In this document: piece by piece, positions 1-64,000 of the stretch | Layout: every line of letters starts with the position of its first letter | How positions within the stretch are numbered: the first letter of the stretch is position 1 | Assembly (NCBI GenBank): GCA_023129715.1 | Contig: JAGMBO010000082.1 | Location: 1-64,000 of the forward strand | Reading direction: 5' to 3' | Length of the DNA stretch: 64,000 nucleotides | From: Candidatus Eiseniibacteriota bacterium | GTDB taxonomy: Bacteria; Eisenbacteria; RBG-16-71-46; CAIMUX01; WJJG01 | The notes under the pieces: model-generated | What the model was told of the DNA's origin: nothing | Databases searched by the model: none | Seen by the model: the letters and a program-made list of their open reading frames with translations, nothing else | Program-made: the position numbers and the translations under genes

Positions 1-2
1 CG

Positions 3-368
3 CGGAGTCTCACCGGCCGGGCACTGATGTATCTTTCGGATCGGTGGAAGTACTTGATCCGGTATCTGGAAGACGGCCGCCTGGAGATCGACAACAACTT
101 GGTGGAGAATGCGATTCGCCCATTCTGTCTTGGACGCCGGAACTGGTTGTTTTCTGACACGGTGCGAGGAGCCGAGGCCGGAGCGAATCTCTATAGCTTG
201 ATCGAGACGGCCAAGGCGCAGGGGCTCGAACCGTTCCAGTACCTATGCTACGTCTTCCGTGAACTCCCGCGGGCAACCAGCGTCGAAGCCCTCGAGTGCC
301 TGCTTCCGCGATCCTGCTCCTCTGAAGGCATCGCGACGGCCCTGGCGCGCGACGCTCCTCCGATCTAG
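3..368 (+). CDS. IS66 family transposase, C-terminal part
   Basis: The frame is open from the left edge (base 3), so this is the end of a larger gene; an internal ATG at 27 is not the true start. The protein matches the C-terminal end of the IS66 DDE transposase: a block with DGRLEIDNN and ENAIRPF, then GRRNWLFSDT and SLIETAKAQGLEP. The conserved E of the DDE catalytic set sits in the IDNNLVE region. IS66 transposases are about 500 residues, so roughly 120 are visible. The accessory genes tnpA and tnpB of IS66 would lie to the left. Copies are normally expressed as one element; nothing here shows damage in the visible part. Confidence 0.9.
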   Translation, partial: RSLTGRALMYLSDRWKYLIRYLEDGRLEIDNNLVENAIRPFCLGRRNWLFSDTVRGAEAGANLYSLIETAKAQGLEPFQYLCYVFRELPRATSVEALECLLPRSCSSEGIATALARDAPPI

Positions 369-382
369 CCGGGGTGGGGTTT

Positions 383-395
383 GCTAACCGCTTAC
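383..395. repeat. IS66 right terminal inverted repeat
   Basis: The bases gctaaccgcttac read GTAAGCGGTTAGC on the minus strand, the expected IS66 outer terminus. The TAA inside this terminus (392-394, minus strand) is the stop codon that ends the interrupted host gene. Confidence 0.8.
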
Positions 396-844
396 GTCCC
401 ATCCCACCGCGCTATGCAGTTGGCCGGCTCGGTGCCTCTGTAGCCGAACGGGCCTCCTACGATCAGACAGTCGTCGTAGACGATCGCAGTCCTCGCATAG
501 CCCGAGTTCCCGAGATCCAGCGGGCTCCAGCTCGCGCCATCCCACTGCGCGACATCGACCGCCGGCTCGCCTCCGGCCCACGCGAAATCTCCAACCACGA
601 TCAGCCGGTCATGGTAGATCGTGAAGGCGTGCGCCGTTCCATACTCCTTGGCACATCCCGCGCCCGCGAGACCCGGAATGCCGAAGCCCGCCCACCAGCC
701 ATCGTCCGACAGCGAGCACGAGTCCGACGGCGAAGTGGCCTGGCCATGGCTCAACTCCGGGGCTCCCCCAAGCAGAGACAGGCATGTGAGCATGCACGGC
801 CACCAACGAATCCCCTGCCCTGTGAGCCCTGCCATCATTCGCAT
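392..844 (-). pseudogene. Secreted beta-propeller-like protein, truncated by IS66
   Basis: The reading frame starts at ATG 844, overlapping the stop of the upstream beta-helix gene by 10 bases, and begins with a signal-peptide-like stretch. It then enters repeats of the kind 'H.LIVVGDF..AGG...VAQWDGASWSPL' followed by a second unit ending IARWDG. Repeats with W-DG and 'L..GG.F' are typical of secreted delta-60/Kelch-like propellers in FCB bacteria. The protein stops after about 150 residues, exactly where the IS66 terminus begins, and the last codon pair (Thr, stop) is contributed by the IS end. A full propeller would need several more repeats, so the rest should lie beyond the element to the left. 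Exact family is uncertain. Confidence 0.7.
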
Positions 845-2112
845 CCCAAACCCCACGCACCCATTGCGTCGTCTCCATCGACTCCGCTCGCGCACGGGGA
901 TTCTGGTCGCAGCGTGAAGACCCCCTGGGCCGGGTCGCAGAACATCGGATCGACCGAGACATTGCCGTCATGGCCAAGCTGCGATTCAGCGCAGCCCACC
1001 CAGTCTCCCCCGTCATTGCCATAGAGGTCGCAGCGCTGCAGATAGATCCTGCTCCCCTCGTCGCGGCAGTGGACCGCCATGCCCCATGTGCTTCCAGCGA
1101 TGATTGTATCTTGGATGATCGCGGTTCCCCACACATCACACTCGACCCCCGCACCGCGCTTCCCCGAATTCGCATACAGTGTGCAGTGAATCACCTGAAT
1201 GTGACTTCCGCCATCTGAACTGATGCTCGCTCCACAGATCGAAGCATTGCGGATGAACGTGCAATGGTCGATTAGGGGGTAGGCGTCCCAATAGCAGTAG
1301 ATCCCGGCTCCGCACCATCGCGAGCCATTCTCCCGAAACGTGCAGTGCTCAATGATCATCCCTGCGTCGCGGCAGTAGACGGCGCCGCCAAACTGAGCCC
1401 AGTGGTGCGTGAAGCGGCAACCGCTGATGCGCGAGTAGCAGTTGCCATACGTTGCGAACCCTGCCCCAAGCCGGGCGTGCCCGCCCTCGAACATACAGTC
1501 CCGGAAGGAAGGCGATGCGTAGGGGGTGTAGACAGCTCCTCCGAATAGCTCGGCCCGATTCGAGTCGAACACACACTCCACGAACGATGGCGAGGCCCCA
1601 CGAAAACACAGCACTGCACCGCCTGAGACTGCTGCCACGTTGAGCCGAAAGACGCAGCCCACGATGCTCGGCGATGAGGAGCTATCGCAGTAGATCGCCC
1701 CACCGAAATCCATGCAGCCACGCGTGATCGTGACCGCTTCCAGGACGGAGCCCGGGCCCTCCCCGCTATGGAAGCGAAACCCCCGGTGGGGGTCCAGTGT
1801 GTCCGCGGCGCAGTCGATCGTGCAGAAATCAGGATCCCCACTGCGCGAGCAGATCGTGAGCGCCTTGCCGCCGAAGTCGAGGTCCCGATTACCGTCGCCG
1901 GCGAAAGTGCCGTCGTCCAGCTCGATAACCCCTCCGTCCTCCAGGGAGTCGATCGCGGCTTGGATGGTGGGCACATCGCCCAACCCGTCGGGCTGCACTC
2001 GCAGCACCTGAGGGGGCAATGGGCCGGTCGGCGAGGAATCTCTAGAGCAGGAGCATAGGCAGAGGACCAGCACAGCGAAGAGGGTCGGCTGGATGGCTTT
2101 TCGCCTGTGCAT
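835..2112 (-). CDS. Parallel beta-helix repeat lipoprotein
   Basis: I start at ATG 2112 because GGGGAG lies just upstream; the frame stays open further upstream but without plausible signal sequence. The 425-residue product opens with a lipoprotein signal (hydrophobic stretch ending LCSC, lipid anchor near residue 22). It then carries the block PDGLGDVPTIQAAIDSL and a long series of right-handed parallel beta-helix coils (GGAIYC, SPSIVGCVF, NRAELFGGAVY and similar). Such NosD/pectate-lyase-like folds bind or cleave polysaccharides or act as surface scaffolds; no catalytic residues can be assigned. It resembles the oppositely oriented gene at 3290, down to the DP.FCDP and GVF..SPC near the C-terminus, so the two are paralogues. 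It overlaps the start of the truncated propeller gene, suggesting co-expression before the IS insertion. Confidence 0.8.
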   Translation of the reverse strand: MHRRKAIQPTLFAVLVLCLCSCSRDSSPTGPLPPQVLRVQPDGLGDVPTIQAAIDSLEDGGVIELDDGTFAGDGNRDLDFGGKALTICSRSGDPDFCTIDCAADTLDPHRGFRFHSGEGPGSVLEAVTITRGCMDFGGAIYCDSSSSPSIVGCVFRLNVAAVSGGAVLCFRGASPSFVECVFDSNRAELFGGAVYTPYASPSFRDCMFEGGHARLGAGFATYGNCYSRISGCRFTHHWAQFGGAVYCRDAGMIIEHCTFRENGSRWCGAGIYCYWDAYPLIDHCTFIRNASICGASISSDGGSHIQVIHCTLYANSGKRGAGVECDVWGTAIIQDTIIAGSTWGMAVHCRDEGSRIYLQRCDLYGNDGGDWVGCAESQLGHDGNVSVDPMFCDPAQGVFTLRPESPCASGVDGDDAMGAWGLGCE

Positions 2113-2577
2113 GCTCTCCCCGGCACCGAGAGGCCCACTGTAGGAACGCCAAGGGATGTCACACATTGCTGCCTGCCCGGCCCGAAGGAGAATTCGACCG
2201 CTCCTCGAAACCTGGGCCATTTCATTGTAGCCCCGCATGTGTTTCAGACGAAACGACTTTCGCGCTGGCCACGGAGGCCTGGACTCCGGTGGCGGGCATA
2301 CAGGGCCGACGCGGAGCTTCAGAGGCGCGCCCTTGCCGAGGCTTGAGGCTGCCGGCTGGCACTGCATCACCTCGCTCGGCAAGCGTTGGAGCCGGGAGAT
2401 CGGCTCCCGCCTGGCGGGCAGCCTGTACCGCACTCTCAGCACCTCTTGATCGCACAAGCGAGCCGCTGGTGATCGACCGATGAGTCGGCAGGATCCTGGC
2501 CCGAAAGTGGGCACGATCGGCGCTCTGGAGCGAAATCTGAGGCCTCTCGATCCAACTGCGGCGGGATCACCCCAGCC
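2113..2577. other. Gene-free stretch upstream of beta-helix gene
   Basis: About 465 bases with no supported gene. Long open frames here are extensions of the GC-rich minus-strand frame of the beta-helix gene and show no recognisable protein. The promoter of that gene should lie here, but I cannot place it. Confidence 0.5.
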
Positions 2578-2864
2578 TCAGGCTCCCACCGCCGCCCTCG
2601 GGACTGGCGCCCGGCGGCGCCCCCGGACGGCCTTGGCCGGGACGAGTGCGGTGCCCTGAGTCGTGAACGTCAGCAGAACCAGCTCCGGCTTTCCGCCGCG
2701 CCCGTTCTGTTGGACGTCGTAACGGACCCCCGCTATGATCTCGGAAGAACGCCCAGTGCTGCGTGATGGCGGCATTGGGAGTTTCCTTATCCGCAGCTCC
2801 CCGCTCTGAGATGGTCCATGGCCCCTGAGGTTCTCAAAGAAGGTCCGGACCAGCCGCCTGCGCT
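2578..2864 (-). repeat. Decayed interspersed repeat, copy 1
   Basis: This stretch aligns over its whole length with 4723-5007 and partly with 6840-6938, all in the same orientation. On the minus strand each copy keeps one open frame with the core KPELVLLTFTT.GTALVPAK, preceded by AGV.YDV. Between copies 1 and 2 the core differs almost only at third codon positions, which shows that the frame was once under protein selection. I do not recognise the family. A frame jump upstream of the core in one copy, and missing starts, suggest fossils of a larger mobile or multi-copy gene. Confidence 0.75.
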
Positions 2865-2872
2865 ACAGTAGC

Positions 2873-3193
2873 GTAGAGATCCCAACCGAGGTTTCGGATG
2901 CAGGCGACCGCCCAGCGCGCCTCAGTATCGTCCCGAGTCCAACACCGTCGGCCGGCCGCGTAGCGTTTCAAATCACTCTTCCGGTCCCGGCCCTCGTGGA
3001 GGTATCGGTGTTCTCGCCGGAGGGGAGGCTGGTCTGGAGCCAGGAGAGTCAGTTGGCGAAGGGAACGTCGACAGTCGAGTGGAACGGCCTCAGGACCGAT
3101 GGCTCAAGGGTCCCCCGGGGTCTATACTTCGTAAAGCTGACTGACGGAGCCTCGGGCACGCATGTGATTCACAAGGTGGTGATGACGCACTAG
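2873..3193 (+). pseudogene. Orphan FlgD-like Ig (sorting-type) C-terminal domain
   Basis: The frame is open from the end of repeat copy 1 and reads SIVPSPTPSAGRVAFQITLP, then VEVSVFSPEGRLVW, G.STVEWNGLRTDGSRVPRG and LYFVKLTDG. This is the FlgD-like Ig module used as the C-terminal tail of secreted FCB proteins. There is no credible start: the GTG at 2996 lies inside the domain and an in-frame TGA is at 2807-2809. It is therefore the tail of a secreted protein whose body is missing, apparently cut at the repeat boundary. The stop codon at 3191-3193 is intact. Confidence 0.75.
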
Positions 3194-3289
3194 GATAAGG
3201 AACAACGCAGAGCCATACTACCTGACAACCCGTAGGATCGGCGGCGAACAAGTCTGCCACGCGTCTGATCAAGCGCAGGAGGGCACCTC

Positions 3290-4555
3290 TTGGATTCAGG
3301 GCGAAGACGCGACACAGTGAAGCCCCGTATCTGCGTGAGCGCGTTCGTCATCCTCGTCTGCCTGTCACCATGGGCCGGCGGCGAAACCTACTCCGTGCTG
3401 CCGGACGGCACGGGCGATTACGTGACGATCCAGGATGCAATTGATGCCTCAGCGAGCGGAGACACGATCCTCTTGGCCGATGGGACGTTCCAAGGTGAAG
3501 GGAATCGCCACATTAGCTTCCGCGGCAAGGGCATCGTGCTGCGGTCGGTCAGCGATAATCCCGAGTTGTGCATTGTGGATTGTGATCGGGAGGGGCGAGG
3601 ATTCCGATTCGATTCCGGCGAGACCCGGGATGCTGTCCTGCGGGGAATCACGATCACCAACGCATCCTACGACGGGCTCGGTGGAGGCATCGCTTGCCGT
3701 TACGGTTCTTCGCCGACGATCGCGATGTGCATTCTCACCGACAATCAGGCAACCCGTGGAGCAGGGCTCTACTGTGGCGAGGAATCCGCGCCCTGGATCG
3801 TGGATTGCCGCATCGCGGGAAATCGTACGGAGATGTTCCCGACTCCTGGAACTGGGGCCGGCATGTTGTGTGTTGCATCTGAGCCCTTGCTGGAGCGATG
3901 CATCGTTGAGAACAACGCACCGGGCGGTGCTGTGGGAGGGATCTACTGCTCCGCGTCCTCGGTGGCACTCCGCGAGTGCATCATTAGAGGGAACCTGGAC
4001 GTAGGGATCGGTTGTTTCTCCAGCTCCTCTTTGAACATCGATCGCTGCACGTTGACGGGCAACAAGTGGGGGGCGATCGACTGCTATGGTTCATCGGCAA
4101 CGATTACCTCGAGCATCATTGCGGTCAACTGGTCCCCCCTCTTCTCTGCCGGCGTTGCGTGTCGCAACGGATCTTCCATCACGATGCGCAACACGGTAAT
4201 CTGGGGCAACTGCGGTCGAGATTACCTCGACCAGATCGAGGTCGAGGAAGGATCAACCGTCGAACTCGAGTGCTGCCTAGTGGATTCGGCATGCATGGGA
4301 GGAGAGGGAACGATCGCTTTCATCGGGGAGCAAGTCTACTCCGATCCCCTCTTCTGCGATCCGCCGCCCTGCGAGGAGGATCCGACAACGGAGGGCGTTT
4401 TCTCCATCGCCGACATTTCGCCCTGTCTTCCAGAATACAACCCCTGTGGGGTCTTGATCGGCTGGACGAGTGTGGGATGCAGCCTACCGCCCGCCACGCA
4501 GGACACCAGCTGGGGCCGCCTCAAGGCAGCGTTCAGGAACGGTCCTGAGGATTGA
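3290..4555 (+). CDS. Secreted parallel beta-helix repeat protein
   Basis: The chosen start is TTG 3290, because a perfect AGGAGG sits at 3277-3282 with seven bases of spacing; a GTG at 3317 is an alternative. The product of 421 residues has a signal peptide ending near AGGETYS, the block LPDGTGDYVTIQDAIDA, and parallel beta-helix coils rich in Cys, Gly and Asn (GGGIACRYGSSP, GAGLYCGE, GGIYCSASS, GAIDCYGSS). The even spread of cysteines suggests stacked disulfides in the exported protein. It is a paralogue of the gene at 835-2112 and lies between repeat copies 1 and 2. A substrate cannot be inferred. It has no FlgD-type tail, unlike the orphan domain just upstream. Confidence 0.8.
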   Translation: MDSGRRRDTVKPRICVSAFVILVCLSPWAGGETYSVLPDGTGDYVTIQDAIDASASGDTILLADGTFQGEGNRHISFRGKGIVLRSVSDNPELCIVDCDREGRGFRFDSGETRDAVLRGITITNASYDGLGGGIACRYGSSPTIAMCILTDNQATRGAGLYCGEESAPWIVDCRIAGNRTEMFPTPGTGAGMLCVASEPLLERCIVENNAPGGAVGGIYCSASSVALRECIIRGNLDVGIGCFSSSSLNIDRCTLTGNKWGAIDCYGSSATITSSIIAVNWSPLFSAGVACRNGSSITMRNTVIWGNCGRDYLDQIEVEEGSTVELECCLVDSACMGGEGTIAFIGEQVYSDPLFCDPPPCEEDPTTEGVFSIADISPCLPEYNPCGVLIGWTSVGCSLPPATQDTSWGRLKAAFRNGPED

Positions 4556-4722
4556 AGACCGCAGTGTGGGGGTGCGCAATGCCGTGGTGGTCCAGCGTGT
4601 CGAGCGCCGGCAATCCACTGCTGCCCCACACATGCTGGGAAGACGGCCTGTCCAGTCGAGCCCCGCAGCGTCTGATGGGGAACGGACTAGCTGCATCTGG
4701 GCCCTTCCAGACCAAGCCGGTC
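4556..4722. other. Gene-free spacer between beta-helix gene and repeat 2
   Basis: No supported gene or clear terminator. Together with repeat copy 2 and the following bases it makes a 680-base stretch (4556-5235) without an intact gene. Confidence 0.5.
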
Positions 4723-5007
4723 TCAGGCTCCCACCACCGCTCTCAGGACCGGTGCCCGGCCGCGCCTCCTGGCAGTTTTGGCCGGGACGAGCGCGGTGCC
4801 GCGGGTCGTGAAGGTCAGTAGGACCAGTTCTGGCTTTCCGCGCTCTCTCTGTCGGACGTCGTAGAGAACCCCCGCTAAGCTCTCGAAGGATCTCCCAGCG
4901 CTTCGTGAGTGTGGCATTGGGAGTTACTCTATCCGGAGCTCCCCGCTCTGATAACGATCCGTGGCCCCTGAGGTTCTCGAAGAAGGTCCGGACCAGCCGC
5001 CTGCGCT
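4723..5007 (-). repeat. Decayed interspersed repeat, copy 2
   Basis: Second full-length copy of the repeat at 2578-2864. The minus-strand core KPELVLLTFTTRGTALVPAK is intact, preceded by LAGVLYDVRQ. Upstream of the core a different frame carries RRRLVRTFFENLRGHG and TKRWEILRE, so the ancestral reading frame appears broken between the two. The copy lies directly before the AbiE toxin-antitoxin pair. Confidence 0.75.
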
Positions 5008-5016
5008 CCCTCATCG

Positions 5017-5151
5017 TCAATGCTCGAAGAGCCGGTTGGTATCGGCGAATCCCTCGAGAACCATGTCGACCACGGCATGTCCGCCTATCAACAGCCCCGG
5101 GCCAACCGGCCCCGCGAGGATGTTCCTGCGATCGGCCAGCAGGAACAGCAC
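5017..5151 (-). pseudogene. Short unrecognised ORF or gene fragment
   Basis: A minus-strand frame from GTG 5151 reads LFLLADRRNILAGPVGPG and GGHAVVDMVLEG and ends with TGA at 5017-5019. Codon third positions are strongly G/C, as in neighbouring real genes, but there is no good Shine-Dalgarno and only 44 residues. It ends at the outer edge of repeat copy 2, so it may be a remnant of the gene into which the repeat came. I do not recognise it. Confidence 0.25.
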
Positions 5152-5174
5152 ATCCTGCTTTTTGCTTGCGGAAA

Positions 5175-5201
5175 TTAGCTAAGAACGCTAGTTTCTGCTA
5201 G
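5175..5201. promoter_or_regulatory. Candidate AbiE operator region
   Basis: Three GCTA elements at 5178, 5187 and 5197 sit within an A/T-richer stretch, the first inside the palindrome ttagctaa, 35-60 bases before the AbiEi start. AbiEi antitoxins are known to repress their own promoter through repeated sites. The assignment is inference only. Confidence 0.25.
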
Positions 5202-5235
5202 TGATTTGACTACATTCGCGAGGAGGATCAGCCAG

Positions 5236-6027
5236 ATGCCATCGAGGCCCGCCATGTCGGTCTGGGTAGAACAGCTCCAGGCACGTGGCCGCTACACCTT
5301 CACGCGCGCCCAGGCGGAATCCGAAACCGAACGCTCCTTTGTAGCCACCCAGACCGCCCTGCGAAGACTGAAGGAGCAAGGGCGGATCGCCTCTCCCCGG
5401 CGTGGATTCTACGTCGTTGTCCCTCCGGAGTATCGATCCGCCGGTTCGCCACCTGCGAGCTGGTTCATCGACGAGCTGATGCGCCACCTCGATCAGCCCT
5501 ACTACGTCGGGCTGCTCAGCGCGGCGGCCATCCATGGGGCCTCCCATCAGCAGCCCATGGTGTTTCAGGTGGTGACCAGCAAACCGACCCGCGAGATGCG
5601 TGCCGGCAAGGTCACCATCCGGTTCTCGATGAACAACAAGGTCGAGCAAATGCCGGTGACGGAGAAGCAGACCGAGACGGGGACCATGTGGGTCGCCACC
5701 CCCGAGGCCACCGCGTTTGACCTGGTCCGCTACCAGGCCGGTGCCGGACATTTGAGCAACGCGGCAACCGTCCTTGCCGAGCTGGCTGAGCGCATGGACC
5801 CCCAGGCACTCGTCAGCATCGCGCACCTTGTGAGGCTTCCGCACACCCAGCGCCTCGGGTACTTGCTTGATGCGGTCGGCGAAGGCGACCTCGCTGGTCC
5901 ACTTGCGAAGTGGCTCGAGGCACGGAAACCGCGCGCCATCCGGCTGCGTCCCGGAGAGCCGGCGGACGTCGAGATCGATAGGCGATGGCGCGTCCAGCCA
6001 AATGCCGAGCTGGAGGTCGACGTTTGA
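5236..6027 (+). CDS. abiEi: Type IV TA antitoxin, AbiEi family
   Basis: Start ATG 5236 is fixed by AGGAGG at 5221-5226. The 263-residue product has an N-terminal winged-helix region (about residues 1-70, with ESERSF-like and ALRRLKEQGRI segments, then GFYVVVPPEY) and the AbiEi core: PYYVGLLSAAAIHGASHQQP, VTSKPTREMRAG and ATPEATAFDLVRY. AbiEi proteins bind DNA, repress the operon and counteract the nucleotidyltransferase toxin without direct binding (type IV). The stop TGA overlaps the TTG start of the next gene, so the pair is translationally coupled. The system is known for abortive phage defence and plasmid or island maintenance. The pair stands between repeat copies 2 and 3, which suggests acquisition as a unit. 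Confidence 0.88.
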   Translation: MPSRPAMSVWVEQLQARGRYTFTRAQAESETERSFVATQTALRRLKEQGRIASPRRGFYVVVPPEYRSAGSPPASWFIDELMRHLDQPYYVGLLSAAAIHGASHQQPMVFQVVTSKPTREMRAGKVTIRFSMNNKVEQMPVTEKQTETGTMWVATPEATAFDLVRYQAGAGHLSNAATVLAELAERMDPQALVSIAHLVRLPHTQRLGYLLDAVGEGDLAGPLAKWLEARKPRAIRLRPGEPADVEIDRRWRVQPNAELEVDV

Positions 6028-6842
6028 TTCCGCGCGCGAACATCACCGCATGGCGCACCCACGCTCCGTGGCCGTCCAACGAGCAAGTCGAGCAGGACCT
6101 GGTGCTCTCCCGCGCGCTGGTCGCCATGTTCAAGCGAGAGATCGTAGCCGCCCAAGCCGTCCTCCGTGGAGGTACCGCCCTGCACAAGCTATTCCTCGCC
6201 GCATCCAGGCGATACTCGGAGGACATCGACCTCGTTCAACGCCACGCCGGCCCCATCGGCGAGCTAGTCGACGCCATCCGAGAAGCTCTCGACACGTGGC
6301 TCGGCAGTCCGAGGTGGAAGCAGGGCGAGGGACGTTTCACGTTGGTCTACCGCTTCGAGACGACCTTTCCCCCAGTGTCGACCATGCGGTTGAAGATCGA
6401 GATCAATACGCGGGAGCACTTCTCCGTTCTGGCAATCGCGCGACATCCGTTCGCAGTCGACAACCCGTGGTTCAGCGGAACAACCGAACTACCGGTATAT
6501 CACTTCGACGAACTACTCGGAACCAAGATGCGCGCGCTCTACCAGCGCAAGAAAGGACGCGACCTCTATGACCTTTGGATCGCCCTTCAGTCCGGCGGAA
6601 CCGCTAGCGATCGGATAGTCGGTTGCTTCAACCGCTACATGGATCACGATGGCCGGACCGTCTCGCGCGCCGAGTTCGAGGCGAACCTCGCGACGAAGCT
6701 CAAGAACGTCGCCTTCCTAGAAGACATCCAGCCCCTCATCTCGCCCGACATCTCCTACGACCCCGTGACCGCCGCGGAGCTCGTGCACAGCGAGTTGGTC
6801 TCAAGGCTACCTGGCGAGCCGTGGAAAGGAGCAGGAGAATAG
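6024..6842 (+). CDS. abiEii: Type IV TA toxin, AbiEii nucleotidyltransferase
   Basis: I start at TTG 6024, overlapping the antitoxin stop, because TGGAGG precedes it and the resulting N-terminus IPRANITAWRTHAPWP, then VEQDLVLSRALV, is the conserved family start; ATG 5985 would add an unconserved extension. The 272-residue product shows the nucleotidyltransferase motifs: GGTALHKL (49-56), SEDID (65-69), KIEIN (124-128) and LLGTKMRALYQRKKGRDLYDLW (165-186). AbiEii-type enzymes transfer nucleotides to tRNA acceptor ends and halt growth. All key acidic residues are present, so the toxin looks active. The stop codon falls exactly at the edge of repeat copy 3. Confidence 0.9.
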   Translation: MIPRANITAWRTHAPWPSNEQVEQDLVLSRALVAMFKREIVAAQAVLRGGTALHKLFLAASRRYSEDIDLVQRHAGPIGELVDAIREALDTWLGSPRWKQGEGRFTLVYRFETTFPPVSTMRLKIEINTREHFSVLAIARHPFAVDNPWFSGTTELPVYHFDELLGTKMRALYQRKKGRDLYDLWIALQSGGTASDRIVGCFNRYMDHDGRTVSRAEFEANLATKLKNVAFLEDIQPLISPDISYDPVTAAELVHSELVSRLPGEPWKGAGE

Positions 6843-6938
6843 CGCGGTGCCCCGGGTCGTGAAGGTTAGCGAAACCACCTCGGGCTCTCGCGTGAGGTTT
6901 CTGCTGTGGGTTTCGCTGAGGATCCCCGCCAAGTTGGC
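6840..6938 (-). repeat. Partial repeat, copy 3
   Basis: About 95 bases match the middle of repeat copies 1 and 2. The minus-strand frame reads LAGILSE, then EPEVVSLTFTTRGTAL, aligning with the core of the other copies in the same frame. Both flanks of the repeat are missing: one side is replaced by the abiEii 3' end, the other by a hairpin. Confidence 0.7.
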
Positions 6939-6977
6939 GGAAACAGGTTACAGCGATTGGCCGTAACCCGTTTCCGC
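6937..6977. terminator. Long hairpin downstream of abiEii
   Basis: Arms gcggaaacaggttac (6937-6951) and gtaacccgtttccgc (6963-6977) pair over 15 positions with one mismatch around an 11-base loop. It could end abiE transcription, but no T-run follows, so a REP-like or mobile-element-derived palindrome is possible. Confidence 0.5.
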
Positions 6978-7023
6978 TTCTCGGATGGGAACTATTGACC
7001 TACTACCCGGTATTCCCGCGCCG

Positions 7024-7062
7024 GAGGTGTCCGGGCGGGGTGCCCACTGACCGGACAACCTC
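7024..7062. other. Second hairpin in the 6843-7214 gap
   Basis: gaggtgtccgg (7024-7034) pairs with ccggacaacctc (7051-7062) with one bulged base. Together with the hairpin at 6937 it fills the 370-base gap after abiEii, where I see no gene. Confidence 0.4.
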
Positions 7063-7214
7063 AGCCCATTTTGGCCGCCACAGTAACGGCCGAACGTAGA
7101 CGCAATGGAGTACTCAGAACGGACGGACTTGCCACCCAAACCGCCCACCGACCAACTGGGGCTCGCCCGTCGCGCGGCGGCATCCTGGACGCGGTGGGCG
7201 TTATCCCAGGTGCG

Positions 7215-7745
7215 ATGCGCGCAGTCGCACCATTGTTCGTCGCTTGCTTCTTGAGCGCAGCGAGCGCCTTCGCGGAGGCAGAAACCGTGTCAAACGAAGC
7301 GACACACACCAACCGCCTGATCGATGAGAAGAATCCTTACCTCCTGCAGCATGCGCACAATCCGGTGGCCTGGTATCCCTGGGGCCCAGAGGCCCTCGCC
7401 AAGGCGCGCGCCGAGGACAAACCGATCTTCCTCTCGATCGGCTATTCCACCTGCCACTGGTGCCACGTGATGGCCCACGAGTCATTCGAGAACGAGGATA
7501 TTGCCACCATCCTCAACGAGCACTTCGTGGCGATCAAGGTCGACCGCGAGGAACGCCCCGATCTGGACAACTTGTACATGTCGGCGGTGCAGGCATTGAC
7601 CGGGCGCGGGGGGTGGCCGATATCCCTTGTCGCGACTATGCCTGCCAGCTGCCCGTCCACGACGCGCAGGCCCTGGATCGACAGTTGGCGGGGGATTGAG
7701 GGCCAACAATTCCTGTGGATACTTCCGATCAGCCGCTCAACATAG
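7215..7745 (+). pseudogene. Truncated DUF255 (YyaL-type) thioredoxin-fold protein
   Basis: From ATG 7215 there is a signal peptide (ending SAFAEAE) and the classic start of the DUF255/spermatogenesis-associated-protein-20 family: [61 protein letters not shown] and GRGGWPIS. The CHWC redox motif is intact. Homology ends at about 7630, where family members should continue with a conserved F-x-TP and several hundred residues of alpha-barrel; instead an unrelated tail runs to a stop at 7743-7745. Intact relatives exceed 550 residues and this is 176. The break coincides with an integrase fragment on the other strand. Confidence 0.8.
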
Positions 7746-7800
7746 GGAATCCCCCATGCGACCGTAAGGCGGTTACCGCCTGCTCGATGCCCATGCTCTT
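7700..7800 (-). mobile_element. Integrase-core (rve) transposase fragment
   Basis: The minus strand reads [18 protein letters not shown] at about 7758-7704, closely matching the '[19 protein letters not shown]' segment around the third catalytic acid of IS3/IS481-like integrase-core transposases. Only about 35 residues are recognisable. It is the likely agent that truncated the DUF255 gene. Confidence 0.55.
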
Positions 7801-7943
7801 CGCCGCGTTCTTCTAATCCCATGGGATCACCATCCATGCCATAATGGCTCCTCGGGCTAGCGTCCCTGAGCCGTCGCGGTGCGGTCCCCGTAGCTCGGGC
7901 CCGGTCGTGACAGTGGGCGCTGCCGTACCAAGGAGGGCATACC

Positions 7944-9500
7944 ATGGATCGGTCAAGGCGCTACCGGACCAGCCGCATGATCACCATCCTGGAGAAGCTG
8001 TGCATCGCCGCATTGATCCTGGCGCTGGCACCGCTTAGCCGGAACGGGTACTCGTCGGTTGCCGCGGAGGACGCGAACGATCTCATCAGTGACGATACCG
8101 CCACTTGCATCGACTGCCACATGTCGGTCACGCCGGGTATCGTCAGCGACTGGCAGCGCAGCCGCCACGCAACCGCCACCGTGGCGCGCGCCCGCACGCT
8201 GCCCCCCCAGGAACGGCGTGTTTCCGCAGACGTCGTGCCAACCCACCTAGCTACGGTGAGTGTTGGTTGCGCGGAATGCCATGGCCAGCTTACTGACGGG
8301 CACAGCGATGCCTTCGAGCACAATGGTTACGCGATTCACGTGGTTGTAACCCCGCGTGATTGTGCCGTCTGCCACCCCGCGGAAGTAGAGCAGTACGCAC
8401 AGAATCTGATGAGCTACGCCTATCCCAATCTGGCCGAAAACGCCCTCTACATGCAGCTCGTCGAATCGGGGAGCGGCCTACAGCGGCTCCATGGATCCAC
8501 CCTTGAAACCCAACCACCCAGCGACACCACCTACGCTGAGGGGTGCTTCTACTGCCATGGAACCCGGGTAACGGTGACCGGCAGCGAGACACGCGACACC
8601 GAGCTGGGAACCATGGAGTTCCCGCGCCTCAACGGGTGGCCCAGTCAAGGCGTGGGTCGCATCAATCCCGACGGTAGCCGCGGTTGCTGTAGCTCCTGCC
8701 ACACACGTCATCGCTTTTCCATCGCCATGGCGCGCAAGCCGGCCACCTGCGCCCAGTGCCACAAGGGCCCCGATGTTCCCGCCTATAAGGTCTATGGGGT
8801 CAGCAAGCATGGGAACCTCTATGCCGCCGAACACGCTGAGTGGGATTTCACGGCGGTGCCCTGGATTCCGGGAGAGCACTTCAGTGCGCCCACCTGCGCT
8901 ACCTGTCATGTCAGTCTGCTGGTGACCGGAGATGGGGAGATTGCCGCGGCGCGCACCCACCGCATGAACGATCGATCCGCCTGGCGTCTCTTCGGACTGC
9001 CTTACGCCCACCCGCATCCGCGATCGGCCAACACGACGATCATCCGCAATCGCGCCGGCCTCCCCCTGCCTACCGAATTGACCGGGGAGCCGGCATCCGA
9101 GTTCCTGATCGATGAGGTCGAGATGACTGCGCGCAGCGGACGCATGCAGCGGATCTGCGGGACCTGCCATAGTACGAGCTGGATCGCGCCCCTGTTTGCG
9201 CGTACCGCACACACCATCGCCGAGACCAATGCGATGACCCTGACTGCCACTGGCATCCTGCAACAAGCCTGGGAGCACGGACTGGCCAGCGGCCCGGCCC
9301 AAGGCGGCAGTCCGTTTGATGAGAACATTGAGAAGATGTGGGTGGCCCAATGGCTGTTCTATGCCAACTCGGTGCGTTTCGCCTCGGCCATGGGCGGCGC
9401 CGACTACGGGTCATTTGCCAATGGACGTTGGAACCTATCCGAGAATCTGCGCCGGATGCACGACTGGCTTGCGATTCGAACCGATGCCGGATCAGATTGA
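7944..9500 (+). CDS. Octaheme cytochrome c, hydroxylamine oxidoreductase-like
   Basis: ATG 7944 follows AAGGAGGG. The 518-residue product has an N-terminal membrane or signal segment (about 14-36) and eight CXXCH haem motifs at residues 55, 109, 140, 201, 249, 269, 318 and 405, the number and spread seen in the HAO/octaheme family. Other conserved-looking pieces are SDWQRSRHA after haem 1 and GGADYGSFANGRWNLS near the C-terminus (485-500). Relatives oxidise hydroxylamine or hydrazine or reduce nitrite in the periplasm. Whether the protein-haem tyrosine crosslink of true HAO exists (Tyr488 is one candidate) needs alignment. No haem maturation or quinone-coupling genes adjoin. It converges on the NDH-2 gene 31 bases away. 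Confidence 0.8.
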   Translation: MDRSRRYRTSRMITILEKLCIAALILALAPLSRNGYSSVAAEDANDLISDDTATCIDCHMSVTPGIVSDWQRSRHATATVARARTLPPQERRVSADVVPTHLATVSVGCAECHGQLTDGHSDAFEHNGYAIHVVVTPRDCAVCHPAEVEQYAQNLMSYAYPNLAENALYMQLVESGSGLQRLHGSTLETQPPSDTTYAEGCFYCHGTRVTVTGSETRDTELGTMEFPRLNGWPSQGVGRINPDGSRGCCSSCHTRHRFSIAMARKPATCAQCHKGPDVPAYKVYGVSKHGNLYAAEHAEWDFTAVPWIPGEHFSAPTCATCHVSLLVTGDGEIAAARTHRMNDRSAWRLFGLPYAHPHPRSANTTIIRNRAGLPLPTELTGEPASEFLIDEVEMTARSGRMQRICGTCHSTSWIAPLFARTAHTIAETNAMTLTATGILQQAWEHGLASGPAQGGSPFDENIEKMWVAQWLFYANSVRFASAMGGADYGSFANGRWNLSENLRRMHDWLAIRTDAGSD

Positions 9501-9531
9501 CGAGCGCGTGCACGGCACCGGCCGCGCCGCC

Positions 9532-10950
9532 CTACTTGAGTCCCCAAGGCATGATCAAGCGCACCGCCCGCTCGTGGAAGATGTAGTCCCAGGCCCAGTT
9601 GATCAGCACCTGGAGACGATTGCGAAAACCGATGAGCCGGAAGATGTGCACAGTCAGCCAAAGGAGCCAGGCCGGAAAACCGGTGAAGTCCCGTCCGGCC
9701 ACATGGGCCACGGCGGCATTGCGCCCGATGGTGACCATCGATCCCAGGTCACGGTAGCGGAAGGTCAGCGGAGCGGTGCCGGCAACAGAGCGCAGTATGT
9801 TTCGGGCGGCATGGCGCCCCTGCTGAGTGGCAACCGGGGCAGTCAGCGGTAAGCGCCGACCCTCTTGCTCGAACAGCGCTAGATCGCCGACCACATAGAC
9901 GCGCGAGTGACCCGGGACTTGTAGGGTAGGTTCTACTGTGACCCAGCCCAGCTTGCTTACTGGCAGACCCCAGTTCGCGATGCAATCATCTCCCCGCACC
10001 CCACTCGCCCAGACTACGGTCTCGGTGGGGATGACTTCATCCTCTTCCAATTCCACAGATTCAGCGGTTACTCGCGTTACTCGCTTGTTCAGACAGACGG
10101 TGATGCCCTTCTTCTGCAGCTGGCGCCAGGCATAGCGGGATAGCTTTGGTGACATGCCGGGCAACAGGCCGGAGCCCGCCTCGACCAGTCGAATGGACAC
10201 ATCCCGTAGATCCAGGCGGGGGAAGTCACTGGCTAAAGGCCCGCGAACCAGCTCGGATAAGGCCCCGGCGTACTCCACGCCGGTCGCCCCCCCACCAACG
10301 ATCACGAAGGCGAGCTTGCGGCGTCGCGCGTCCCGGTCGACCAAGTTGACGGCTTCTTCGAAGCGGCGCAGGATGTGACTGCGCAGTGCAACCCCCTCGG
10401 TCAGGGACTTGAGCGGATGGCCAAAGCGCTCAGCACCCGGTACTCCGAGGAAGCGGGTCACACTGCCGGGAGCCACGATAAGGTAGTCGTATGCAACCTG
10501 AAATTCGCCGCAGTGCACGATCCGACGGTTCAGGTCGACCGCCTGCACCTCACAGAGCGCGAAGTGAACGCTGTGCATACTGCGCACGATGCTGCGCACC
10601 GGGGCCGCAATCTCCTCGGGCTCCAACTCCGCGGCCCCGACCTGATAGAGCAACGGCAGGAAGACATGGTAGTTGTTGCGATCGAGAAGCAGGACCTCGA
10701 CCGGAGCGTTGCGCAGGGCCTGAGCAGCCCACAACCCCCCGAATCCGGCACCCACGATCACCACCCGCGGGCGTCCCGCGGCAGTGATGCCGCTAATCCA
10801 TTCTTCGGGCGGCATCCCGCTGATCCGCCCTCCGGGTGAGATTCCGGCGTTGCTCGTCCCAGCGTTGCTCGTCCCGGCGCTGCTCGTCCCGACACTGCTC
10901 GCCCCGGCGGTGCTCGCCCCGGCGGTGCTCGTCGTGTTGGCGTTGACCAC
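9532..10950 (-). CDS. ndh: Type II NADH dehydrogenase (NDH-2)
   Basis: GTG 10950 is supported by GGAGG and lies 15 bases after the iorB stop. The 472-residue flavoprotein has the FAD motif VVIVGAGFGGLWAA (63-76), NNYHVFLPLLYQV, the NAD site FVIVGGGATGVEYAGALSEL, and VYVVGDLA for FAD. A hydrophobic C-terminus (FPAWLLWLTVHIFRLIGF, then INWAWDYIFHERAVRLI) anchors NDH-2 enzymes to the membrane. It passes electrons from NADH to quinone without pumping protons. The first 45 residues are an extra tail of AGTS-type repeats encoded by six 15-bp units, absent from ordinary NDH-2 proteins. It is the last gene of the perR-prx-ftn-rd-iorAB string. Confidence 0.9.
   Translation of the reverse strand: MVNANTTSTAGASTAGASSVGTSSAGTSNAGTSNAGISPGGRISGMPPEEWISGITAAGRPRVVIVGAGFGGLWAAQALRNAPVEVLLLDRNNYHVFLPLLYQVGAAELEPEEIAAPVRSIVRSMHSVHFALCEVQAVDLNRRIVHCGEFQVAYDYLIVAPGSVTRFLGVPGAERFGHPLKSLTEGVALRSHILRRFEEAVNLVDRDARRRKLAFVIVGGGATGVEYAGALSELVRGPLASDFPRLDLRDVSIRLVEAGSGLLPGMSPKLSRYAWRQLQKKGITVCLNKRVTRVTAESVELEEDEVIPTETVVWASGVRGDDCIANWGLPVSKLGWVTVEPTLQVPGHSRVYVVGDLALFEQEGRRLPLTAPVATQQGRHAARNILRSVAGTAPLTFRYRDLGSMVTIGRNAAVAHVAGRDFTGFPAWLLWLTVHIFRLIGFRNRLQVLINWAWDYIFHERAVRLIMPWGLK
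10844..10933. repeat. Six 15-bp tandem repeats in ndh N-terminus
   Basis: Units like ccggcgttgctcgtc repeat six times with one to four substitutions and no length change. On the minus strand they encode the Ala/Gly/Ser/Thr pentapeptide tail at residues 6-36 of the NDH-2 protein, in frame. Confidence 0.9.
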
Positions 10951-10965
10951 GCCTGATCCTCCGAT

Positions 10966-11535
10966 CTACCCCGCAGCCACCTGGCGGTACACGGCCCGAT
11001 TCGCCTTGCGGGCCCGTTCAGGCACCACGTCGTCAAGCGCCCGCTCGAAAAGCTGGGGCGTGACGTTCGGTATGATTCCCAGCCCGGACAGACGCCCAAG
11101 CAGGGCCACATTCTGCATCCGGGAATCGGGGAGGTCGTCGCAGAAGACACGCTCCAGGTGCGCCCGCCGGGTAGCCACCGCGGCCGCCAGGTCCTCCGGC
11201 GTCGGATAGGTAGCCTGGCCCATGCGCACATGGATCGGCTGATAGACGGTGTCGTAGTAGACCAAAGTGCCGCCCGGTGCGAGCATCCGCTTGGCCGCGC
11301 GCAGCGCCTCGAGCCGTTCTAGGGCAACCACCAAATGCGCGCGCCCTGGAGAGACAAGTGGCGTGAATGCGTCCCCCCCCAGACGCAGATGCGAGGAGAC
11401 CGAACCATGGCGCTGTGCCAAGCCGTGTGTGTCGCAGCCCCGAACAGGATATCCCGCTGCCAGGCAGGCCCGCGCCAGCACCGTCGAGAGGAGACCGATG
11501 CCCTGCCCGCCGACTCCACAGAGGTAGATGTTCAT
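10966..11535 (-). CDS. iorB: Indolepyruvate:ferredoxin oxidoreductase, beta subunit
   Basis: ATG 11535 overlaps the iorA stop as ATGA, and the protein begins with the conserved NIYLCGVGGQGIGLLSTVLA; longer in-frame starts lie inside iorA. The 189-residue subunit belongs to the 2-oxoacid:acceptor oxidoreductase gamma/beta family, with GLAQRHGSVSSHLRLG as the second conserved block. With IorA it oxidatively decarboxylates arylpyruvates (from aromatic amino acids) to acyl-CoA, reducing ferredoxin. Length is normal. Strict overlap with iorA implies a 1:1 complex. Confidence 0.9.
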   Translation of the reverse strand: MNIYLCGVGGQGIGLLSTVLARACLAAGYPVRGCDTHGLAQRHGSVSSHLRLGGDAFTPLVSPGRAHLVVALERLEALRAAKRMLAPGGTLVYYDTVYQPIHVRMGQATYPTPEDLAAAVATRRAHLERVFCDDLPDSRMQNVALLGRLSGLGIIPNVTPQLFERALDDVVPERARKANRAVYRQVAAG

Positions 11536-13454
11536 CGCTTCCCCCGGCCACTCTGCGCGGGTGGTCGCCTGATGGCTCCCACTGAGCAGGTTTGCATACA
11601 GGACCCGTCTCCGATGCACAGGTCCCCGTGCACGGTCACCGTCCCATCCGCATGCGCCACGAACGATGGACAGGCGAACTCGGCCACACAGGTTCGCAAT
11701 TGCTCGCACACGGCTTGATCGACCTGCACCTGCGGCATGTGGAAATCGGCGCGCTTGACTCGCTGCTCGCGAGTGAACTTCAGCATGCAGGGATGGCGGG
11801 CAATCACCACCGCGAATCCGGGATACTCCATAGCCTCCTTGAGATTGGCGATCAGCTGCGCCTGATTGTAGGCATCCCCATCGCGAATGAACTCTACGCC
11901 TAATGCGGAAAGCATCTCGGGCAGGACAATCCGCTCGCCCACCTCACCCGATCCCGGGCGGGGCTGGTGGCCGGTCATGGCCGTGGTGCCATTCTCGAGC
12001 AAAACCAAGACGATGTTGTGCTTCTGCATCGCCGCATTGACCAGACCCGGCAAGCCGGCATGGAACAAAGTGGAGTCACCAATGAAAGCGATCACCTTGC
12101 GTTGCCGGTTGCCGATTGCCAATCCCGAAGCGGTGGCGGTTGAATGCCCCATGCAGAGCAGCACCTGCCCCATGTTGTAGGGCGGCATGAATCCCATCGA
12201 GTGGCATCCGATATCGGCCACCGTGATGGTGTCGTCGGTGATCGCCTGGCGGACGGCATGGAACGCGGAGCGATGTCCGCATCCCGGGCATAGCTGCGGC
12301 AAGCGCGGGGCCACATTGGCCACATCGGCTTCATCCGGAACATCGCCGAGCGGTCCCGCCTGGGCCGGGAACAGTTCCGGCCAAGCGTCGCCGAGCAGTT
12401 TCCAGGTGCGGGGCGGGGCGAGCTCACCCATCAGGTCTTCGCGATCCACGCGCGCGTGCAAGCGACAGCCGACCCCGCGATCCCAGGCCAACGCCTTGAT
12501 CTCGGTCTCCAGCACACGGTCCAGCTCCTCCACCAGGAGAACCTCGTCGTGGGCATTCAGGAAGGCCAGGATCCGCTCGACCGGCAAGGGATAAGTGCCG
12601 CCGAGCTTGAGCAAATCGACCGCCTGCCCCGCCTCGACGAGGTTCTCGCGGACAGCCATCGCCGGCAGTCCGGTGGCGATAACCCCCAGACGCCGGCCGC
12701 CGATTGCCTGGCAGCCATCGGGCGCGAACTCGGCGCAGAAAGCCGCCGCGGCGAACTCACGCGCAAACTCCTCCAACTGGGCCAATGCGCTACGCTTCAA
12801 CGGGAAAACGGTCTGCGCGATGGGAACATAGGGCCCGTTCTCCGCAGCAAAACGGGGGGTCCAGTCCGGTTCCCGCGGCGCAGATGGTCCGAAGGTGACG
12901 ACCTCCTTGGCGTGACAGACGTGGGTCGTCAGCCGCAGGAAAACCGGCGACCGGTAACGTCGCGAGAGCTCCGCCGCCTGACAGAACATCTCGTAGGCCT
13001 CGCGGGGAGTTCCCGGCTCCAGCATCGGGATGTATGACATGCGCGCAAAATGACGGTTGTCCTGCTCGTTCTGCGACGAGTTGGCTCCCGGATCATCACC
13101 CAGGATGATCACCAGGCCACCGATCATCTCCATCATGCTGAGCTGGATCAGCGTGTCCGCCGCAACGTTGAGCCCTACCGACTTGAAGAAGACCGTAGAC
13201 AGATGCCCGTTGAGTGACGCCCCGACGGCCACTTCCGTAGCAACCTTCTCGTTCGTCGAGTACTCGAAGTAGTAGGGTCGCTGGTCGGCCGGGATCGTGG
13301 TGAGCGCCGCGGCGATCTCGGGAGTCGGCGAGCCGGGGTAGGTTGTGACCACGCGGACCCCCGACTCGACCATCGCCCGCACCAGGGCGTGATTGCCCAT
13401 GATCAATCGCGACCACGCCTCGCGTCTGAGCAGGAGTTCCGGCAACTCAGGCAT
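11532..13454 (-). CDS. iorA: Indolepyruvate:ferredoxin oxidoreductase, alpha subunit
   Basis: ATG 13454 follows GGAGGAG. The 640-residue protein shows the pyrimidine-binding domain (TTYPGSPTPEIA, EVAVGASLNG), the TPP-binding domain (LCPGCGHRSAFHAV, GDSTLFHAGLPGLVNA, NGTTAMTGHQPRP) and a C-terminal ferredoxin-like module. In that module the second cysteine of each cluster motif is replaced (Leu in CEQLRTC, Asp in CIGDGSC), leaving three Cys per cluster, so cluster type is uncertain. The enzyme is oxygen-sensitive in known members, which fits its place behind peroxiredoxin, ferritin and rubredoxin. In-frame extension upstream of 13454 lacks conservation. Confidence 0.9.
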   Translation of the reverse strand: MPELPELLLRREAWSRLIMGNHALVRAMVESGVRVVTTYPGSPTPEIAAALTTIPADQRPYYFEYSTNEKVATEVAVGASLNGHLSTVFFKSVGLNVAADTLIQLSMMEMIGGLVIILGDDPGANSSQNEQDNRHFARMSYIPMLEPGTPREAYEMFCQAAELSRRYRSPVFLRLTTHVCHAKEVVTFGPSAPREPDWTPRFAAENGPYVPIAQTVFPLKRSALAQLEEFAREFAAAAFCAEFAPDGCQAIGGRRLGVIATGLPAMAVRENLVEAGQAVDLLKLGGTYPLPVERILAFLNAHDEVLLVEELDRVLETEIKALAWDRGVGCRLHARVDREDLMGELAPPRTWKLLGDAWPELFPAQAGPLGDVPDEADVANVAPRLPQLCPGCGHRSAFHAVRQAITDDTITVADIGCHSMGFMPPYNMGQVLLCMGHSTATASGLAIGNRQRKVIAFIGDSTLFHAGLPGLVNAAMQKHNIVLVLLENGTTAMTGHQPRPGSGEVGERIVLPEMLSALGVEFIRDGDAYNQAQLIANLKEAMEYPGFAVVIARHPCMLKFTREQRVKRADFHMPQVQVDQAVCEQLRTCVAEFACPSFVAHADGTVTVHGDLCIGDGSCMQTCSVGAIRRPPAQSGRGKR

Positions 13455-13543
13455 ACGCTCTCCTCCAGCACGGCTTGCGGTAGCCGGCCGGCCCGACTCG
13501 CGGCCTCCGGCCCACCACGGGATCTTCGGCGCGCGCGGCCAGG

Positions 13544-13705
13544 CTACTCCACCGGCTTGAACATGTCCTTGCCCACGCCACACAGCGGACAGACCCAGTC
13601 ATCCGGGATGTCGCCAAACGCCGTCCCCGGCGCGATCCCCGAATCAGGGTCGCCCGCTGCGGGATCGTAGACATAACCACACGCTTCGCACTCGTACTTC
13701 TGCAT
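13544..13705 (-). CDS. Rubredoxin
   Basis: A 53-residue ORF from ATG 13705 with GGAGA upstream. It is a complete rubredoxin: [10 protein letters not shown] at residues 6-15, then [20 protein letters not shown], giving the two CxxC knuckles (Cys6/9 and Cys39/42) that hold one iron. It lies between ferritin and iorA in the same orientation. Rubredoxin can feed electrons to peroxide- or superoxide-reducing enzymes; its partner here may be the ferritin or peroxiredoxin system, or it may serve IorAB chemistry. Assignment of the fold is secure, partner is inference. Confidence 0.95.
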
Positions 13706-13737
13706 GGCGTTCTCCTAGTAGAGGCCGGAGGCGGCCG

Positions 13738-14265
13738 TCATTGCTTTCCTCCGCCAGTCAACTCGGGGGGTAGGCTGATCGGCCGCTGACCGAGTTCCCG
13801 GTCCACCATGAACAGGCCACCGGGGGAGGCTGCAGCAAGCTTCAACTTCTGCACGACCCCGCCCGCCGACGCTTCTTCCTCGACCTGCTCGCCCACGAAC
13901 CACTGCAGGAAGTTATGCGTGGCATGATCACGTTCCGCCTGGGCAAGGTCTACTAGCTTGTTGATCAACGCACTGACCTTGACCTCGTGCTGGTAGGCCG
14001 CCTCGAAGGCGGCCAGTGGGGAATCCCACTCGGTCGGCGGACCGGCAATCGGCGCGAGCTTGACCCGTCCACCGCGCTCGTTGACGAAGCTCACGAACTT
14101 GTGGCCATGGCTCATCTCTTCGATGGCCTGCCACTGCATCCAGTGGGCGCAACCACTCAGGCCCTGTGATTGGAAGTAAGCCTCCATAGCGTAGTAGAGA
14201 TAGGCCGAGTAGATCTCAGCGTTGATTTGCTCATTGAGTGCATCTTGCATCTTGTCGGTCAGCAT
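13738..14265 (-). CDS. ftn: Non-haem ferritin
   Basis: The start MLTDKMQDALNEQINAEIYSAYLYYAME at ATG 14265 is the classic ferritin N-terminus; a longer frame upstream is not conserved. The 175-residue four-helix protein has ferroxidase ligands in NAEIYSAYLY, in EEMSHGHKF (Glu and His) and in HNFLQWFVGEQVEEEA. It oxidises Fe(II), often with peroxide, and stores Fe(III) in a 24-mer. Placement after perR and peroxiredoxin links iron storage to peroxide defence. Confidence 0.95.
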   Translation of the reverse strand: MLTDKMQDALNEQINAEIYSAYLYYAMEAYFQSQGLSGCAHWMQWQAIEEMSHGHKFVSFVNERGGRVKLAPIAGPPTEWDSPLAAFEAAYQHEVKVSALINKLVDLAQAERDHATHNFLQWFVGEQVEEEASAGGVVQKLKLAAASPGGLFMVDRELGQRPISLPPELTGGGKQ

Positions 14266-14338
14266 GTGCCTAGCCCTTCCATAGTCCGTGCAGGTTGCAG
14301 TATGCGCGCGCGGTGCACTGCGCCGCCCAGCGCCGGGG

Positions 14339-14929
14339 CTACTGGGCGTGCTTGGCCAGGTAGTCGGCGACACCCGCCGCGGTCGGCTTCATGGCATCAT
14401 CCCCCGCATGCCAGTTGGCCGGGCAGACCTCACCATGCTTCTCGGTGAACTGCAGAGCATCCAGCATGCGCAGGGCCTCATCGACGCTGCGCCCCAACGA
14501 GAGATCGTTGACCAGCTGGTGACGCACCACGCCCTTCTTGTCGATCAGGAACAGGCCGCGCAGCGCAACCGCCTCGTCGGCCAGAACGCCGTAGGCGCGC
14601 GAGATGCTCTTGTCCAGATCGGCCACCAGCGGGTACCCAACGGAGCCGATACCGCCCCTATCTACCGGGGTATTCTTCCAGGCAAGATGGGTGAAGTGAG
14701 AGTCCACCGAGACCCCGATGACCTCGGCATTCCTGGACCTGAACTTCTCGAGAGCCTTGTCGAAAGCAATGATCTCCGACGGACAGACAAAGGTGAAGTC
14801 GAGTGGGTAGAAGAACAGAACCACGTACTTGCCGCGATAGCTCGACAGCTCCAGTTCCGCAAAGGAATCATCCGCCATTACCGCTTGAGCCTTGAAATCG
14901 GGTGCTTCGGCAGTGACTAGACTGGACAT
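14339..14929 (-). CDS. Typical 2-Cys peroxiredoxin (AhpC/Prx1 type)
   Basis: ATG 14929 gives a 196-residue protein with the peroxidatic site [13 protein letters not shown] (Cys49) and the resolving site GEVCPANW (Cys169), plus a [13 protein letters not shown] strand. It reduces hydrogen peroxide and organic peroxides. No thioredoxin reductase or AhpF is nearby, so the reductant is unknown; rubredoxin, three genes downstream in the string, is a candidate. It is 56 bases downstream of the PerR-like gene and should be part of its regulon. Confidence 0.95.
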
Positions 14930-14985
14930 GATCGTTTTCCTTTCCCCGGCCGGACCGGTACTGCCGGACCTCGCCAAGTGGATTT

Positions 14986-15417
14986 CTACTGACCCCATTC
15001 CCGCGTCAACCGAGCGCGCCGCTCCGGCCCAACCTGCTCCGCACAGGCCGAGCAGATGCCGACATACTCCACCCGCAGGCCGAGTATCTCGTGGCCGCTG
15101 AGACTTCTGATCCTTCCCCCCCAGGGATCCTGGGGGGCGTCGGGTAGGTCAGCAACCTCTCCGCAGCACACACAACGCACGTGGAAATGGCGGTCTGGGT
15201 TTCCGTCGAATCGGGCTTGCGAGCCCCCCGACTCCAGCTTCTGGATGAGCCCGTGACGCGCAAGAAGATCCAGGTTGCGGTAGACCGTCCCCAGACTGAT
15301 CCGGGGCAGCCGGCGGCGAACCATCTCGTACAGCTCCATAGCCGTGGGATGGCAGTTGACCGCCCGTAGCTCCGCGAGAATCAGATCCCGCTGATGCGAC
15401 TTCCTTGTGATGGTCAC
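14986..15417 (-). CDS. perR: PerR-like peroxide-sensing Fur-family repressor
   Basis: I start at GTG 15417, five bases after GGAGG; an upstream TTG at 15441 lies within the operator. The 143-residue protein has the Fur winged helix ([19 protein letters not shown]) and two CxxC pairs for structural zinc (Cys82/85 and Cys122/125). The regulatory-site pattern is PerR-like: HPTA (His23), RFD (Asp71), then His77 and His79 at the same spacing as Asp85/His91/His93 of B. subtilis PerR, where Fur proteins carry Glu. It heads a string of peroxide and iron genes. Metal-catalysed histidine oxidation would release DNA. Fur itself is the alternative. Confidence 0.8.
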
Positions 15418-15438
15418 TGCGTCCTCCAATTTCAGTAA

Positions 15439-15459
15439 CAATAACTACTATGATTATTG
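15439..15459. promoter_or_regulatory. Putative PerR/Fur box
   Basis: CAATAACTACTATGATTATTG is a 21-bp interrupted palindrome (outer six bases pair perfectly) in an A/T-rich island of otherwise GC-rich DNA, 22 bases upstream of the perR-like start. On the minus strand a TTGAAC element lies just beyond it. Size, symmetry and position fit autoregulation by the Fur-family protein. Confidence 0.6.
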
Positions 15460-15845
15460 ATTTAAGTTCAAGAGAAATCTTCGGGCAATTGAAGAATGCC
15501 AAGAATCCAGACTGAATGTTGTGCTTGGCTGGTGGTCTTGCCTCCTCTATCAGACTACACCTGCCCTATCAGACTCCAGGAGGAGGAACCGGCTCGGGGT
15601 CGGATCATTATGGAAGAGCCGGGGGATCCAGCCTGGAAACGGATAGGATGATTGGGGCCACCTCTGAGGTAAACGGCACGGTAGGCGGCCGATAGTCATG
15701 CATCGGCAGGTCCGCTTGCCTGGCCCGACAAGATGTAAGGCCTTGCCAAACGGACCGATCACCCCCAGGATCCCTCGCCGGGGAGAGCCGCACGGATGCG
15801 TGCGGCCATCCCCGATTTTCAATCCCAAGGAAAACCTCAAGGAGA
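15460..15845. other. Intergenic region with strong hairpin
   Basis: No gene seen between the divergent perR and TlpA-like genes. A hairpin at 15780-15813 has stem ccgcacg/cgtgcgg with loop gatg, flanked by gggga/tcccc, 39 bases before the TlpA-like start codon. It may be a leader structure or a terminator followed by gatttt. Confidence 0.5.
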
Positions 15846-15851
15846 ATGGCG

Positions 15852-17426
15852 ATGACGACAGGATCTCCGCTCCCCAACCCCTCCAGGACATCCGACAACC
15901 GCAGCGGCTGGGTCCGGCCGGCCGCACTGCTGGTCACTCTCGCGCTGGCGCTGGGCGCCTGCGGAGGACCGCAAGAGCAAGCCCCCCCTCCTCGAGCTTC
16001 CCGACCGGGGGATGATCGAGGCGTTCCGCGCCGAGACGGCGGCGGGCTACGCGACGCTTGATGCCGACAACCTCACGGGGGCCTTGGCGCACTTCGAGCG
16101 CCTGGCGGAGCGGGTTCCCGACAGTCCCATGGCTCCCTATCACATGGCCTGCGCCTATGCCCGCACCGGAAACGACACCGAGGCGCTGACCGCCCTGCGG
16201 CGGGCGGTCGACCTCGGCTACGCCAGCCCACACGATGCCGAGAGCGACCCGGATCTCGAAGCGCTGCAAACGTCGGCGCAGTGGGAGGCGTTGCGTGCCG
16301 GCATGGAAGCCAACCGCGAGGCGGCCCGGACAGCGCTGGCCGACGCGCTGCGCGAGGTTCCCCCCGAGCAAGAACCGCTCTTCCCGACACTCGACTCGCT
16401 GAGTGCGTTCTACACCGGACTCTACCGCCGCGCCTACGCGGCCGGACGGATCTACGCCCAGCCGCGCGTCGATCGGATGCGCCTCGAAGTCATCGGGCGG
16501 CGGCTGGCTGCACTCGAACGCTTCGCCCAGGCTCAGCCGGAGGACGCCTCGGACTATCCGCCCCTTCTCCATCGACTCGAGGCGCAGACGATGCTCGCCG
16601 ACATCGGCCAACTGCCTTGGACGGTCGGCCGAGAGGAGCTGGTGGCAACAGCCGATCAGATCCTCGCCCGCTTCCCCGACAGCCTCGGCGCAGCGACGGC
16701 GGATCTCTGGAAGGTGCGCGCCGATTGGTATGGGCGGCTCACCGGCGATGTGGCCAGCATGCCGGGCGAGGCTTGCGAGCAGGCGATCAGCAATCTGCGC
16801 GCCGTCGCCGTCCGCTACCCGGAGACCCCCGGCGGCTGTGAGGCGCTGGCCGAGGCGATCGAGATCACCGCCGAGTGCACGGGGCGCGACATCGAGCGCC
16901 TGCGCCCCCTGCTGACCGAGCTGCAGTCGCGCTGCCCCTTCACCCGGGAGAACCTCGGCCGCTTCATGTACACGATCAACGAGGTCAACCTGCTCGTCGA
17001 GGGCGTGCCCGGCTTCGTCGCCACCGACATCGATGGGCGCGACTGGCGGCTCGACGATCTGCGCGGCACGGTCGTACTGCTCGACTTCTGGGCCACCTGG
17101 TGCGGGCCCTGTGTCGCCGAGGTCCCCACTCTGGTCGCGCTGCGGGCGGGCTATCCCGAGCAGGATCTAGTGATCCTCGGAATCTCGCTCGATCGCTTCG
17201 CGCCGATGCCGGTGGAGGACTTGCGCAACTGGCTCGCCAAGAAGGGCATGGGCTGGCCGCAGATCTACACGGGCGACGGCTGGGACTCGCCCCTGGTCAA
17301 GCTCTTCAACGTACCGGCGATTCCCTTCCCGGTGCTGCTCGACCGCGAGGGCGCGTGATCGCCGCCGGTGGCGGGGCGCGGGGGGAAACGCTGGCGGCGA
17401 AGGTGGCCGAGTTGCTATCTGAGTAG
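15852..17426 (+). pseudogene. TlpA-like thioredoxin lipoprotein, frameshifted
   Basis: ATG 15852 (seven bases after AAGGAG) opens a lipoprotein signal with LALGACGG. The frame is lost at a run of seven C at 15982-15988; reading on in the next frame gives LLELPDRGMIEAFRAETAAG and a helical, TPR-like region of about 320 residues. A thioredoxin domain then follows with DGRDWRLDDLRG and LLDFWATWCGPCVAEVPTL. A second shift near 17349 (DREG, then VIAAGGGARGETLAAKVAELL in another frame) separates the natural C-terminus at 17426. Corrected, it would be a membrane-anchored thiol oxidoreductase of about 520 residues. Two single-base shifts in a gene otherwise under coding constraint suggest sequencing errors or very recent decay. 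Confidence 0.8.
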
Positions 17427-19286
17427 CAAAGCGCGCGCGGCGAGCGACCCACCCGGGGTCCGCGCCCTGACCCAGTACACACCCGAGGAGACCGTGCGCC
17501 CGTGGCGGTCGGTTCCATCCCAGAGGACCGGATAGGTTCCGGCAGGCTCGGTGATCGGATCGAGCCGGCGGATCAGGCGACCGGTCGCATCTTGGACGGA
17601 GAATTCGACTCGCGCGCTTGATACCGCGACGCCACCCTCCGCGACAGGCGACGGGATCGTCAGGACAAGCCGCACCTCTCCCCGCGCCGGACTGGCTCCC
17701 GCCAGCGCGAGCTGCCAGCCGCGGCGCAGCGCGGGTAGCTCGTCGACAAGGCCCTGGCTCGCCGGCAGGAGATCGGCGAAGTGGGGCAAGTGGTCCGACG
17801 CATTGCCGGTATCGTAAGCCTGCAGACCGTAGGTCGACAGATAGGATGCCGACATCCGCTCTGTCTGCAGGACCAGGTCTTTCGGACACTGCGTATTGCT
17901 GTCGGAGTAGATGATGAAGTCGAGCCGCCCCGGCCAGTAGCTGCTCCACTCGTTGTACCAGGTGTACCCCAGGGCATTGGTCGGCTGGCGGGGTACTTGA
18001 TCGAAGAAATCGGTCTCATCCCAGTCGGGGGCGAAGTCGGGGCCATAGGTCGCCTCGTCCTCGATGTCGCCCGTCAACAGCGTCTCAAGCTGCCGGAAGA
18101 GACCAACGAAGTTCATGTCCCCGGTGATCACGATCGGGTTCTCGCTGGTCAGGTCGAGCAGGCCTCCGGGGGTGCGCGCATCGCGCACGAAGGCCATGAT
18201 CGCATCGACCTGCTCCTGGCGCGCGGGATCGTTGTCACAGCAGCTCAAGTGGGCATTGATGATCAGGAGGTCATGCTCCCAGTCGCCGATCGGCGTGATC
18301 AAGTGCGCCCCCGCCCGATTCCCGGCGAGCGCCCAGGAGTCGAGAATCGTCGAGCGCGTCAGGAGCACCAAGTCGTTGATCTGGACTGCTTCCCAATCGC
18401 CACCCAGGTAGTTCTCGATGACCAGCCGTGTCTGGCTCGCGCTGTGATCGTAGATCTCTTGGAAGGCGATCACAGCGGGATCGATTGCCTGCAGCACACG
18501 CCCGAAGGAGGGCTGCTTGCCGGGGTCGAAGAGATCGTCGAAGTGCACGTTATACGTCACCAGTCGGCAGGCCCCACTCACCTCGGGCTCGAGCACCAGC
18601 GAGTCGATCGGTGCCACGCTGCCGACGTCGAAAACATAGGAAATCGCATTACCGGCATCGGGCGCCCAGTCCCCACCACCCTCCCAATCGTGAAACATGA
18701 CCTGGATCGTATCCCCGCTGAAGAGCGGGAAGCCGGCGGCGGGAACGGCGGAGCGTTCGAGGGCAATCTCGAATCCCGACCAGCTGTGGGTCGGACCGGA
18801 GAGGAAGCCGGCATCGGCCCAGGCGATCTGCTCCCAACCGCCGTCGTAGAAGAAGACGCCGCTGCGCGAACCGAAATCCCAGCGCAGCTCGGCCCCCACC
18901 GGGTAGAGCAGCAGCCCGGTGGCCGGGTCGTTGTCGGTGTCGAGGTAGAGCGAGAGGCTGTTGTCCGATTGCAGGATCAGATCGGTCGTCACCTCGAAGC
19001 GCAGATAGAGCCGCTCGGCGTCATCCACGATCCAGATCGACTGGAGGTCGATGCCGCTCGGGCCCCCATCTCCGGCGGGGTCGACATGCACGGCTGCCGT
19101 TCCTTCCCAATCGGGAAAGACGCCATCGAGGAAGACCCGGTGTTGCTCCGCACCCGCCCGGGGAAAGACGATCAGGACCGCGACCAGCAGGCAGGCCGCG
19201 AGCACCGCGACGCGGCGGGCAGCCGGGGCCCGTTCGTCCTGCCGCGCATCACTCGATCGTCTGTCTCGTAGGTGCGTACCGATCAC
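17415..19286 (-). CDS. Secreted endonuclease/exonuclease/phosphatase-family protein with FlgD-like tail
   Basis: GTG 19286 has AGGGA upstream. The 623-residue product has a signal peptide (to about residue 46), an N-terminal beta-rich domain (about 50-230, with YLRFEVT..LILQSDN and LYLDTDNDPATG, like secreted sugar- or surface-binding modules), and an EEP hydrolase domain. That domain shows LVTYNVHFDD, IAFQEIYD, INAHLSCCDND, VITGDMNFVG and NASDHLPHFADL. The tail is a FlgD-like Ig domain (ARVEFSVQDATGRLIRRL, YPVLWDGTDRHGRTVSSG). All Asn, Glu, Asp and His catalytic positions of the EEP fold are visible. It probably cleaves extracellular nucleic acid or phosphodiesters. Its 3' end overlaps that of the TlpA-like gene by 12 bases, convergently. 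Confidence 0.85.
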   Translation of the reverse strand: MIGTHLRDRRSSDARQDERAPAARRVAVLAACLLVAVLIVFPRAGAEQHRVFLDGVFPDWEGTAAVHVDPAGDGGPSGIDLQSIWIVDDAERLYLRFEVTTDLILQSDNSLSLYLDTDNDPATGLLLYPVGAELRWDFGSRSGVFFYDGGWEQIAWADAGFLSGPTHSWSGFEIALERSAVPAAGFPLFSGDTIQVMFHDWEGGGDWAPDAGNAISYVFDVGSVAPIDSLVLEPEVSGACRLVTYNVHFDDLFDPGKQPSFGRVLQAIDPAVIAFQEIYDHSASQTRLVIENYLGGDWEAVQINDLVLLTRSTILDSWALAGNRAGAHLITPIGDWEHDLLIINAHLSCCDNDPARQEQVDAIMAFVRDARTPGGLLDLTSENPIVITGDMNFVGLFRQLETLLTGDIEDEATYGPDFAPDWDETDFFDQVPRQPTNALGYTWYNEWSSYWPGRLDFIIYSDSNTQCPKDLVLQTERMSASYLSTYGLQAYDTGNASDHLPHFADLLPASQGLVDELPALRRGWQLALAGASPARGEVRLVLTIPSPVAEGGVAVSSARVEFSVQDATGRLIRRLDPITEPAGTYPVLWDGTDRHGRTVSSGVYWVRARTPGGSLAARALLLR

Positions 19287-19733
19287 CTCGCTGGTCCCTC
19301 CCCACGCGTCCGGCCGAGATCCGAAGCGCTTGGATATACACCGCTATCCCAACGCATATCCATTTCTCCCCTGTTCACTAGCCTCAGAGGGCTGCGCTCC
19401 GGGCAGCAGCCATCTATCTTATAGTATACCACTGCTCCGGGCCGATCTCCGGCTCTTCCGCCCGGTGGCACGCGAGACATCCCGCCCCTCACTGTGTGGC
19501 CCGTAGCAAGGACGGTGCCACAGGCGCGGCATCACCACCGACGCCGGGTGTCGCCTGCTCCCAGATGCCCCGCTGGCGCCATGGCGACCCGCGAGGGGGG
19601 CTGTCGCGCCGGATGTGACAATCGCCCCTGGTCGTCGGACTATGAGCCGTGGGCGCGGGGTTCTCGAAGGGTAGCTGGACCGGCGGGCTACACGGGAGGT
19701 ATGGGCCGCCTCGCTCGGTTTCGGGACGCGGGA
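19287..19733. other. Intergenic region between feoB and the EEP gene
   Basis: About 450 bases with no supported gene. On the minus strand tatactataagat near 19420 is a possible -10 region for the EEP gene, in a locally A/T-rich patch; I see no convincing -35. Confidence 0.4.
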
Positions 19734-19760
19734 GCAACTCATCCCAAACCGATGAGTTGC
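19734..19760 (-). terminator. Hairpin at feoB 3' end
   Basis: gcaactcat (19734-19742) and atgagttgc (19752-19760) form a perfect 9-bp stem with a 9-base loop. The feoB stop codon (19739-19741) lies inside the stem. No T-run follows on the minus strand, so termination strength is uncertain. Confidence 0.5.
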
Positions 19761-21940
19761 CCCCCCTGATAGATGGCGAAGGCGACCAACCAGGCGAGCG
19801 CGAGCTGATAGCCGACGTCGAACCACATCCAGCGCGTGCCGATCTCGCGGCGGATGGTCAGGATCGCGACGATGCACGGCGTATAGAGCAGGACGAAGGC
19901 CATGTAGGCGAGTGCGACGAGCGGGCTGATTCCGTTCTTGGGATCCCGTAGCGCCGAGGTCAGGCCGGCGTCGATCTCCTCGTCATCTTCCTGACCGATC
20001 TGATAGATGACCGCCAGGGAGGAGACCACGACTTCCTTGGCCACGAAACCGGTGATCAAGGACACCCCGAGCTGCCAATCGAATCCGAGCGGGCGCAAGA
20101 CCGGTTCGATCGCCTTACCGAGGCGTCCCATGATCGAGTACTCGATCGAGGCCGCCGCCTGTCGGCGTTCTGCTGCTGCCTCCTCCGCAGACACCCCAGC
20201 CACGGCGGCCCCATCCGCCGAGATGCTCTGCACTGCAACCGCGTCTTCCTGCGCGCCGGTCACCACGACCGCTTCGCCCCTGCTCACGAAAGGCCCGGGC
20301 TGCGGGGCGCGCGGAAAGACACTCATCACCCAGAGCACCAGCGAGGCGATCAGGATCACGCCTCCCATCTTCTTCAGATAGTGGCGCGAGCGTTCCCACA
20401 CGTGGAAGAGCAGTCCCCACCCCGTCGGCCAGCGGTAGGGCGGCAGCTCCATGACGAACGGCGCCGCCTCGTGCCGGAAGAGGGTGCGGCTGAAGAGCCG
20501 GCCGATGAGGAGCGCTACCAGGATGCCGAAGAGGTAGACGAGCATGATCACATTGCCCGCCTGACGTTCAAAGAAGGCGCCGGCAAAGAGGATGTAGACC
20601 GGCAGCCGCGCGCTGCACGACATGTGCGACAAGACCAGCGAGGTCAAGATCCGGTCGCGGCGACTCTCCAGCGTGCGCGTCGCCATGATCGCCGGCACGG
20701 TGCAACCGAAGCCCATCAACATCGGGATGAACGACTTGCCGTGCAGGCCGAGTAGGTGCATGACGCGGTCCATGATGAAGGCCGCGCGCGCCATGTAGCC
20801 CGAATCTTCGAGAATCGAGATCCCCAGGAAGAGCAGCATGATGTTGGGCATGAAGATCGCCACCGAGCCGACCCCGGAGATGACGCCGTCGACCAGCGCC
20901 TCGCGAATGAGCCCCGCGGGCAGGGCGGCCTGCGCACTTCCGGCCAGGTGTTCGACCAGCCAGGCGATCACCGTCTGGGGATAGGCCCCCAGAGTGAAGG
21001 TGCCGTTGAAGAGCAACCACATGAAGGCAAAGAAGATCGGCAGACCGAAGATGCGGTGAGTCAAGACCCGGTCGAGCTGGCTCGAGAACTCCATGCGGTC
21101 GACCGTCTGCGAGACGAACACCTCGCGCAGCAGTCCGCTGATGAAGCCATAGCGCCCTTCCATGATCGTGCGCGAGGGCTCCTGCCCCGCCGCTTGTTCG
21201 ACGCGTTGCCGGAGATCATCGATCGCCGCCAGGATCGCGCGGGCCGCGGGCACGCGGTTGTGCAAGATCTCGACGATGTGCGGGTCGCCTTCGAGGAGCT
21301 TGGTTGCCAGGTAGCGCGCCGGGACCCCGAGACGTTCCCCACCTGCGGCAGCGATGCGGGTGGTGAGATCGGCGACGACCTCTTCCAAGTGCGTGCCGAA
21401 GGAGATCGGCACGTGGCGATGGCGGGCGCTGCGGTTCTCGCTCAGGCGGATGACCGCCTCGAGCAGCGCTTGCTTACCCTCACCCCGATGCGCGACCGTG
21501 GTGACGACCGGTGTGCCGAGCAATGTTTCCAAACGCCCGCGATCGAGACGCGCACCGGAGGCGCTGAACTCGTCCCACATGTTGAGGTCGACGATCACAT
21601 CGACGCCCATCTCGAGCAGCTGTGTGGTCAAGTAGAGATTGCGCTCGAGATTGCCGCTGTCGACGACGTCGATGACGACATCGGGCAACTCATCGATGAT
21701 GTACTCGCGGGCGATGCGTTCCTCGATCGAGTAGGCCGTCAGCGAGTAGATCCCGGGCAGATCAACGAACTCGAAGCGATAGCCCCCATAGGTCACCGCC
21801 CCGGACTTGCGCTCGACCGTCACCCCAGGCCAGTTGCCGACCTGGTGGTGCAGGCCGGTGAGCAGATTGAAGACGCTGGTCTTGCCTGAGTTGGGATTGC
21901 CCGCCAGGGCGACACGGATCGTGCGGGTGACCGGCTGCAT
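19739..21940 (-). CDS. feoB: Ferrous iron transporter FeoB
   Basis: ATG 21940 directly abuts the feoA stop. The 733-residue protein has an N-terminal G domain (GNPNSGKTS at 14-22, VDLPGIYSLTAYS, NMWDE) and spacer. The membrane domain has both Gate motifs (GFGCTVPAIMATRTLE and the later LYTPCIVAILTIRRE). FeoB imports Fe(II), with nucleotide hydrolysis by the G domain. An acidic/Ala-rich loop of about 60 residues between membrane helices (GAQEDAVAVQSISAD, AEEAAAERRQAAAS) is longer than usual but occurs in the family at this place. Expression should follow the DtxR-type palindrome at 23293. Confidence 0.97.
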   Translation of the reverse strand: MQPVTRTIRVALAGNPNSGKTSVFNLLTGLHHQVGNWPGVTVERKSGAVTYGGYRFEFVDLPGIYSLTAYSIEERIAREYIIDELPDVVIDVVDSGNLERNLYLTTQLLEMGVDVIVDLNMWDEFSASGARLDRGRLETLLGTPVVTTVAHRGEGKQALLEAVIRLSENRSARHRHVPISFGTHLEEVVADLTTRIAAAGGERLGVPARYLATKLLEGDPHIVEILHNRVPAARAILAAIDDLRQRVEQAAGQEPSRTIMEGRYGFISGLLREVFVSQTVDRMEFSSQLDRVLTHRIFGLPIFFAFMWLLFNGTFTLGAYPQTVIAWLVEHLAGSAQAALPAGLIREALVDGVISGVGSVAIFMPNIMLLFLGISILEDSGYMARAAFIMDRVMHLLGLHGKSFIPMLMGFGCTVPAIMATRTLESRRDRILTSLVLSHMSCSARLPVYILFAGAFFERQAGNVIMLVYLFGILVALLIGRLFSRTLFRHEAAPFVMELPPYRWPTGWGLLFHVWERSRHYLKKMGGVILIASLVLWVMSVFPRAPQPGPFVSRGEAVVVTGAQEDAVAVQSISADGAAVAGVSAEEAAAERRQAAASIEYSIMGRLGKAIEPVLRPLGFDWQLGVSLITGFVAKEVVVSSLAVIYQIGQEDDEEIDAGLTSALRDPKNGISPLVALAYMAFVLLYTPCIVAILTIRREIGTRWMWFDVGYQLALAWLVAFAIYQGGQLIGLG

Positions 21941-22393
21941 CTAGGATCCGCTCCGCCGGCCGCGTCCCCGACGCCACCAGCCCCGGCCGCGGGCCCAGCC
22001 CCAACGGCGTCCCGCCCCTCCGGCGGCCCCCGGCTCGGCCGCCTCGGCCGGCTCGGCCGAGGCGCAGCGCCCATGCCAGTGCCCGGCATGACGCCGGCCG
22101 GGAGCATGACGGAAGCCGCCCGGCATCCAGACCACCTCGTCGACCTGGATCGCACGCGCCTCCTCGCGCCGCAAGGTGATGTGGCCTCCGAGAACACGAT
22201 ACTCGACCGGATCAGCGAGCGGCGCCTGCTTGACCATCACGACCTCTGCGCCTTCGCGCAGGCCCAGGCTCCGCAGCCGGTCGCGCAGCACCTGGCTGCC
22301 GCCGAGCGTGACGATCTTCGCCCCCTGGCAGGGAAGCAGCCGGTCGAGGGAGATGGGGCCCACCGGCAGGAAGGGGTGCTCATTGCGTCGCAT
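21941..22393 (-). CDS. feoA: FeoA-domain protein with Arg/Gly/Trp-rich tail
   Basis: Start ATG 22393 overlaps the 3' end of the dtxR-like gene and has a GAGGGCGG stretch upstream. Residues about 15-90 form the SH3-like FeoA domain (LGGSQVLRDRLRSLGLREGAEV, GGHITLRREEARAIQVDEV). A long tail rich in His, Arg, Gly and Trp follows (RHAPGRRHAGHWHG, then GRRWGWARGRGWWRRGRGRR), making the protein 150 residues against about 80 for typical FeoA. FeoA supports FeoB function on the cytoplasmic face. The His-rich part could bind metal and the Arg-rich end could bind nucleic acid or lipid; both are guesses. Confidence 0.85.
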   Translation of the reverse strand: MRRNEHPFLPVGPISLDRLLPCQGAKIVTLGGSQVLRDRLRSLGLREGAEVVMVKQAPLADPVEYRVLGGHITLRREEARAIQVDEVVWMPGGFRHAPGRRHAGHWHGRCASAEPAEAAEPGAAGGAGRRWGWARGRGWWRRGRGRRSGS

Positions 22394-23270
22394 CGCCACC
22401 GCCCTCGTTCTCACCGGCCGGGGTCAGCAGGATCGCCGCCGCCTGTTGCGGCGGCAGCGCGAGCTCACGCCCTTGGACCCGGATGATGGTTGCGTTTCCC
22501 TGCCCCCCCCCACCCACCACCTCGACCGCCACGCCCGGCAGCAGCCCGCGGCGCATCAAGTCGAACCGTGAGGCCTGGTCTCCCCAGAGACGCGCGATCA
22601 ATCCGCGGGCGCCGGCGGGGAGTGCTGGGAGAAAGGTAAGTCCCTGCTCACCACAGTGCAACGCGACGCCGCTCTGCGGCGGGAGCCCCTCGGGCGCATC
22701 GGGGCAATGCGTCCCCGGCATGCCCGCGCGCCCGAAATGCGTGCGGAAGCGCTCCAAGAAACTCTCCTCCACCCCGGGACAGGTCTGGATGTACTCGACA
22801 AAGGCGGCCAGGCGCTCGAGGGTGTGCGGCGAGAGATGGTGTTCCATACGACACGCGTCCTGCTCGGCGGTCTCGCCGGCCACGCCGAGGATCTCGGCGA
22901 GAAACCGCTGCAGCAGGCTGTGACGGGCAGCAACTCGAGTGGCGATGGCCGCCCCCTCGGGCGTCAACTCGACCAACTCGCGCGCCTCGTGCTCCACGAG
23001 TCCCTTCTCGGCCAACGCGCGCAGCGCCCAGGTGACGGTCGGCATGCGGACCGCCTTGGCGCGGGCGATGTCCCGCACCCGGACCTCGGGCTGCTCGGCC
23101 GCAAGGGCGAGAATGATCTCGAGGTAGTCCTCGAGCGTCTCGCTCAGTCCGTCACTGGGCCGCGGACTCGAGTGGGGGCGATCACCGCCGGACCTGGGTC
23201 CGCCACGTGATCCCGTCCGCTCGGCGCTTGCCTTGCGGGATGTATCTTTCTGACGACTCTCCATCGACAT
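22380..23270 (-). CDS. DtxR/MntR-family iron- or manganese-dependent repressor
   Basis: I take ATG 23270 (ATG 23264 is equally possible, with GGATGG better spaced); the longest frame would start inside the palindrome at 23293-23312. The 296-residue protein has a basic Ser-rich N-tail, the winged helix (TLEDYLEIILALAAE, VRVRDIARAKAVRMPTVTWALRALAEKGLV), and the dimer/metal domain with CRMEHHLSPHTLERL (Cys, Glu, His, His ligands of DtxR proteins). An SH3/FeoA-like C-terminal domain completes it. With metal bound it should repress feoAB and itself. Confidence 0.92.
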   Translation of the reverse strand: MSMESRQKDTSRKASAERTGSRGGPRSGGDRPHSSPRPSDGLSETLEDYLEIILALAAEQPEVRVRDIARAKAVRMPTVTWALRALAEKGLVEHEARELVELTPEGAAIATRVAARHSLLQRFLAEILGVAGETAEQDACRMEHHLSPHTLERLAAFVEYIQTCPGVEESFLERFRTHFGRAGMPGTHCPDAPEGLPPQSGVALHCGEQGLTFLPALPAGARGLIARLWGDQASRFDLMRRGLLPGVAVEVVGGGGQGNATIIRVQGRELALPPQQAAAILLTPAGENEGGGDATQ

Positions 23271-23292
23271 CCCATCCGGAAGAGATCGGCAC

Positions 23293-23312
23293 TTGTTAGA
23301 TGAATCTAACAA
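23293..23312. promoter_or_regulatory. DtxR-type operator palindrome
   Basis: TTGTTAGATGAATCTAACAA has perfect 9-bp arms around a two-base centre, 23 bases upstream of the chosen repressor start. It resembles the TTAG..CTAA half-sites of IdeR/DtxR regulators. Two direct copies of cctagatga follow at 23344 and 23358 toward the divergent gene. Confidence 0.8.
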
Positions 23313-23512
23313 CCATACGCCTCTTCCCGCTTTCGGGCAAGCTCCTAGATGACTGTCCCTAGATGATTGCGGCGGCGATATCCACTAATGTATTGTCATA
23401 CAGCACGATAGGATCATGGCAACGATCGTCTGGACGCGTCCTGCCCTGGCCGCCACAATCAGACCTAAGCTGGGCGGTGCGGGTCCAGCCCCAGGAGCCC
23501 CCCGGCCCCAAG

Positions 23513-23614
23513 AAGCCGGCCGGCCGCAGAAGCTCGCCGGCCGCAGAAGCTCGCCGGCCGCAGAAGCTCGCCGGCCGAAGGAGCTCGCCAGCCGAAGGAG
23601 CCCGCCGGCCGAAG
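23513..23614. repeat. Six 17-bp tandem repeats in a leader
   Basis: Units such as aagctcgccggccgcag repeat six times without length change, drifting in the last three units to forms ending ccgaag with gaaggag across unit borders. Period 17 is not a multiple of three, consistent with noncoding DNA. The array leads into GGAGGAAGG, the ribosome-binding site of the next gene. Confidence 0.9.
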
Positions 23615-23647
23615 GAGGAGAAGCTGCCGGCGCGTTGGAGGAAGGCA

Positions 23648-24373
23648 GTGAACGCACCACCGAGAGCTCGGGGCAGACTCTGGCTGGCCGCCGGGTTGAT
23701 CGTGGCTGCTCTCCTCATCCTGATCGCTCTCGCCACGCACTTGGGTCCGGCGCTTGTCGATCTCTTCCGCGACCGACAGACCTTGCAGACCTTTCTCGAC
23801 CGTCAAGGCGCCTGGGCGCCTGTCGCGCTGATCGCGCTTCAGGTGGCTCAGGTCGTCGCCGCACCGATCCCGGGACATCTGCTCGCAGTCGCCAGCGGGT
23901 TCTTCTTCGGGCCCTGGCTCGGAACGCTCTATACGGTCGTCGGGGTCGGCATCGGCAGCACGATCGCCCTCGGCCTGGCGCGTTGGCTCGGCCGTCCCCT
24001 GATCGAGCGCATGGTGCCACCCGGCGCGCTTGCCCGCATCGACGTCTGGGCCGCGCAGCGGGGCCCCCTCTTTTTCTTCCTCTTCTTCCTGCTCCCCTTC
24101 CTCCCAGACGATCTCGCCTGCTTCGCGGTGGGCTTGAGTCCCCTGCCCCTGCTATGGATGCTCCTGATCATCATCCTGGCACGTCTCCCGGGCCACTTGA
24201 TCGCCGCCTGGATCGGCGCGACGGCCGAGCGCTTGCCGCTGGCCGGGTGGGCCGTCCTCTTGGCGGCAACGCTGGTGCTCGTGGGGCTCTACCTACTCCA
24301 TCGACGACGGATCGAACGCTGGTTCCTCGCGCAGTTGGAACACCGCGCAGGAGGCACGGGAGGGGCATCATGA
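23648..24373 (+). CDS. TVP38/TMEM64 (VTT domain) membrane protein
   Basis: GTG 23648 follows GGAGGAAGG; a longer frame from 23363 would translate the 17-bp repeats and is rejected. The 241-residue protein has an N-terminal membrane helix (WLAAGLIVAALLILIALA) and a VTT core: AAPIPGHLLAVASGFFFGPW, GVGIGSTIALGLARWLG, LFFFLFFLLPFLPDDLACFAVGLS and a last helix near the C-terminus. VTT/DedA-type proteins are lipid scramblases or transporters of the inner membrane. It precedes an LpxL-like acyltransferase, consistent with a membrane-lipid role. Confidence 0.88.
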   Translation: MNAPPRARGRLWLAAGLIVAALLILIALATHLGPALVDLFRDRQTLQTFLDRQGAWAPVALIALQVAQVVAAPIPGHLLAVASGFFFGPWLGTLYTVVGVGIGSTIALGLARWLGRPLIERMVPPGALARIDVWAAQRGPLFFFLFFLLPFLPDDLACFAVGLSPLPLLWMLLIIILARLPGHLIAAWIGATAERLPLAGWAVLLAATLVLVGLYLLHRRRIERWFLAQLEHRAGGTGGAS

Positions 24374-24389
24374 CCGAGGCCACCGCAGC

Positions 24390-25352
24390 GTGAGCGCGCA
24401 ACCATCGGCCGCCGGCACCGAGCTGCTCAACCGCCTCGGGCGTGGGATGCAGCGTCTGGGGCCGGAGCGGGCTGCGCGCTGGGGGCGCGCGCTGGGCGAC
24501 CTGCGACGCCTCGCCGCACCACGTGAGGCACGCACCGTGGCGCGCAATCTCGCCTGGCTGGGCCTCGACCGCCTGTGCGCCTCGCCACCGGTGGCGGCGA
24601 CCTATCACGCCTTCGGAAGCTTCGTCGTCGAGTTCATCCAAGCTCAGGGACTCTCGGCCGAGGCCATCGCCGCCCGCTGGGAATGGCGGGGCGCGGAACA
24701 TCTGCGCGAACTCGCCGCCGGGCGGGCGGGGTTCATCCTCGCCGGCGCGCACACCGGCAACTGGGAATTGCTGGCCGCTCTTGGGCCGCTGCTTGGCCGT
24801 GGCGTCGTCGCCCCGGCCGAGACCCAGTTCCACCCGCTCGTCTCCGAAACACTCAGGCGACACAAGCGTCGCTGGGGGTTGACCTCGATCTCCCCCGGGG
24901 CATCGATGCGACCACTCGCATCGGCCCTGCACCAGGGTGATCTGGTCGCGCTGCCCCTGGATGGCGGGACCTTCCACCGCGGGCTCTCGGTCGAGCTCCT
25001 GGGACGGCAGGTGCGAATCGCCCCCGGAGCGGCCCGCCTGGCCTTGCTGAGCGGACGCCCGATTCTGCCCGTCTTCGCCCGGCGCACGGGCTTCCTCAGC
25101 CAGCGCGTCTCGATCGGAACTCCCCTATGGCCGGGCCCGGCCCGCCGGGCGGCGCAGCGCAGGATCGACTCAGGCGCCGGCGAACGCAACACAACCCCTT
25201 CGCGGCTGGCGGCGGTGATCCTCGCCCAACAGGCCGCCGACCAGCTCGGCGCTCACTTGCGCGCCACGCCCGGGCAGTGGTGTATCTTCCGGCCGCTCGA
25301 GCAGGAGGCGTTGCCGCCGGAATCCCGCGGGGTGCGTGCCGACCACGTTTGA
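24390..25352 (+). CDS. LpxL/HtrB-like lipid acyltransferase
   Basis: GTG 24390 begins a 320-residue protein of the lysophospholipid acyltransferase family. The catalytic HX4E motif is AHTGNWELL (about residue 120), preceded by FVVEFIQAQGLSAEAI and followed by FHPLVSETLRRHKRRWG, a basic surface, and LALLSGRPILPVFARR. LpxL enzymes add secondary acyl chains to lipid A at the inner membrane, which would imply a Gram-negative envelope. A seven-codon ORF (ATG 24370) ends on the GTG, possible coupling with the VTT gene 16 bases upstream. Ribosome-binding site is weak. Confidence 0.85.
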   Translation: MSAQPSAAGTELLNRLGRGMQRLGPERAARWGRALGDLRRLAAPREARTVARNLAWLGLDRLCASPPVAATYHAFGSFVVEFIQAQGLSAEAIAARWEWRGAEHLRELAAGRAGFILAGAHTGNWELLAALGPLLGRGVVAPAETQFHPLVSETLRRHKRRWGLTSISPGASMRPLASALHQGDLVALPLDGGTFHRGLSVELLGRQVRIAPGAARLALLSGRPILPVFARRTGFLSQRVSIGTPLWPGPARRAAQRRIDSGAGERNTTPSRLAAVILAQQAADQLGAHLRATPGQWCIFRPLEQEALPPESRGVRADHV

Positions 25353-25443
25353 GCGGGGCGCGGTTGCGACGCCCCGAACCGTAGGCTAGACTGAGCCGGT
25401 TTTGTCAACCTCGGGGGTTCGCGAACAGGGAAGGAGAACCGCC

Positions 25444-26517
25444 ATGAGAGCGCTAGATTCCATCGTGGAACTTCTCGGCAACGAGGCCGACAGTCTGCTG
25501 AAGCACAAGTGCCAAACGGTCTCGAAAGATCAGCTCCATCTCCCCGGACCCGACTTTGTCGAGCGTATCTGGGCGGGCAGCGATCGCTCGCCGCAGGTCC
25601 TGCGCAACCTGCAGGCCCTCTGCTCGCATGGGCGGCTGGCCGGCACCGGCTACGTCTCGTTCCTGCCGGTCGATCAGGCCATCGAGCACTCCGCGGGCGC
25701 CAGCTTCGCCCCCAATCCGATCTACTTCGATCCCGAGAACATCGTGCGCCTGGCAATCGAGGGCGGGTGTAGCGGCGTCGCCTCGACGCTCGGCGTGCTG
25801 GGCTCGGTGGCGCGCAAGTACGCCCATCGGATCCCATTCATCGTCAAGATCAACCACAACGAGCTGCTGACCTATCCGAATAAGTTCGACCAGATCCTCT
25901 TCGCCCAGGTGGAACAGGCCTACGACCTGGGCGCCGTCGCCGTCGGCGCTACGATCTATTTCGGCTCCCAGGAATCGAACGGCCAAATCATCGAGATCAG
26001 CGAGGCCTTCCAGATCGCCCACGAGTTGGGCATGACAACGGTGCTCTGGTGCTACCTGCGCAACCCAGCCTTCAAGGTCGGCGGCGTCGACCATCACTCC
26101 AGCGCAGATCTGACCGGACAGGCGAATCATCTCGGCGCAACCATCCAGGCCGACATCATCAAGCAGAAGCAACCGACCCAAGACGGGGGCTATGCGGCGC
26201 TGAACGCCGGCAAGGAGAGCTTCGGCAAGTACCGCGATGAGATGTACTCCAAGCTGAGCTCGAAGCACCCGATCGATCTGACCCGTGTGCAGGTGATCAA
26301 CAACTACATGGGTCGTGTCGGCCTGATCAATTCGGGCGGCGCCTCGGGCAAGAATGATCTGGCCCAGGCGGTGCGCACGGCGGTGATCAACAAGCGCGCC
26401 GGCGGGATGGGGCTGATCTCGGGACGCAAGGCGTTCCAGAAGCCGATGGCCGAGGGGGTCGCGCTGCTCAATGCGATTCAGGACGTTTACTTGAACGAAG
26501 AGATCACCGTCGCCTGA
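25444..26517 (+). CDS. fbaB: Class I fructose-bisphosphate aldolase (FbaB/DhnA type)
   Basis: ATG 25444 has GGAAGGAGAA upstream. The 357-residue protein matches bacterial DhnA-type class I aldolases: [88 protein letters not shown] and [10 protein letters not shown]. It interconverts fructose-1,6-bisphosphate and triose phosphates through a lysine Schiff base in glycolysis or gluconeogenesis. Length is normal. Confidence 0.95.
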
Positions 26518-26634
26518 TCGGTCCCCGCGCCGTCCGCGATTCGGATCGATGTCTCGCCGTCACGGCCCCCCAGCCGTGGCGGCACGCAGGAAACCGGGAC
26601 CTCTGAGAAGATCGGAGGTTCCCGGAGGAGCGAA

Positions 26635-26798
26635 GATCTCCGGAGAAGTACAGATCCCTGGAGGAACGGAGATCTCCGGAGAAGTGGAGATCCCTGGAGG
26701 AACGGAGATCTCCGGAGAAGTGGAGATCCCTGGAGAAACGGAGATCTCCGGAGAAGTGGAGATCCCTGGAGAAACGGAGATCTCCGGAGGAAAGGAAG
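26635..26798. repeat. 36-bp tandem repeats, SD-bearing, upstream of pepD
   Basis: Four 36-bp units start at 26635, 26671, 26707 and 26743, with a partial fifth from 26779 and a degenerate one before 26635. Each contains gatctccggagaag and gatccctggag. Because the period is a multiple of three, both strands stay open, but no protein family is recognised. The last, altered unit supplies the GGAGG-AAAGGAAG ribosome-binding region of pepD. Confidence 0.9.
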
Positions 26799-26805
26799 CA
26801 CCCCG

Positions 26806-28275
26806 ATGAGTGAGGTCGCTCGACTCGAGCCCCAACCGCTGTGGCGTTACTTCGTCGACCTGGGCAAGATCCCGCGCTGCTCGAAGCACGAAGAGGCGGC
26901 GATCACCTGGATCGCCCAGGTGGGCGCCGATCACGGTTGTGAGACCGAGCGCGATCGCGTCGGCAACCTGCTGATCCGTGTCCCGGCGAGCAAGGGCTGC
27001 GAGGATGCGCCACCGGTGGCGATCCAATCACATGCGGACATGGTCTGCGAGAAGAATAGCGATGTGGACCATGACTTCACGCGCGACCCGATTCGCATGG
27101 TCGTCGACAGCGGCGATGTGCGCGCCGAGGGAACAACGCTGGGAGCCGACAATGGGATCGGCGTCGCCGCCGCGCTGGCGTTTCTCGATGCGCCCGATGC
27201 GGTTCATGGCCCGCTCGAGCTGCTCTTCACCATCGACGAGGAGACGGGCCTGACCGGCGCCTTCGGGATCGAGCCCGGCTTCCTGCGCGCCCGCTACATG
27301 ATCAATCTCGACTCCGAAGAGATCGGTGTCTTCACCGTCGGCTGTGCCGGCGGACGCGACGCGCGGATTCTCTGGCAGGCTCCGCGCACGACCCCGCCGG
27401 CGGGCTCGGTGATGCGCCTCACGGTCCAGGGCCTGCAAGGGGGCCACTCGGGAACCGACATCCACAAGAACCGCGGCAACAGCATCAAGATCCTCGCGCG
27501 CCTACTGCTCGCGGCGGCCGATGACCTTCCCGCGGGCGCATTGATGCTCGGCGCCCTCTCGAGCGGAAGCAAACGCAATGCGATTCCGCGGGAGGGGCAC
27601 GCCGAGGTCTTTCTCGCCGAGGGCCAAGCCGAGACGGCCCGCCGGGCGATCGAGCGGGAAGCCGAGCGCGTGCGGGCGCAGCTCGCGGAGACCGATCCGG
27701 GCTTCGCCATGGAACTGAAGCCCGCCCCCGAAGGCACCCGCTTCACCGGCGCCGCCGAGAGCCTGCGTCTCCTGCGCATGATCGATGCGCTGCCCCAAGG
27801 CGTGCTGGCGATGAGTGTCGCCATCCCCACGCTGGTGGAGACCTCCAACAACGTCGGCGTGCTCGAGGATCTCGGCGAGGGCTATCGGATCATCTGTGCC
27901 ACGCGCTCGTCGCTGGCGCCCGCGTTGACCGCCGCCCAGGCACAACTGCGCGCCGTCGCGCTGCTCGGCGGTGCGGAGATCGAGCTGCATGCCGGCTACC
28001 CGGGCTGGCAACCGAATCTGAAATCACCGCTGCTCGCGCGGGCCAAGGCGATCTACCAGCGGCTCTTCGGCAAGGAGGGGCGCGTGGGGGCGATCCATGC
28101 CGGGCTGGAATGCGGTCTCTTCACCGATAAGTACCCCGATCTCGATATCATTTCCTACGGCGCCGACATCACCGGCGCCCATTCACCCGACGAGCGCGTC
28201 GGAATCGAGTCGGTGGCCAAACTCTGGGAACTGACCGGCGCCCTGCTCGAGGATCTCACGCGCGCGGAGGCCTAG
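26806..28275 (+). CDS. pepD: Aminoacyl-histidine dipeptidase (M20C)
   Basis: ATG 26806 follows GGAGGAAAGGAAG from the end of the repeat array. The 489-residue protein is a full-length M20C peptidase: FVDLGKIPRCSKHEEA, IQSHADMVCEKN (first metal His and Asp), GTTLGADNGIG (bridging Asp), FTIDEETGLTGA (catalytic Glu), GGHSGTDIHKNRGNS in the dimerisation lid, and ISYGADITGAHSPDERV (last His). It hydrolyses Xaa-His and other dipeptides with two zinc ions in the cytosol. The ClC gene begins two bases after its stop. Confidence 0.95.
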   Translation: MSEVARLEPQPLWRYFVDLGKIPRCSKHEEAAITWIAQVGADHGCETERDRVGNLLIRVPASKGCEDAPPVAIQSHADMVCEKNSDVDHDFTRDPIRMVVDSGDVRAEGTTLGADNGIGVAAALAFLDAPDAVHGPLELLFTIDEETGLTGAFGIEPGFLRARYMINLDSEEIGVFTVGCAGGRDARILWQAPRTTPPAGSVMRLTVQGLQGGHSGTDIHKNRGNSIKILARLLLAAADDLPAGALMLGALSSGSKRNAIPREGHAEVFLAEGQAETARRAIEREAERVRAQLAETDPGFAMELKPAPEGTRFTGAAESLRLLRMIDALPQGVLAMSVAIPTLVETSNNVGVLEDLGEGYRIICATRSSLAPALTAAQAQLRAVALLGGAEIELHAGYPGWQPNLKSPLLARAKAIYQRLFGKEGRVGAIHAGLECGLFTDKYPDLDIISYGADITGAHSPDERVGIESVAKLWELTGALLEDLTRAEA

Positions 28276-28276
28276 C

Positions 28277-30382
28277 ATGAGCGGTGGCGGTTCGCGCTGC
28301 TCCCCTCCGACCGATCTCCCCGCCGGAGAAACGTCCTCCGCGGGACGTACACCGGCGTCCCTGCGCCGGATGCGCTTGAATCTCGGCGACCGCACGACGC
28401 TGATCCTGCTCGCCCTAGTGATCGGAATCGCCGGAGGCTTCGGGGCGGTCTTCTTCCGCTGGTTGATCGGCGCCGTCCAAGATCTGGCCTGGGGTCCGGG
28501 CGGCACGCCGCTCGAGAAGATCGTCCGTTCCCCCTGGTACTGGCGCATGCTGGTGCCCGCCGCCGGTGGACTGCTGGTCGGATTGATCGTCAAGTTCCTC
28601 GCCCCGGAGGCCAAAGGCCATGGGGTCCCCGAGGTGATGAACGCGGTGGCGCGCATGGGCGGCGTCATCCGGCCCATCGTCGCGGTGGCGAAATCGTTCG
28701 CCTCGGCGATCTGCATTGCCACCGGAGGTTCGGTCGGCCGCGAGGGACCGATCGTCCAGATCGGATCGGCCATCGGCTCGAGCATCGGGCAGCTCCTGCA
28801 CCTCTCGACGCGGCGCATTCGCACCTGCGTCGGCTGCGGCGCCGCGGCCGGGATCGCGGCGACCTTCAACGCGCCGATTGCCGCCGCCTTCTTCGCCGCC
28901 GAGGTGATCATCGGTGAGTTCGGCCCGCGCGCCTTCGGCGCCGTGGTGATCAGCTCCGTCGCCGCCACGGTGATCGCACGCACCTTTCTCGGGGACATCC
29001 CCGCCTTCGAGATCCCCGAGTATGCCCTGGTCAATCCCGCCGAGATGATCACCTACGCCATCCTGGGACTCACGGCCGGGGTTGTGGCGGTCGGCTTCGT
29101 TCAAACGCTGGACTGGTTCGAGGAAACCTTCGACCGGATGAAGCGCATCCCGGCATTCCTGCAGCCGGTGATCGGCGGGATCGGCATCGGCGGCCTGGCG
29201 CTGATTCTCCCGGAGGTGATGGGGGTCGGCTATGACACGATCTCCGCCGCCCTCAACGTCCGGTTGGGATTGGGGATTCTCGCCGCCGTGCTGATCGCCA
29301 AGCTGGTGGCCACCAGCTTCACCCTCGGCTCAGGCGGATCGGGCGGGATCTTTGCCCCCTCGCTCTTCATGGGCGCCGCCCTGGGCGGTCTGATCGGCCA
29401 CCTCGCCCAGCACGTCTTCCCCTTTGCCATGGCCTCCCCCGGCGCCTATGCGGTGGTCGGGATGGGGGCGGTGGTCGCCGCCGCGACGCATGCGCCGATT
29501 ACCGCGATCTTGATCATCTTCGAGATGACCGGCGATTACCGGGTGATCCTCGGCGTGATGGTCTCCTGCATTCTGAGCACGCTCGTCGCCCAGCGCCTGC
29601 GGCGCGAGTCGATCTACACGATCAAGCTGATGCGCCGCGGCATCGACTTGCAGGCCGGACAAGAGATCAATGTCCTGCGCCAGCTCAAGGTGGGCGACAT
29701 CCTGCGCCGCGATGTCGAGACGGTGCCGCGCTCGGCGGGCCTGGACGAGCTCTACCGCCACATGGTCGAGTCTCCCCACTACGAGTTTTTCACCGTCGAC
29801 GACAGCGGCGGCTTGGTCGGGGTCGTCAGTGTCGACGATCTGCGCCGCACGCTCCCCCACCTCGAGGAACTGCGCCGCGTGGCAATCGCGGAGGACATCC
29901 AGGCGAGCCCGGTGATTCATGTCCGTGAGGACGATACGCTCGACTGCGCCATGCAGCAGTTCGGCAAGGGCAGCTTCGAGGAACTGCCCGTCCTCCCGGC
30001 CGGTGATTCGATGGTCCCGATCGGAACGATCCGCCGCGCCGATGTGATCCGCGCCTACAACAAGGAAATCCTCAAAGTCGACCTCGTCGGTTCGCTCTCG
30101 ACACGGCTCAGCTCGGCGGCCAAGCTGCGCACCTGGGAGACGGTCGGTGGCTACGTGCTGGCTCAGATGGAGGCCCCGCCGCATCTCTGCAACCGCAAGC
30201 TAGCCGAGCTGAGGCTGCGCCAGGACCATGGCGTCCAGATCATCCTGATCGAACGCGCCACCGAGACCGGTGACCATCGCTTCGCCTTCCCGACGCACGC
30301 GTCCGTGCTCCATCCCGGAGACGGGGTGATCCTCTTCGGCCGGCGCGAACATGTCGATCGCCTGGTGCGCGAGACGCGCTGA
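28277..30382 (+). CDS. ClC chloride channel/transporter with CBS and TrkA-C domains
   Basis: The 701-residue protein starts at ATG 28277. Membrane part: GHGVPEVMNAVA, GGSVGREGPIVQIGSAIGS (about 149-167, with the gating Glu of GREGP), FNAPIAAAFFAAEV and GSGGIFAPSLFMGA, covering the Cl-binding motifs. Cytosolic part: two CBS modules (DILRRDVETVPRSA.., ASPVIHVREDDTLD) and a C-terminal TrkA-C/RCK-C-like domain (LAELRLRQDHGVQIILIER, HPGDGVILFGRREHVDRL). The latter points to ligand control. Channel versus H+/Cl- exchanger cannot be decided without alignment of the inner proton glutamate. Confidence 0.93.
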   Translation: MSGGGSRCSPPTDLPAGETSSAGRTPASLRRMRLNLGDRTTLILLALVIGIAGGFGAVFFRWLIGAVQDLAWGPGGTPLEKIVRSPWYWRMLVPAAGGLLVGLIVKFLAPEAKGHGVPEVMNAVARMGGVIRPIVAVAKSFASAICIATGGSVGREGPIVQIGSAIGSSIGQLLHLSTRRIRTCVGCGAAAGIAATFNAPIAAAFFAAEVIIGEFGPRAFGAVVISSVAATVIARTFLGDIPAFEIPEYALVNPAEMITYAILGLTAGVVAVGFVQTLDWFEETFDRMKRIPAFLQPVIGGIGIGGLALILPEVMGVGYDTISAALNVRLGLGILAAVLIAKLVATSFTLGSGGSGGIFAPSLFMGAALGGLIGHLAQHVFPFAMASPGAYAVVGMGAVVAAATHAPITAILIIFEMTGDYRVILGVMVSCILSTLVAQRLRRESIYTIKLMRRGIDLQAGQEINVLRQLKVGDILRRDVETVPRSAGLDELYRHMVESPHYEFFTVDDSGGLVGVVSVDDLRRTLPHLEELRRVAIAEDIQASPVIHVREDDTLDCAMQQFGKGSFEELPVLPAGDSMVPIGTIRRADVIRAYNKEILKVDLVGSLSTRLSSAAKLRTWETVGGYVLAQMEAPPHLCNRKLAELRLRQDHGVQIILIERATETGDHRFAFPTHASVLHPGDGVILFGRREHVDRLVRETR

Positions 30383-30456
30383 ATGGCTATGCACGAATCT
30401 CACCCCACTGGACTGTGCCGAATCGCGCGAAGCGATTCAGTTCCGGCGGAGAAGCA

Positions 30457-31782
30457 ATGAATCCCTTCATCGATCACTGGCTCCTCGATCGGGACATCAC
30501 CCACTTGAATCACGGTTCCTTCGGCGCCTGCCCGATTCCGGTGCTCGCTGTGCAAGATGAGTGGCGCCGGCGGATGGAGCGCAACCCGGTCGGCTTCTTC
30601 GGGCGTGAACTGGACGGGCGGTTGGATGCGGCCCGCGAGACCCTGGGGCGCTTTGTCGGCGTCGCGGCGGATGATCTCGCCCTGCTGCCCAACGTGACCA
30701 TCGCGGTCAATACGGTGCTGCGCGCGCTGCCCATCGATCCGGGCGACGAGATCCTGACCAGCGACCACGAGTACAACGCCTGCCGCACGGCACTCGAGTT
30801 CGTCGCCCAGCGGCGCGGAGCGCGAATCGTCGTGGCCGCCCTGCCCTTTCCGGCCTCCTCGGCAGAGGAGTTGGCGGCGGCGTTCCTCGCGGGCGTCACC
30901 GCGCGCACGCGCTTGGCCCTGCTCGATCATGTGACCAGCCCGACCGGCCTGGTCATGCCGGTGGGTGCGATCGTGCGGGAACTCGAGGGCCGCGGGATCA
31001 CGACACTGGTCGATGGCGCCCATGCGCCCGGGATGCTGCCGGTCTCGATTGCCGAGCTGGGCTGCGCGTTCTATGCCGGCAACTGTCATAAGTGGATCTG
31101 CGCGCCCAAGGGCGTCGGGTTCCTCTATGTGCGGGCCGACCGGCAAGCGGCGCTGCGCCCGCTGGTGATCAGCCATGGGGCAAACGCACGCCGGCGCGAC
31201 CGCCCGCGCTTCCGCCTCGAGTTCGATTGGACCGGCACGCACGATCCGAGCGGCGCCCTCGCCCTGCCGGCCGCCCTCGACTTCATGGGAGACCTGTTGC
31301 CCGGGGGGTGGCCCGAGTTGCAGGCGCACAATCATGCGCTCGTCTGCGAGGGACGGCGCCTTCTCTGTGCGGCGCTCGATATCGCCCCCCCCTGCCCCGA
31401 GGAACTGCTCGGCTCGCTGGCCGCGATCCCGCTGCCCTGGGCCGAAGAAGCCGCCGCGGGCGACGGCCAGGCGGCGACAGCAGGCGAGGTGCCGGCCGCG
31501 GGCACCGGGCAAGCTGCGGCTGCCGGCGGGGTGCCGGCCGCCGCCACGACCCCGCCGCGGCGTGTGCAAGCTGCGGCGGAGGAGGATCACGCCCCGCGCG
31601 CGGTGCCCCCCGTGGACGATCCGCTGGAGCGTCTCCTCTTCGATCACTACCGCATCGTCGTGCCGGTCTTTCGCTGGCCGCAGCCGCGCCTGCGTCTGCT
31701 GCGCATCTCGGCGCAGATCTACAATCGTCTCGAGGACTACCAGCGCCTCGCCGATGCGCTGCGTATGCTGCTGCGGCCCTGA
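30457..31782 (+). CDS. Class V aminotransferase (isopenicillin-N epimerase-like)
   Basis: ATG 30457 has GGAGAA upstream. The 441-residue PLP protein shows THLNHGSFGACP, NVTIAVNTVLRAL, SDHEYNA, LVDGAHAPGMLP (Asp186) and the lysine site AGNCHKWICAPKG (Lys212). The nearest type is the isopenicillin-N epimerase/cysteine desulfurase-like group; substrate unknown. Residues about 330-385 are an Ala/Gly/Pro-rich insert made of two 14-residue repeats plus a linker, placed between the large and small domains. Confidence 0.85.
   Translation: MNPFIDHWLLDRDITHLNHGSFGACPIPVLAVQDEWRRRMERNPVGFFGRELDGRLDAARETLGRFVGVAADDLALLPNVTIAVNTVLRALPIDPGDEILTSDHEYNACRTALEFVAQRRGARIVVAALPFPASSAEELAAAFLAGVTARTRLALLDHVTSPTGLVMPVGAIVRELEGRGITTLVDGAHAPGMLPVSIAELGCAFYAGNCHKWICAPKGVGFLYVRADRQAALRPLVISHGANARRRDRPRFRLEFDWTGTHDPSGALALPAALDFMGDLLPGGWPELQAHNHALVCEGRRLLCAALDIAPPCPEELLGSLAAIPLPWAEEAAAGDGQAATAGEVPAAGTGQAAAAGGVPAAATTPPRRVQAAAEEDHAPRAVPPVDDPLERLLFDHYRIVVPVFRWPQPRLRLLRISAQIYNRLEDYQRLADALRMLLRP
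31453..31536. repeat. Two 42-bp repeats inside the aminotransferase gene
   Basis: Units at 31453-31494 and 31495-31536 encode AAGDGQAATAGEVP and AAGTGQAAAAGGVP, in frame. Confidence 0.85.
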
Positions 31783-31963
31783 CCCGCCCAGGTTCTTTCT
31801 GGCGCAGAGATGCGCAACTGAGTTATCCTGTACCAGTTCACGTGCCCCCGACGATGCCGAATTGGCTCGACTTGTCGCCGCTGAAAGACTTGACCGGGTA
31901 GGGGGCGGGCCGCGAAGACCATGGGATCACTGAAGTCAAGAGAACCACTAGTTAGCCCCTGAA

Positions 31964-32536
31964 ATGAAAAACGACAAAATGGACAATAGGAAGAATCGGG
32001 TATGCTCGGTTGAAAGAGCAGGCAGGCTTGACAACAGGTTCCGAAGATGGGTACAGAACCCCCGGAAAATACTCAGCCCTTACATTAGAGAGGGAATGAC
32101 GGTCCTAGATTTCGGTTGTGGTTCGGGCTATTTCACTGTTGCCATTGCACAAATGGTTGGCAAATCCGGCCGGGTTATTGCTGCCGATATGCAGGAAGGA
32201 ATGCTTCAGAAACTCAGACATAGAATTCATAAGACGGAACTGGAGAAACGTATCACACTGCATAGGTGCAAAGAGAATAGAATCGGCTTATCAGAAAAGG
32301 TTGATTTTGCTTTGGCCTTTTATGTGATTCACGAGCTTCCCAACCAAGGAGGGTTTTTCGAGGAACTGGAATCCACCTTGCAGCGGGGCGGACAAGTTCT
32401 TGTAGTGGAGCCACCATTTCATGTATCAAAGTCGGCCTTTCTGGAAACCATCAGAAACGCCCAAGACGCTGGATTCAAGCTTGACGTAGGACCGAAAGTG
32501 ACGTTCAACAAGACAGTGATCTTGAAAAAGGCCTGA
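31964..32536 (+). CDS. SAM-dependent methyltransferase, atypical base composition
   Basis: ATG 31964 (or 31979) opens a 190-residue class I methyltransferase: motif I VLDFGCGSGYFTVAIAQMVG, motif II VIAADMQEGML, then DFALAFYVIHELPNQ and GGQVLVVEPP. Lys, Asn, Ile and A/T-ending codons are frequent, unlike neighbours on both sides, so it looks recently transferred. Small-molecule substrate unknown; related UbiE/Methyltransf_11 proteins act on quinones, arsenicals and antibiotics. No good Shine-Dalgarno. It stands alone with a GGCT gene and a micro-protein. Confidence 0.85.
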   Translation: MKNDKMDNRKNRVCSVERAGRLDNRFRRWVQNPRKILSPYIREGMTVLDFGCGSGYFTVAIAQMVGKSGRVIAADMQEGMLQKLRHRIHKTELEKRITLHRCKENRIGLSEKVDFALAFYVIHELPNQGGFFEELESTLQRGGQVLVVEPPFHVSKSAFLETIRNAQDAGFKLDVGPKVTFNKTVILKKA

Positions 32537-32609
32537 CAAGGCGCTCCACCGGACAGCAGATCCGCTCCGGGGCATTGCTGTCGGTGAGCCAGGTCGTTCG
32601 GCACGACAT

Positions 32610-33044
32610 ATGAAACTCTACTTCGCGTACGGATCGAACATGCAGAACGCGCAGATGCAACGGCGTTGTCCCGAGAGCAAGAAACTCGGCGTCGCTACTC
32701 TCAGGGGCTTCCGCTGGATCATTTCGATGCGTGGCTACGCAAACGTTGTCAAGTCCGCAGATGACGAGGTGGAGGGGGTGCTGTTTCAGATTTCGGATGC
32801 AGATGAAGAATCCCTGGATGGATTTGAGGGGGTTCATAGTGGGAGTTATGTCAAGCGGGATTTGCCTGTGTTGCAGGCCAACCAAGAGCAACGTGCTCTG
32901 GTCTACACAGACCCGGTGACCACCGAGGGCAACCCGAAGGCAGAGTATGTCAACCGCATCAATGCTGCGCTACGTGATGCGCGGTTGTCCGCGGCTTACG
33001 TGGTCGGCCATGTGCGCTGCTTCGTCCCGGAAAAGCAAGCCTGA
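32610..33044 (+). CDS. Gamma-glutamylcyclotransferase-like protein
   Basis: The 144-residue protein begins KLYFAYGSNM, the family signature loop (YGSN, residues 7-10), and has SLDGFEGVHSGSY with the probable catalytic Glu73, then LVYTD. GGCT-fold enzymes cyclise gamma-glutamyl amines to 5-oxoproline. Length is normal for AIG2/GGCT proteins. Composition is intermediate between the island and the rest of the window. Start context is weak. Confidence 0.9.
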   Translation: MKLYFAYGSNMQNAQMQRRCPESKKLGVATLRGFRWIISMRGYANVVKSADDEVEGVLFQISDADEESLDGFEGVHSGSYVKRDLPVLQANQEQRALVYTDPVTTEGNPKAEYVNRINAALRDARLSAAYVVGHVRCFVPEKQA

Positions 33045-33147
33045 GCCGAACCAAACACGGCACGCTATCGGCGGAGGCCGCCGAAGCTTGAGTGCGCTCG
33101 TTGGCCAGACCGCACCTAGAGACAGAGTAGCATTGGGAGGAGCACAC

Positions 33148-33285
33148 ATGAACAGACTTGGGTTTTTGGGCTTTCTCGGTTTCCTGGGATGCCTGGGCTT
33201 TCTGCCCGAGTCTCGGAGCCTGTTTGTTCTATTCGTGCTCTCTGCGTTGTTTGCTCTGTTCGCAGTGCCGACACGTAAGAAGTAG
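33148..33285 (+). CDS. LGFLGFLG hydrophobic micro-protein
   Basis: A 45-residue ORF with a strong GGGAGGAG six bases before ATG 33148. The sequence starts NRLGFLGFLGFLGCLGFLP, a Phe-Leu-Gly triplet repeat, and continues with a membrane-spanning segment (LFVLFVLSALFALFAV) and a basic end. Short FLG-rich membrane peptides of this look occur scattered in bacteria and archaea, often with mobile genes, function unknown. It is a plausible toxin-like or membrane-associated peptide. It lies at the end of the foreign island. Confidence 0.7.
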   Translation: MNRLGFLGFLGFLGCLGFLPESRSLFVLFVLSALFALFAVPTRKK

Positions 33286-33403
33286 ACGCGGGGGTCGGTG
33301 GGGCACAGCTTGGCACTTCGGGGTGCATACGAGCGAACGTGGGAGCGGCCGGGGAGAAGGCGAACGGATTAGTCCGAGGACATAGGTAACACTCTTCTCC
33401 TCA

Positions 33404-33423
33404 TCGGGGACTGGCGTCCCCGA
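33404..33423. terminator. Bidirectional hairpin between convergent genes
   Basis: tcggggac and gtccccga pair perfectly (8 bp, loop tggc) in the 200-base gap between the micro-protein gene and the 3' end of the membrane glycosyltransferase gene. Upstream is ttctcctca rich in pyrimidines. Confidence 0.55.
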
Positions 33424-33484
33424 CTGTCACGCGCTGGGCTTGTGCCATCGCGCGCCATGACGAGTGCTGGCGGCCCGCCACTCA

Positions 33485-35038
33485 TTAGTCGCCCAGCAGG
33501 ACGCGAGAATCGTTAGCATCCTCTGACCCACTACGTTCGAACGTGTAGCAGGGGGGTGCCGAGAGCACTAGGCGGTAGCGCGGCCCACGACCGGCATCCA
33601 TGGCTTCGACCAAATCGGCGCGTCTGCGTCCGCGCGTGACGACAATGAAGTCGGGCGCGAAGTGTTCCGCCAACTCGGGAACATCGATATCCGCGGGATT
33701 CGCCTTGCGCATCGCCAGGATCTCATCGGTGACGATGCCGGCCATGTCGTAGATGTAGTGATCGGCGAGATAGCCGATGTAGCCGATCTCGTTGACCAGC
33801 GAGCGCTTCCCGACCGCCTCGCGCGCCAGGAAGCGCCCGGTGCGCCCGTAGCCGGTCTCCATCTGCCCGTAGTACTTGCCGCGGATCCGCACCCAGGCGC
33901 GCAGCGACCCGGCCGCCACCACCAGGGCCAACGCACCCAGCAGGATGACCCGCCCGAGCGCCGCTCGCCGCGCCGCTGGCCACTCGCACCATCGCCACGG
34001 CAAGAGCGCGGCCAGGCCATAGCTCGCAACGATGATCACCGAGAGGCCCGGCGGGATGTTATACCAGCTCGGTTCGAGCGCGCCGCGGCCGGCGATGAAG
34101 AAGAGCAGATGGGCAAGGAAGAAGAGACCCCAGACCAGATCGAGACTGCGGCGTCGCCAGAGGCGGCGCAGCCCGACGGCGAGAAGCCCGGCGACGACGA
34201 GCGCCTCGGCCGCCACGAGCAGATCGAGCCACAGGCTCGAAGTGGCCGCGACACCCCGGGGCAGGAGCGTCTGCTGGCGAAAGAGGGCCCACACATAGGG
34301 CAGCAGCCCCTCGCGTCCCCAGAGCGAGACGTTCCAGCCACTCTTGGCGGCGGCATTGTGCGGCACGGGCGTGCCGAAGTAGAGCCAAGCAAACACGCCC
34401 CAGGCGAGCCCGATCGCGACCAGGGGCCCGAGCAGCCGACCCCAATTCCCCTCCCCTCGCCGGCGGCGGGTGACGATCACCGCCGCGATCCAGAGCAAGC
34501 CCTCGGGGCGCACGAGGACACTGAGTCCCATCACGATGGAGGCCGCCACCAGCCGACCGCGCGCCAACAGCGGCAGCGAGGCGACCAGCAGGAAGAGCAG
34601 AAGCGTCGTCTCCATCCCGGCGGTGGTGTTGTCGGTGAAGGGTAGGTAGAGCGCGTAGAGCAGAACCGGAAGCAAGCCGAGCTGACCGAGACGATCGCGT
34701 AGATGCCGGCCGAGCATGCCGGCCACGGCGACCATCAAGGCGAGATTGAAGGCGGTGACCAGATAACCGATCCGCTCACCCGCGGGGCCGAGAAGGAGCT
34801 GATCGAGTTTCCAGAGCAATCCGGTGAGGAGGACGTAGAGCGGCGGAGCCCCGAGAATAGGTTCTCCGGGATTGTAGACCATCCCCCGACCCAGCATCAG
34901 ATTGCGGGCATAGCGCAGCGTGATGTAGGCATCGTCGATGAGCAGGCCCTGCGCGCTGATGATCTGCAGGAGTCGCACCGCAACCCCGCAGGCAATCAGG
35001 ACAAGCACGATTCGCGTGTGCCACTGCCGCTCTCCCAC
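33485..35038 (-). CDS. GT39-like membrane glycosyltransferase
   Basis: From GTG 35038, 517 residues with about ten membrane helices. The first loop has LLIDDAYITLRYARNL, MVYNPGEPILGAPPLYVLL, the acidic-pair loop of PMT/ArnT-like (GT-C) glycosyltransferases that use polyprenyl-phosphate sugars. Later loops carry FTDNTTAGMETTL, VRPEGLL and ALEPSWYNIPPG. The C-terminal 110 residues form a soluble domain (LVNEIGYIGYLADHYIYDMAGI, APDFIVVTRG). Acceptor unknown. Start context is weak. Confidence 0.8.
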   Translation of the reverse strand: MGERQWHTRIVLVLIACGVAVRLLQIISAQGLLIDDAYITLRYARNLMLGRGMVYNPGEPILGAPPLYVLLTGLLWKLDQLLLGPAGERIGYLVTAFNLALMVAVAGMLGRHLRDRLGQLGLLPVLLYALYLPFTDNTTAGMETTLLLFLLVASLPLLARGRLVAASIVMGLSVLVRPEGLLWIAAVIVTRRRRGEGNWGRLLGPLVAIGLAWGVFAWLYFGTPVPHNAAAKSGWNVSLWGREGLLPYVWALFRQQTLLPRGVAATSSLWLDLLVAAEALVVAGLLAVGLRRLWRRRSLDLVWGLFFLAHLLFFIAGRGALEPSWYNIPPGLSVIIVASYGLAALLPWRWCEWPAARRAALGRVILLGALALVVAAGSLRAWVRIRGKYYGQMETGYGRTGRFLAREAVGKRSLVNEIGYIGYLADHYIYDMAGIVTDEILAMRKANPADIDVPELAEHFAPDFIVVTRGRRRADLVEAMDAGRGPRYRLVLSAPPCYTFERSGSEDANDSRVLLGD

Positions 35039-35771
35039 GCGACGAGGCTAGCAGGAAGGCCCACGGGGCGTCCAGCAACACGCCGGTAACAAACACAACC
35101 TTACTGCCGTAGCGTCCGATCGCTCATCCCTCGATGCGGCGAACAAGACAAGCCAGCTCGCGCGCCACCTGCAGGGCCGCGAGGAGGCGGGCCGCCGGTC
35201 CGGGCACATCCGGATGCGTTCACGCAGGGTGCCAGAAGTGCTGGAACCTCACTTGCCGCAACAAGATGGCGCCGCGAGTCATCAATCCTCGATCCGCTGG
35301 ATCCTGTAAGACTACAGTGGAAGGAAACCTAATAGGCTGGACATCGCGGAATTTGTGTGGTATCCTTACCCTGGTTTGGGGTTGTGGTTTCTTGTGTCTG
35401 CCCAATGGAACTGGGCGGGACGCAACCATGGGAGCCCTACCGTGGCGAAGCCATCACGCTGCCGAGTCGGGCATCGGGGGGAATGAACCCCTCTGGATGA
35501 GCTTCCGCGGGTTCCCTGACTGGCCAGGACATGACGTCCGAGAGCAGGCCTCCGATTGAGCTGGCCACGGGGACATACACCAGGGTGTAGCCTTCGCCTG
35601 GAACTAAAGGGTTTGCGCGTGAGGTTCCTGGGTGACCCCAAGGGCTGGGGGCGGTCACGAAAGTGGCCGCCCTTCTCGTGTCCGGATGGACCGCCTCGCA
35701 CCGCACGGAATCGCCGGTGACCGGGACGCCCCGATGTCCACCGCACCGCGCATCCTCATCGCTCCCGCCCG
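35039..35771. other. 733 bases without a recognised gene
   Basis: I find no supported gene on either strand. A hairpin at 35649-35672 has arms gggcggtcac/gtggccgccc (one wobble) closed by the tetraloop gaaa and followed by ttctcg, which looks like a terminator for plus-strand transcription although no plus-strand gene precedes it. An A/T-richer patch at 35290-35420 could hold promoters. A minus-strand open frame at 35437-35910 lacks any family resemblance. Confidence 0.5.
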
Positions 35772-36134
35772 TCAGCGCTGCAACTTGCGGCCGACGTGCC
35801 GCTCGACCGATTCGATCTTGCTCGTCAGCCGGCCCGAGCGCCCCCGGCGATGATCGACCTTGATCGCCACACTGATCCGCTCGCAGTCGGCGCGCATCCG
35901 CTCGAAGCACTGCGTGACCAGGCCGAGAACCTCATCCCAGGTGCCTTCGAGAATGGTGCCCATGGGATTGAGGCGGTAGGGCACGCCTGAGCGATCGATG
36001 ATCTCGAGGCTGCGGCTGACATAGCGCGAGACCGCTGCGCCCTTGTCGAGGGGGGTCATCGAGAACTCGAGCATCACGTCGCGCGTGTCGGCCGGATCCG
36101 CGTCCACGCGGCCTTCCCTCCCATCTGCTTCCAT
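35772..36134 (-). CDS. UPF0045/MTH1187-family thiamine-binding protein
   Basis: ATG 36134 follows GGGAGG. The 120-residue protein has the family core MLEFSMTPLDKGAAVSRYVS, DRSGVPYRLNPMGTILEG and VLGLVTQCFERM, with a C-terminal basic helix (SKIESVERHVGRKL). Family members form tetramers; some bind thiamine or hydroxymethylpyrimidine. It is the last gene of the que-glc string, 12 bases after glcF. Confidence 0.9.
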   Translation of the reverse strand: MEADGREGRVDADPADTRDVMLEFSMTPLDKGAAVSRYVSRSLEIIDRSGVPYRLNPMGTILEGTWDEVLGLVTQCFERMRADCERISVAIKVDHRRGRSGRLTSKIESVERHVGRKLQR

Positions 36135-36146
36135 CGTACCTCCCTC

Positions 36147-37601
36147 TCAGGGCCGGAGCTCATCGGCAAGCTCGACGAGATGCACACACTGCAGTCCGCG
36201 CCGGCGCAGGCGACCGGCGAGTTGCAGGCGGCAACCCGGGTCGCTCGTCACGGCGATCTCCGCTCCACTGGCGGCCAGCGCTGTCGCCTTGCGCTCTCCG
36301 AGACGGGCCGCCATGTCCGGTTGCAGCAGGTTGTAGATGCCGGCCGCTCCGCAGCAGAGATCTTCCTCGTCCGCGGCAACCCGCTCGATCCGCGGCAACG
36401 CATCGAGGATCGCACCCGGCGCGCGCTCCAGTCCCTGGAGATTACGCAGATGACAGGGACTCTGCAGAACGACTCGCAACCGGTCCGAGTCCTCGGACCC
36501 TTGAGGCGCGGACTCCCGGCCAGGACGCATCGCGTCTCCGACTGCCGCGCCTGCGGTCGGCATTGAGGCGCTGTCCGCCAACCGTTCACTCACATCCTGC
36601 ACCCGCGCGGCGAAACGGCGTGCCCGGTCGGCGAATTCCGGATCACCCGCCAGCAGCTCTCCGTAGGACTTCAGCGCCGCGCCACATCCCGCCGACTCGG
36701 CCACGATTGGTCCCTCGCCCGCCTCTTCGAAGACTCGAATGTTGCGGCGCGCCAAACGGCGAGCCCCGTCGAGATCGCCGAAGTGAATGTGCAGCGCGCC
36801 GCAGCAGGTCTGGCCAGCGGGCGAATGCACGGCATCCCCGAGTCGGGAGAGCACCGACTCCAGCGCGCTCAGCACATCGGGAAACAGCACCGGGGTAACG
36901 CATCCACGGAAAACGAAAACCGCCTCACCCCCATGCCTACGCCCCACCGTCGTCGTCCCTTCCGCCGCACCCGACCCACCCGTATCCGTCGTCTTCGCCC
37001 GCGCCCCGCCGGGAATCGTCCCCTCAGCCGCACCCAACCCACCCGTATCCGCCGTCTTCGCCCGCGCTCCGCCGCTGATCGCCGGCCGCCATTGGGAGGC
37101 AGGATGCTCAAGCGAAGCCGCCAGGTCGAGGAAGTGGGCGCGGTGCGCGCGGGGGGTGAAGAGGCGCACGAGCATCCGGGCAATCCGCAGGCGGCAGGCG
37201 AGCCGCACGCTGCGCAACGCCAGACTGAGGAGACGCCGATGATGCAGCAACCCCAGCAGTCCGCTGAGCACGATGCGGGCTCGCCGTCCGCGCCGGTGCG
37301 CGCCGGCGAGGCCATCGCGGGCAGACGAGAGCAGCTGCGGGACGACGACCCCCGAGGGGCAGGCCGGCTGACAGGCACCGCACACCAGGCAGAGATCCAA
37401 GGCCCTGGCAAGTTGCGGATCGCACGCGGCCGGGTCGGCGGTCACCGCGTTTTCCGAGAAGGGCGGAGATCCGGTCAGGCAGCGCAGGAGCGCGACTCGC
37501 CCGCGCGGAGAGAGGCTCTCCTCGCAGGTCTCGCGGTAAGTGGGGCACGCCTCGAGGCAGTAACCGCACTGGATGCAGTTGCGCAATCCATGCGAGATCA
37601 T
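36147..37601 (-). CDS. glcF: Glycolate oxidase iron-sulfur subunit
   Basis: ATG 37601 follows GGAGGG. The 484-residue protein has two 4Fe-4S motifs (CIQCGYCLEACP at Cys9-19; CLVCGACQPACP) and two CCG domains (QTCCGALHIH, DLCCGAAGIY). It carries electrons from the GlcDE flavin domains to the respiratory chain. Two low-complexity inserts make it longer than usual (about 400-450): a 21-residue repeat (GGARAKT.DTGG.GAAEGT) present twice between the ferredoxin and first CCG parts, and a Ser/Ala/Gly-rich linker before the second CCG domain. Confidence 0.92.
   Translation of the reverse strand: MISHGLRNCIQCGYCLEACPTYRETCEESLSPRGRVALLRCLTGSPPFSENAVTADPAACDPQLARALDLCLVCGACQPACPSGVVVPQLLSSARDGLAGAHRRGRRARIVLSGLLGLLHHRRLLSLALRSVRLACRLRIARMLVRLFTPRAHRAHFLDLAASLEHPASQWRPAISGGARAKTADTGGLGAAEGTIPGGARAKTTDTGGSGAAEGTTTVGRRHGGEAVFVFRGCVTPVLFPDVLSALESVLSRLGDAVHSPAGQTCCGALHIHFGDLDGARRLARRNIRVFEEAGEGPIVAESAGCGAALKSYGELLAGDPEFADRARRFAARVQDVSERLADSASMPTAGAAVGDAMRPGRESAPQGSEDSDRLRVVLQSPCHLRNLQGLERAPGAILDALPRIERVAADEEDLCCGAAGIYNLLQPDMAARLGERKATALAASGAEIAVTSDPGCRLQLAGRLRRRGLQCVHLVELADELRP
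36955..37080. repeat. Two 63-bp repeats inside glcF
   Basis: Units 36955-37017 and 37018-37080 are about 85-90 percent alike and encode 21 residues each, in frame. Confidence 0.88.
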
Positions 37602-37664
37602 CGCTGCCCTCCGCTCCACGACCCGTCTCTCATCGAACGACTTGAGGCAACTCTGCCGGTTAGA

Positions 37665-40400
37665 TCAAGGATCCATGAAATCGGGGCAGAAGACATTGCG
37701 CGGATCGAAGGCGAGTTTGATCCGGCGCATGCGATTGCGCAGATCCCTCGCCGTCCCCCAGGGATCCCAACCCCACCACTGCGGCTCGGGCGCCCGCTCG
37801 AGCGCCCGATACCCGCGCGCCTTCCGCACCTCTTCCGCCAATGCGAGCAACAGGCGCCTCAGGCTCGGCTCCCGGTAGCCGGCCGCGAAGCCGACGCGCA
37901 GGAGTCCGATGCCGGGATGCGCCTGCATCCGATACTCCCAGGCGCGCGCGCCATCTCCCGCGCAGAGCGCCATCACCCGCCCGGCAAGCTGCGCCATTTC
38001 CCCCGGCGCGGCGACCAAGCGCACCTGCAGGGCTGCCCGCTCGGGTGCCATCCAGTGCGCCGCCCGCCGGAACGCGGCGCGCGCCTCTTCGTCCTCGAGG
38101 CACCGGACCACCGGCGCGTGACCACCGGCGCCGGTGCGGTCTTCCTGAGCGATCAGTAGCTCGGCGGCCCGGCGCAGCGCATCGATCTCCTCCTTGGTCC
38201 GCCCCTCGAAGCCAACCAGCAGGGCCTCCTCCTCCGGCGAGACAAGCAGATCGATCACGGCCCAGCCGCGTCGATCGGTGGAGAGCGAGGCGGCAATTGC
38301 GAGCAGCCGCGGCCCCTCTCCCGTGACCATCAATGCGCCCTGACGGCGAGGACGCGGGAAGGTGCGCAGGGTCAACTCGGTCAGCACCGCCAGGGTGCCC
38401 TGCGAGCCGACCAGCAGCTTGCCGAGATCGTAGGCAGTCGCGTTGCGCAACACGCGGCCGCCGTGGGAGACCACCTCCCCCGCTCCCGTCACCGCGCGCA
38501 GCCCGAGGACCGAGTGCTTTGGATGATGGAAGCTCTGCGTGCGCGAGGACCAGTAGCCGGCCGCCACGACGCCCCCGATCGTGGCGCGCATCGGATCGGG
38601 GGCCTCCCAGGCAATGCGCTGGTCTGCGCGCGCAAGGAGGGCATCGATCTCGGCCGGCGTCACGCCGGCCTGCACCGTGATGCAGCGATCCCCCGGCTCG
38701 TAACGAACGATCTGCCGCAGGCGTTCCAGGTGCAACCGGGTCCCCTGCCCGGGCGCGACTCTCAGCGTGCCGGCGCCGAAGGGCACGAGCGGCGTCCAGC
38801 TGTCCGCCGCGTCGCGGATGATCGCGGCAATCTCGCGTTCGGCGGAGTTTGGCCTGCGCGCGGGGCGCGGGGTCTCGCCAGGGCTCTCCTCGGCATGCGG
38901 TTCATCCGTAGCCTGCCGCGCCTCGGCGGACGCAACCAAGGAACTCTGTTCCCCGGGCAACACGGAGGGCAGGATCTTGCCGGGGTTGACTTCGTCCCAG
39001 GGGTCGAAGATCCGCCGGAGCTGACTCATCAGGCCGATCTCGTAGTCGGTGCAGATTCGGCGCAGCGCGGCCCGCCGGGCCAGCCCGACCCCGTGTTCTC
39101 CGGTCAGCCCCCCCCCGGCCTCCAGTGCGAGGGTGAGCATCGCCTCGGCGACCCGCTCCAAGCGGGGCGACTGCCCCTGCTCCTCTTGCTCGCAGAAAAC
39201 CACCGGATGCAGCCCGCCGTCACCCGAAGGGAAAAGACCGATGATTCCCACTCCCTCGCGTTCCGCGAGGGCCGCGATTGCGGTCGCCAGCTCGGCGAGC
39301 GCGGAGGGGGGCACGACCAGGTCGGGCGCGAGGACCGCACGAGCACCCCGGCCCAGGGAGGCGAGCACCCGGCGGCGCGCGCGCCACAAACGCGTCTGCG
39401 CCGACGGGTCTTCGATGACATCGACCCGTTGGGCCCCCGCCTTCGCGAGCAGCGCCTCGATCTCGCGCCCATGGGCCTCGATCGAAGCCTCCCCGTCTGC
39501 GATGGCCACCAAGAGCAGCGCTCCCCCAGCGGGCGTCACGCCCGACGGCAGCTCCCGCGTGAACATCGCCCCGCACACTTCCCAGGCATCGGCGGTGACG
39601 ATCTCGATGACCGCCGGATCGACATCGGCACGCAAGAGCGCCGGCACGGCCCGTGCGGCGATGGCCGGCGAGGCGAAAACGGCGACGAGCGCGGTGCTCT
39701 TCTCCGGCCGGGGACTCAGACGCACGACCGCCTCGGTGATCAACCCGAGGGTTCCCCGCGAGCCGGTGAAGAAACCCACCAAGTCGTAGCCCGCCATCGT
39801 CTCCTCGGCGCCCCCGAGTTCGAACCGGGTGCCATCGCCAAGAATCACCTGCAGACCGAGGGTGTGATCGGCGCTGGCCGCCCCGCGCAACGCGCATGGT
39901 CCGGCGGCATTCGCGGCGATGTTGCCTCCCACCGTCGCGACCGCGCGGCTCGCCGGATCGGGGGCAAAGCACAATCCCAGTGGCGCCAGCCGGTCATTGA
40001 GCGCCTGATTGATGACCCCGGCCGTGACCCGCGCCCGGCGGCCGGAAGCATCGATCCAAGGGATCCGGCGCAGGCGCGCCACGGAGAGAACCGCTCCGCC
40101 TTCCGGCGCCAGGGCCCCGCCGCCGAGTCCGGTGCCGGCTCCGCGCGGCGTCCAGGGCACGCCCGCCTCGTGGAGTAACTCGACCGCCGTCTCGGCGGCC
40201 TGACTATCGGCGGGAGCGAGCACCAATGCCGGCCGACGGCGGAGGGGGGAGCAGGCGTCGGACTCGTAGGGCAGCAGCCGAGCCGGTTCTGCGAGCACGG
40301 CATCGGGGCCGAGTTCCCGGCGCGCCCGTTCGATCAACTCGGCCGTGACGCTGCCGCTCCGTTCGAGAGACCCCGGTTCCTCCAACTCGGTCGAGGTCAC
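37665..40400 (-). CDS. glcD: GlcD-GlcE fusion, FAD-linked glycolate oxidase
   Basis: GTG 40400 overlaps the queD stop (GTGA) and has GGAG upstream. The 911-residue protein joins two FAD-binding PCMH flavoproteins. Residues about 1-475 are GlcD: WTPRGAGTGLGGG, TVGGNIAANAAGPCALRG, GFFTGSRGTLGLITEAV, LTGEHGVGLARR, FDPWDEVNPGKIL. A charged linker (about 476-510) follows. The rest is GlcE: LVPFGAGTLRVAPGQGTR, ATIGGVVAAGYWSSRTQSF, LVGSQGTLAVLTELTLR, FDPRNVFCPDF. These are separate subunits in E. coli GlcDEF. With GlcF it oxidises glycolate or a similar 2-hydroxyacid. Confidence 0.93.
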   Translation of the reverse strand: MTSTELEEPGSLERSGSVTAELIERARRELGPDAVLAEPARLLPYESDACSPLRRRPALVLAPADSQAAETAVELLHEAGVPWTPRGAGTGLGGGALAPEGGAVLSVARLRRIPWIDASGRRARVTAGVINQALNDRLAPLGLCFAPDPASRAVATVGGNIAANAAGPCALRGAASADHTLGLQVILGDGTRFELGGAEETMAGYDLVGFFTGSRGTLGLITEAVVRLSPRPEKSTALVAVFASPAIAARAVPALLRADVDPAVIEIVTADAWEVCGAMFTRELPSGVTPAGGALLLVAIADGEASIEAHGREIEALLAKAGAQRVDVIEDPSAQTRLWRARRRVLASLGRGARAVLAPDLVVPPSALAELATAIAALAEREGVGIIGLFPSGDGGLHPVVFCEQEEQGQSPRLERVAEAMLTLALEAGGGLTGEHGVGLARRAALRRICTDYEIGLMSQLRRIFDPWDEVNPGKILPSVLPGEQSSLVASAEARQATDEPHAEESPGETPRPARRPNSAEREIAAIIRDAADSWTPLVPFGAGTLRVAPGQGTRLHLERLRQIVRYEPGDRCITVQAGVTPAEIDALLARADQRIAWEAPDPMRATIGGVVAAGYWSSRTQSFHHPKHSVLGLRAVTGAGEVVSHGGRVLRNATAYDLGKLLVGSQGTLAVLTELTLRTFPRPRRQGALMVTGEGPRLLAIAASLSTDRRGWAVIDLLVSPEEEALLVGFEGRTKEEIDALRRAAELLIAQEDRTGAGGHAPVVRCLEDEEARAAFRRAAHWMAPERAALQVRLVAAPGEMAQLAGRVMALCAGDGARAWEYRMQAHPGIGLLRVGFAAGYREPSLRRLLLALAEEVRKARGYRALERAPEPQWWGWDPWGTARDLRNRMRRIKLAFDPRNVFCPDFMDP

Positions 40401-40762
40401 TCATCGCTCCAGTAGGTGCAGCGTGCAGCGGGTGTCTCGGCCACCGTGACTCGCGCGAGTCCCGGCAGCACGGGGGACAGGCGCTCGTAGATCCAGCGGG
40501 CAACGAGTTCCGAAGTGGCATTCTCCAGGCCGGGCACTTCGTTGAGTGTCTGATGGTCGAGCTGATCGAGAATCGGCGCCACGGCACGCTTGATCTCGCC
40601 GAAATCGACGACCCATCCGGTCTGGGGATCGGCCTCGCCGCGCACGACGACTTCCAGGATGTAGTTGTGTCCGTGCATCGCACGGCACTTGTGGCCCTCT
40701 CCCGATTCGGGGAGCGTGTGGGCCGCACTGAATTCGAAGGCGCGTGTCAGTTCATAGGGCAT
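40397..40762 (-). CDS. queD: 6-carboxytetrahydropterin synthase QueD
   Basis: The 121-residue protein has AAHTLP (His15), CRAMHGHNY (Cys26, zinc ligands His30 and His32), VVDFGEIK and LDHQTLNE, all QueD hallmarks. It converts 7,8-dihydroneopterin triphosphate to 6-carboxytetrahydropterin, the first committed step toward preQ0. Its stop overlaps the GTG of the Glc fusion, so the two pathways share a transcript. Confidence 0.96.
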   Translation of the reverse strand: MPYELTRAFEFSAAHTLPESGEGHKCRAMHGHNYILEVVVRGEADPQTGWVVDFGEIKRAVAPILDQLDHQTLNEVPGLENATSELVARWIYERLSPVLPGLARVTVAETPAARCTYWSDE

Positions 40763-40888
40763 GGTGTTTTACCCCGCCATTCCCGGACCCCGTGGCATCG
40801 ATGCGGCCGGCGATTCCGCCGGCCGGCGAGCGAAGCGGCGCACCGCCGGGAGGCGCCCGCTCACACCAATCGCCATTGGCGACTCGTG

Positions 40889-41599
40889 CTAGTCGGCAGA
40901 AACGAGGGGATCGACCATTCCGGCGTCAGCAAATCCCTTCGCGCGCAGCCGGCAGCTGTCGCAGTCCCCACAGGGGCGGCCGGCCGGCGTGGGATCGTAG
41001 CAGCTCCAGGTGAGCGCGTAGTCCACGCCCAGAGCGGCGCCCCACCGGATGGTCTCCGCTTTGCTCTTGTTGATCAAGGGGGCACGCAAGACGGGCGCCC
41101 GCCCGGCCAGGCCCACCTTGGTCGCAACGTTGGCAAGCTGTTGGAAGGCGGCGATGAATTCCGGCCGGCAATCGGGATAGCCCGAGTAGTCGACTGCGCT
41201 GACTCCGAGAAAGATCGCCTGCGCGCCGATCGCCTCGGCCCACGCCAGGGCGAGAGAGAGCAGCACCGTATTGCGCGCCGGCACGTAGGTCGAGGGAATC
41301 GCTTCCGCCGTGACCCCACCATGCGGCACCTCCCCGTCCCCGGTCAGCGACGAGCCGCCCCAGGCAGCGAGATCGAGACTGACGCGCCGGTGCTCAGGCA
41401 GATCCATCGCCCGCGCCAGACGCTTGGCCGCCTCGATCTCGCGGCTGTGGCGCTGGCCGTAGCGCAGCGTCAGCGCCCGGCATGCCCACCCCTCGGCGTG
41501 AGCGATCGCCAGCACGGTTGCCGAGTCGAGCCCACCGCTGAGCAACACGATCGCCGTTCCCCGGTCGGCGACCCCGGGGGGCCGGTACCCTGCAGTCAT
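40889..41599 (-). CDS. queC: 7-cyano-7-deazaguanine synthase QueC
   Basis: ATG 41599 gives 236 residues; longer in-frame starts cover a tandem duplication and lack conservation. The PP-loop SGGLDSAT (21-28), YGQRHSREIEAAK, STYVPARNT and the zinc knuckle CYDPTPAGRPCGDCDSCRLR are complete. It makes preQ0 from 7-carboxy-7-deazaguanine with ATP and ammonia. No QueF or Tgt is in view, so whether preQ0 goes to queuosine or DNA modification is open. Confidence 0.96.
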   Translation of the reverse strand: MTAGYRPPGVADRGTAIVLLSGGLDSATVLAIAHAEGWACRALTLRYGQRHSREIEAAKRLARAMDLPEHRRVSLDLAAWGGSSLTGDGEVPHGGVTAEAIPSTYVPARNTVLLSLALAWAEAIGAQAIFLGVSAVDYSGYPDCRPEFIAAFQQLANVATKVGLAGRAPVLRAPLINKSKAETIRWGAALGVDYALTWSCYDPTPAGRPCGDCDSCRLRAKGFADAGMVDPLVSAD

Positions 41600-41600
41600 T

Positions 41601-41632
41601 GAGTGTCCCCTACTCCGAGTGTCCCCTACTCC
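41601..41632. repeat. 16-bp tandem duplication before queC
   Basis: gagtgtcccctactcc occurs twice in exact tandem directly upstream of the queC start; the minus-strand GGAGTAGGGGACAC of the first copy contains the queC ribosome-binding site. Confidence 0.8.
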
Positions 41633-41715
41633 CGATCGCCTAGGTCGCCTCGCGCGATTCGGCACAGCCCAATGGGGCGAGCGGGCCCTGCAAGTTCGGG
41701 ATTCGTAAGAACCAT

Positions 41716-42663
41716 CTAGACGCCGCGTGTCCCGGCGCCCCAGATCCAGGCATGCAATTGCAGATTGAGTCTTACCGGAAGCCGGTCGGCGAGGATCCAC
41801 TCGGCCAACGCCCGCCGGGTCACGCCGGGAGGCTGGGTGGGCACAGCGAGTCGCAGCCCGCCACGATCGCCGCCCCCGCCTCCCGCCTCGCTCGCGGGAG
41901 CACGCGGCTTCAATTCGTCGGTGCTCTGCTCCCCCGCCCGACCTGGCGCCTCGTGCTGACCGTCTGCCCCGAGCTCACCATCCGGTTTGCGCTCAGCATC
42001 CGCTTCGCGTTTCCCGTCCGCCTTGCGCTCACCGCCCGCCTCGCGATCCCCATGCGTCTTGCGCTCAGCATGCGCTTCGCGTTCCCCGTCTGCCTGTCGT
42101 TCCTCCCAGCCCGGTTCGACCGGAGAGAAGTGCACCACCTGCCGCTCGGCGAGATCGGTGCGCCGCAGGAAATCCCGTGCCCACTCGTAGTCTCCGCGGG
42201 AGGCAATGACGAACTTCACCTCGTCTTCAGGCTTGAGGCAGTCGAGATTCTCCCACACCTGGCGGTCCTGCATGCCGGAGGTGGGACACTTGATGTCGAG
42301 GACAATACAGGCGCGCGGGTCGACACCCTGGATCGAAACGCCCCCGCCGCTCTCGATGACCACCTTGTAGCCCAGCCGGAGAAGCTGGCTCACCAGATGA
42401 CGGGAACCGGCTTGGGCCAGCGGTTCACCGCCGGTCAACAGGACGAGCCGGAGGCCGCCGGTCTCGATGCGCTGGAGGATCTCGCCGAGCGGGACTTCCT
42501 CGCCATTGCGATAGGCATGTGGGCTGTCGCACCAGGTGCAGCGCAGCGGACAGCCGGCCAGGCGCACGATGATCGCCGGCCAACCCGCGTAGGTCGATTC
42601 CCCCATGATGCTCGTGTAGATCTCGCAGACATGCAGCGCCGCCTGCGAACCCGCCGTGTACAT
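41716..42663 (-). CDS. queE: 7-carboxy-7-deazaguanine synthase QueE with repeat insert
   Basis: ATG 42663 follows CGGAGG; the longer frame upstream runs through the GAF gene. The 315-residue radical-SAM protein has CPLRCTWCDS (Cys38, 42, 45), LTGGEPL (76-82) and the C-terminal LPVRLNLQLHAWIWG that closes the family fold. QueE converts 6-carboxytetrahydropterin to 7-carboxy-7-deazaguanine. Between the core and the C-terminal segment sits an insert of nine six-residue units (188-241, type ERKADG) plus a Gly/Asp-rich linker, making it about 90 residues longer than usual. Confidence 0.93.
   Translation of the reverse strand: MYTAGSQAALHVCEIYTSIMGESTYAGWPAIIVRLAGCPLRCTWCDSPHAYRNGEEVPLGEILQRIETGGLRLVLLTGGEPLAQAGSRHLVSQLLRLGYKVVIESGGGVSIQGVDPRACIVLDIKCPTSGMQDRQVWENLDCLKPEDEVKFVIASRGDYEWARDFLRRTDLAERQVVHFSPVEPGWEERQADGEREAHAERKTHGDREAGGERKADGKREADAERKPDGELGADGQHEAPGRAGEQSTDELKPRAPASEAGGGGGDRGGLRLAVPTQPPGVTRRALAEWILADRLPVRLNLQLHAWIWGAGTRGV
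41941..42102. repeat. Nine 18-bp repeats inside queE
   Basis: Nine degenerate 18-bp units encode ERQADG, EREAHA, ERKTHG, DREAGG, ERKADG, KREADA, ERKPDG, ELGADG and QHEAPG, all in frame. The charge pattern would make an extended or helical solvent-exposed tether. Confidence 0.88.
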
Positions 42664-42695
42664 GCCCGCCTCCGAGAGGCCCAAACCCACCGATC

Positions 42696-44174
42696 TCACG
42701 ATACGTCGTGAATCTCCCATGCTTCGCGACCCGATGCAACGCGCAGCATCTCCTCCTGGCGGGCGGCGAGGGTCCGCAGCGCGGCGACATCGATGACGCG
42801 CGGGGAGCGCGAGGTGTACTCGCGCAGCACGTGCACCGAGAGACGGGCTTCCTCGGCGGCCTTCTGGAAGACGAAGCCGTGCTTGATCAACGCCCGGCAG
42901 ATGGCGTTGACCCGAACGATCTGATCGTCGGGCAGAGCACTGAGGTCCTCGCATTTCATGCGCTGGAGCAGCGCGGGCAGGCGGACCGCATCGGCGTATT
43001 CGAGATGGGGCTCACGGATCGCCGCCACGGCGACGGCGCCCAAGGCGGCGGCGGTCTCGAAGAAGTTCTGGTCTTGGGTCGAGAAGGCATAGGAGGTCTC
43101 ACCGCTCTCCAGTCCGAGCAGGCCGAGGCACTCCTTACCGTCACCGCTGATCAGTGGGATCACCAGGGCGCAGTGGCTGTCGGACCAGAGCGGCCGGTGG
43201 ATCGTCTGCGGGCGGCGCGGGATGTCGGGAACGTACTGGATGCGGCAGGTCCGCAGCGCTTGTCCCCAGAGCCCATCGGCGGGTCCGAAGACGAGCTGGC
43301 CGGCGTGGTAGCGGGTGAGAAGTTCTTCATCGAGACCCCGGCCGGTCAAGGTCTCGACCACCATGCGGCCGGCGCTGCGGAAGTCACGCAACGCCACCCA
43401 TCCACGCCGCTCGCCGCGGGGAAGGTAGGGCAAGGTTGCATCGAGCAAACTCCGCGCGAGGATGCCGCGCGAGAGGGGCCGCGCGAGGCGCCGGGACAGG
43501 CGGCCCAAGTCGCGCGTGCGCAGCGCGGCGACGAAGGGATGGCCGATCGCTCCGGCAAAGGCGATCAGGAACTCGCAGAAGCGCCCCCCCAGGAGTTCGT
43601 CGCTCTCGATCGTCAGGATCCCGATTGCCTGGCGCGGACGCGCCTGGCCGCGGATCTCCGGGTCGAGCACCGGCACCGCGAGCTGCGCCTGCGCGCTCGG
43701 GTAGGCGGCGATCGCCGCCTGCTCCATCGCACCGATCTCGAGCTCGGTGGCGGGACGCAGCGGCAGCCAACGGTCCTTCTCGTCGTCACGGTCGGCCACG
43801 CGCCACTCCGCGCCGCTGCGCAGGGCGACCTTGCGCCGGGCGGCGCTCCATCCCATCAACCCCGTCGGGTGCTGCGAGTCCCCGGGGCCGACGTGCTGAA
43901 CGAAGCTCTGTAGCTCGTCGGGATCGGGTCGTCCCTTCAGGCGCAGGGGACGAAAGACGCCCTCGCGAGTATCGCGGGAGATCAGTCCCGCCGCGGCCCA
44001 CAGGTGCGGCGCCTCCGTCTGCACCGGGTCCATCTCCTCGAGCATCTTGATCAGCGTCTCGGCGAGCAGATCGAGGAAGGCGGGCAGATTGTCGATGCGA
44101 CCGTAGGCCTTCTGGGCGCGCTCGAAGAGGCGCAGCACGGGGGTGTCGAAACAGGGACGCTGATCATCAGTCAT
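42696..44174 (-). CDS. GAF-domain protein with possible C-terminal HTH
   Basis: ATG 44174 follows GAGGAA; residues upstream in frame are unconserved. The 492-residue soluble protein has an N-terminal helical region (RLFERAQKAYGRIDNLPAFLDLLAETLIKML), one or two GAF domains (ASP..PLRLKG..; QAIGILTIESDELLGGRF; and LVIPLISGDGKECLGLLGLES) and a C-terminal segment FVFQKAAEEARLSVHVLREYTS that could be a helix-turn-helix. Ligand unknown. It lies first in the que-glc string and may sense a signal for it, or it may act with the divergent two-component genes. Confidence 0.65.
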   Translation of the reverse strand: MTDDQRPCFDTPVLRLFERAQKAYGRIDNLPAFLDLLAETLIKMLEEMDPVQTEAPHLWAAAGLISRDTREGVFRPLRLKGRPDPDELQSFVQHVGPGDSQHPTGLMGWSAARRKVALRSGAEWRVADRDDEKDRWLPLRPATELEIGAMEQAAIAAYPSAQAQLAVPVLDPEIRGQARPRQAIGILTIESDELLGGRFCEFLIAFAGAIGHPFVAALRTRDLGRLSRRLARPLSRGILARSLLDATLPYLPRGERRGWVALRDFRSAGRMVVETLTGRGLDEELLTRYHAGQLVFGPADGLWGQALRTCRIQYVPDIPRRPQTIHRPLWSDSHCALVIPLISGDGKECLGLLGLESGETSYAFSTQDQNFFETAAALGAVAVAAIREPHLEYADAVRLPALLQRMKCEDLSALPDDQIVRVNAICRALIKHGFVFQKAAEEARLSVHVLREYTSRSPRVIDVAALRTLAARQEEMLRVASGREAWEIHDVS

Positions 44175-44508
44175 GACTTCCTCACTCCTATGGGGGCGGA
44201 CTGTACGTTGATGTTGGGTAGATCGGCGGATCGGTGTCAATTCCCAAGAGGCTCCGGCTGTGTCAAAGATGGACGTTCCCTGTGGCGAAAATTCACACAC
44301 CCGTGTATTCTCCCGTCGGCCGGCCGGGTAAGGCAGCCCGCTTGGCCGGGCGGAGAGGCCCGTATCCATGTTTGTGGCAGATAGTTACTGAACTGATCCT
44401 TCTCGGGAGCCCGCCTTGTCGAATTGGAACAAGACTTGCACCAAGAGCCGAGTGACAGGCTCGAGCCCCCGCAGCTCGGGTCGCGGCCGCGCGGACTGGA
44501 GGTGCCGG
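44175..44508. other. Divergent promoter region
   Basis: No gene in 334 bases between the divergent GAF and BamA-like genes. It holds an A/T-richer patch (gtggcgaaaattcacacacccgtgta at 44281) that is the likeliest promoter zone. Individual promoters cannot be placed. Confidence 0.45.
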
Positions 44509-45975
44509 GTGACAGGTTCCGGAAGATCATGGCGAAGACGTTCGAGCCTGCGGGTGCTCGTAGGGCTGCTCTTGGCCGCCGGCTCGGGGCAGGCCGCGAC
44601 CGCCGGCGCTGAGCGTCTCTTGGCTGCTCCGGCCGGAGACCGGCCGGCCATCCCGCCGGTCCTCGCGCAGTCCGCCCCCGCCCGGTCATCCTCCCCATCC
44701 CCGCCGGCTTGGCAGCCGATCATCGAGCAGATCGAAGTGCGTGGGAATACGCGCACGCCCGCCGGAGATGCGATCGTGGTTGCGGAACTGCGGGAAGGAG
44801 GCCCCGCCTCGGCGCATCTCATTCAGGCCGCCGCCGAGCGGCTGCGCCAGTCCCACCTCTTCCAGGAAGTCTCCGTCCACACGCGCCCGGGCAGCGCGCC
44901 GGGGCATCTGATCGTCGTCTTCGACGTCTCCGAGAGCCGCCCGAGCCTGCGACTCGGCGTCGGCTATGAGGACCTCTCCGGTTGGTACCTGATTCCGGTG
45001 CAGCTCAACCTCGACAATCTCTCCGGGCATGGCGAGCATTTCGACTTGAGCGCGCGCTTCGGCTTCCGCCTGCAGGGTCTCGTCCTCACCCACCGCCGCC
45101 CTTCGCTGACCGACCCCCGTTGCTTCTGGGAACTCGCCCTGCGTGCCGAGAGCCAGAATCGGATCTACTTCCATCGCGATGCCGAGATCTCTCATCGCGT
45201 CGGCGCCAGCGGCATCGATCTCGCGCTGGGCCGACCCGTGACCCGGCATGTGGCACTGACCGCGTGGGCCAGCTACGAGAAGCTCGAACCCGACTCCTCG
45301 GCGGAAGTCTACCAGGCCCAAGATGCCGAGGATCTCGAGAGCGGCGACAACCTCCCGTTCGCCGAGCTGCCACCCGGCGTGCAAGCGAGCCTCGCGGCGC
45401 GGACTCAAGGGCGCTTCGGCCTGGCCCTGGGCCTCGACACCCGCGAGTCTACCGGCGTGCGCCGGCGCGGCGTATGGGGACATCTCATGGGAGAGGCGAT
45501 CGTCGGCGAGGCGGGGGATTTCCAGCGCGCCGAGTGGGACCTGCGAGCCTATGCGCCCTTGCTCGAGCGCGCCGGGATCGCTGTGCGCACACGCCTCGGT
45601 GCGGTCTCTCAGGCGGCGCCCTTCTTCCAGCGCTACTACCTCGGGGGCCTCTACACCGTGCGTGGCTTCCCGAACCAATCGCTCTCGCCGGCCGACGGGA
45701 GCCTGCAGTTCGCCGTCGCCTCGGCAGAACTGCGCGCCGCCTGGATCGGCCCGCCCGACGATCCTCTCCTGACCGGGATCGTCTTCCTCGACTATGGCCT
45801 GGGATGGAACCATGGGCGCCCCGACCTCGCGGCGGGCGCCGCCAGTGTCGGCTATGGATTCCGCCTGCGTGTGCCTTGGATCGGGCGCTTCGGTCTCGAC
45901 ATCGGCCGGCCGGTAACCCCCTCCCCGGTGGACGAGGCGTTTCACATCAACGGCTCCATCGGGTGGAGCTTCTAG
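44509..45975 (+). CDS. BamA/TamA-like outer-membrane barrel protein
   Basis: GTG 44509 is set by GGAGG at 44498-44502. The 488-residue protein has a signal peptide (LRVLVGLLLAAGSGQA), one POTRA domain (about 66-150: IIEQIEVRGNTRTPAGDAIV, ESRPSLRLGVGYED at its end) and a C-terminal 16-strand-type barrel with YYLGGLYTVRGFPNQ (VRGF motif of lid loop L6) and a final aromatic IGWSF. True BamA has five POTRA domains, so this is a reduced Omp85 member, either a secretion pore or an insertase helper. It starts a string with DUF4390 and a two-component system. Confidence 0.82.
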   Translation: MTGSGRSWRRRSSLRVLVGLLLAAGSGQAATAGAERLLAAPAGDRPAIPPVLAQSAPARSSSPSPPAWQPIIEQIEVRGNTRTPAGDAIVVAELREGGPASAHLIQAAAERLRQSHLFQEVSVHTRPGSAPGHLIVVFDVSESRPSLRLGVGYEDLSGWYLIPVQLNLDNLSGHGEHFDLSARFGFRLQGLVLTHRRPSLTDPRCFWELALRAESQNRIYFHRDAEISHRVGASGIDLALGRPVTRHVALTAWASYEKLEPDSSAEVYQAQDAEDLESGDNLPFAELPPGVQASLAARTQGRFGLALGLDTRESTGVRRRGVWGHLMGEAIVGEAGDFQRAEWDLRAYAPLLERAGIAVRTRLGAVSQAAPFFQRYYLGGLYTVRGFPNQSLSPADGSLQFAVASAELRAAWIGPPDDPLLTGIVFLDYGLGWNHGRPDLAAGAASVGYGFRLRVPWIGRFGLDIGRPVTPSPVDEAFHINGSIGWSF

Positions 45976-45977
45976 CC

Positions 45978-46688
45978 ATGGGGCACGGCGCGCGCATATG
46001 GGGACCGGGCCGGCGCGCGCGGTGGCCGCGGCGGAGGGAGGTACGCGCCGCGGTTTTCATGGTCCTGCTCATGGGAAGCCGGTTCGCCTCGGCTGGCGGG
46101 AACGCACCCGCTGGAGACGCCGCTATTCTGGCCGTGGAACCGGCGCGCCGCGACACTCTGCTGGTCTGCACGCTGCACACCACTGGGCTTCCCGACGCCC
46201 GCTCGCGCGAGACGATTGCCAGTGGATTGCCATCGGCGCTCGTGATCGCCTTCAGCCTGCAGGACGCCGCCGGCGGGGAACTCGCCGAGACGCGCATCCA
46301 AGTCCGCGTCGAACCCGATCTGCTTGCCGAGGCTTTTCTAGTGCGCACCCCGTTTCTCGACCTGCGGGCGCAGTCGCTCGATGAGCTCGCCACCCTGCTC
46401 GCGCACCTCGGCCCCTTGCCGGTCTTGCCCCTGCGCGACGTCGATCCCCGGCAGGTCGTCCGTTTGCAGACCCGCCTGGCGATCCACCCGCTGGCGCCCG
46501 CAGAGATCGAGCGCGTCCATGCGCTCTTCGGCACCAATCGGGCCGGCGGGCGCGAAAACCGCCAGGAGCGCTCGGTCGGCATCGGCACCCTGGTGCGCCG
46601 CCTGCTGGGCAGCGAACCGGATGAGGCCTGGATCAGCGAGCAGACTTCCCGCGCCTTCCGCGCGGACACCCTCGGAGAGGCGCCATGA
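45978..46688 (+). CDS. DUF4390 protein, exported
   Basis: ATG 45978, two bases after the barrel gene; 236 residues with a signal peptide (AAVFMVLLMGSRFASA). The body reads LVIAFSLQDAAGGELAETRIQVRVEPDLL, AEAFLVRTPF and LDELATLLAHLGPLPVLPL, the profile of DUF4390 proteins that commonly precede an NtrY-like kinase. It ends overlapping the kinase gene (ATGA-type). It is probably a periplasmic partner of the kinase; function unproven. Confidence 0.65.
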   Translation: MGHGARIWGPGRRARWPRRREVRAAVFMVLLMGSRFASAGGNAPAGDAAILAVEPARRDTLLVCTLHTTGLPDARSRETIASGLPSALVIAFSLQDAAGGELAETRIQVRVEPDLLAEAFLVRTPFLDLRAQSLDELATLLAHLGPLPVLPLRDVDPRQVVRLQTRLAIHPLAPAEIERVHALFGTNRAGGRENRQERSVGIGTLVRRLLGSEPDEAWISEQTSRAFRADTLGEAP

Positions 46689-48235
46689 ACCGCCTGCGGC
46701 TACAGCTGATCGGGGTCCTGATCCTCGTCGCCCTCCTTCCGGCGTTGCCCGCGGCTTGGATGACCCACGCGCTGATCGCGCGCGTGCTCAACCCGATCCT
46801 CGCTCCCGAGATCACCGAGGGTGCCAGCGCGGGCCTCGCCTCGACCCGTGAGTTGCTGCGGCAGGATGCGGACCGAGTCACCGCGGAGATCCTCTCGGGC
46901 GCCGGGGGCGATACGCTCACCACCCGGGAGATCGCCGCCCTCGATGGGCGCGAGCAGGCCTCGCTCGCCGCCATCGCCGCCAACGCCGTGCCTCCCGATC
47001 CGGACGTGGCGGGGCCCCAGATCATCGTCCCTCCGCAACCCATCGAACTGGGAGGCCGCCCCGTCTGGGCCACCCGCGTGGTCCGCGCGGGAGAACCGGC
47101 CGCCTGGATCGTGCACCCGCTGCCCGCCGAGTTGGAGCGCCGCGCCAAGCTGATGACCGGCAACATCCGACTGATCGAGACGCTGCGGCGCGAGCGTGGG
47201 GCGGTCGTGCGCAGTCTGGTGGGCACCTTCGTGCTCGTCTACGGTGCGATCCTCGTGCTCGTTCTCTTGGGCGGACTCTTGCTCGCCTCGCGTCTCGCCC
47301 GTCCGGTCACCGCGCTGGCTCACGGCATTCGGGCGGTCGCCAGCGGGGACCTACAGACCCGGGTCAGCGCGACGACGCGCGGAGACATGGGGCGCCTGGT
47401 GACCGACTTCAATGGCATGGTCGCGCGCCTGCACTCGCAGCAGCAGCAACTCCTGCGTCTGGAAAAGCTCGCCGCCTGGCGCCAGATGGCCCGTAGTCTG
47501 GCCCACGAGATCAAGAACCCCCTGACGCCGATCCAGCTCGCCGCGCAACAGACTCGCGACGCCTATCGCGGCGACGATCCCGAATACCGCGCGCTGGTCG
47601 AGGAAGGCACCGGGATCATCGAGGAGGAGGTCACCGCCCTGCGTAATCTGGTGACGAGTTTCTCCCAGTTCGCCCGCCTGCCCGAGCCGCAGATGAGCCG
47701 CGTCGCCCTCGATGAAGTCCTCACCGAGATTACCGGGCTCTATGGCGCCGAGCGCGTGTGTCTCTCGCCGCCGGCTTCCCCGGCGGATCCCGGCGTCACC
47801 CGCGCCCACCTGCGCTGTGACCGCGAACAGATCCATCGCGCCCTGATCAACCTGATCAACAACGCCCACGAAGCTCAGGAGACCGTCGGGTGTCCAGACC
47901 CGATCGCGATCTCCAGCGGTCGCGACCAGGCGGGGAACCTGACCATCGCGATCGCCGACCGGGGACCCGGCGTGCCCGCCGCCGATCGCCGGCGGATTTT
48001 CGAACCCGACTTCACAACGAAGTCCGGGGGCATGGGACTCGGTCTGGCGATCGCCGAGGCGACGATCGCCGCGCATGGCGGCAAGCTTGCCGTTCACGAT
48101 CGGGAAGGGGGCGGCGCAGTCTTCACGATCACATTCCCGGAGGCGGCTCCCGAGGAGAACGATCCCGATCACGGTACGACTCGGGCAGCACCGGATGAGC
48201 GGGCCTCCAGCCCGGACCGCGGAGGAGAGCGATGA
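46685..48235 (+). CDS. NtrY-like sensor histidine kinase
   Basis: Starts at ATG 46685, overlapping the DUF4390 gene. The 516-residue kinase has two membrane helices (about 7-30 and 178-204) around a periplasmic sensor, a HAMP domain, the phospho-acceptor motif SLAHEIKNPLTP (His274), and an ATPase domain with NLINNAHEA (N box), DRGPGVP (G1) and GMGLGLAIA (G2). It phosphorylates the adjacent NtrC-like regulator. The stop overlaps the next start by four bases. Confidence 0.93.
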   Translation: MNRLRLQLIGVLILVALLPALPAAWMTHALIARVLNPILAPEITEGASAGLASTRELLRQDADRVTAEILSGAGGDTLTTREIAALDGREQASLAAIAANAVPPDPDVAGPQIIVPPQPIELGGRPVWATRVVRAGEPAAWIVHPLPAELERRAKLMTGNIRLIETLRRERGAVVRSLVGTFVLVYGAILVLVLLGGLLLASRLARPVTALAHGIRAVASGDLQTRVSATTRGDMGRLVTDFNGMVARLHSQQQQLLRLEKLAAWRQMARSLAHEIKNPLTPIQLAAQQTRDAYRGDDPEYRALVEEGTGIIEEEVTALRNLVTSFSQFARLPEPQMSRVALDEVLTEITGLYGAERVCLSPPASPADPGVTRAHLRCDREQIHRALINLINNAHEAQETVGCPDPIAISSGRDQAGNLTIAIADRGPGVPAADRRRIFEPDFTTKSGGMGLGLAIAEATIAAHGGKLAVHDREGGGAVFTITFPEAAPEENDPDHGTTRAAPDERASSPDRGGER

Positions 48236-49692
48236 AGCCGCGCATCCTGATCGTCGACGATGAGAAGAACATCCGCCGCACACTGGCGATGATCCTGCGC
48301 GGGGCCGGCTACGCGGTGCGTGAGGCGGCCTCGGGCGAAGAGGCACTCTCGTTGCTCGCCGAGGCGCCGAGCGAGGTCGCCCTTCTCGACATCCGCTTGC
48401 CGGGACAGGATGGGATCGAGACCTTGAAACAGATCCGCGCCCAGCATTCTGAATGTGGTGTGATCATGATCTCGGGACACGCCACCGTCTCGGCCGCAGT
48501 CGAGGCGACGCGTCTGGGAGCCTTCGATTTCCTCGAGAAACCGCTCTCACGGGACCGCGTTCTGATCGCCGTGCGCAATGTGTTCCAGATGACCAGCCTC
48601 GGCGAGCAGGTCGACCGCTACCGGCGTGACGAGGCGCAGCGCCGGGTGATGGTCGGCACCGGTCCGGCAATCGAGGCCTTGCGCGGGCAAGTCGCCAAGG
48701 TCGCCCCGACAATGGCCACGGTTCTGATCACCGGCGAGAGCGGCAGCGGCAAGGAGCTCGTCGCCCGCTTGATCCACGAGCAGAGCCGTCGCGCCGGGGG
48801 GCCATTCATCAAGGTCAACTGCGCGGCCATCCCCGAAGAGCTGATCGAGACCGAGCTCTTCGGCTGTGTTCGCGGCGCCTACACCGGCGCCGACCGCAGC
48901 CGTGACGGCAAGTTCCTGCTCGCCGACGGGGGCACGCTCTTTCTCGATGAGATCGGGGACATGAGTCTGCGGGTGCAGTCGAAGGTCTTGCGCGCGCTGC
49001 AGGAAAAGGAGATCGAGCGCGTCGGCGACTCCCATGTCGTCCGTATCGAAGTGCGCGTAATCGCCGCGACGAACAAGGATCTTCAGGCGGAGGTCGCCGC
49101 GGGGCGCTTCCGCGAAGATCTCTTCTTCCGCCTCCATGTCGTGCCCCTCGAGGTCCCGCCGCTCGCGGCGCGCCGCGAGGACATCCCGCGCTTGGCCCAT
49201 CACTTCCTCGAGCTCTACGCGCTGGAGAACGATCTGCCGCGCAAGAGCCTGGCGCCCGAGACCCTCGCCCTCCTCGAGACGCGCGCCTGGCCGGGGAACA
49301 TCCGCGAGCTGCAGAACCTGATCGAGCGGCTCGCGATCCTCGGTGAGGGACCGACGATCACCGCCGACGACGTGCAGCGGCTTGATCCCCGCCCCCCCCG
49401 CGCGCGCGCTGCGCCGGGACGTGGCACCCGGGAAAGCCGTGCCGCCACGGATGACCCGACTCCCAGCGAGGCTGCGCTGACGCCCGAGGAGCTTCGGGCG
49501 GCGGGCGGGCTCGTTCAGGCGCGCCGGGATTTCGAACGCCGCTGCATTAGCGCCTGCCTCGAGCGCACCGGCGGGAACATCTCGCAGGCGGCGCAATGGC
49601 TCGGCATCGAACGCAGCAACCTGCACAAGAAGATCCAGGCCTATGGACTGGACCCGCGCGCGACGCGGGCAACAGAAGCGCCGGACGACTAG
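48232..49692 (+). CDS. Sigma-54-dependent response regulator (NtrC family)
   Basis: The 486-residue protein has a receiver (ILIVDDEKN, ALLDIRLPGQDG with Asp53, KP at 102-103), a AAA+ domain and a C-terminal Fis-type helix-turn-helix (GGNISQAAQWLGIERSNLHKK). In the AAA+ domain are Walker A GESGSGKE, Walker B GGTLFLDEIGD, and RFREDLFFRL. The sigma-54 contact loop reads GAYTGA rather than GAFTGA, preceded by FGCVRG. Tyr at this position is tolerated in some activators. A Pro/Arg/Ala linker of about 45 residues precedes the HTH. Target promoters would be -24/-12 type. Confidence 0.93.
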   Translation: MKPRILIVDDEKNIRRTLAMILRGAGYAVREAASGEEALSLLAEAPSEVALLDIRLPGQDGIETLKQIRAQHSECGVIMISGHATVSAAVEATRLGAFDFLEKPLSRDRVLIAVRNVFQMTSLGEQVDRYRRDEAQRRVMVGTGPAIEALRGQVAKVAPTMATVLITGESGSGKELVARLIHEQSRRAGGPFIKVNCAAIPEELIETELFGCVRGAYTGADRSRDGKFLLADGGTLFLDEIGDMSLRVQSKVLRALQEKEIERVGDSHVVRIEVRVIAATNKDLQAEVAAGRFREDLFFRLHVVPLEVPPLAARREDIPRLAHHFLELYALENDLPRKSLAPETLALLETRAWPGNIRELQNLIERLAILGEGPTITADDVQRLDPRPPRARAAPGRGTRESRAATDDPTPSEAALTPEELRAAGGLVQARRDFERRCISACLERTGGNISQAAQWLGIERSNLHKKIQAYGLDPRATRATEAPDD

Positions 49693-49714
49693 AGTTCCGG
49701 CGCACGGAGGGATC

Positions 49715-50461
49715 ATGAGCACGCGCACAAGCACAAGCGAGAGACCCCCTGAAGAGATCATGAGCAGGCCCGCAAACGCGGGACGAGCAGTTCGCGGGAG
49801 GGTCACCCGGCCGGTCCATGCGCTCCTGGTTGCCTTCGCCGCGATCCTGATCGGCAGCCTCCCCCTCGCGGAACCCAGCGCCGCCGGGACCGAAGGGGCC
49901 TGGGCCCAGGACCGCGGCTTCTCGCTGGGACTCCAGTTTCAGACGAACGTGATCGGCGCGGAAGATCCGAGCGAAGAGGTCGATCTGAATGACATCTGGC
50001 TCGACGAGACCGGCGGCGGCTGCACCCTCTATCTCGGGTACACCTTCGTGCCCTCCTTCTGTCTTCGACTGACCCTCGGTTCCGCCCGCCACGAAACCAC
50101 CCGGGATGCGGTCGAGGCCTTCTACAACACGGTCGCGTTAGAAGCCCACTGGCGGTTCCTGCCGCAGGAGCGCGCGCGCCCCTATGTCTACGGCGCGCTC
50201 GGCGGAGCGGTCTTCAATCTCGACACCGAGCGGTATGACAGTGAGACCTCCGGCGGCATGGCCGGCCTCGGCATCGGTCTGCTCTACAACGTGACGCACC
50301 GCCTGGTCATCGACTTCAACACGCGTCTCGATCTGATCAACTGGGACGCGGTCAACGTGACCTACCAACTGCCCGGCGGAGGAGAGGTCGGCATCAAGGA
50401 CCCAATCGACGACGAGGGCAGCGCCTGGCGGTTCCAGCTCGGGCTGGCGTGGGAGTTCTAG
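49715..50461 (+). CDS. Small outer-membrane beta-barrel protein
   Basis: ATG 49715 has GGAGGG four bases upstream. The 248-residue product has a signal peptide (HALLVAFAAILIGSLPLAEPSAA), then alternating beta-strands (LYLGYTFVPSFCLRLTLGSARHE, ARPYVYGALGGAVFNL, GGMAGLGIGLLYNVTHRLVIDF) ending in WRFQLGLAWEF with the terminal Phe of outer-membrane proteins. It resembles the OmpW/OmpA-barrel class of eight-strand porins. It may be the output of the two-component system. Its last 68 bases overlap the NTPase gene on the other strand. Confidence 0.8.
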   Translation: MSTRTSTSERPPEEIMSRPANAGRAVRGRVTRPVHALLVAFAAILIGSLPLAEPSAAGTEGAWAQDRGFSLGLQFQTNVIGAEDPSEEVDLNDIWLDETGGGCTLYLGYTFVPSFCLRLTLGSARHETTRDAVEAFYNTVALEAHWRFLPQERARPYVYGALGGAVFNLDTERYDSETSGGMAGLGIGLLYNVTHRLVIDFNTRLDLINWDAVNVTYQLPGGGEVGIKDPIDDEGSAWRFQLGLAWEF

Positions 50462-51116
50462 AGTCGCCCGCTTCGGGAATCCGCCAGAGCCGATGACCCG
50501 GGAGGGCAAAGGCGCGGGCGACGCGATCGACAAGCGCCGGGCGCACGACCAGAGTGAGGATCACCGGCCGGCCGAGCAGGCGACGCAGCGGCTCGGCCAA
50601 CCCGCCGCCCTGGAGTTCCCAGGGGCCGATCTCATCGACGAAAACGATGCGGGCGCTCTCCGCGGCGCTCCCCAGTGCTTGGCGGGCCAACGCGAGACCG
50701 CCGGGCATCATGGAAAAGCGACCGACGTGACCGGCAGGCGGACGACCGACACCGCTTCCGGGCGCAGGCGGACGACCGGCACCGCATCCGGACGGGTGAC
50801 CGGTGCTGTTCGCGGGCGCGCGCTCACCAATCCATTGGGCCGAGCGACCGGCCTGATCCCCGAACGAATCGCGGCGCGCCAGCGGCCGGTGGCCCCCGGA
50901 TGCCACATCAACGACGTCATAGCCGATCGTCTCGCCCGCCGCCACCACGCGGAGAGCGACGATCCCTCCGACGCGCATTCCGCGCCGCTGCAGGGAATCG
51001 GCGGCCTGCCGGCACGCACGGCTCTTCCCGACCCCGATGCCCCCGGTGACGAGAACCGCTGCGGCGCGCCGATCGACTAGACCAGCCAGTAACTCAGCAA
51101 GGAAAGGACCAGACAC
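50394..51116 (-). CDS. THEP1-like nucleoside-triphosphatase with repeat insert
   Basis: GTG 51116 overlaps the preceding membrane-protein gene by 40 bases. The 240-residue protein has a P-loop LVTGGIGVGKSRA and the family Walker B VFVDEIGPWEL, followed by LTLVVRPALVDRV and a basic tail that overlaps the barrel gene. THEP1/NTPase_1 proteins hydrolyse NTPs. A Gly/Pro-rich insert (about residues 105-132, RPPAPGSGVGRPPAG) comes from two 30-bp repeats. Coupling to the membrane protein suggests a joint function, perhaps an uptake system. Confidence 0.75.
   Translation of the reverse strand: MSGPFLAELLAGLVDRRAAAVLVTGGIGVGKSRACRQAADSLQRRGMRVGGIVALRVVAAGETIGYDVVDVASGGHRPLARRDSFGDQAGRSAQWIGERAPANSTGHPSGCGAGRPPAPGSGVGRPPAGHVGRFSMMPGGLALARQALGSAAESARIVFVDEIGPWELQGGGLAEPLRRLLGRPVILTLVVRPALVDRVARAFALPGHRLWRIPEAGDSRTPTPARAGTARRCPRRRLGP
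50734..50793. repeat. Two 30-bp repeats inside the NTPase gene
   Basis: gcaggcggacgaccg-type units at 50734-50763 and 50764-50793, ten residues each, in frame; a decayed third begins after them. Confidence 0.85.
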
Positions 51117-51781
51117 AGCATCGTCCCTGCACCTAGGTAGAGCGGCCGCCAGCGACGCACGCCCCCCAGCGGAACCAGGCCGGCCACGAGCGCGGCCACC
51201 CCACCGAACAGGACCGCCATCGGGCCGAGCGAACCGAGGAGCCCCAACCATCCGGCCGGCGAGAGCGTCCAAGCGGGGTAGGCCATCCCAAGGCTCTCGA
51301 TCACACTCGGGGGCGGATAGAGCCACCGGCTGGCGGCGACCGCCAGGATCATGAAAAGCAGGGTCTGCAGCCCGCCGGCCAGCGAGCCGAAGAGCGCGAA
51401 GCGCGCGGGCGTGAGCGCGGATCGGGCGAGCAGCCAGCGGGCGATCAGGGCGAAGGCAGCGCCCTGGGAGAGAATCGAGAAGAAGGGGGTCATGACCATC
51501 GGCACGGCGACCGGCATCCCATAGATCGCCGCCGAGCAGAGCTTCAACGGGGCGGCGACGGAGGCCAGCGCCAGCGGCGCCCAGGAGCGCCCCGTCGCGC
51601 GCACCGCGATCGTGCACAAGCCGCCGGCAAAGAGCAACATTACGCGACCGGCGTAGGTCGGCGGAAGAACGAGATGGAGCAGGCCGCCGACCAGCGCCTC
51701 GCCCGCGCCCCAGAGCGAACCGAAGCAGAGCAGCATCCAGAACAACGCGCGATCGTGATTGGCCGAAGGTCTGTCACGCAT
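51077..51781 (-). CDS. Integral membrane protein, unrecognised
   Basis: ATG 51781. The 234-residue protein has about six membrane helices (LFWMLLCFGSLWGAGEAL, AGRVMLLFAGGLCTIAV, LALASVAAPLKLCSAAI, FFSILSQGAAFALIARWLL, LQTLLFMILAVAAS, LGPMAVLFGGVAALVAGLV) and short loops. I do not recognise a family; size and helix number are reminiscent of ECF-type S components. It overlaps the NTPase gene downstream and the repeat ORF upstream. Confidence 0.65.
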   Translation of the reverse strand: MRDRPSANHDRALFWMLLCFGSLWGAGEALVGGLLHLVLPPTYAGRVMLLFAGGLCTIAVRATGRSWAPLALASVAAPLKLCSAAIYGMPVAVPMVMTPFFSILSQGAAFALIARWLLARSALTPARFALFGSLAGGLQTLLFMILAVAASRWLYPPPSVIESLGMAYPAWTLSPAGWLGLLGSLGPMAVLFGGVAALVAGLVPLGGVRRWRPLYLGAGTMLCLVLSLLSYWLV

Positions 51782-51980
51782 CGTCGTGCGCCTCCATGAG
51801 TCTCCGTACAGCTGCGCCAGCTATCAGGGCATTGTCTGCGTTGCCCGTAGTGTCCGCATTGCCGGCATTGTCTACATCGCCTGTCCTGCCTGTATTGCCT
51901 GTATTGTCCGCGCTTTCTGCATTGCCTGCATTGCCTGCATTGTCTGCGCCGTCCCCCATCCTCCTCACCCCACCCAGCAC
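51774..51980 (-). CDS. Possible Asn/Ala/Gly-repeat small protein
   Basis: A 68-residue frame from GTG 51980, which shares a base with the otsB-like stop (TAGTG), to a stop that overlaps the next start. Residues about 13-50 are triplets of the type DNA, GNA and TGN produced by a 9-bp minisatellite (51829-51946). Stop-start overlaps on both sides favour translation, but there is no Shine-Dalgarno or conserved domain, and period nine would keep any frame open. Confidence 0.35.
   Translation of the reverse strand: MLGGVRRMGDGADNAGNAGNAESADNTGNTGRTGDVDNAGNADTTGNADNALIAGAAVRRLMEAHDDA
51829..51946. repeat. 9-bp minisatellite
   Basis: Degenerate cattgcctg / tattgtccg units, about thirteen copies, lying between the trehalose-phosphatase and membrane-protein genes. 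Confidence 0.85.
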
Positions 51981-52879
51981 TATCGCATCCGATTCCCTGC
52001 CTGCGCGAGAAGGTGATTGAAGGTTGCCAAGAATAGGCAGACCTCACGCGGATCGCCCAGCACGTATTCGGCAGTAGTATGCAGCAGCCCGTCGCGCACT
52101 ACAACCGCTACGCCGCGGCCTGCCAGGATGCGAAATGCGTCCTCATCGGTGACATCATCCCCGATGTAGAGCGCGCGTCGGGGACTGCCGCCGCCGGCAT
52201 TGATCTGCGCGAGCATTCGCAGAAGCGCTCGCCCCTTATGCCAATCGATGCCGGGCTGGAGGTCATAGACCTTGCGACCCCGCGTACAGCGCAACCCGCG
52301 GTGACGGTCGAGCACCTGGACAACAGCGCGCGCGGCGGCGGCGGTCTCCTCGGAGCCTGCCAAGCGGACATGCACAGCCAGCGAGAAACGCTTGCGTTCG
52401 ATGATCACACCTTGCAGGGGGGCAAGGCATCGTCGCAACTCCTGTTCGGCGGCGTCCAAGAGAGGAAGATAGGCCGTCGCTTCCGGATGATCGTGACAGA
52501 CTCCATCGGCTGCCGCGAATTCGAAGCCATGACTCCCGGCGTACTGCAACGTCTCCAGACCAACGCGCCGGCGAACATCCGCGAGTTCTCGCCCACTTAG
52601 AATGCCGACCGGCACATGCTCGGCCAAGCGCCTCAGCTGCTCCCGGCTCTCGGCGGGAAGGCAGGCATCCTCTGGTCGCGACACGATCGGCGCCAGCGTG
52701 CCATCGAAGTCGAGGAACACCGCCGGGCGCAGATCCAAGCGCGCGAGGATCGCCGGGACATGCTCGAGCGCCGGCGGCAGCTCCGCGACCAGCCGCTCAG
52801 AGACAGGATTGGAACTTGGGCGGGGCTTCCTGCGAGATGAATCGCTCACCGCGATGTTCACTCCTTCTGGGCGATGCAT
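51980..52879 (-). CDS. otsB: Trehalose-6-phosphate phosphatase
   Basis: ATG 52879 lacks a good ribosome-binding site; GTG 52849 behind AGAAGGAG is the alternative. The 299-residue HAD enzyme has FLDFDGTLAPI (nucleophile Asp), GILSGRELADVR, YAGSHGFEF, KGRALLRML and YIGDDVTDEDAF, complete for OtsB. It releases trehalose, an osmoprotectant. No trehalose-phosphate synthase gene adjoins, which is unusual; it may be elsewhere. Confidence 0.93.
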   Translation of the reverse strand: MHRPEGVNIAVSDSSRRKPRPSSNPVSERLVAELPPALEHVPAILARLDLRPAVFLDFDGTLAPIVSRPEDACLPAESREQLRRLAEHVPVGILSGRELADVRRRVGLETLQYAGSHGFEFAAADGVCHDHPEATAYLPLLDAAEQELRRCLAPLQGVIIERKRFSLAVHVRLAGSEETAAAARAVVQVLDRHRGLRCTRGRKVYDLQPGIDWHKGRALLRMLAQINAGGGSPRRALYIGDDVTDEDAFRILAGRGVAVVVRDGLLHTTAEYVLGDPREVCLFLATFNHLLAQAGNRMR

Positions 52880-52960
52880 TCCACTTGTCTACACACTCTC
52901 CAGCAGGTTCGACGTCCGGCGGCGAATCATCGACGTGGCGCGGCTCAAACGCCTGTCGAC

Positions 52961-55105
52961 CTACGGCGCTTGATCGGGCATGCGCTGCAGTTCGAGCAGT
53001 GCCCGCCGGGCGGCCAGGAAGTCGTGGCGGATCTCCAGCGCGTGGCGGTATGCATCCGCCGCCTCGGCGCGCAGCGCCTGCCGCCGGTCGGCCGCCTCGA
53101 TTCCCGGCGCCGCGCCCGGACCGGCCGCTTCACCCGCAGACACCTGCGCGGCGCGATGGAGCGCCATTCCGAGCAGGTACCAGAGCTTGTAGTCTCCGCG
53201 ATCGCACTCCAGCGCGGCGCGAAAGCAGGCCGCCGCTTCGGGACTCCAGTTGAGCCGCAGCAAGCCGAAACCGGCCAAGTGCAGAGCAGTCTTCTGGACC
53301 GGATCCCAGCCGCGGGCTGCCTGGATGAGCTTCGGCACGTCGAGGGACTCCCGGCGAACCACACTCGCGCGGGCAAGGTCACCATCGGGACCGTCGGCGC
53401 GCACGAAGAGAGCGAAGAACCCTTCCAAATGCACCAGCAACCACTCCCCGCCGATCATGCCCGGCCCGAAGAGCCGGGGGATCATGTCAGTGCGCACGAG
53501 CACCGCACTCACCTCGTATTCGGCGACGGCCCGCGCAAACCTGCGTGGCGTCTCCATCGCTTGCCGCACCCGCTGCATGGTGTCCGGAGGATAGGCCCAC
53601 GTATTCGTCAGGATCGGCACATCAGGACGGGGATGCACGAGGAAGTGGATCGTCGAGGAGCTGTCGAAGTCCGTCCATAGCCGCCCCTGCAGGGGGTGTG
53701 CGCTGAGCCACTCTGCTGCACCCACGGGCAGCGCCAGCCGGGAGATACCCAAGCCGAAGCGGGGACGTGCCCCCTCGGCGGTGTAGAAGCCTTGTCCGAC
53801 GACCGCCACGGCCAGATGCGTTGTCGTGATGATCAGCAGGACGGCGATCGATGCCGCGATGGCGGTGCGCATTCGCGGCGACACGCGCACCCATGCTGTC
53901 GCGCCCCACATCCAGGTCCCGGCCAGCCCAAGGGTTGCCAAAACGAGCGCACCGACGCTCATGTTCCTGACCGCTGAGACGGAGACGAACACCATGCCTG
54001 TCAGGAGAAGTAGCAGCGCCCAGCGCCTGCGCACCAGAGCACCGACTATTCCCCCCAGCGCCAGAATCAGGACAGGAACAAACGCGAGCAGGCGCAGGGG
54101 CGCGTCCAGTCTCAGGTCACTAGGATGAAGCGGGGTGCTCTTGAACTCCTGGATCAACGCCCAGGGATGAGCGGCAGCGCTCGAACCGCCGAGAATGTCA
54201 TGCTGCCCGAGAAAGAGCAGTGTTTGGATCGGCAGAATGGCGAGACGCCAGGACCAGGGATTGAGAAAACAGACCCCGACCTGCAGGGCAAGCAATAGCC
54301 CCAGGCGTTGCGCGGCAGTCCGCAGGCCGGCCCTGACCTCAGGCGCGCGGGCCGCGTCCCCTCCCCACCCCACACGGAATCCCAGGTGTCCCACGAGGCA
54401 GGCGACCGTCAGCGCCAAGCCGAGCAGGAAGTAGCTGTGCAGATTGACGTACAGCCACTGCAGGCCAATCAGGCCGGCAATGGCCCGCCAAGAGAGAATC
54501 CCGCCATCGACACCCGCCGCCGCGGTTCTGGCCAGCAGGCTGATCTGGGCGGCCAAGATCAGATATCCGAAGAGCTCCGGCCGCAGTTCAAACCGCACCT
54601 GGACGACCAAGGCGAGCAAGATCAGTCCTAGTGAGGCACCCAGCCACGATACCCCTAGGCGACGCATGGTCAGCAGAGAGAGGCCGAGAACTCCGCAGGC
54701 GAGGACCAGGCGCAGCAGTCCGAGACCGGGGAGGCCTGCCGCGCGATGGACGGCGGCCAGGATGACTTGGCTCAGCCAGTTGGCATTCGGAAAGCGATAA
54801 AAGCCCTGCTGATCGTACCAGCAGCCGGGCCCCGGGGTGGACCGCTGCGCCGGTTCCAGATCGGGGGAGGGAAGCGTGTAAAGGAAGGGATTGTGGTCGA
54901 CCAATTCCCCCCGTTCCCAGAATCGCTCCCCATAGGCAAGGTGATAGCCGAGGTCGCTGGAGGTAATCGTGCGCAGGCCGAGAAGGACACCGAGCAAGCA
55001 GGTCAAGAGGAGGGCCGCCACCGTGAGTAGGGAAAACCAGCGGGGTGGGCGGGATGCCGGCTGCCCAGCCGCTGGATAGCATTTCGGCCTCTGCGCCCGT
55101 GCCAT
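52961..55105 (-). CDS. Large polytopic membrane protein with C-terminal TPR-like region
   Basis: ATG 55105. The 714-residue protein has about eleven membrane helices with a first loop TSSDLGYHLAYGERFWERGELVDHNPF, similar in layout to GT-C glycosyltransferases or PMT-like proteins (acidic SDLGYH loop). A soluble domain (WLSAHPLQGRLWTDFDSSSTIHFL, AEYEVSAVLVRTDMI) and a helical repeat end (ALHLAGFGLLRLNWSPEAAACFRAALE, YRHALEIRHDFLAARRALLEL) of TPR type follow. Probable role in surface glycan or lipid glycosylation, by inference. Confidence 0.7.
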   Translation of the reverse strand: MARAQRPKCYPAAGQPASRPPRWFSLLTVAALLLTCLLGVLLGLRTITSSDLGYHLAYGERFWERGELVDHNPFLYTLPSPDLEPAQRSTPGPGCWYDQQGFYRFPNANWLSQVILAAVHRAAGLPGLGLLRLVLACGVLGLSLLTMRRLGVSWLGASLGLILLALVVQVRFELRPELFGYLILAAQISLLARTAAAGVDGGILSWRAIAGLIGLQWLYVNLHSYFLLGLALTVACLVGHLGFRVGWGGDAARAPEVRAGLRTAAQRLGLLLALQVGVCFLNPWSWRLAILPIQTLLFLGQHDILGGSSAAAHPWALIQEFKSTPLHPSDLRLDAPLRLLAFVPVLILALGGIVGALVRRRWALLLLLTGMVFVSVSAVRNMSVGALVLATLGLAGTWMWGATAWVRVSPRMRTAIAASIAVLLIITTTHLAVAVVGQGFYTAEGARPRFGLGISRLALPVGAAEWLSAHPLQGRLWTDFDSSSTIHFLVHPRPDVPILTNTWAYPPDTMQRVRQAMETPRRFARAVAEYEVSAVLVRTDMIPRLFGPGMIGGEWLLVHLEGFFALFVRADGPDGDLARASVVRRESLDVPKLIQAARGWDPVQKTALHLAGFGLLRLNWSPEAAACFRAALECDRGDYKLWYLLGMALHRAAQVSAGEAAGPGAAPGIEAADRRQALRAEAADAYRHALEIRHDFLAARRALLELQRMPDQAP

Positions 55106-55167
55106 GAGCCGGATCCTAGCACACCTGTCATGCTGGAACAGCACCTGCGGCATGCGTGTCCCGCAGG

Positions 55168-56697
55168 CTAGCGGATATAGCCCAGACTGCGCAGTCTCTC
55201 GCGGGATTCCTCATCGAGCTGGAGGGAATGATCGGTGTCACCGGAACCGGCGGCACTCTCGACCAGATCACGCAACCGCTCGTCGAGCTGCTGCATGACA
55301 CTGTCCACGGAGGATGCCAGATCATTCCTCTCATCGGGATCGTTCGCCAGGTCGTAGAGCTCGGTGGTCGATTCCCCATCTGCATGGCTTGTCGTGCGGA
55401 TCAACTTCCAGCGCCCTGCCTGTAGGCCGCGCAGCTCCTCCCGGGCAGGCAGCGCCTGGCGACCACAAAGCGCCTGGAAATAGCTACAGCGCTCCGCCTC
55501 CTCGCGGCCATGCATGAGTTCGATGAGCGATCGGCCCTCCAGGGAGTCGGATGGTGCGATGCCTACGGATGAGAGGATTGTGGGAAAGATGTCGATCGTG
55601 CGCACGGCAGCCGCGACTCGCCTGCCCGCAGATCCATTCCCGGGCACATGGACCAGCAAGGGAACGCGCACGAGCTCTTCGTAGAGCAGTGAGTTGTGCT
55701 CGAAGAACAGGCCATGCTCACCGAATCCCTCGCCATGGTCACCCACCAAGACGACAATCGTGTTCTCCCAGAGGTCGGATTCGTCGAGAACCTCCAGCAG
55801 TCTACCCACCCAGTAGTCCGCGAACGCAACCTCGGCGCTGTAGCGGGCCCACATGTGATAGAGATCGCCGCGGTCGGCCTTGGCCGCGCGCATTGCCGCC
55901 AGGAACTCCGGGCCACTGCCGTTGGCAAACCCATCATAGCCCTCCGCATAGCGATCCAGCCATGCCTCCGGAGGCGTATAGGGCTGATGCGGATCGAAGA
56001 AATGCGCCCACAGAAAAAAAGGCGCCGATCCCGCCGTTCGCAGCCAGTCGATGGCCCGGGCGCCGACCCGATCGGCCGTTCGCTGATAGGGCTGAAAAAA
56101 TCGCGAGACCCACCAGGCGATCTGCGGATCGGTGCCCTCGGGAAAACTCGGCGCTTCGCCTGGGCGCAGCGGATCTTCCATCTCGTCATCGTAGACATCG
56201 AAGCCTTGGGCGAGGCCGTAGCGGTCGTCCAGCACGTAGGCGGAGACAAAAGCGGCCGTCTGGTAGCCATGCTCCTTGAGCGTCTCGGCCAGGGTCTCGA
56301 ATTCCGGTCCCAGGAAGTAGACGCCGTTGTCGTTGATGCCGTGGGTCAGCGGACTGAATCCCGTCAGGATCGATGCATGCGAGGGCAGCGTGCTGGGCGC
56401 CTGGCAATAGGCTCGCTCGAACAGCACACCCTTGGCGGCCAGGCTATCGACGGCGGGGGTCACCGCGGCGAAGCGACCCCGATAACATCCGAGAACATCG
56501 GAGCGGCAGGTGTCGAGCGTGATGAGCAGGACGTTCCAGGGGCGTGGCGCTCGGGCCGGGCGCTCGCCCGCACAGGACACACACAGCAGCCCGGCCAGAA
56601 CGAGCAACCAGAGTCTCCCCCACGGGCGTCTCCGCCGCGCGGCTCGCCCGCCTGCATCCCCACCGCACCGGTCGCACCATCCATTCATCGAAACCAT
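55168..56697 (-). CDS. Sulfatase-fold lipoprotein (alkaline phosphatase superfamily)
   Basis: ATG 56697 behind GGGAAGG. The 509-residue product has a lipoprotein signal (LVLAGLLCVSCAGE) and the sulfatase fold: VLLITLDTCRSDVLGCY (first metal site), QAPSTLPSHASILTG, THGINDNG, FFLWAHFFDPHQPY and VLVGDHGEGFGEHG (metal site). At the nucleophile position it has S-T-L-P-S-H instead of the C/S-x-P-x-R of formylglycine sulfatases, so it is more likely a phosphodiesterase or phosphotransferase with Thr or Ser nucleophile. The neighbouring membrane protein suggests surface-glycan modification. Confidence 0.85.
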   Translation of the reverse strand: MVSMNGWCDRCGGDAGGRAARRRRPWGRLWLLVLAGLLCVSCAGERPARAPRPWNVLLITLDTCRSDVLGCYRGRFAAVTPAVDSLAAKGVLFERAYCQAPSTLPSHASILTGFSPLTHGINDNGVYFLGPEFETLAETLKEHGYQTAAFVSAYVLDDRYGLAQGFDVYDDEMEDPLRPGEAPSFPEGTDPQIAWWVSRFFQPYQRTADRVGARAIDWLRTAGSAPFFLWAHFFDPHQPYTPPEAWLDRYAEGYDGFANGSGPEFLAAMRAAKADRGDLYHMWARYSAEVAFADYWVGRLLEVLDESDLWENTIVVLVGDHGEGFGEHGLFFEHNSLLYEELVRVPLLVHVPGNGSAGRRVAAAVRTIDIFPTILSSVGIAPSDSLEGRSLIELMHGREEAERCSYFQALCGRQALPAREELRGLQAGRWKLIRTTSHADGESTTELYDLANDPDERNDLASSVDSVMQQLDERLRDLVESAAGSGDTDHSLQLDEESRERLRSLGYIR

Positions 56698-56911
56698 GGA
56701 GTGGCCTTCCCGCCCAAAGAGGTCCGCACCGATCGGTCTGCGTAAGGACCGATCATCCATTCTACCAGGCTCCCGAGGGGATCCACCAGAGGTCGCGGCA
56801 CCACCAGAGGTCGCTGCGGCGACTCGTCTAGAGCCGCAGGCCGACTCCGGCTGCGAAGATCGGGGCGAACCGGGCGCGCTCTGAGGCTGCGGCCATCGAC
56901 GCCCGAACACC

Positions 56912-56942
56912 GAGAGCCCGGGACAACCGATCCCGGGCTCTC
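56912..56942. terminator. Perfect 12-bp hairpin between lipoprotein and sulfatase genes
   Basis: gagagcccggga (56912-56923) and tcccgggctctc (56931-56942) pair perfectly around a 7-base loop, 24 bases beyond the lipoprotein stop on the minus strand. T-run is absent. Confidence 0.65.
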
Positions 56943-56965
56943 CTTGGCCTGATTGTGGAGCGCCC

Positions 56966-57838
56966 TTAGCTGGGCGCGATCTCCGGGCACTCGCAGTCGC
57001 AATGTTCAGCCGTCCAACAGGCCGGCTCGCCACCGTTGTAGTCGGGGCACTCCAGGCTGCCGCCCCCATCTTCCTCATGCCAGATGATGACCGCCTCCTC
57101 GTCCGCGCTCGCATCGTAGAACTCCAGCGTACAGAGGCTGCCCAGCTCGTGGAAGCGCAGCGTGTCACCGAGTCCCTCATCGCCCGCATAGATATTCTCG
57201 AACAGCAGCTCACCCTCCTCGTCGGAAGCATGGTTGAAGTCGAGCCGCACGGCCGGCGACGTCGGCGAAACCGAGATGTCGTTGATGATCCAGTAGCCCT
57301 CACCGTAGCCGATGGGCGATTCACCCTGGAACCAGAGCGCGTTGTCGAGGGGAGGCGCCGATGCCTCGCTGTTCACCCGCAGCTCCCAGGCAACGGCATC
57401 GTCATCCTCTAGGATCCGGCCCTGCAAGCGCACCTGCATCTCGTGGCCTTCCGCGTCGATCCAGGTATAGATCCACAGCCAGGTCAGATCCCCGAGATAG
57501 CTGGGGAAGGTGTGAACCGCCGCGGCGAAGGCGGTCGCCGGCGGGGCGATCCCGACCGCCACGATCAGATCGATGGCTGCCACGCGCAGCGCGGCATTGA
57601 ACCAGTTGCGCTGCGAGCAGGGCTCTCCGGCCATCTCGCTTTCCTGCACCTGCGCCCCGGCAACCGCCGGCGGGCCGAAGAAGGCGAGGTCGAATTGCAT
57701 CACCTCTGCCGGCGGAAGGATCGGCGCCTGAGGATCCTGTCCCTGAGCGCCGGTCTCGGGGGCGGTCGACTCGCTGCATCCGCCCACGATCACCGCAGCG
57801 AGGAGGATGCCCATCCATCCCATCATCCAGTGCTTCAT
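56966..57838 (-). CDS. Secreted lipoprotein, unrecognised
   Basis: ATG 57838 follows AAGGAGGAGA. The 290-residue product has a lipoprotein signal (LLAAVIVGGCSES), a Gln/Pro linker and a beta-rich body with TWLWIYTWIDAEGHEMQVRLQGR, YWIINDISVSP and AVRLDFNHASDEEG. It has a cysteine-rich acidic end (CPDYNGGEPACW, CDCECPE). I recognise no family. The signal and lipobox place it on a membrane surface. Confidence 0.75.
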   Translation of the reverse strand: MKHWMMGWMGILLAAVIVGGCSESTAPETGAQGQDPQAPILPPAEVMQFDLAFFGPPAVAGAQVQESEMAGEPCSQRNWFNAALRVAAIDLIVAVGIAPPATAFAAAVHTFPSYLGDLTWLWIYTWIDAEGHEMQVRLQGRILEDDDAVAWELRVNSEASAPPLDNALWFQGESPIGYGEGYWIINDISVSPTSPAVRLDFNHASDEEGELLFENIYAGDEGLGDTLRFHELGSLCTLEFYDASADEEAVIIWHEEDGGGSLECPDYNGGEPACWTAEHCDCECPEIAPS

Positions 57839-58212
57839 CGTCTCCTCCTTCCCCTCCCCTCGCGGCGCCGACGGCGCGGTGAGGGAACGAAATCGTCACG
57901 CGCTGTTCTCACTCGCCCCCCCATACAGATCGCGTGCCAGCCGGCCCCGGACCCCGCAATACGCTTCCTATCAGTCTATTGCGTCGATTGAGCATGCTGG
58001 GGCGACGCCCGCTCCGACTGTGGCGTTTCCTCGCAGGTGTGGTCTCGATTCACGGAATCGGCACCCTCAGACCGGACCGCGCGGTTCACATACCCCCCGG
58101 CGCATACGTTCCGTCGCGGCCGTTGTCGCCGCGGCGCCGCGGGTGCTAGGCTTCGAGGTTGCCCGATTCTCGTTTAAAAACGGCACGCCTCAGGTGCCCG
58201 GCAAGGTGGTTC
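57839..58212. other. Divergent intergenic region before uvrA
   Basis: About 370 bases without a gene between the divergent lipoprotein and uvrA genes. It should carry both promoters; tcgtttaaaaacg at 58169 is the only strongly A/T block. No clear LexA-type palindrome is seen. Confidence 0.45.
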
Positions 58213-61200
58213 ATGGCAGGTGGCGGCAAGAAAAGCTCCTCGCGTAGGCGCTCCGCGGAGGCCGACCAGGCGCCCCGCCGTCCGGCGGCGACCGTGATCC
58301 GCGGGGCGCGGATGCATAACCTGCAGGGCATCGACTGCTCGATTCCGCTCGGGAAGATCACTGCGATCACGGGTGTCTCGGGGTCAGGCAAGTCGACCCT
58401 CGCCTTCGACATCCTCTATGCGGAAGGCCAGCGCCGCTTCGTCGAGTGCCTTAGCGCCTACGCGCGGCAGTTCCTCGAACGGCTCGAGCGCCCGAATGTC
58501 GACCAGATCGGATTCATCCAGCCCCCGATCGCACTGAAGCAACGAGTCAGCATTAAGAACGCCCGCTCGACGGTGGGTAGCGTCACCGAACTGAGCGACT
58601 ACCTGCGCCTGCTGCTCGCCCACGCTGGATGCCTCCACTGCCTGGAGTGCGGGGGTGAGGTCGTGCGCACCGGGATCGATGACGCCGTCGCGGCCGTTCG
58701 CGCATGGGAACGGGGCACTCGGCTGGCAATCGTCGCCCCGCTGACCCCACGTCCCGATCGCGCCGGGATCGAGCGCCTGCGCGCCCAGGGCTACACGCGC
58801 CTGCTTGCCGGCGACCGCGTGGTCGAGATCGACGACTGGCTGGCGGGACCGTCGGCCCGGCGTGCAGGCCGACGGCCGCTCGGCCTGGTGATCGACCGTA
58901 TCATCGTCGGCCAGGCCCGCCGCGGACGCATCGCCGAGGCGTTCGAGACGGCCTGGCACCAGGGCCAGCGTAGCTGCCGTCTGCAGCCGCTGGAGGGCGG
59001 AGCGGGAAAAGTCCTGCGGGGCGGGCTTGCCTGTACGCAATGCGGCGCGCCGGCGCAGGAACCCACGCCCGCGCTTTTCTCCTCGAACAGCCCCCTCGGT
59101 GCCTGTCCAACCTGCCAGGGATTCGGGCGGATCATCACGGTCGATCGGGACAAGGTCGTCCCCGATCCACGCAAGAACTTGCGCAATCATGCCGTCGTGC
59201 CCTTTGGCGTACCCTCCGCCCGCGGCTGGTACCGCCGCCTACTACGCGCGGCGCGCGCGCTGGAGATCCCCACCGACCTCCCCTTCGAAAGGCTCTCCCC
59301 GGAGCAGCGGGACTGGATCTTCCGCGGCGACGAGGACTTCCCCGGAGTGGAAGGCTTCTTCGAAGCACTCGAGCGCAAGCGCTACAAGATGCATGTGCGC
59401 ATCTTTATTGCTCGCTTCCGCGGCTACGCCCCCTGCCCGACCTGCCGGGGTTCGCGCCTGAAGCCGGCCGCCTTGGCGGCGACCTTGGGGGAAAAGAACA
59501 TCCATGAGTTGCACGAGCTCACGATCGAGGCGCTGCGCGGTTTCCTGGACGAACTGAAGCTGACCCCCCAGGAGCACCGCAAGGTGCGTGCGGTGCTCGA
59601 GAGCATTCGCGCCCGGCTCGTCTGTCTCGAGGAAGTCGGGGTCGGCTACCTGACGCTGGGCCGCACCGGGAGAACACTGAGTGGCGGCGAGACCCAGCGC
59701 ATTCGCATTGCCGCCGCGCAGGGCAACACGCTGACCGAAACGCTCTTCATCCTCGACGAACCGACCGTCGGACTGCACGCCACCGACACCGAGCGCATGC
59801 TCGGCGTGCTGCGCCGCATGGCGGCGATGGGCAACACGGTGGTCGTCGTCGAGCATGATCCGGAGATCATCGCCGGTGCGGATCACCTGATCGTTCTCGG
59901 CCCCGGGGGAGGGCGCAACGGGGGACACCTGGTCTACGAAGGTGATGTCGCCAGCTTCCTGCAGAAGGAACCCGACTACTTCCGTGCCGTCCCACCCGGA
60001 GCCGCACCGCCGCTCGACTACCGCCGCCGTGGGAAGCAGGGGCGCGCCCGCCGCCAGCGCGAACCGCGGCTGAGCAGTCCCTGGAGCGCCGAGGCCGTCC
60101 GAGCCTGGCTGGCTCAGCGCCAAGGGCGCGGCGGGGGCACGGCAGGGGATGATGCGCGTTCCGCGGCGCGGAGTAAATCCTCCGCCGCGGCGGGCACCGG
60201 CCGCGCACTTGTGGCCGAGGGTGGCCGCGCCGCCCCGGGCCCACGGCTCGAGATCCGCGACGCACGCGAGCACAACCTGAAGATTGCGAGGCTCTCGGTT
60301 CCCCTCGGGGGTCTCGTCGTGATCACCGGCGTCTCGGGCTCGGGCAAGTCGACACTCCTCGACGAGATCCTCTACCGCAACTGGCTGCGACGCCAGGGAC
60401 GGACGGTGGAGGGCGTCGGAGAGGTCGGCGAGATCTCAGGCCTGCAGCGGATCACCGAAGCCCACCTGGTCGGTCAGGATCTCCTCGGCCGCTCCAGCCG
60501 ATCGAACCCGATCTCGTTCGTCAAGGCCTACGGCGAGATACGCAAGGCGCTCGCGGGCACCCTGCTCGCCCGGCAGCGATCGCTGGATGCGGGTGCCTTC
60601 TCGTTCAATACCCCCGGCGGGCGGTGCGAGGCCTGTCGCGGCATGGGACTACAAACCCTCGAGATGTTCTTCCTGCCAGATGTCGAGGTCGTTTGTGAGA
60701 CTTGCGGGGGCCAGCGCTTCCGCCCCGAGGTGCTCGCGGTCACCTGGCGTGGCAAGAACATCGATGAGATCCTGAAACTGACCGTCGATGAGGCCACTGA
60801 GTTCTTCGCCCCGGAGCCCCGGGTGGTCGAGCGGCTCGCCCCGCTGCGCAATGTCGGCCTCGGCTACATCACTCTCGGACAGAGCACGAACACACTGAGC
60901 GGCGGGGAGGCGCAGCGGCTGAAGATCGCCGCCTTTCTCGCCAACGGCGCCCGCGACGAGCGTCATCTGTTTCTCTTCGACGAACCGACCACCGGACTGC
61001 ATGGCCGAGACGTGAGCCGCCTGCTCGGCGCGCTGCGGGCCCTGCTGGGCCGCGGTCACGCGGTCATCGCCGTCGAGCACCATCTCGACTTCATCGCCGC
61101 CGCCGACTGGGTCATCGACCTCGGCCCCGGGCCCGGGAAGGCCGGCGGGCGCCTGGTCTATGCCGGCCCGGTCGCCGGCCTGCTGCAGCAGTCCGAGAGC

Positions 61201-61263
61201 CCGACCGGCCGCGCGCTACGGATCCGACTGCATGTGAAGGGATCGGGGAAAGCCGAGCGATAG
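58213..61263 (+). CDS. uvrA: Excinuclease ABC subunit A
   Basis: ATG 58213 has AAGGTGG upstream. The 1016-residue ATPase has two ABC modules: Walker A GVSGSGKSTLAFD / signature LSGGETQRI / Walker B ILDEPTVGLH, and GVSGSGKSTLLDE / LSGGEAQRLK / FDEPTTGLH. Zinc modules are CLHCLECGG, CTQCG..CPTCQGFG, CPTCRGSRLKP and CEACRGMG..CETCGGQRF. It recognises bulky DNA lesions with UvrB. The first zinc motif is abbreviated, and an Arg/Gly/Ala linker of about 90 residues joins the ABC halves, suggesting a non-class-I UvrA. Confidence 0.92.
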   Translation: MAGGGKKSSSRRRSAEADQAPRRPAATVIRGARMHNLQGIDCSIPLGKITAITGVSGSGKSTLAFDILYAEGQRRFVECLSAYARQFLERLERPNVDQIGFIQPPIALKQRVSIKNARSTVGSVTELSDYLRLLLAHAGCLHCLECGGEVVRTGIDDAVAAVRAWERGTRLAIVAPLTPRPDRAGIERLRAQGYTRLLAGDRVVEIDDWLAGPSARRAGRRPLGLVIDRIIVGQARRGRIAEAFETAWHQGQRSCRLQPLEGGAGKVLRGGLACTQCGAPAQEPTPALFSSNSPLGACPTCQGFGRIITVDRDKVVPDPRKNLRNHAVVPFGVPSARGWYRRLLRAARALEIPTDLPFERLSPEQRDWIFRGDEDFPGVEGFFEALERKRYKMHVRIFIARFRGYAPCPTCRGSRLKPAALAATLGEKNIHELHELTIEALRGFLDELKLTPQEHRKVRAVLESIRARLVCLEEVGVGYLTLGRTGRTLSGGETQRIRIAAAQGNTLTETLFILDEPTVGLHATDTERMLGVLRRMAAMGNTVVVVEHDPEIIAGADHLIVLGPGGGRNGGHLVYEGDVASFLQKEPDYFRAVPPGAAPPLDYRRRGKQGRARRQREPRLSSPWSAEAVRAWLAQRQGRGGGTAGDDARSAARSKSSAAAGTGRALVAEGGRAAPGPRLEIRDAREHNLKIARLSVPLGGLVVITGVSGSGKSTLLDEILYRNWLRRQGRTVEGVGEVGEISGLQRITEAHLVGQDLLGRSSRSNPISFVKAYGEIRKALAGTLLARQRSLDAGAFSFNTPGGRCEACRGMGLQTLEMFFLPDVEVVCETCGGQRFRPEVLAVTWRGKNIDEILKLTVDEATEFFAPEPRVVERLAPLRNVGLGYITLGQSTNTLSGGEAQRLKIAAFLANGARDERHLFLFDEPTTGLHGRDVSRLLGALRALLGRGHAVIAVEHHLDFIAAADWVIDLGPGPGKAGGRLVYAGPVAGLLQQSESPTGRALRIRLHVKGSGKAER

Positions 61264-61267
61264 CCGC

Positions 61268-61855
61268 CTACTCATCGAGTTCCACGTTCCAGTACTTCTC
61301 AGAGACAAACTGCTCCCAAGATGCGCGGCGCTTGGCAACCGGGATCGAAATGCAGGGACTCCAGTGGGGTTCGCGGGGACTGACCCGCAGGCGGAGCCTG
61401 GCATCGCTCAGTGTCCGGCTCGCCTTGCGGCGATTGCAGCGCAGACAGGCAAGCACGCAGTTCTTCCAGGTCGAACGCCCGCCCATCGATCGCGGAACGA
61501 CATGGTCGACGGTCAACTCGGCCACCGGCGGCCGTGCCCCACAGTACTGGCAGCGATAGCGATCGCGCTTGTAGATGTTGCGCCGCGAAAAAGGCACTCG
61601 GTGGTGGGGAATCGCATCGTAGCGCGTCAGAATGATCACTTCAGGAATGCGGATGCTGAGGCGCACGGTCCGGATGCAGGGTTCGCCGCGCGCCACGCTC
61701 AGCGATGTCCAGGAGTCGAAGTCGTGGATCGAGCAGTCCTGGTGATCGAGCGCCTTGGCTGCCTCGCGAAAGACGAGGCAGATCGCATCGCGGACGGTGG
61801 TCGTCCCGATGGGATACCAACCTCGGTTGAGGACCAGCGCTGGACTGTTCAACAT
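61268..61855 (-). CDS. HNH endonuclease
   Basis: ATG 61855 behind GGGGAGAA starts the family N-terminus LNSPALVLNRGWYPIGTTTV; a longer frame running through the repeat DNA is rejected. The 195-residue protein has the HNH site: CQYCG, LTVDHVVPRSMGG, WKNCVLACLRCNRRK. Stand-alone HNH proteins of this type are common in FCB, Planctomycetes and cyanobacteria with unknown targets. Converges with uvrA, five bases apart. Confidence 0.92.
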   Translation of the reverse strand: MLNSPALVLNRGWYPIGTTTVRDAICLVFREAAKALDHQDCSIHDFDSWTSLSVARGEPCIRTVRLSIRIPEVIILTRYDAIPHHRVPFSRRNIYKRDRYRCQYCGARPPVAELTVDHVVPRSMGGRSTWKNCVLACLRCNRRKASRTLSDARLRLRVSPREPHWSPCISIPVAKRRASWEQFVSEKYWNVELDE

Positions 61856-61969
61856 GATCCGTCTTCTCCCCTGCGCACGCCAGTATAGCACAGCAAAACC
61901 CCAGGAAAGGCGGAAGTCGCGGTAGCGGCGACGGCGGGTGATCGATCCGCGTTCACACCGCCCCACCTC

Positions 61970-62145
61970 GCACCCTCGCGCCCTCGCCCCATGTCGCGCC
62001 CTCGCACCCTCGCACCCTCGCGCCCTCGCGCCCTCGCCCCATGTCGCGCCCTCGCACCCTCGCGCCCTTGCGCCCTCGCCCCACGTCGCGCCCTCGCACC
62101 CTCGCGCCCTTGCGCCCTCGCCCCACGTCGCGCCCTCGCGCCGCA
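61970..62145. repeat. GC-rich minisatellite, 42-bp higher-order unit
   Basis: Blocks of gccctcgcaccctcgcgccc with a marker ccccaygtcgcg recur four times; internal 8-9-bp subrepeats give a 42-bp higher-order period. It is between divergent HNH and permease genes, in DNA with no recognised gene. Confidence 0.85.
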
Positions 62146-62331
62146 CAGCGCGCCGGGGTTGCGCACAGGTCGTCGTGCCCTGGGGGATGCGGCGATGGCC
62201 TGCGAGCCGCGCCGGCTCCGCCACGCCAGCCCCACGGGGATGGGGTTGCCTACCCTCGGGGGAGAGCGTATTCTGCATCGTCGGGCCGGGTAGTGGCGGG
62301 GGCGCCCCGGCCGGCACTGGCGCGGAGAGGC

Positions 62332-62462
62332 TGGGCCGGAGCACGGGACCGAGGGTGGAGCAAGGAGCCGAGGCCGGAGCACGGAACCGAGGCCGGAGCA
62401 CGGAGCCCGGGCCAGAACCGAAGCCAGAGCGCGGAACCCAGGCTGGAGCAAGGAGCCCGAGC
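62332..62462. repeat. 19-bp minisatellite ending in a Shine-Dalgarno
   Basis: Units like gccggagcacggaaccgag repeat about six to seven times with drift. The last units read ggctggagcaaggagcc, whose AAGGAG is the ribosome-binding site of the permease GTG at 62464. Confidence 0.85.
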
Positions 62463-62463
62463 G

Positions 62464-64000
62464 GTGTACTTCCTCGTCGACTTCGTGCGCGAGACGATCG
62501 CCTTCTACATCCGCATCGCTCCCTATCTCCTGATGGGCTTCTTCCTGGCCGGGGCACTACGAATCCTCGTGCCGGCGCGCTGGCTCGCGGCGACCTTCGG
62601 CAAGGCCAACCTGCGTTCCGTGGTGCTCGCCTCGCTGGCGGGCGTGCCGCTGCCACTCTGCTCCTGCTCGGTCCTGCCGACCGCGGTCGCCCTGCGCCGC
62701 AGCGGAGCGAGTAAGGGGGCGACCGTCTCCTTCCTGATCTCAACGCCCGAGACCGGCGTCGACTCGATCAGCATTACCTACGCGCTTCTCGATCCGCTGA
62801 TGACCGTTGTGCGGCCGATCGCCGCCTTCGTCACCGCCGTCGTCGCCGGCGTGGCCGTCAACCACACCGAATCGCGCCGGCCATCCGAGTCCGCCGAGCC
62901 CGCGGGTCCAAGGCCCCCCGAGGTTGCCGCTTTCCCCCCCTCCCCCTGGCGCCGGCCGGGGCGGATGCTGCGCGAGATCATCGATGTCGCCTACGTCGAC
63001 CTGCTCGACGACATCAGTCCCTACCTGTTCATTGGGATGATCCTCACCGGATTGATTGCGGCGGTGGTCCCCGTCGGCGCCCTGGACACGCCGCTGCTGA
63101 GTGGACTGCCCTCGATGCTGCTCATGCTGGTGATCGGGATCCCGCTGTACGTCTGCGCCACCGGTTCGACGCCGATCGTCGCCGCCCTGATCATGAAGGG
63201 CCTCAATCCGGGCGCCGCGCTCGTCTTTCTGCTCGCCGGGCCGGCGACGAATGCCGCCGGGGTAGCCGTGCTGCAGAAGGTGCTCGGCCGGCGGGCGGTG
63301 GTGACCTACTTGCTGGCGATCGCCCTGGTCAGTCTCCTGGCCGGTCTGCTGATCAACAGCATCTACGCTTCGAGCGGCATCGACGCGGCGGCCGTCGTGG
63401 GAAGCAGTGCCGAGATCGTCCCCGCCTGGATCCAGATCCTCGCCGGCCTGGTTCTACTGGCGCTCCTCTGGCGCAGTTTCATCCGGATCGGCTTGCTAGG
63501 AACCTGGCGCGAGCGCCTGCGCAAGCTCGGCCGACCCCTGCGGATCGATCTCACCGGGCGCGCCGCCCGCGCGATCGTCACGCTCGGGATTCTGCTGCTC
63601 TACCTGCTGACCGGTTGCGCGGTCGTCAATCCGGGCGAGGTCGGCTGGGTGCTCAGCTTCGGCCGGGTCACGCGCACGGTCACCGAAGCGGGCCTCGTAT
63701 TCCACTGGCCCTACCCCTTCGCCACCTTCACCAAGGAACAGCCGCTGCGCATCCGCTCGATCGATCGCGGCTTCCGTCCCGGCGAGACCGCCTCGACGAC
63801 CTTCAGTGCCTACCGCGGCGGCCCGACCGCGCGAACCCTGGCCAAGGAAGCCGAGGTGGCGACGGGAGAGGAGACGCTGCTGTCGATCCGCTACAGCATC
63901 CAATACCGCATCGCGGATCCCTACATCGTTCGCTTTGGGATCGACGACGCCGACCAACTGGTAACCGCCTTCAGTGAGTTCGCCCTGCGCCGGGTGATGA
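62464..64000 (+). CDS. SO_0444-type permease fused to SPFH (HflK-like) domain, partial
   Basis: GTG 62464 follows AAGGAG with eight bases spacing; the frame is open to the right edge (512 codons visible). Residues 1-365 are a DUF318/UPF0718 permease of eight to ten helices with VPLPLCSCSVLPTAVALRRSGASKGA (conserved CxC), LIGIPLYVCATGSTPIVAALIMKGLNPG and LLAGPATNAAG, the family proposed to export Cu/Zn or arsenicals. After another helix (LGILLLYLLTGCAVV), an SPFH domain begins: NPGEVGWVLSFGRV, GLVFHWPYPF, SIRYSIQYRIADP. It continues beyond the window. Similar HflK-like proteins are usually separate genes. Confidence 0.85.
   Translation, partial: MYFLVDFVRETIAFYIRIAPYLLMGFFLAGALRILVPARWLAATFGKANLRSVVLASLAGVPLPLCSCSVLPTAVALRRSGASKGATVSFLISTPETGVDSISITYALLDPLMTVVRPIAAFVTAVVAGVAVNHTESRRPSESAEPAGPRPPEVAAFPPSPWRRPGRMLREIIDVAYVDLLDDISPYLFIGMILTGLIAAVVPVGALDTPLLSGLPSMLLMLVIGIPLYVCATGSTPIVAALIMKGLNPGAALVFLLAGPATNAAGVAVLQKVLGRRAVVTYLLAIALVSLLAGLLINSIYASSGIDAAAVVGSSAEIVPAWIQILAGLVLLALLWRSFIRIGLLGTWRERLRKLGRPLRIDLTGRAARAIVTLGILLLYLLTGCAVVNPGEVGWVLSFGRVTRTVTEAGLVFHWPYPFATFTKEQPLRIRSIDRGFRPGETASTTFSAYRGGPTARTLAKEAEVATGEETLLSIRYSIQYRIADPYIVRFGIDDADQLVTAFSEFALRRVM

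Follow-up and report, generated by a model that had tools for sequence, protein, structure and literature searches.

A metal-exporter permease fused to an HflK-like SPFH domain in Candidatus Eiseniibacteriota: a candidate SPFH dome subunit that carries its own transporter

One open reading frame of a draft genome of Candidatus Eiseniibacteriota (186 contigs) joins a metal permease to the beginning of an SPFH domain. This raises the question of whether such a gene is real and, if so, what a transporter would do as part of a subunit of the kind that builds membrane cages. The window that we analysed, i.e. the whole stretch of 64,000 nucleotides, ends within this gene, and the remainder was read on contig C168 (77,356 bases). 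There the fusion protein comprises 723 residues from a GTG at 62464, with its stop codon at 64633-64635. The features of the gene and of its downstream neighbours are as follows:

62450..62455, plus strand: AAGGAG, a Shine-Dalgarno-like sequence 8 bases before the GTG; homologues share the same first residue
62464..64000, continuing to contig position 64635, plus strand: transporter-SPFH fusion gene, a single frame that is the same in relatives
62503..63474, plus strand: SO_0444-type Cu/Zn efflux permease (ArsP_1) half (NF033936, 357-361 bits, cut-off 300; PF03773)
62659..62667, plus strand: Cys-Ser-Cys of the CSCS motif (C66, C68), found in all fusions with a complete N-terminus
63154..63156, plus strand: C231 of the second-half motif PLYVC..STP, invariant across the fusion alignment
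63472..63543, plus strand: basic linker with 8 Arg/Lys against 1 Asp/Glu, predicted to be cytoplasmic (hydropathy)
63544..63618, plus strand: HflK-type membrane anchor, predicted to lead to the periplasm (hydropathy; equivalent helix in the model of a related fusion, see below)
63622..64000, plus strand: SPFH/Band_7 domain (PF01145; E. coli HflK alignment), with Band_7 reaching contig position 64182 and the coiled coil about 64440
64632-65525 of contig C168, same strand as the fusion: HflC-like gene (TIGR01932, 191 bits, cut-off 134)
65515-66567 of contig C168, same strand as the fusion: HflK-like gene (TIGR01933, 217 bits, cut-off 159)
66592-67944 of contig C168, after the HflK-like gene: NCS2-type permease gene

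The preliminary description, made from the window alone, had proposed that one frame joins the permease to the SPFH domain, and we found this frame to be intact over all 723 residues and to carry both domains. The part beyond the window, which ends at 64635, completes an HflK-like SPFH and coiled-coil region. The further claim that neither a start nor a stop lies between the halves held only for the stop: no stop codon separates them, but an in-frame TTG (63493) and an in-frame GTG (63649) are present, and a ribosome that sets out from 62464 reads through both. A stop and new start near 63590 was also sought in relatives and was absent. Four genomes of the same family (56-60% identity, three of them 57-60% along the full protein and the fourth copy being cut at a contig end) and three genomes of the same order but of two other families (one frame of 785-826 codons, 31-36% identity) all keep a single frame. 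Because the same fusion is present in seven relatives and in at least three other phyla at 25-40% identity, it is not an assembly error; these results confirm that the fusion is real and conserved.

Within the phylum, the fusion was found in 8 of the 47 sampled genomes (the window's own included), all belonging to one order. Fusions of the same ArsP_1 type also occur in Latescibacterota (on the complete chromosome CP070631.1), in Phycisphaerae (Planctomycetota) and in candidate division LCP-89. A genome-wide scan with the SPFH half, from which 80 loci were fetched, revealed a transporter-SPFH fusion in 56 of them, eight with ArsP_1 and 48 with another transporter described below. The remaining 24 comprised 21 plain hflK-hflC pairs and three loci (L062, L102 and L110) that resemble the three-gene arrangement cut by contig ends. 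When the permease family was searched instead in 290 genomes, 51 matches passed the cut-off and most of them stand alone; five further loci from other families that were fetched are SPFH fusions, and four of these five have an adjacent hflC-like frame. No viral relative of the fusion was found, and the plasmids searched yielded one three-gene locus, on a conjugative Aquibium plasmid, and no ArsP_1 fusion.

The permease had been read as a CSCS-type metal permease, and profile searches bore this out. Pfam detected ArsP_1 (E 1.4e-45) and Band_7 (E 3.7e-15) on the fusion and no other domain, and the NCBIfam model CuZnOut_SO0444 (NF033936) scored 361 bits against a cut-off of 300, covering profile positions 4-349 of 351. 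The three cysteines of the CSC and C...STP motifs (C66, C68 and C231) are kept in the window protein and its relatives. The fusion thus resembles the SO_0444 family in passing its cut-off and in keeping both the CSCS motif and the second-half cysteine; it differs from the sampled members, which are mostly stand-alone, by about 350 additional C-terminal residues with the SPFH domain. It has been previously reported that SO_0444 of Shewanella oneidensis is required under Zn or Cu stress, for which complementation evidence is listed (PMC3219624), and that a homologue in Nitratiruptor is induced by Cd and Cu (PMC10092412). For an ArsP_1 fusion, AlphaFold gave a poor and unreliable model (pLDDT 57, from an alignment of 9 rows).

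The identification of the second half as HflK-like was likewise upheld. Band_7 (PF01145) scored 56.9 bits (cut-off 23.6), and residues 455-658, which span SPFH2 and the coiled coil, align without a gap to residues 139-342 of E. coli HflK, a run of 204 residues that makes up the ring-forming part. The HflK model TIGR01933 gave 138.4 bits on the SPFH half of the window protein, which lies under the equivalog cut-off of 159.4; other fusions scored from 116 to 244 bits. With HflK/HflC of E. coli (PDB 7vhp, 7wi3, 9cz1/9cz2) the fusion shares the SPFH fold, a single anchor before it, the length of the coiled coil and an hflC partner in the operon. In contrast to the short N-terminus and one anchor expected of HflK, a complete metal exporter precedes the anchor. 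Because a basic linker lies between the last helix of the permease and the anchor, we infer by the positive-inside rule that the SPFH part sits in the periplasm, as it does in HflK.

The HflC-like gene sought beside the fusion was present, and it and the HflK-like gene lie directly downstream of the fusion and partly overlap. The same order, fusion-hflC-hflK on one strand, was seen in 53 of 53 three-gene loci, the median gaps being 16 and 1 bases. The operon therefore differs from that of E. coli in having three rather than two SPFH genes and in their order (fusion-C-K against K-C). It also lacks an adjacent ftsH: the ftsH of the source genome lies away from the trio on contig C110, and none was found beside the trio in the fetched loci that were examined. 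On contig C122, separate from the fusion operon, the source genome has another hflK-hflC pair of the ordinary kind, and it contains nine Band_7 matches in all; a further HflK-like match besides the trio was found in six of six additional genomes searched through their loci.

The preliminary description covered only the ArsP_1 version in the window; the commoner form of the fusion carries a different transporter. This transporter, seen in 48 of the 80 loci, is a cation diffusion facilitator (CDF) with no relationship to ArsP_1, an assignment confirmed by Pfam Cation_efflux on seven and made for the others with a profile built from those seven. The hosts include Chloroflexota, Hyphomicrobiales, Rhodobacterales, Methylomirabilota, Rokuibacteriota, Desulfobacterales, Zixiibacteriota and Eisenbacteria. 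The AlphaFold prediction for a CDF fusion (25 rows; mean pLDDT 78.8) places a weak linker between six helices and a seventh helix, which is followed by the SPFH fold and a long coiled coil. Among PDB structures the model matched HflK best (E 2e-18), and its N-terminal half matched the zinc exporter YiiP best (E 3e-6). The pTM of 0.43 is low, and the relative placing of the two halves is not fixed by the model. Compared with the CDF zinc exporters YiiP/FieF, these fusions keep the six CDF helices and, in most cases, the His/Asp site motifs of helices 2 and 5, whereas the cytoplasmic dimerisation domain is replaced by the anchor and the SPFH domain. The CDF form looks rare in Pseudomonadota, because among 398 genomes searched (E 1e-100, three candidates per genome) only the starting genome had a match covering both halves. 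On the conjugative plasmid of Aquibium oceanicum (L128, NZ_CP018172.1 16552-20197) a CDF-SPFH trio is annotated only as HflK, HflC and HflK, which shows how databases can label such a protein simply 'HflK' and hide the transporter.

Trees were built from 131 SPFH domains (large tree) and from 68 (more careful tree). The SPFH domains of the fusions fell on one side of a branch beside unfused HflK (support 83 in the large tree and 91/81 in the careful one), and the ArsP_1 fusions formed one group (98 and 82/86, respectively) inside the CDF fusions. The alternative in which CDF fusions make up a clade of their own was rejected (AU p 0.028, which can be taken strictly only if the group was defined before the tree was seen), and in the permease tree a single recruitment of ArsP_1 was not rejected (AU p 0.43). 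Taken together, these trees suggest, with moderate support, one origin of a transporter-bearing HflK copy in which ArsP_1 later took the place of CDF. The operon also seems to travel as a unit: in the large tree the alphaproteobacterial trios (L082, L085, L113 and L122) nest among Chloroflexota for all three genes, which suggests that the operon has passed between phyla as a whole, and one trio is carried by a conjugative plasmid.

We found no metal gene adjacent to the window's own trio. The three genomes of the same order (L040, L041 and L042) encode an ABC importer of the zinc/manganese type upstream of their ArsP_1 trio, consisting of a ZnuA-type binding protein, an ATPase and an ABC-3 permease. 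Among the fetched loci, a large SurA/PrsA-like peptidyl-prolyl isomerase accompanied 24 of 56 fusion loci and none of 22 non-fusion two-gene loci, OmpR-type regulators 17 fusion loci against 2 of the 22, and P-type ATPases (7) and Nramp transporters (5) were further neighbours of fusion trios; these figures are counts rather than independent events, as flank length varies and many loci are related. The CDF trios with the isomerase belong to the Chloroflexota/Proteobacteria/NC10 branch, and the isomerase gene lies downstream of hflK in L108, L113, L122, L085, L087, L128 and others, and sometimes upstream. The Aquibium plasmid trio is set amid copper chaperones, SCO, a heavy-metal ATPase, Nramp, DsbB and a two-component system.

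The explanation that we favour, and consider somewhat better than even, is that the gene encodes a metal exporter that doubles as a subunit of an HflK/C-like SPFH dome, built together with its two operon partners. The earlier suggestion that a subunit of an SPFH cage carries a transporter is well supported by the HflK alignment, by the adjacent hflC and second hflK, and by 56 loci from several phyla. The N-terminal permease would move a Cu/Zn-type metal out of the cytoplasm, and the C-terminal half would cross the membrane once more and replace an HflK subunit in a periplasmic ring whose other members would be encoded by the HflC-like and HflK-like genes of the operon. This would fix the exporter at the base of the dome or around it, and exported metal would emerge within a confined periplasmic space or close to it. 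A CDF exporter would do the same job in the more common form, its dimerising cytoplasmic domain being replaced by the SPFH part. The sequences establish the fusion and its conservation, the operon of three genes, the use of two exchangeable metal-exporter families, the HflK-like ring-forming region and the metal-related neighbours in relatives, whereas assembly into a cage, mixing of the three kinds of subunit, the direction and identity of the metal and any channelling are predictions of the model. A bulky permease at each HflK position might prevent the ring from fitting; the second, unfused hflK may relieve this crowding, which is a guess.

Two systems offer comparisons. Stomatin domes in red cells enclose two transporters, aquaporin-1 and urea transporter B (PMC12407830). 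The likeness is an SPFH dome with a membrane transporter, but there the transporter is separate cargo, whereas in the fusion it is part of the subunit. The Pseudomonas aeruginosa operon PA2439-PA2434 (PaFlo5-7, HmtA) combines three SPFH genes with the gene of a P-type metal ATPase; Zur binds its promoter, and zinc depletion induces it (PMC4542158, PMC8531726). A recent survey treats PaFlo5-7 as three SPFH proteins of one operon and mentions no transporter there (PMC13086221). We take PaFlo5-7 to be the SPFH proteins of PA2439-PA2434, and this operon may be a relative of the trio, its gene order and ATPase neighbour being alike.

The SPFH half might instead act as a scaffold only, oligomerising the transporter or positioning it in a membrane microdomain, with neither a closed dome nor channelling of metal. 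The CDF fusions, which lack their usual cytoplasmic domain and have the SPFH part after the sixth helix via a short linker, would agree with this, and the adjacent unfused HflK and HflC could form a dome by themselves. We nevertheless consider it rather unlikely, because plain oligomerisation needs neither a ring-forming region of exactly HflK length nor HflC and HflK partners, and these partners are co-inherited with the fusion (three-gene order in 53 of 56 fusion loci). More speculative, and improbable as it stands, is an extension of the dome reading in which the trio would be a periplasmic metal-loading chamber: metal would be released directly into the space below a closed SPFH dome, and envelope proteins would be folded and metallated there, shielded from the open periplasm, with the SurA/PrsA-like isomerase, where present, assisting folding under the dome. 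If this were true, swapping the exporter family would retune the chamber's metal.

Still more doubtful is the coupling to FtsH quality control that the preliminary description had raised. In this reading the SPFH half would bring the transporter to FtsH, and proteolysis would control how much transporter is present, or how the membrane is repaired, under metal stress. HflK/C are established partners of FtsH in E. coli and build dome- or nautilus-shaped assemblies around it (PMC12048511), and the bias in the occurrence of the folding enzyme (24/56 trios against 0/22) could be read in the same direction. However, this enzyme indicates the periplasm, not proteolysis; ftsH is missing beside the trio, where it had been sought, and the checked genomes keep a separate HflK-like gene, so that the coupling found no support. 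Lastly, an assembly or frameshift artefact that merged two adjacent genes, as a draft genome and the many stand-alone ArsP_1 proteins might suggest, has a negligible probability and is ruled out by recurrence of the same join in independent assemblies, down to 25-36% identity and including the complete chromosome of Latescibacterota.

SPFH domes can now be seen by cryo-EM in many organisms, and to our knowledge the contents of most of them are unknown. If a dome does form, evolution has covalently attached its client: the exporter is part of the subunit, and two unrelated exporter families filled one slot. The fusion thus provides an example, fixed in the genome and open to testing, of a transporter that forms part of an SPFH cage. 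It also suggests a metal-handling role of HflK/C-type complexes apart from FtsH. The architecture is apparently undescribed: we found no account of a CDF or permease fused to HflK/SPFH, and no experiment on a fused protein, in the open-access literature (subscription journals lay outside the scope), and a 2009 survey of prokaryotic SPFH proteins mentions no transporter or permease.

Several other features of the region were observed. In the window genome, as in three of the four same-family genomes, the gene immediately after the trio encodes an NCS2-type permease. Two tandem-repeat arrays (61966-62142 and 62334-62443) lie upstream of the fusion start, with 8/42-base units of the CCTCGCGC type and 19-base units, and fill much of the stretch. 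Further upstream in the window, at 58159-61263, a long open reading frame with two ABC ATPase halves resembles a UvrA paralogue.
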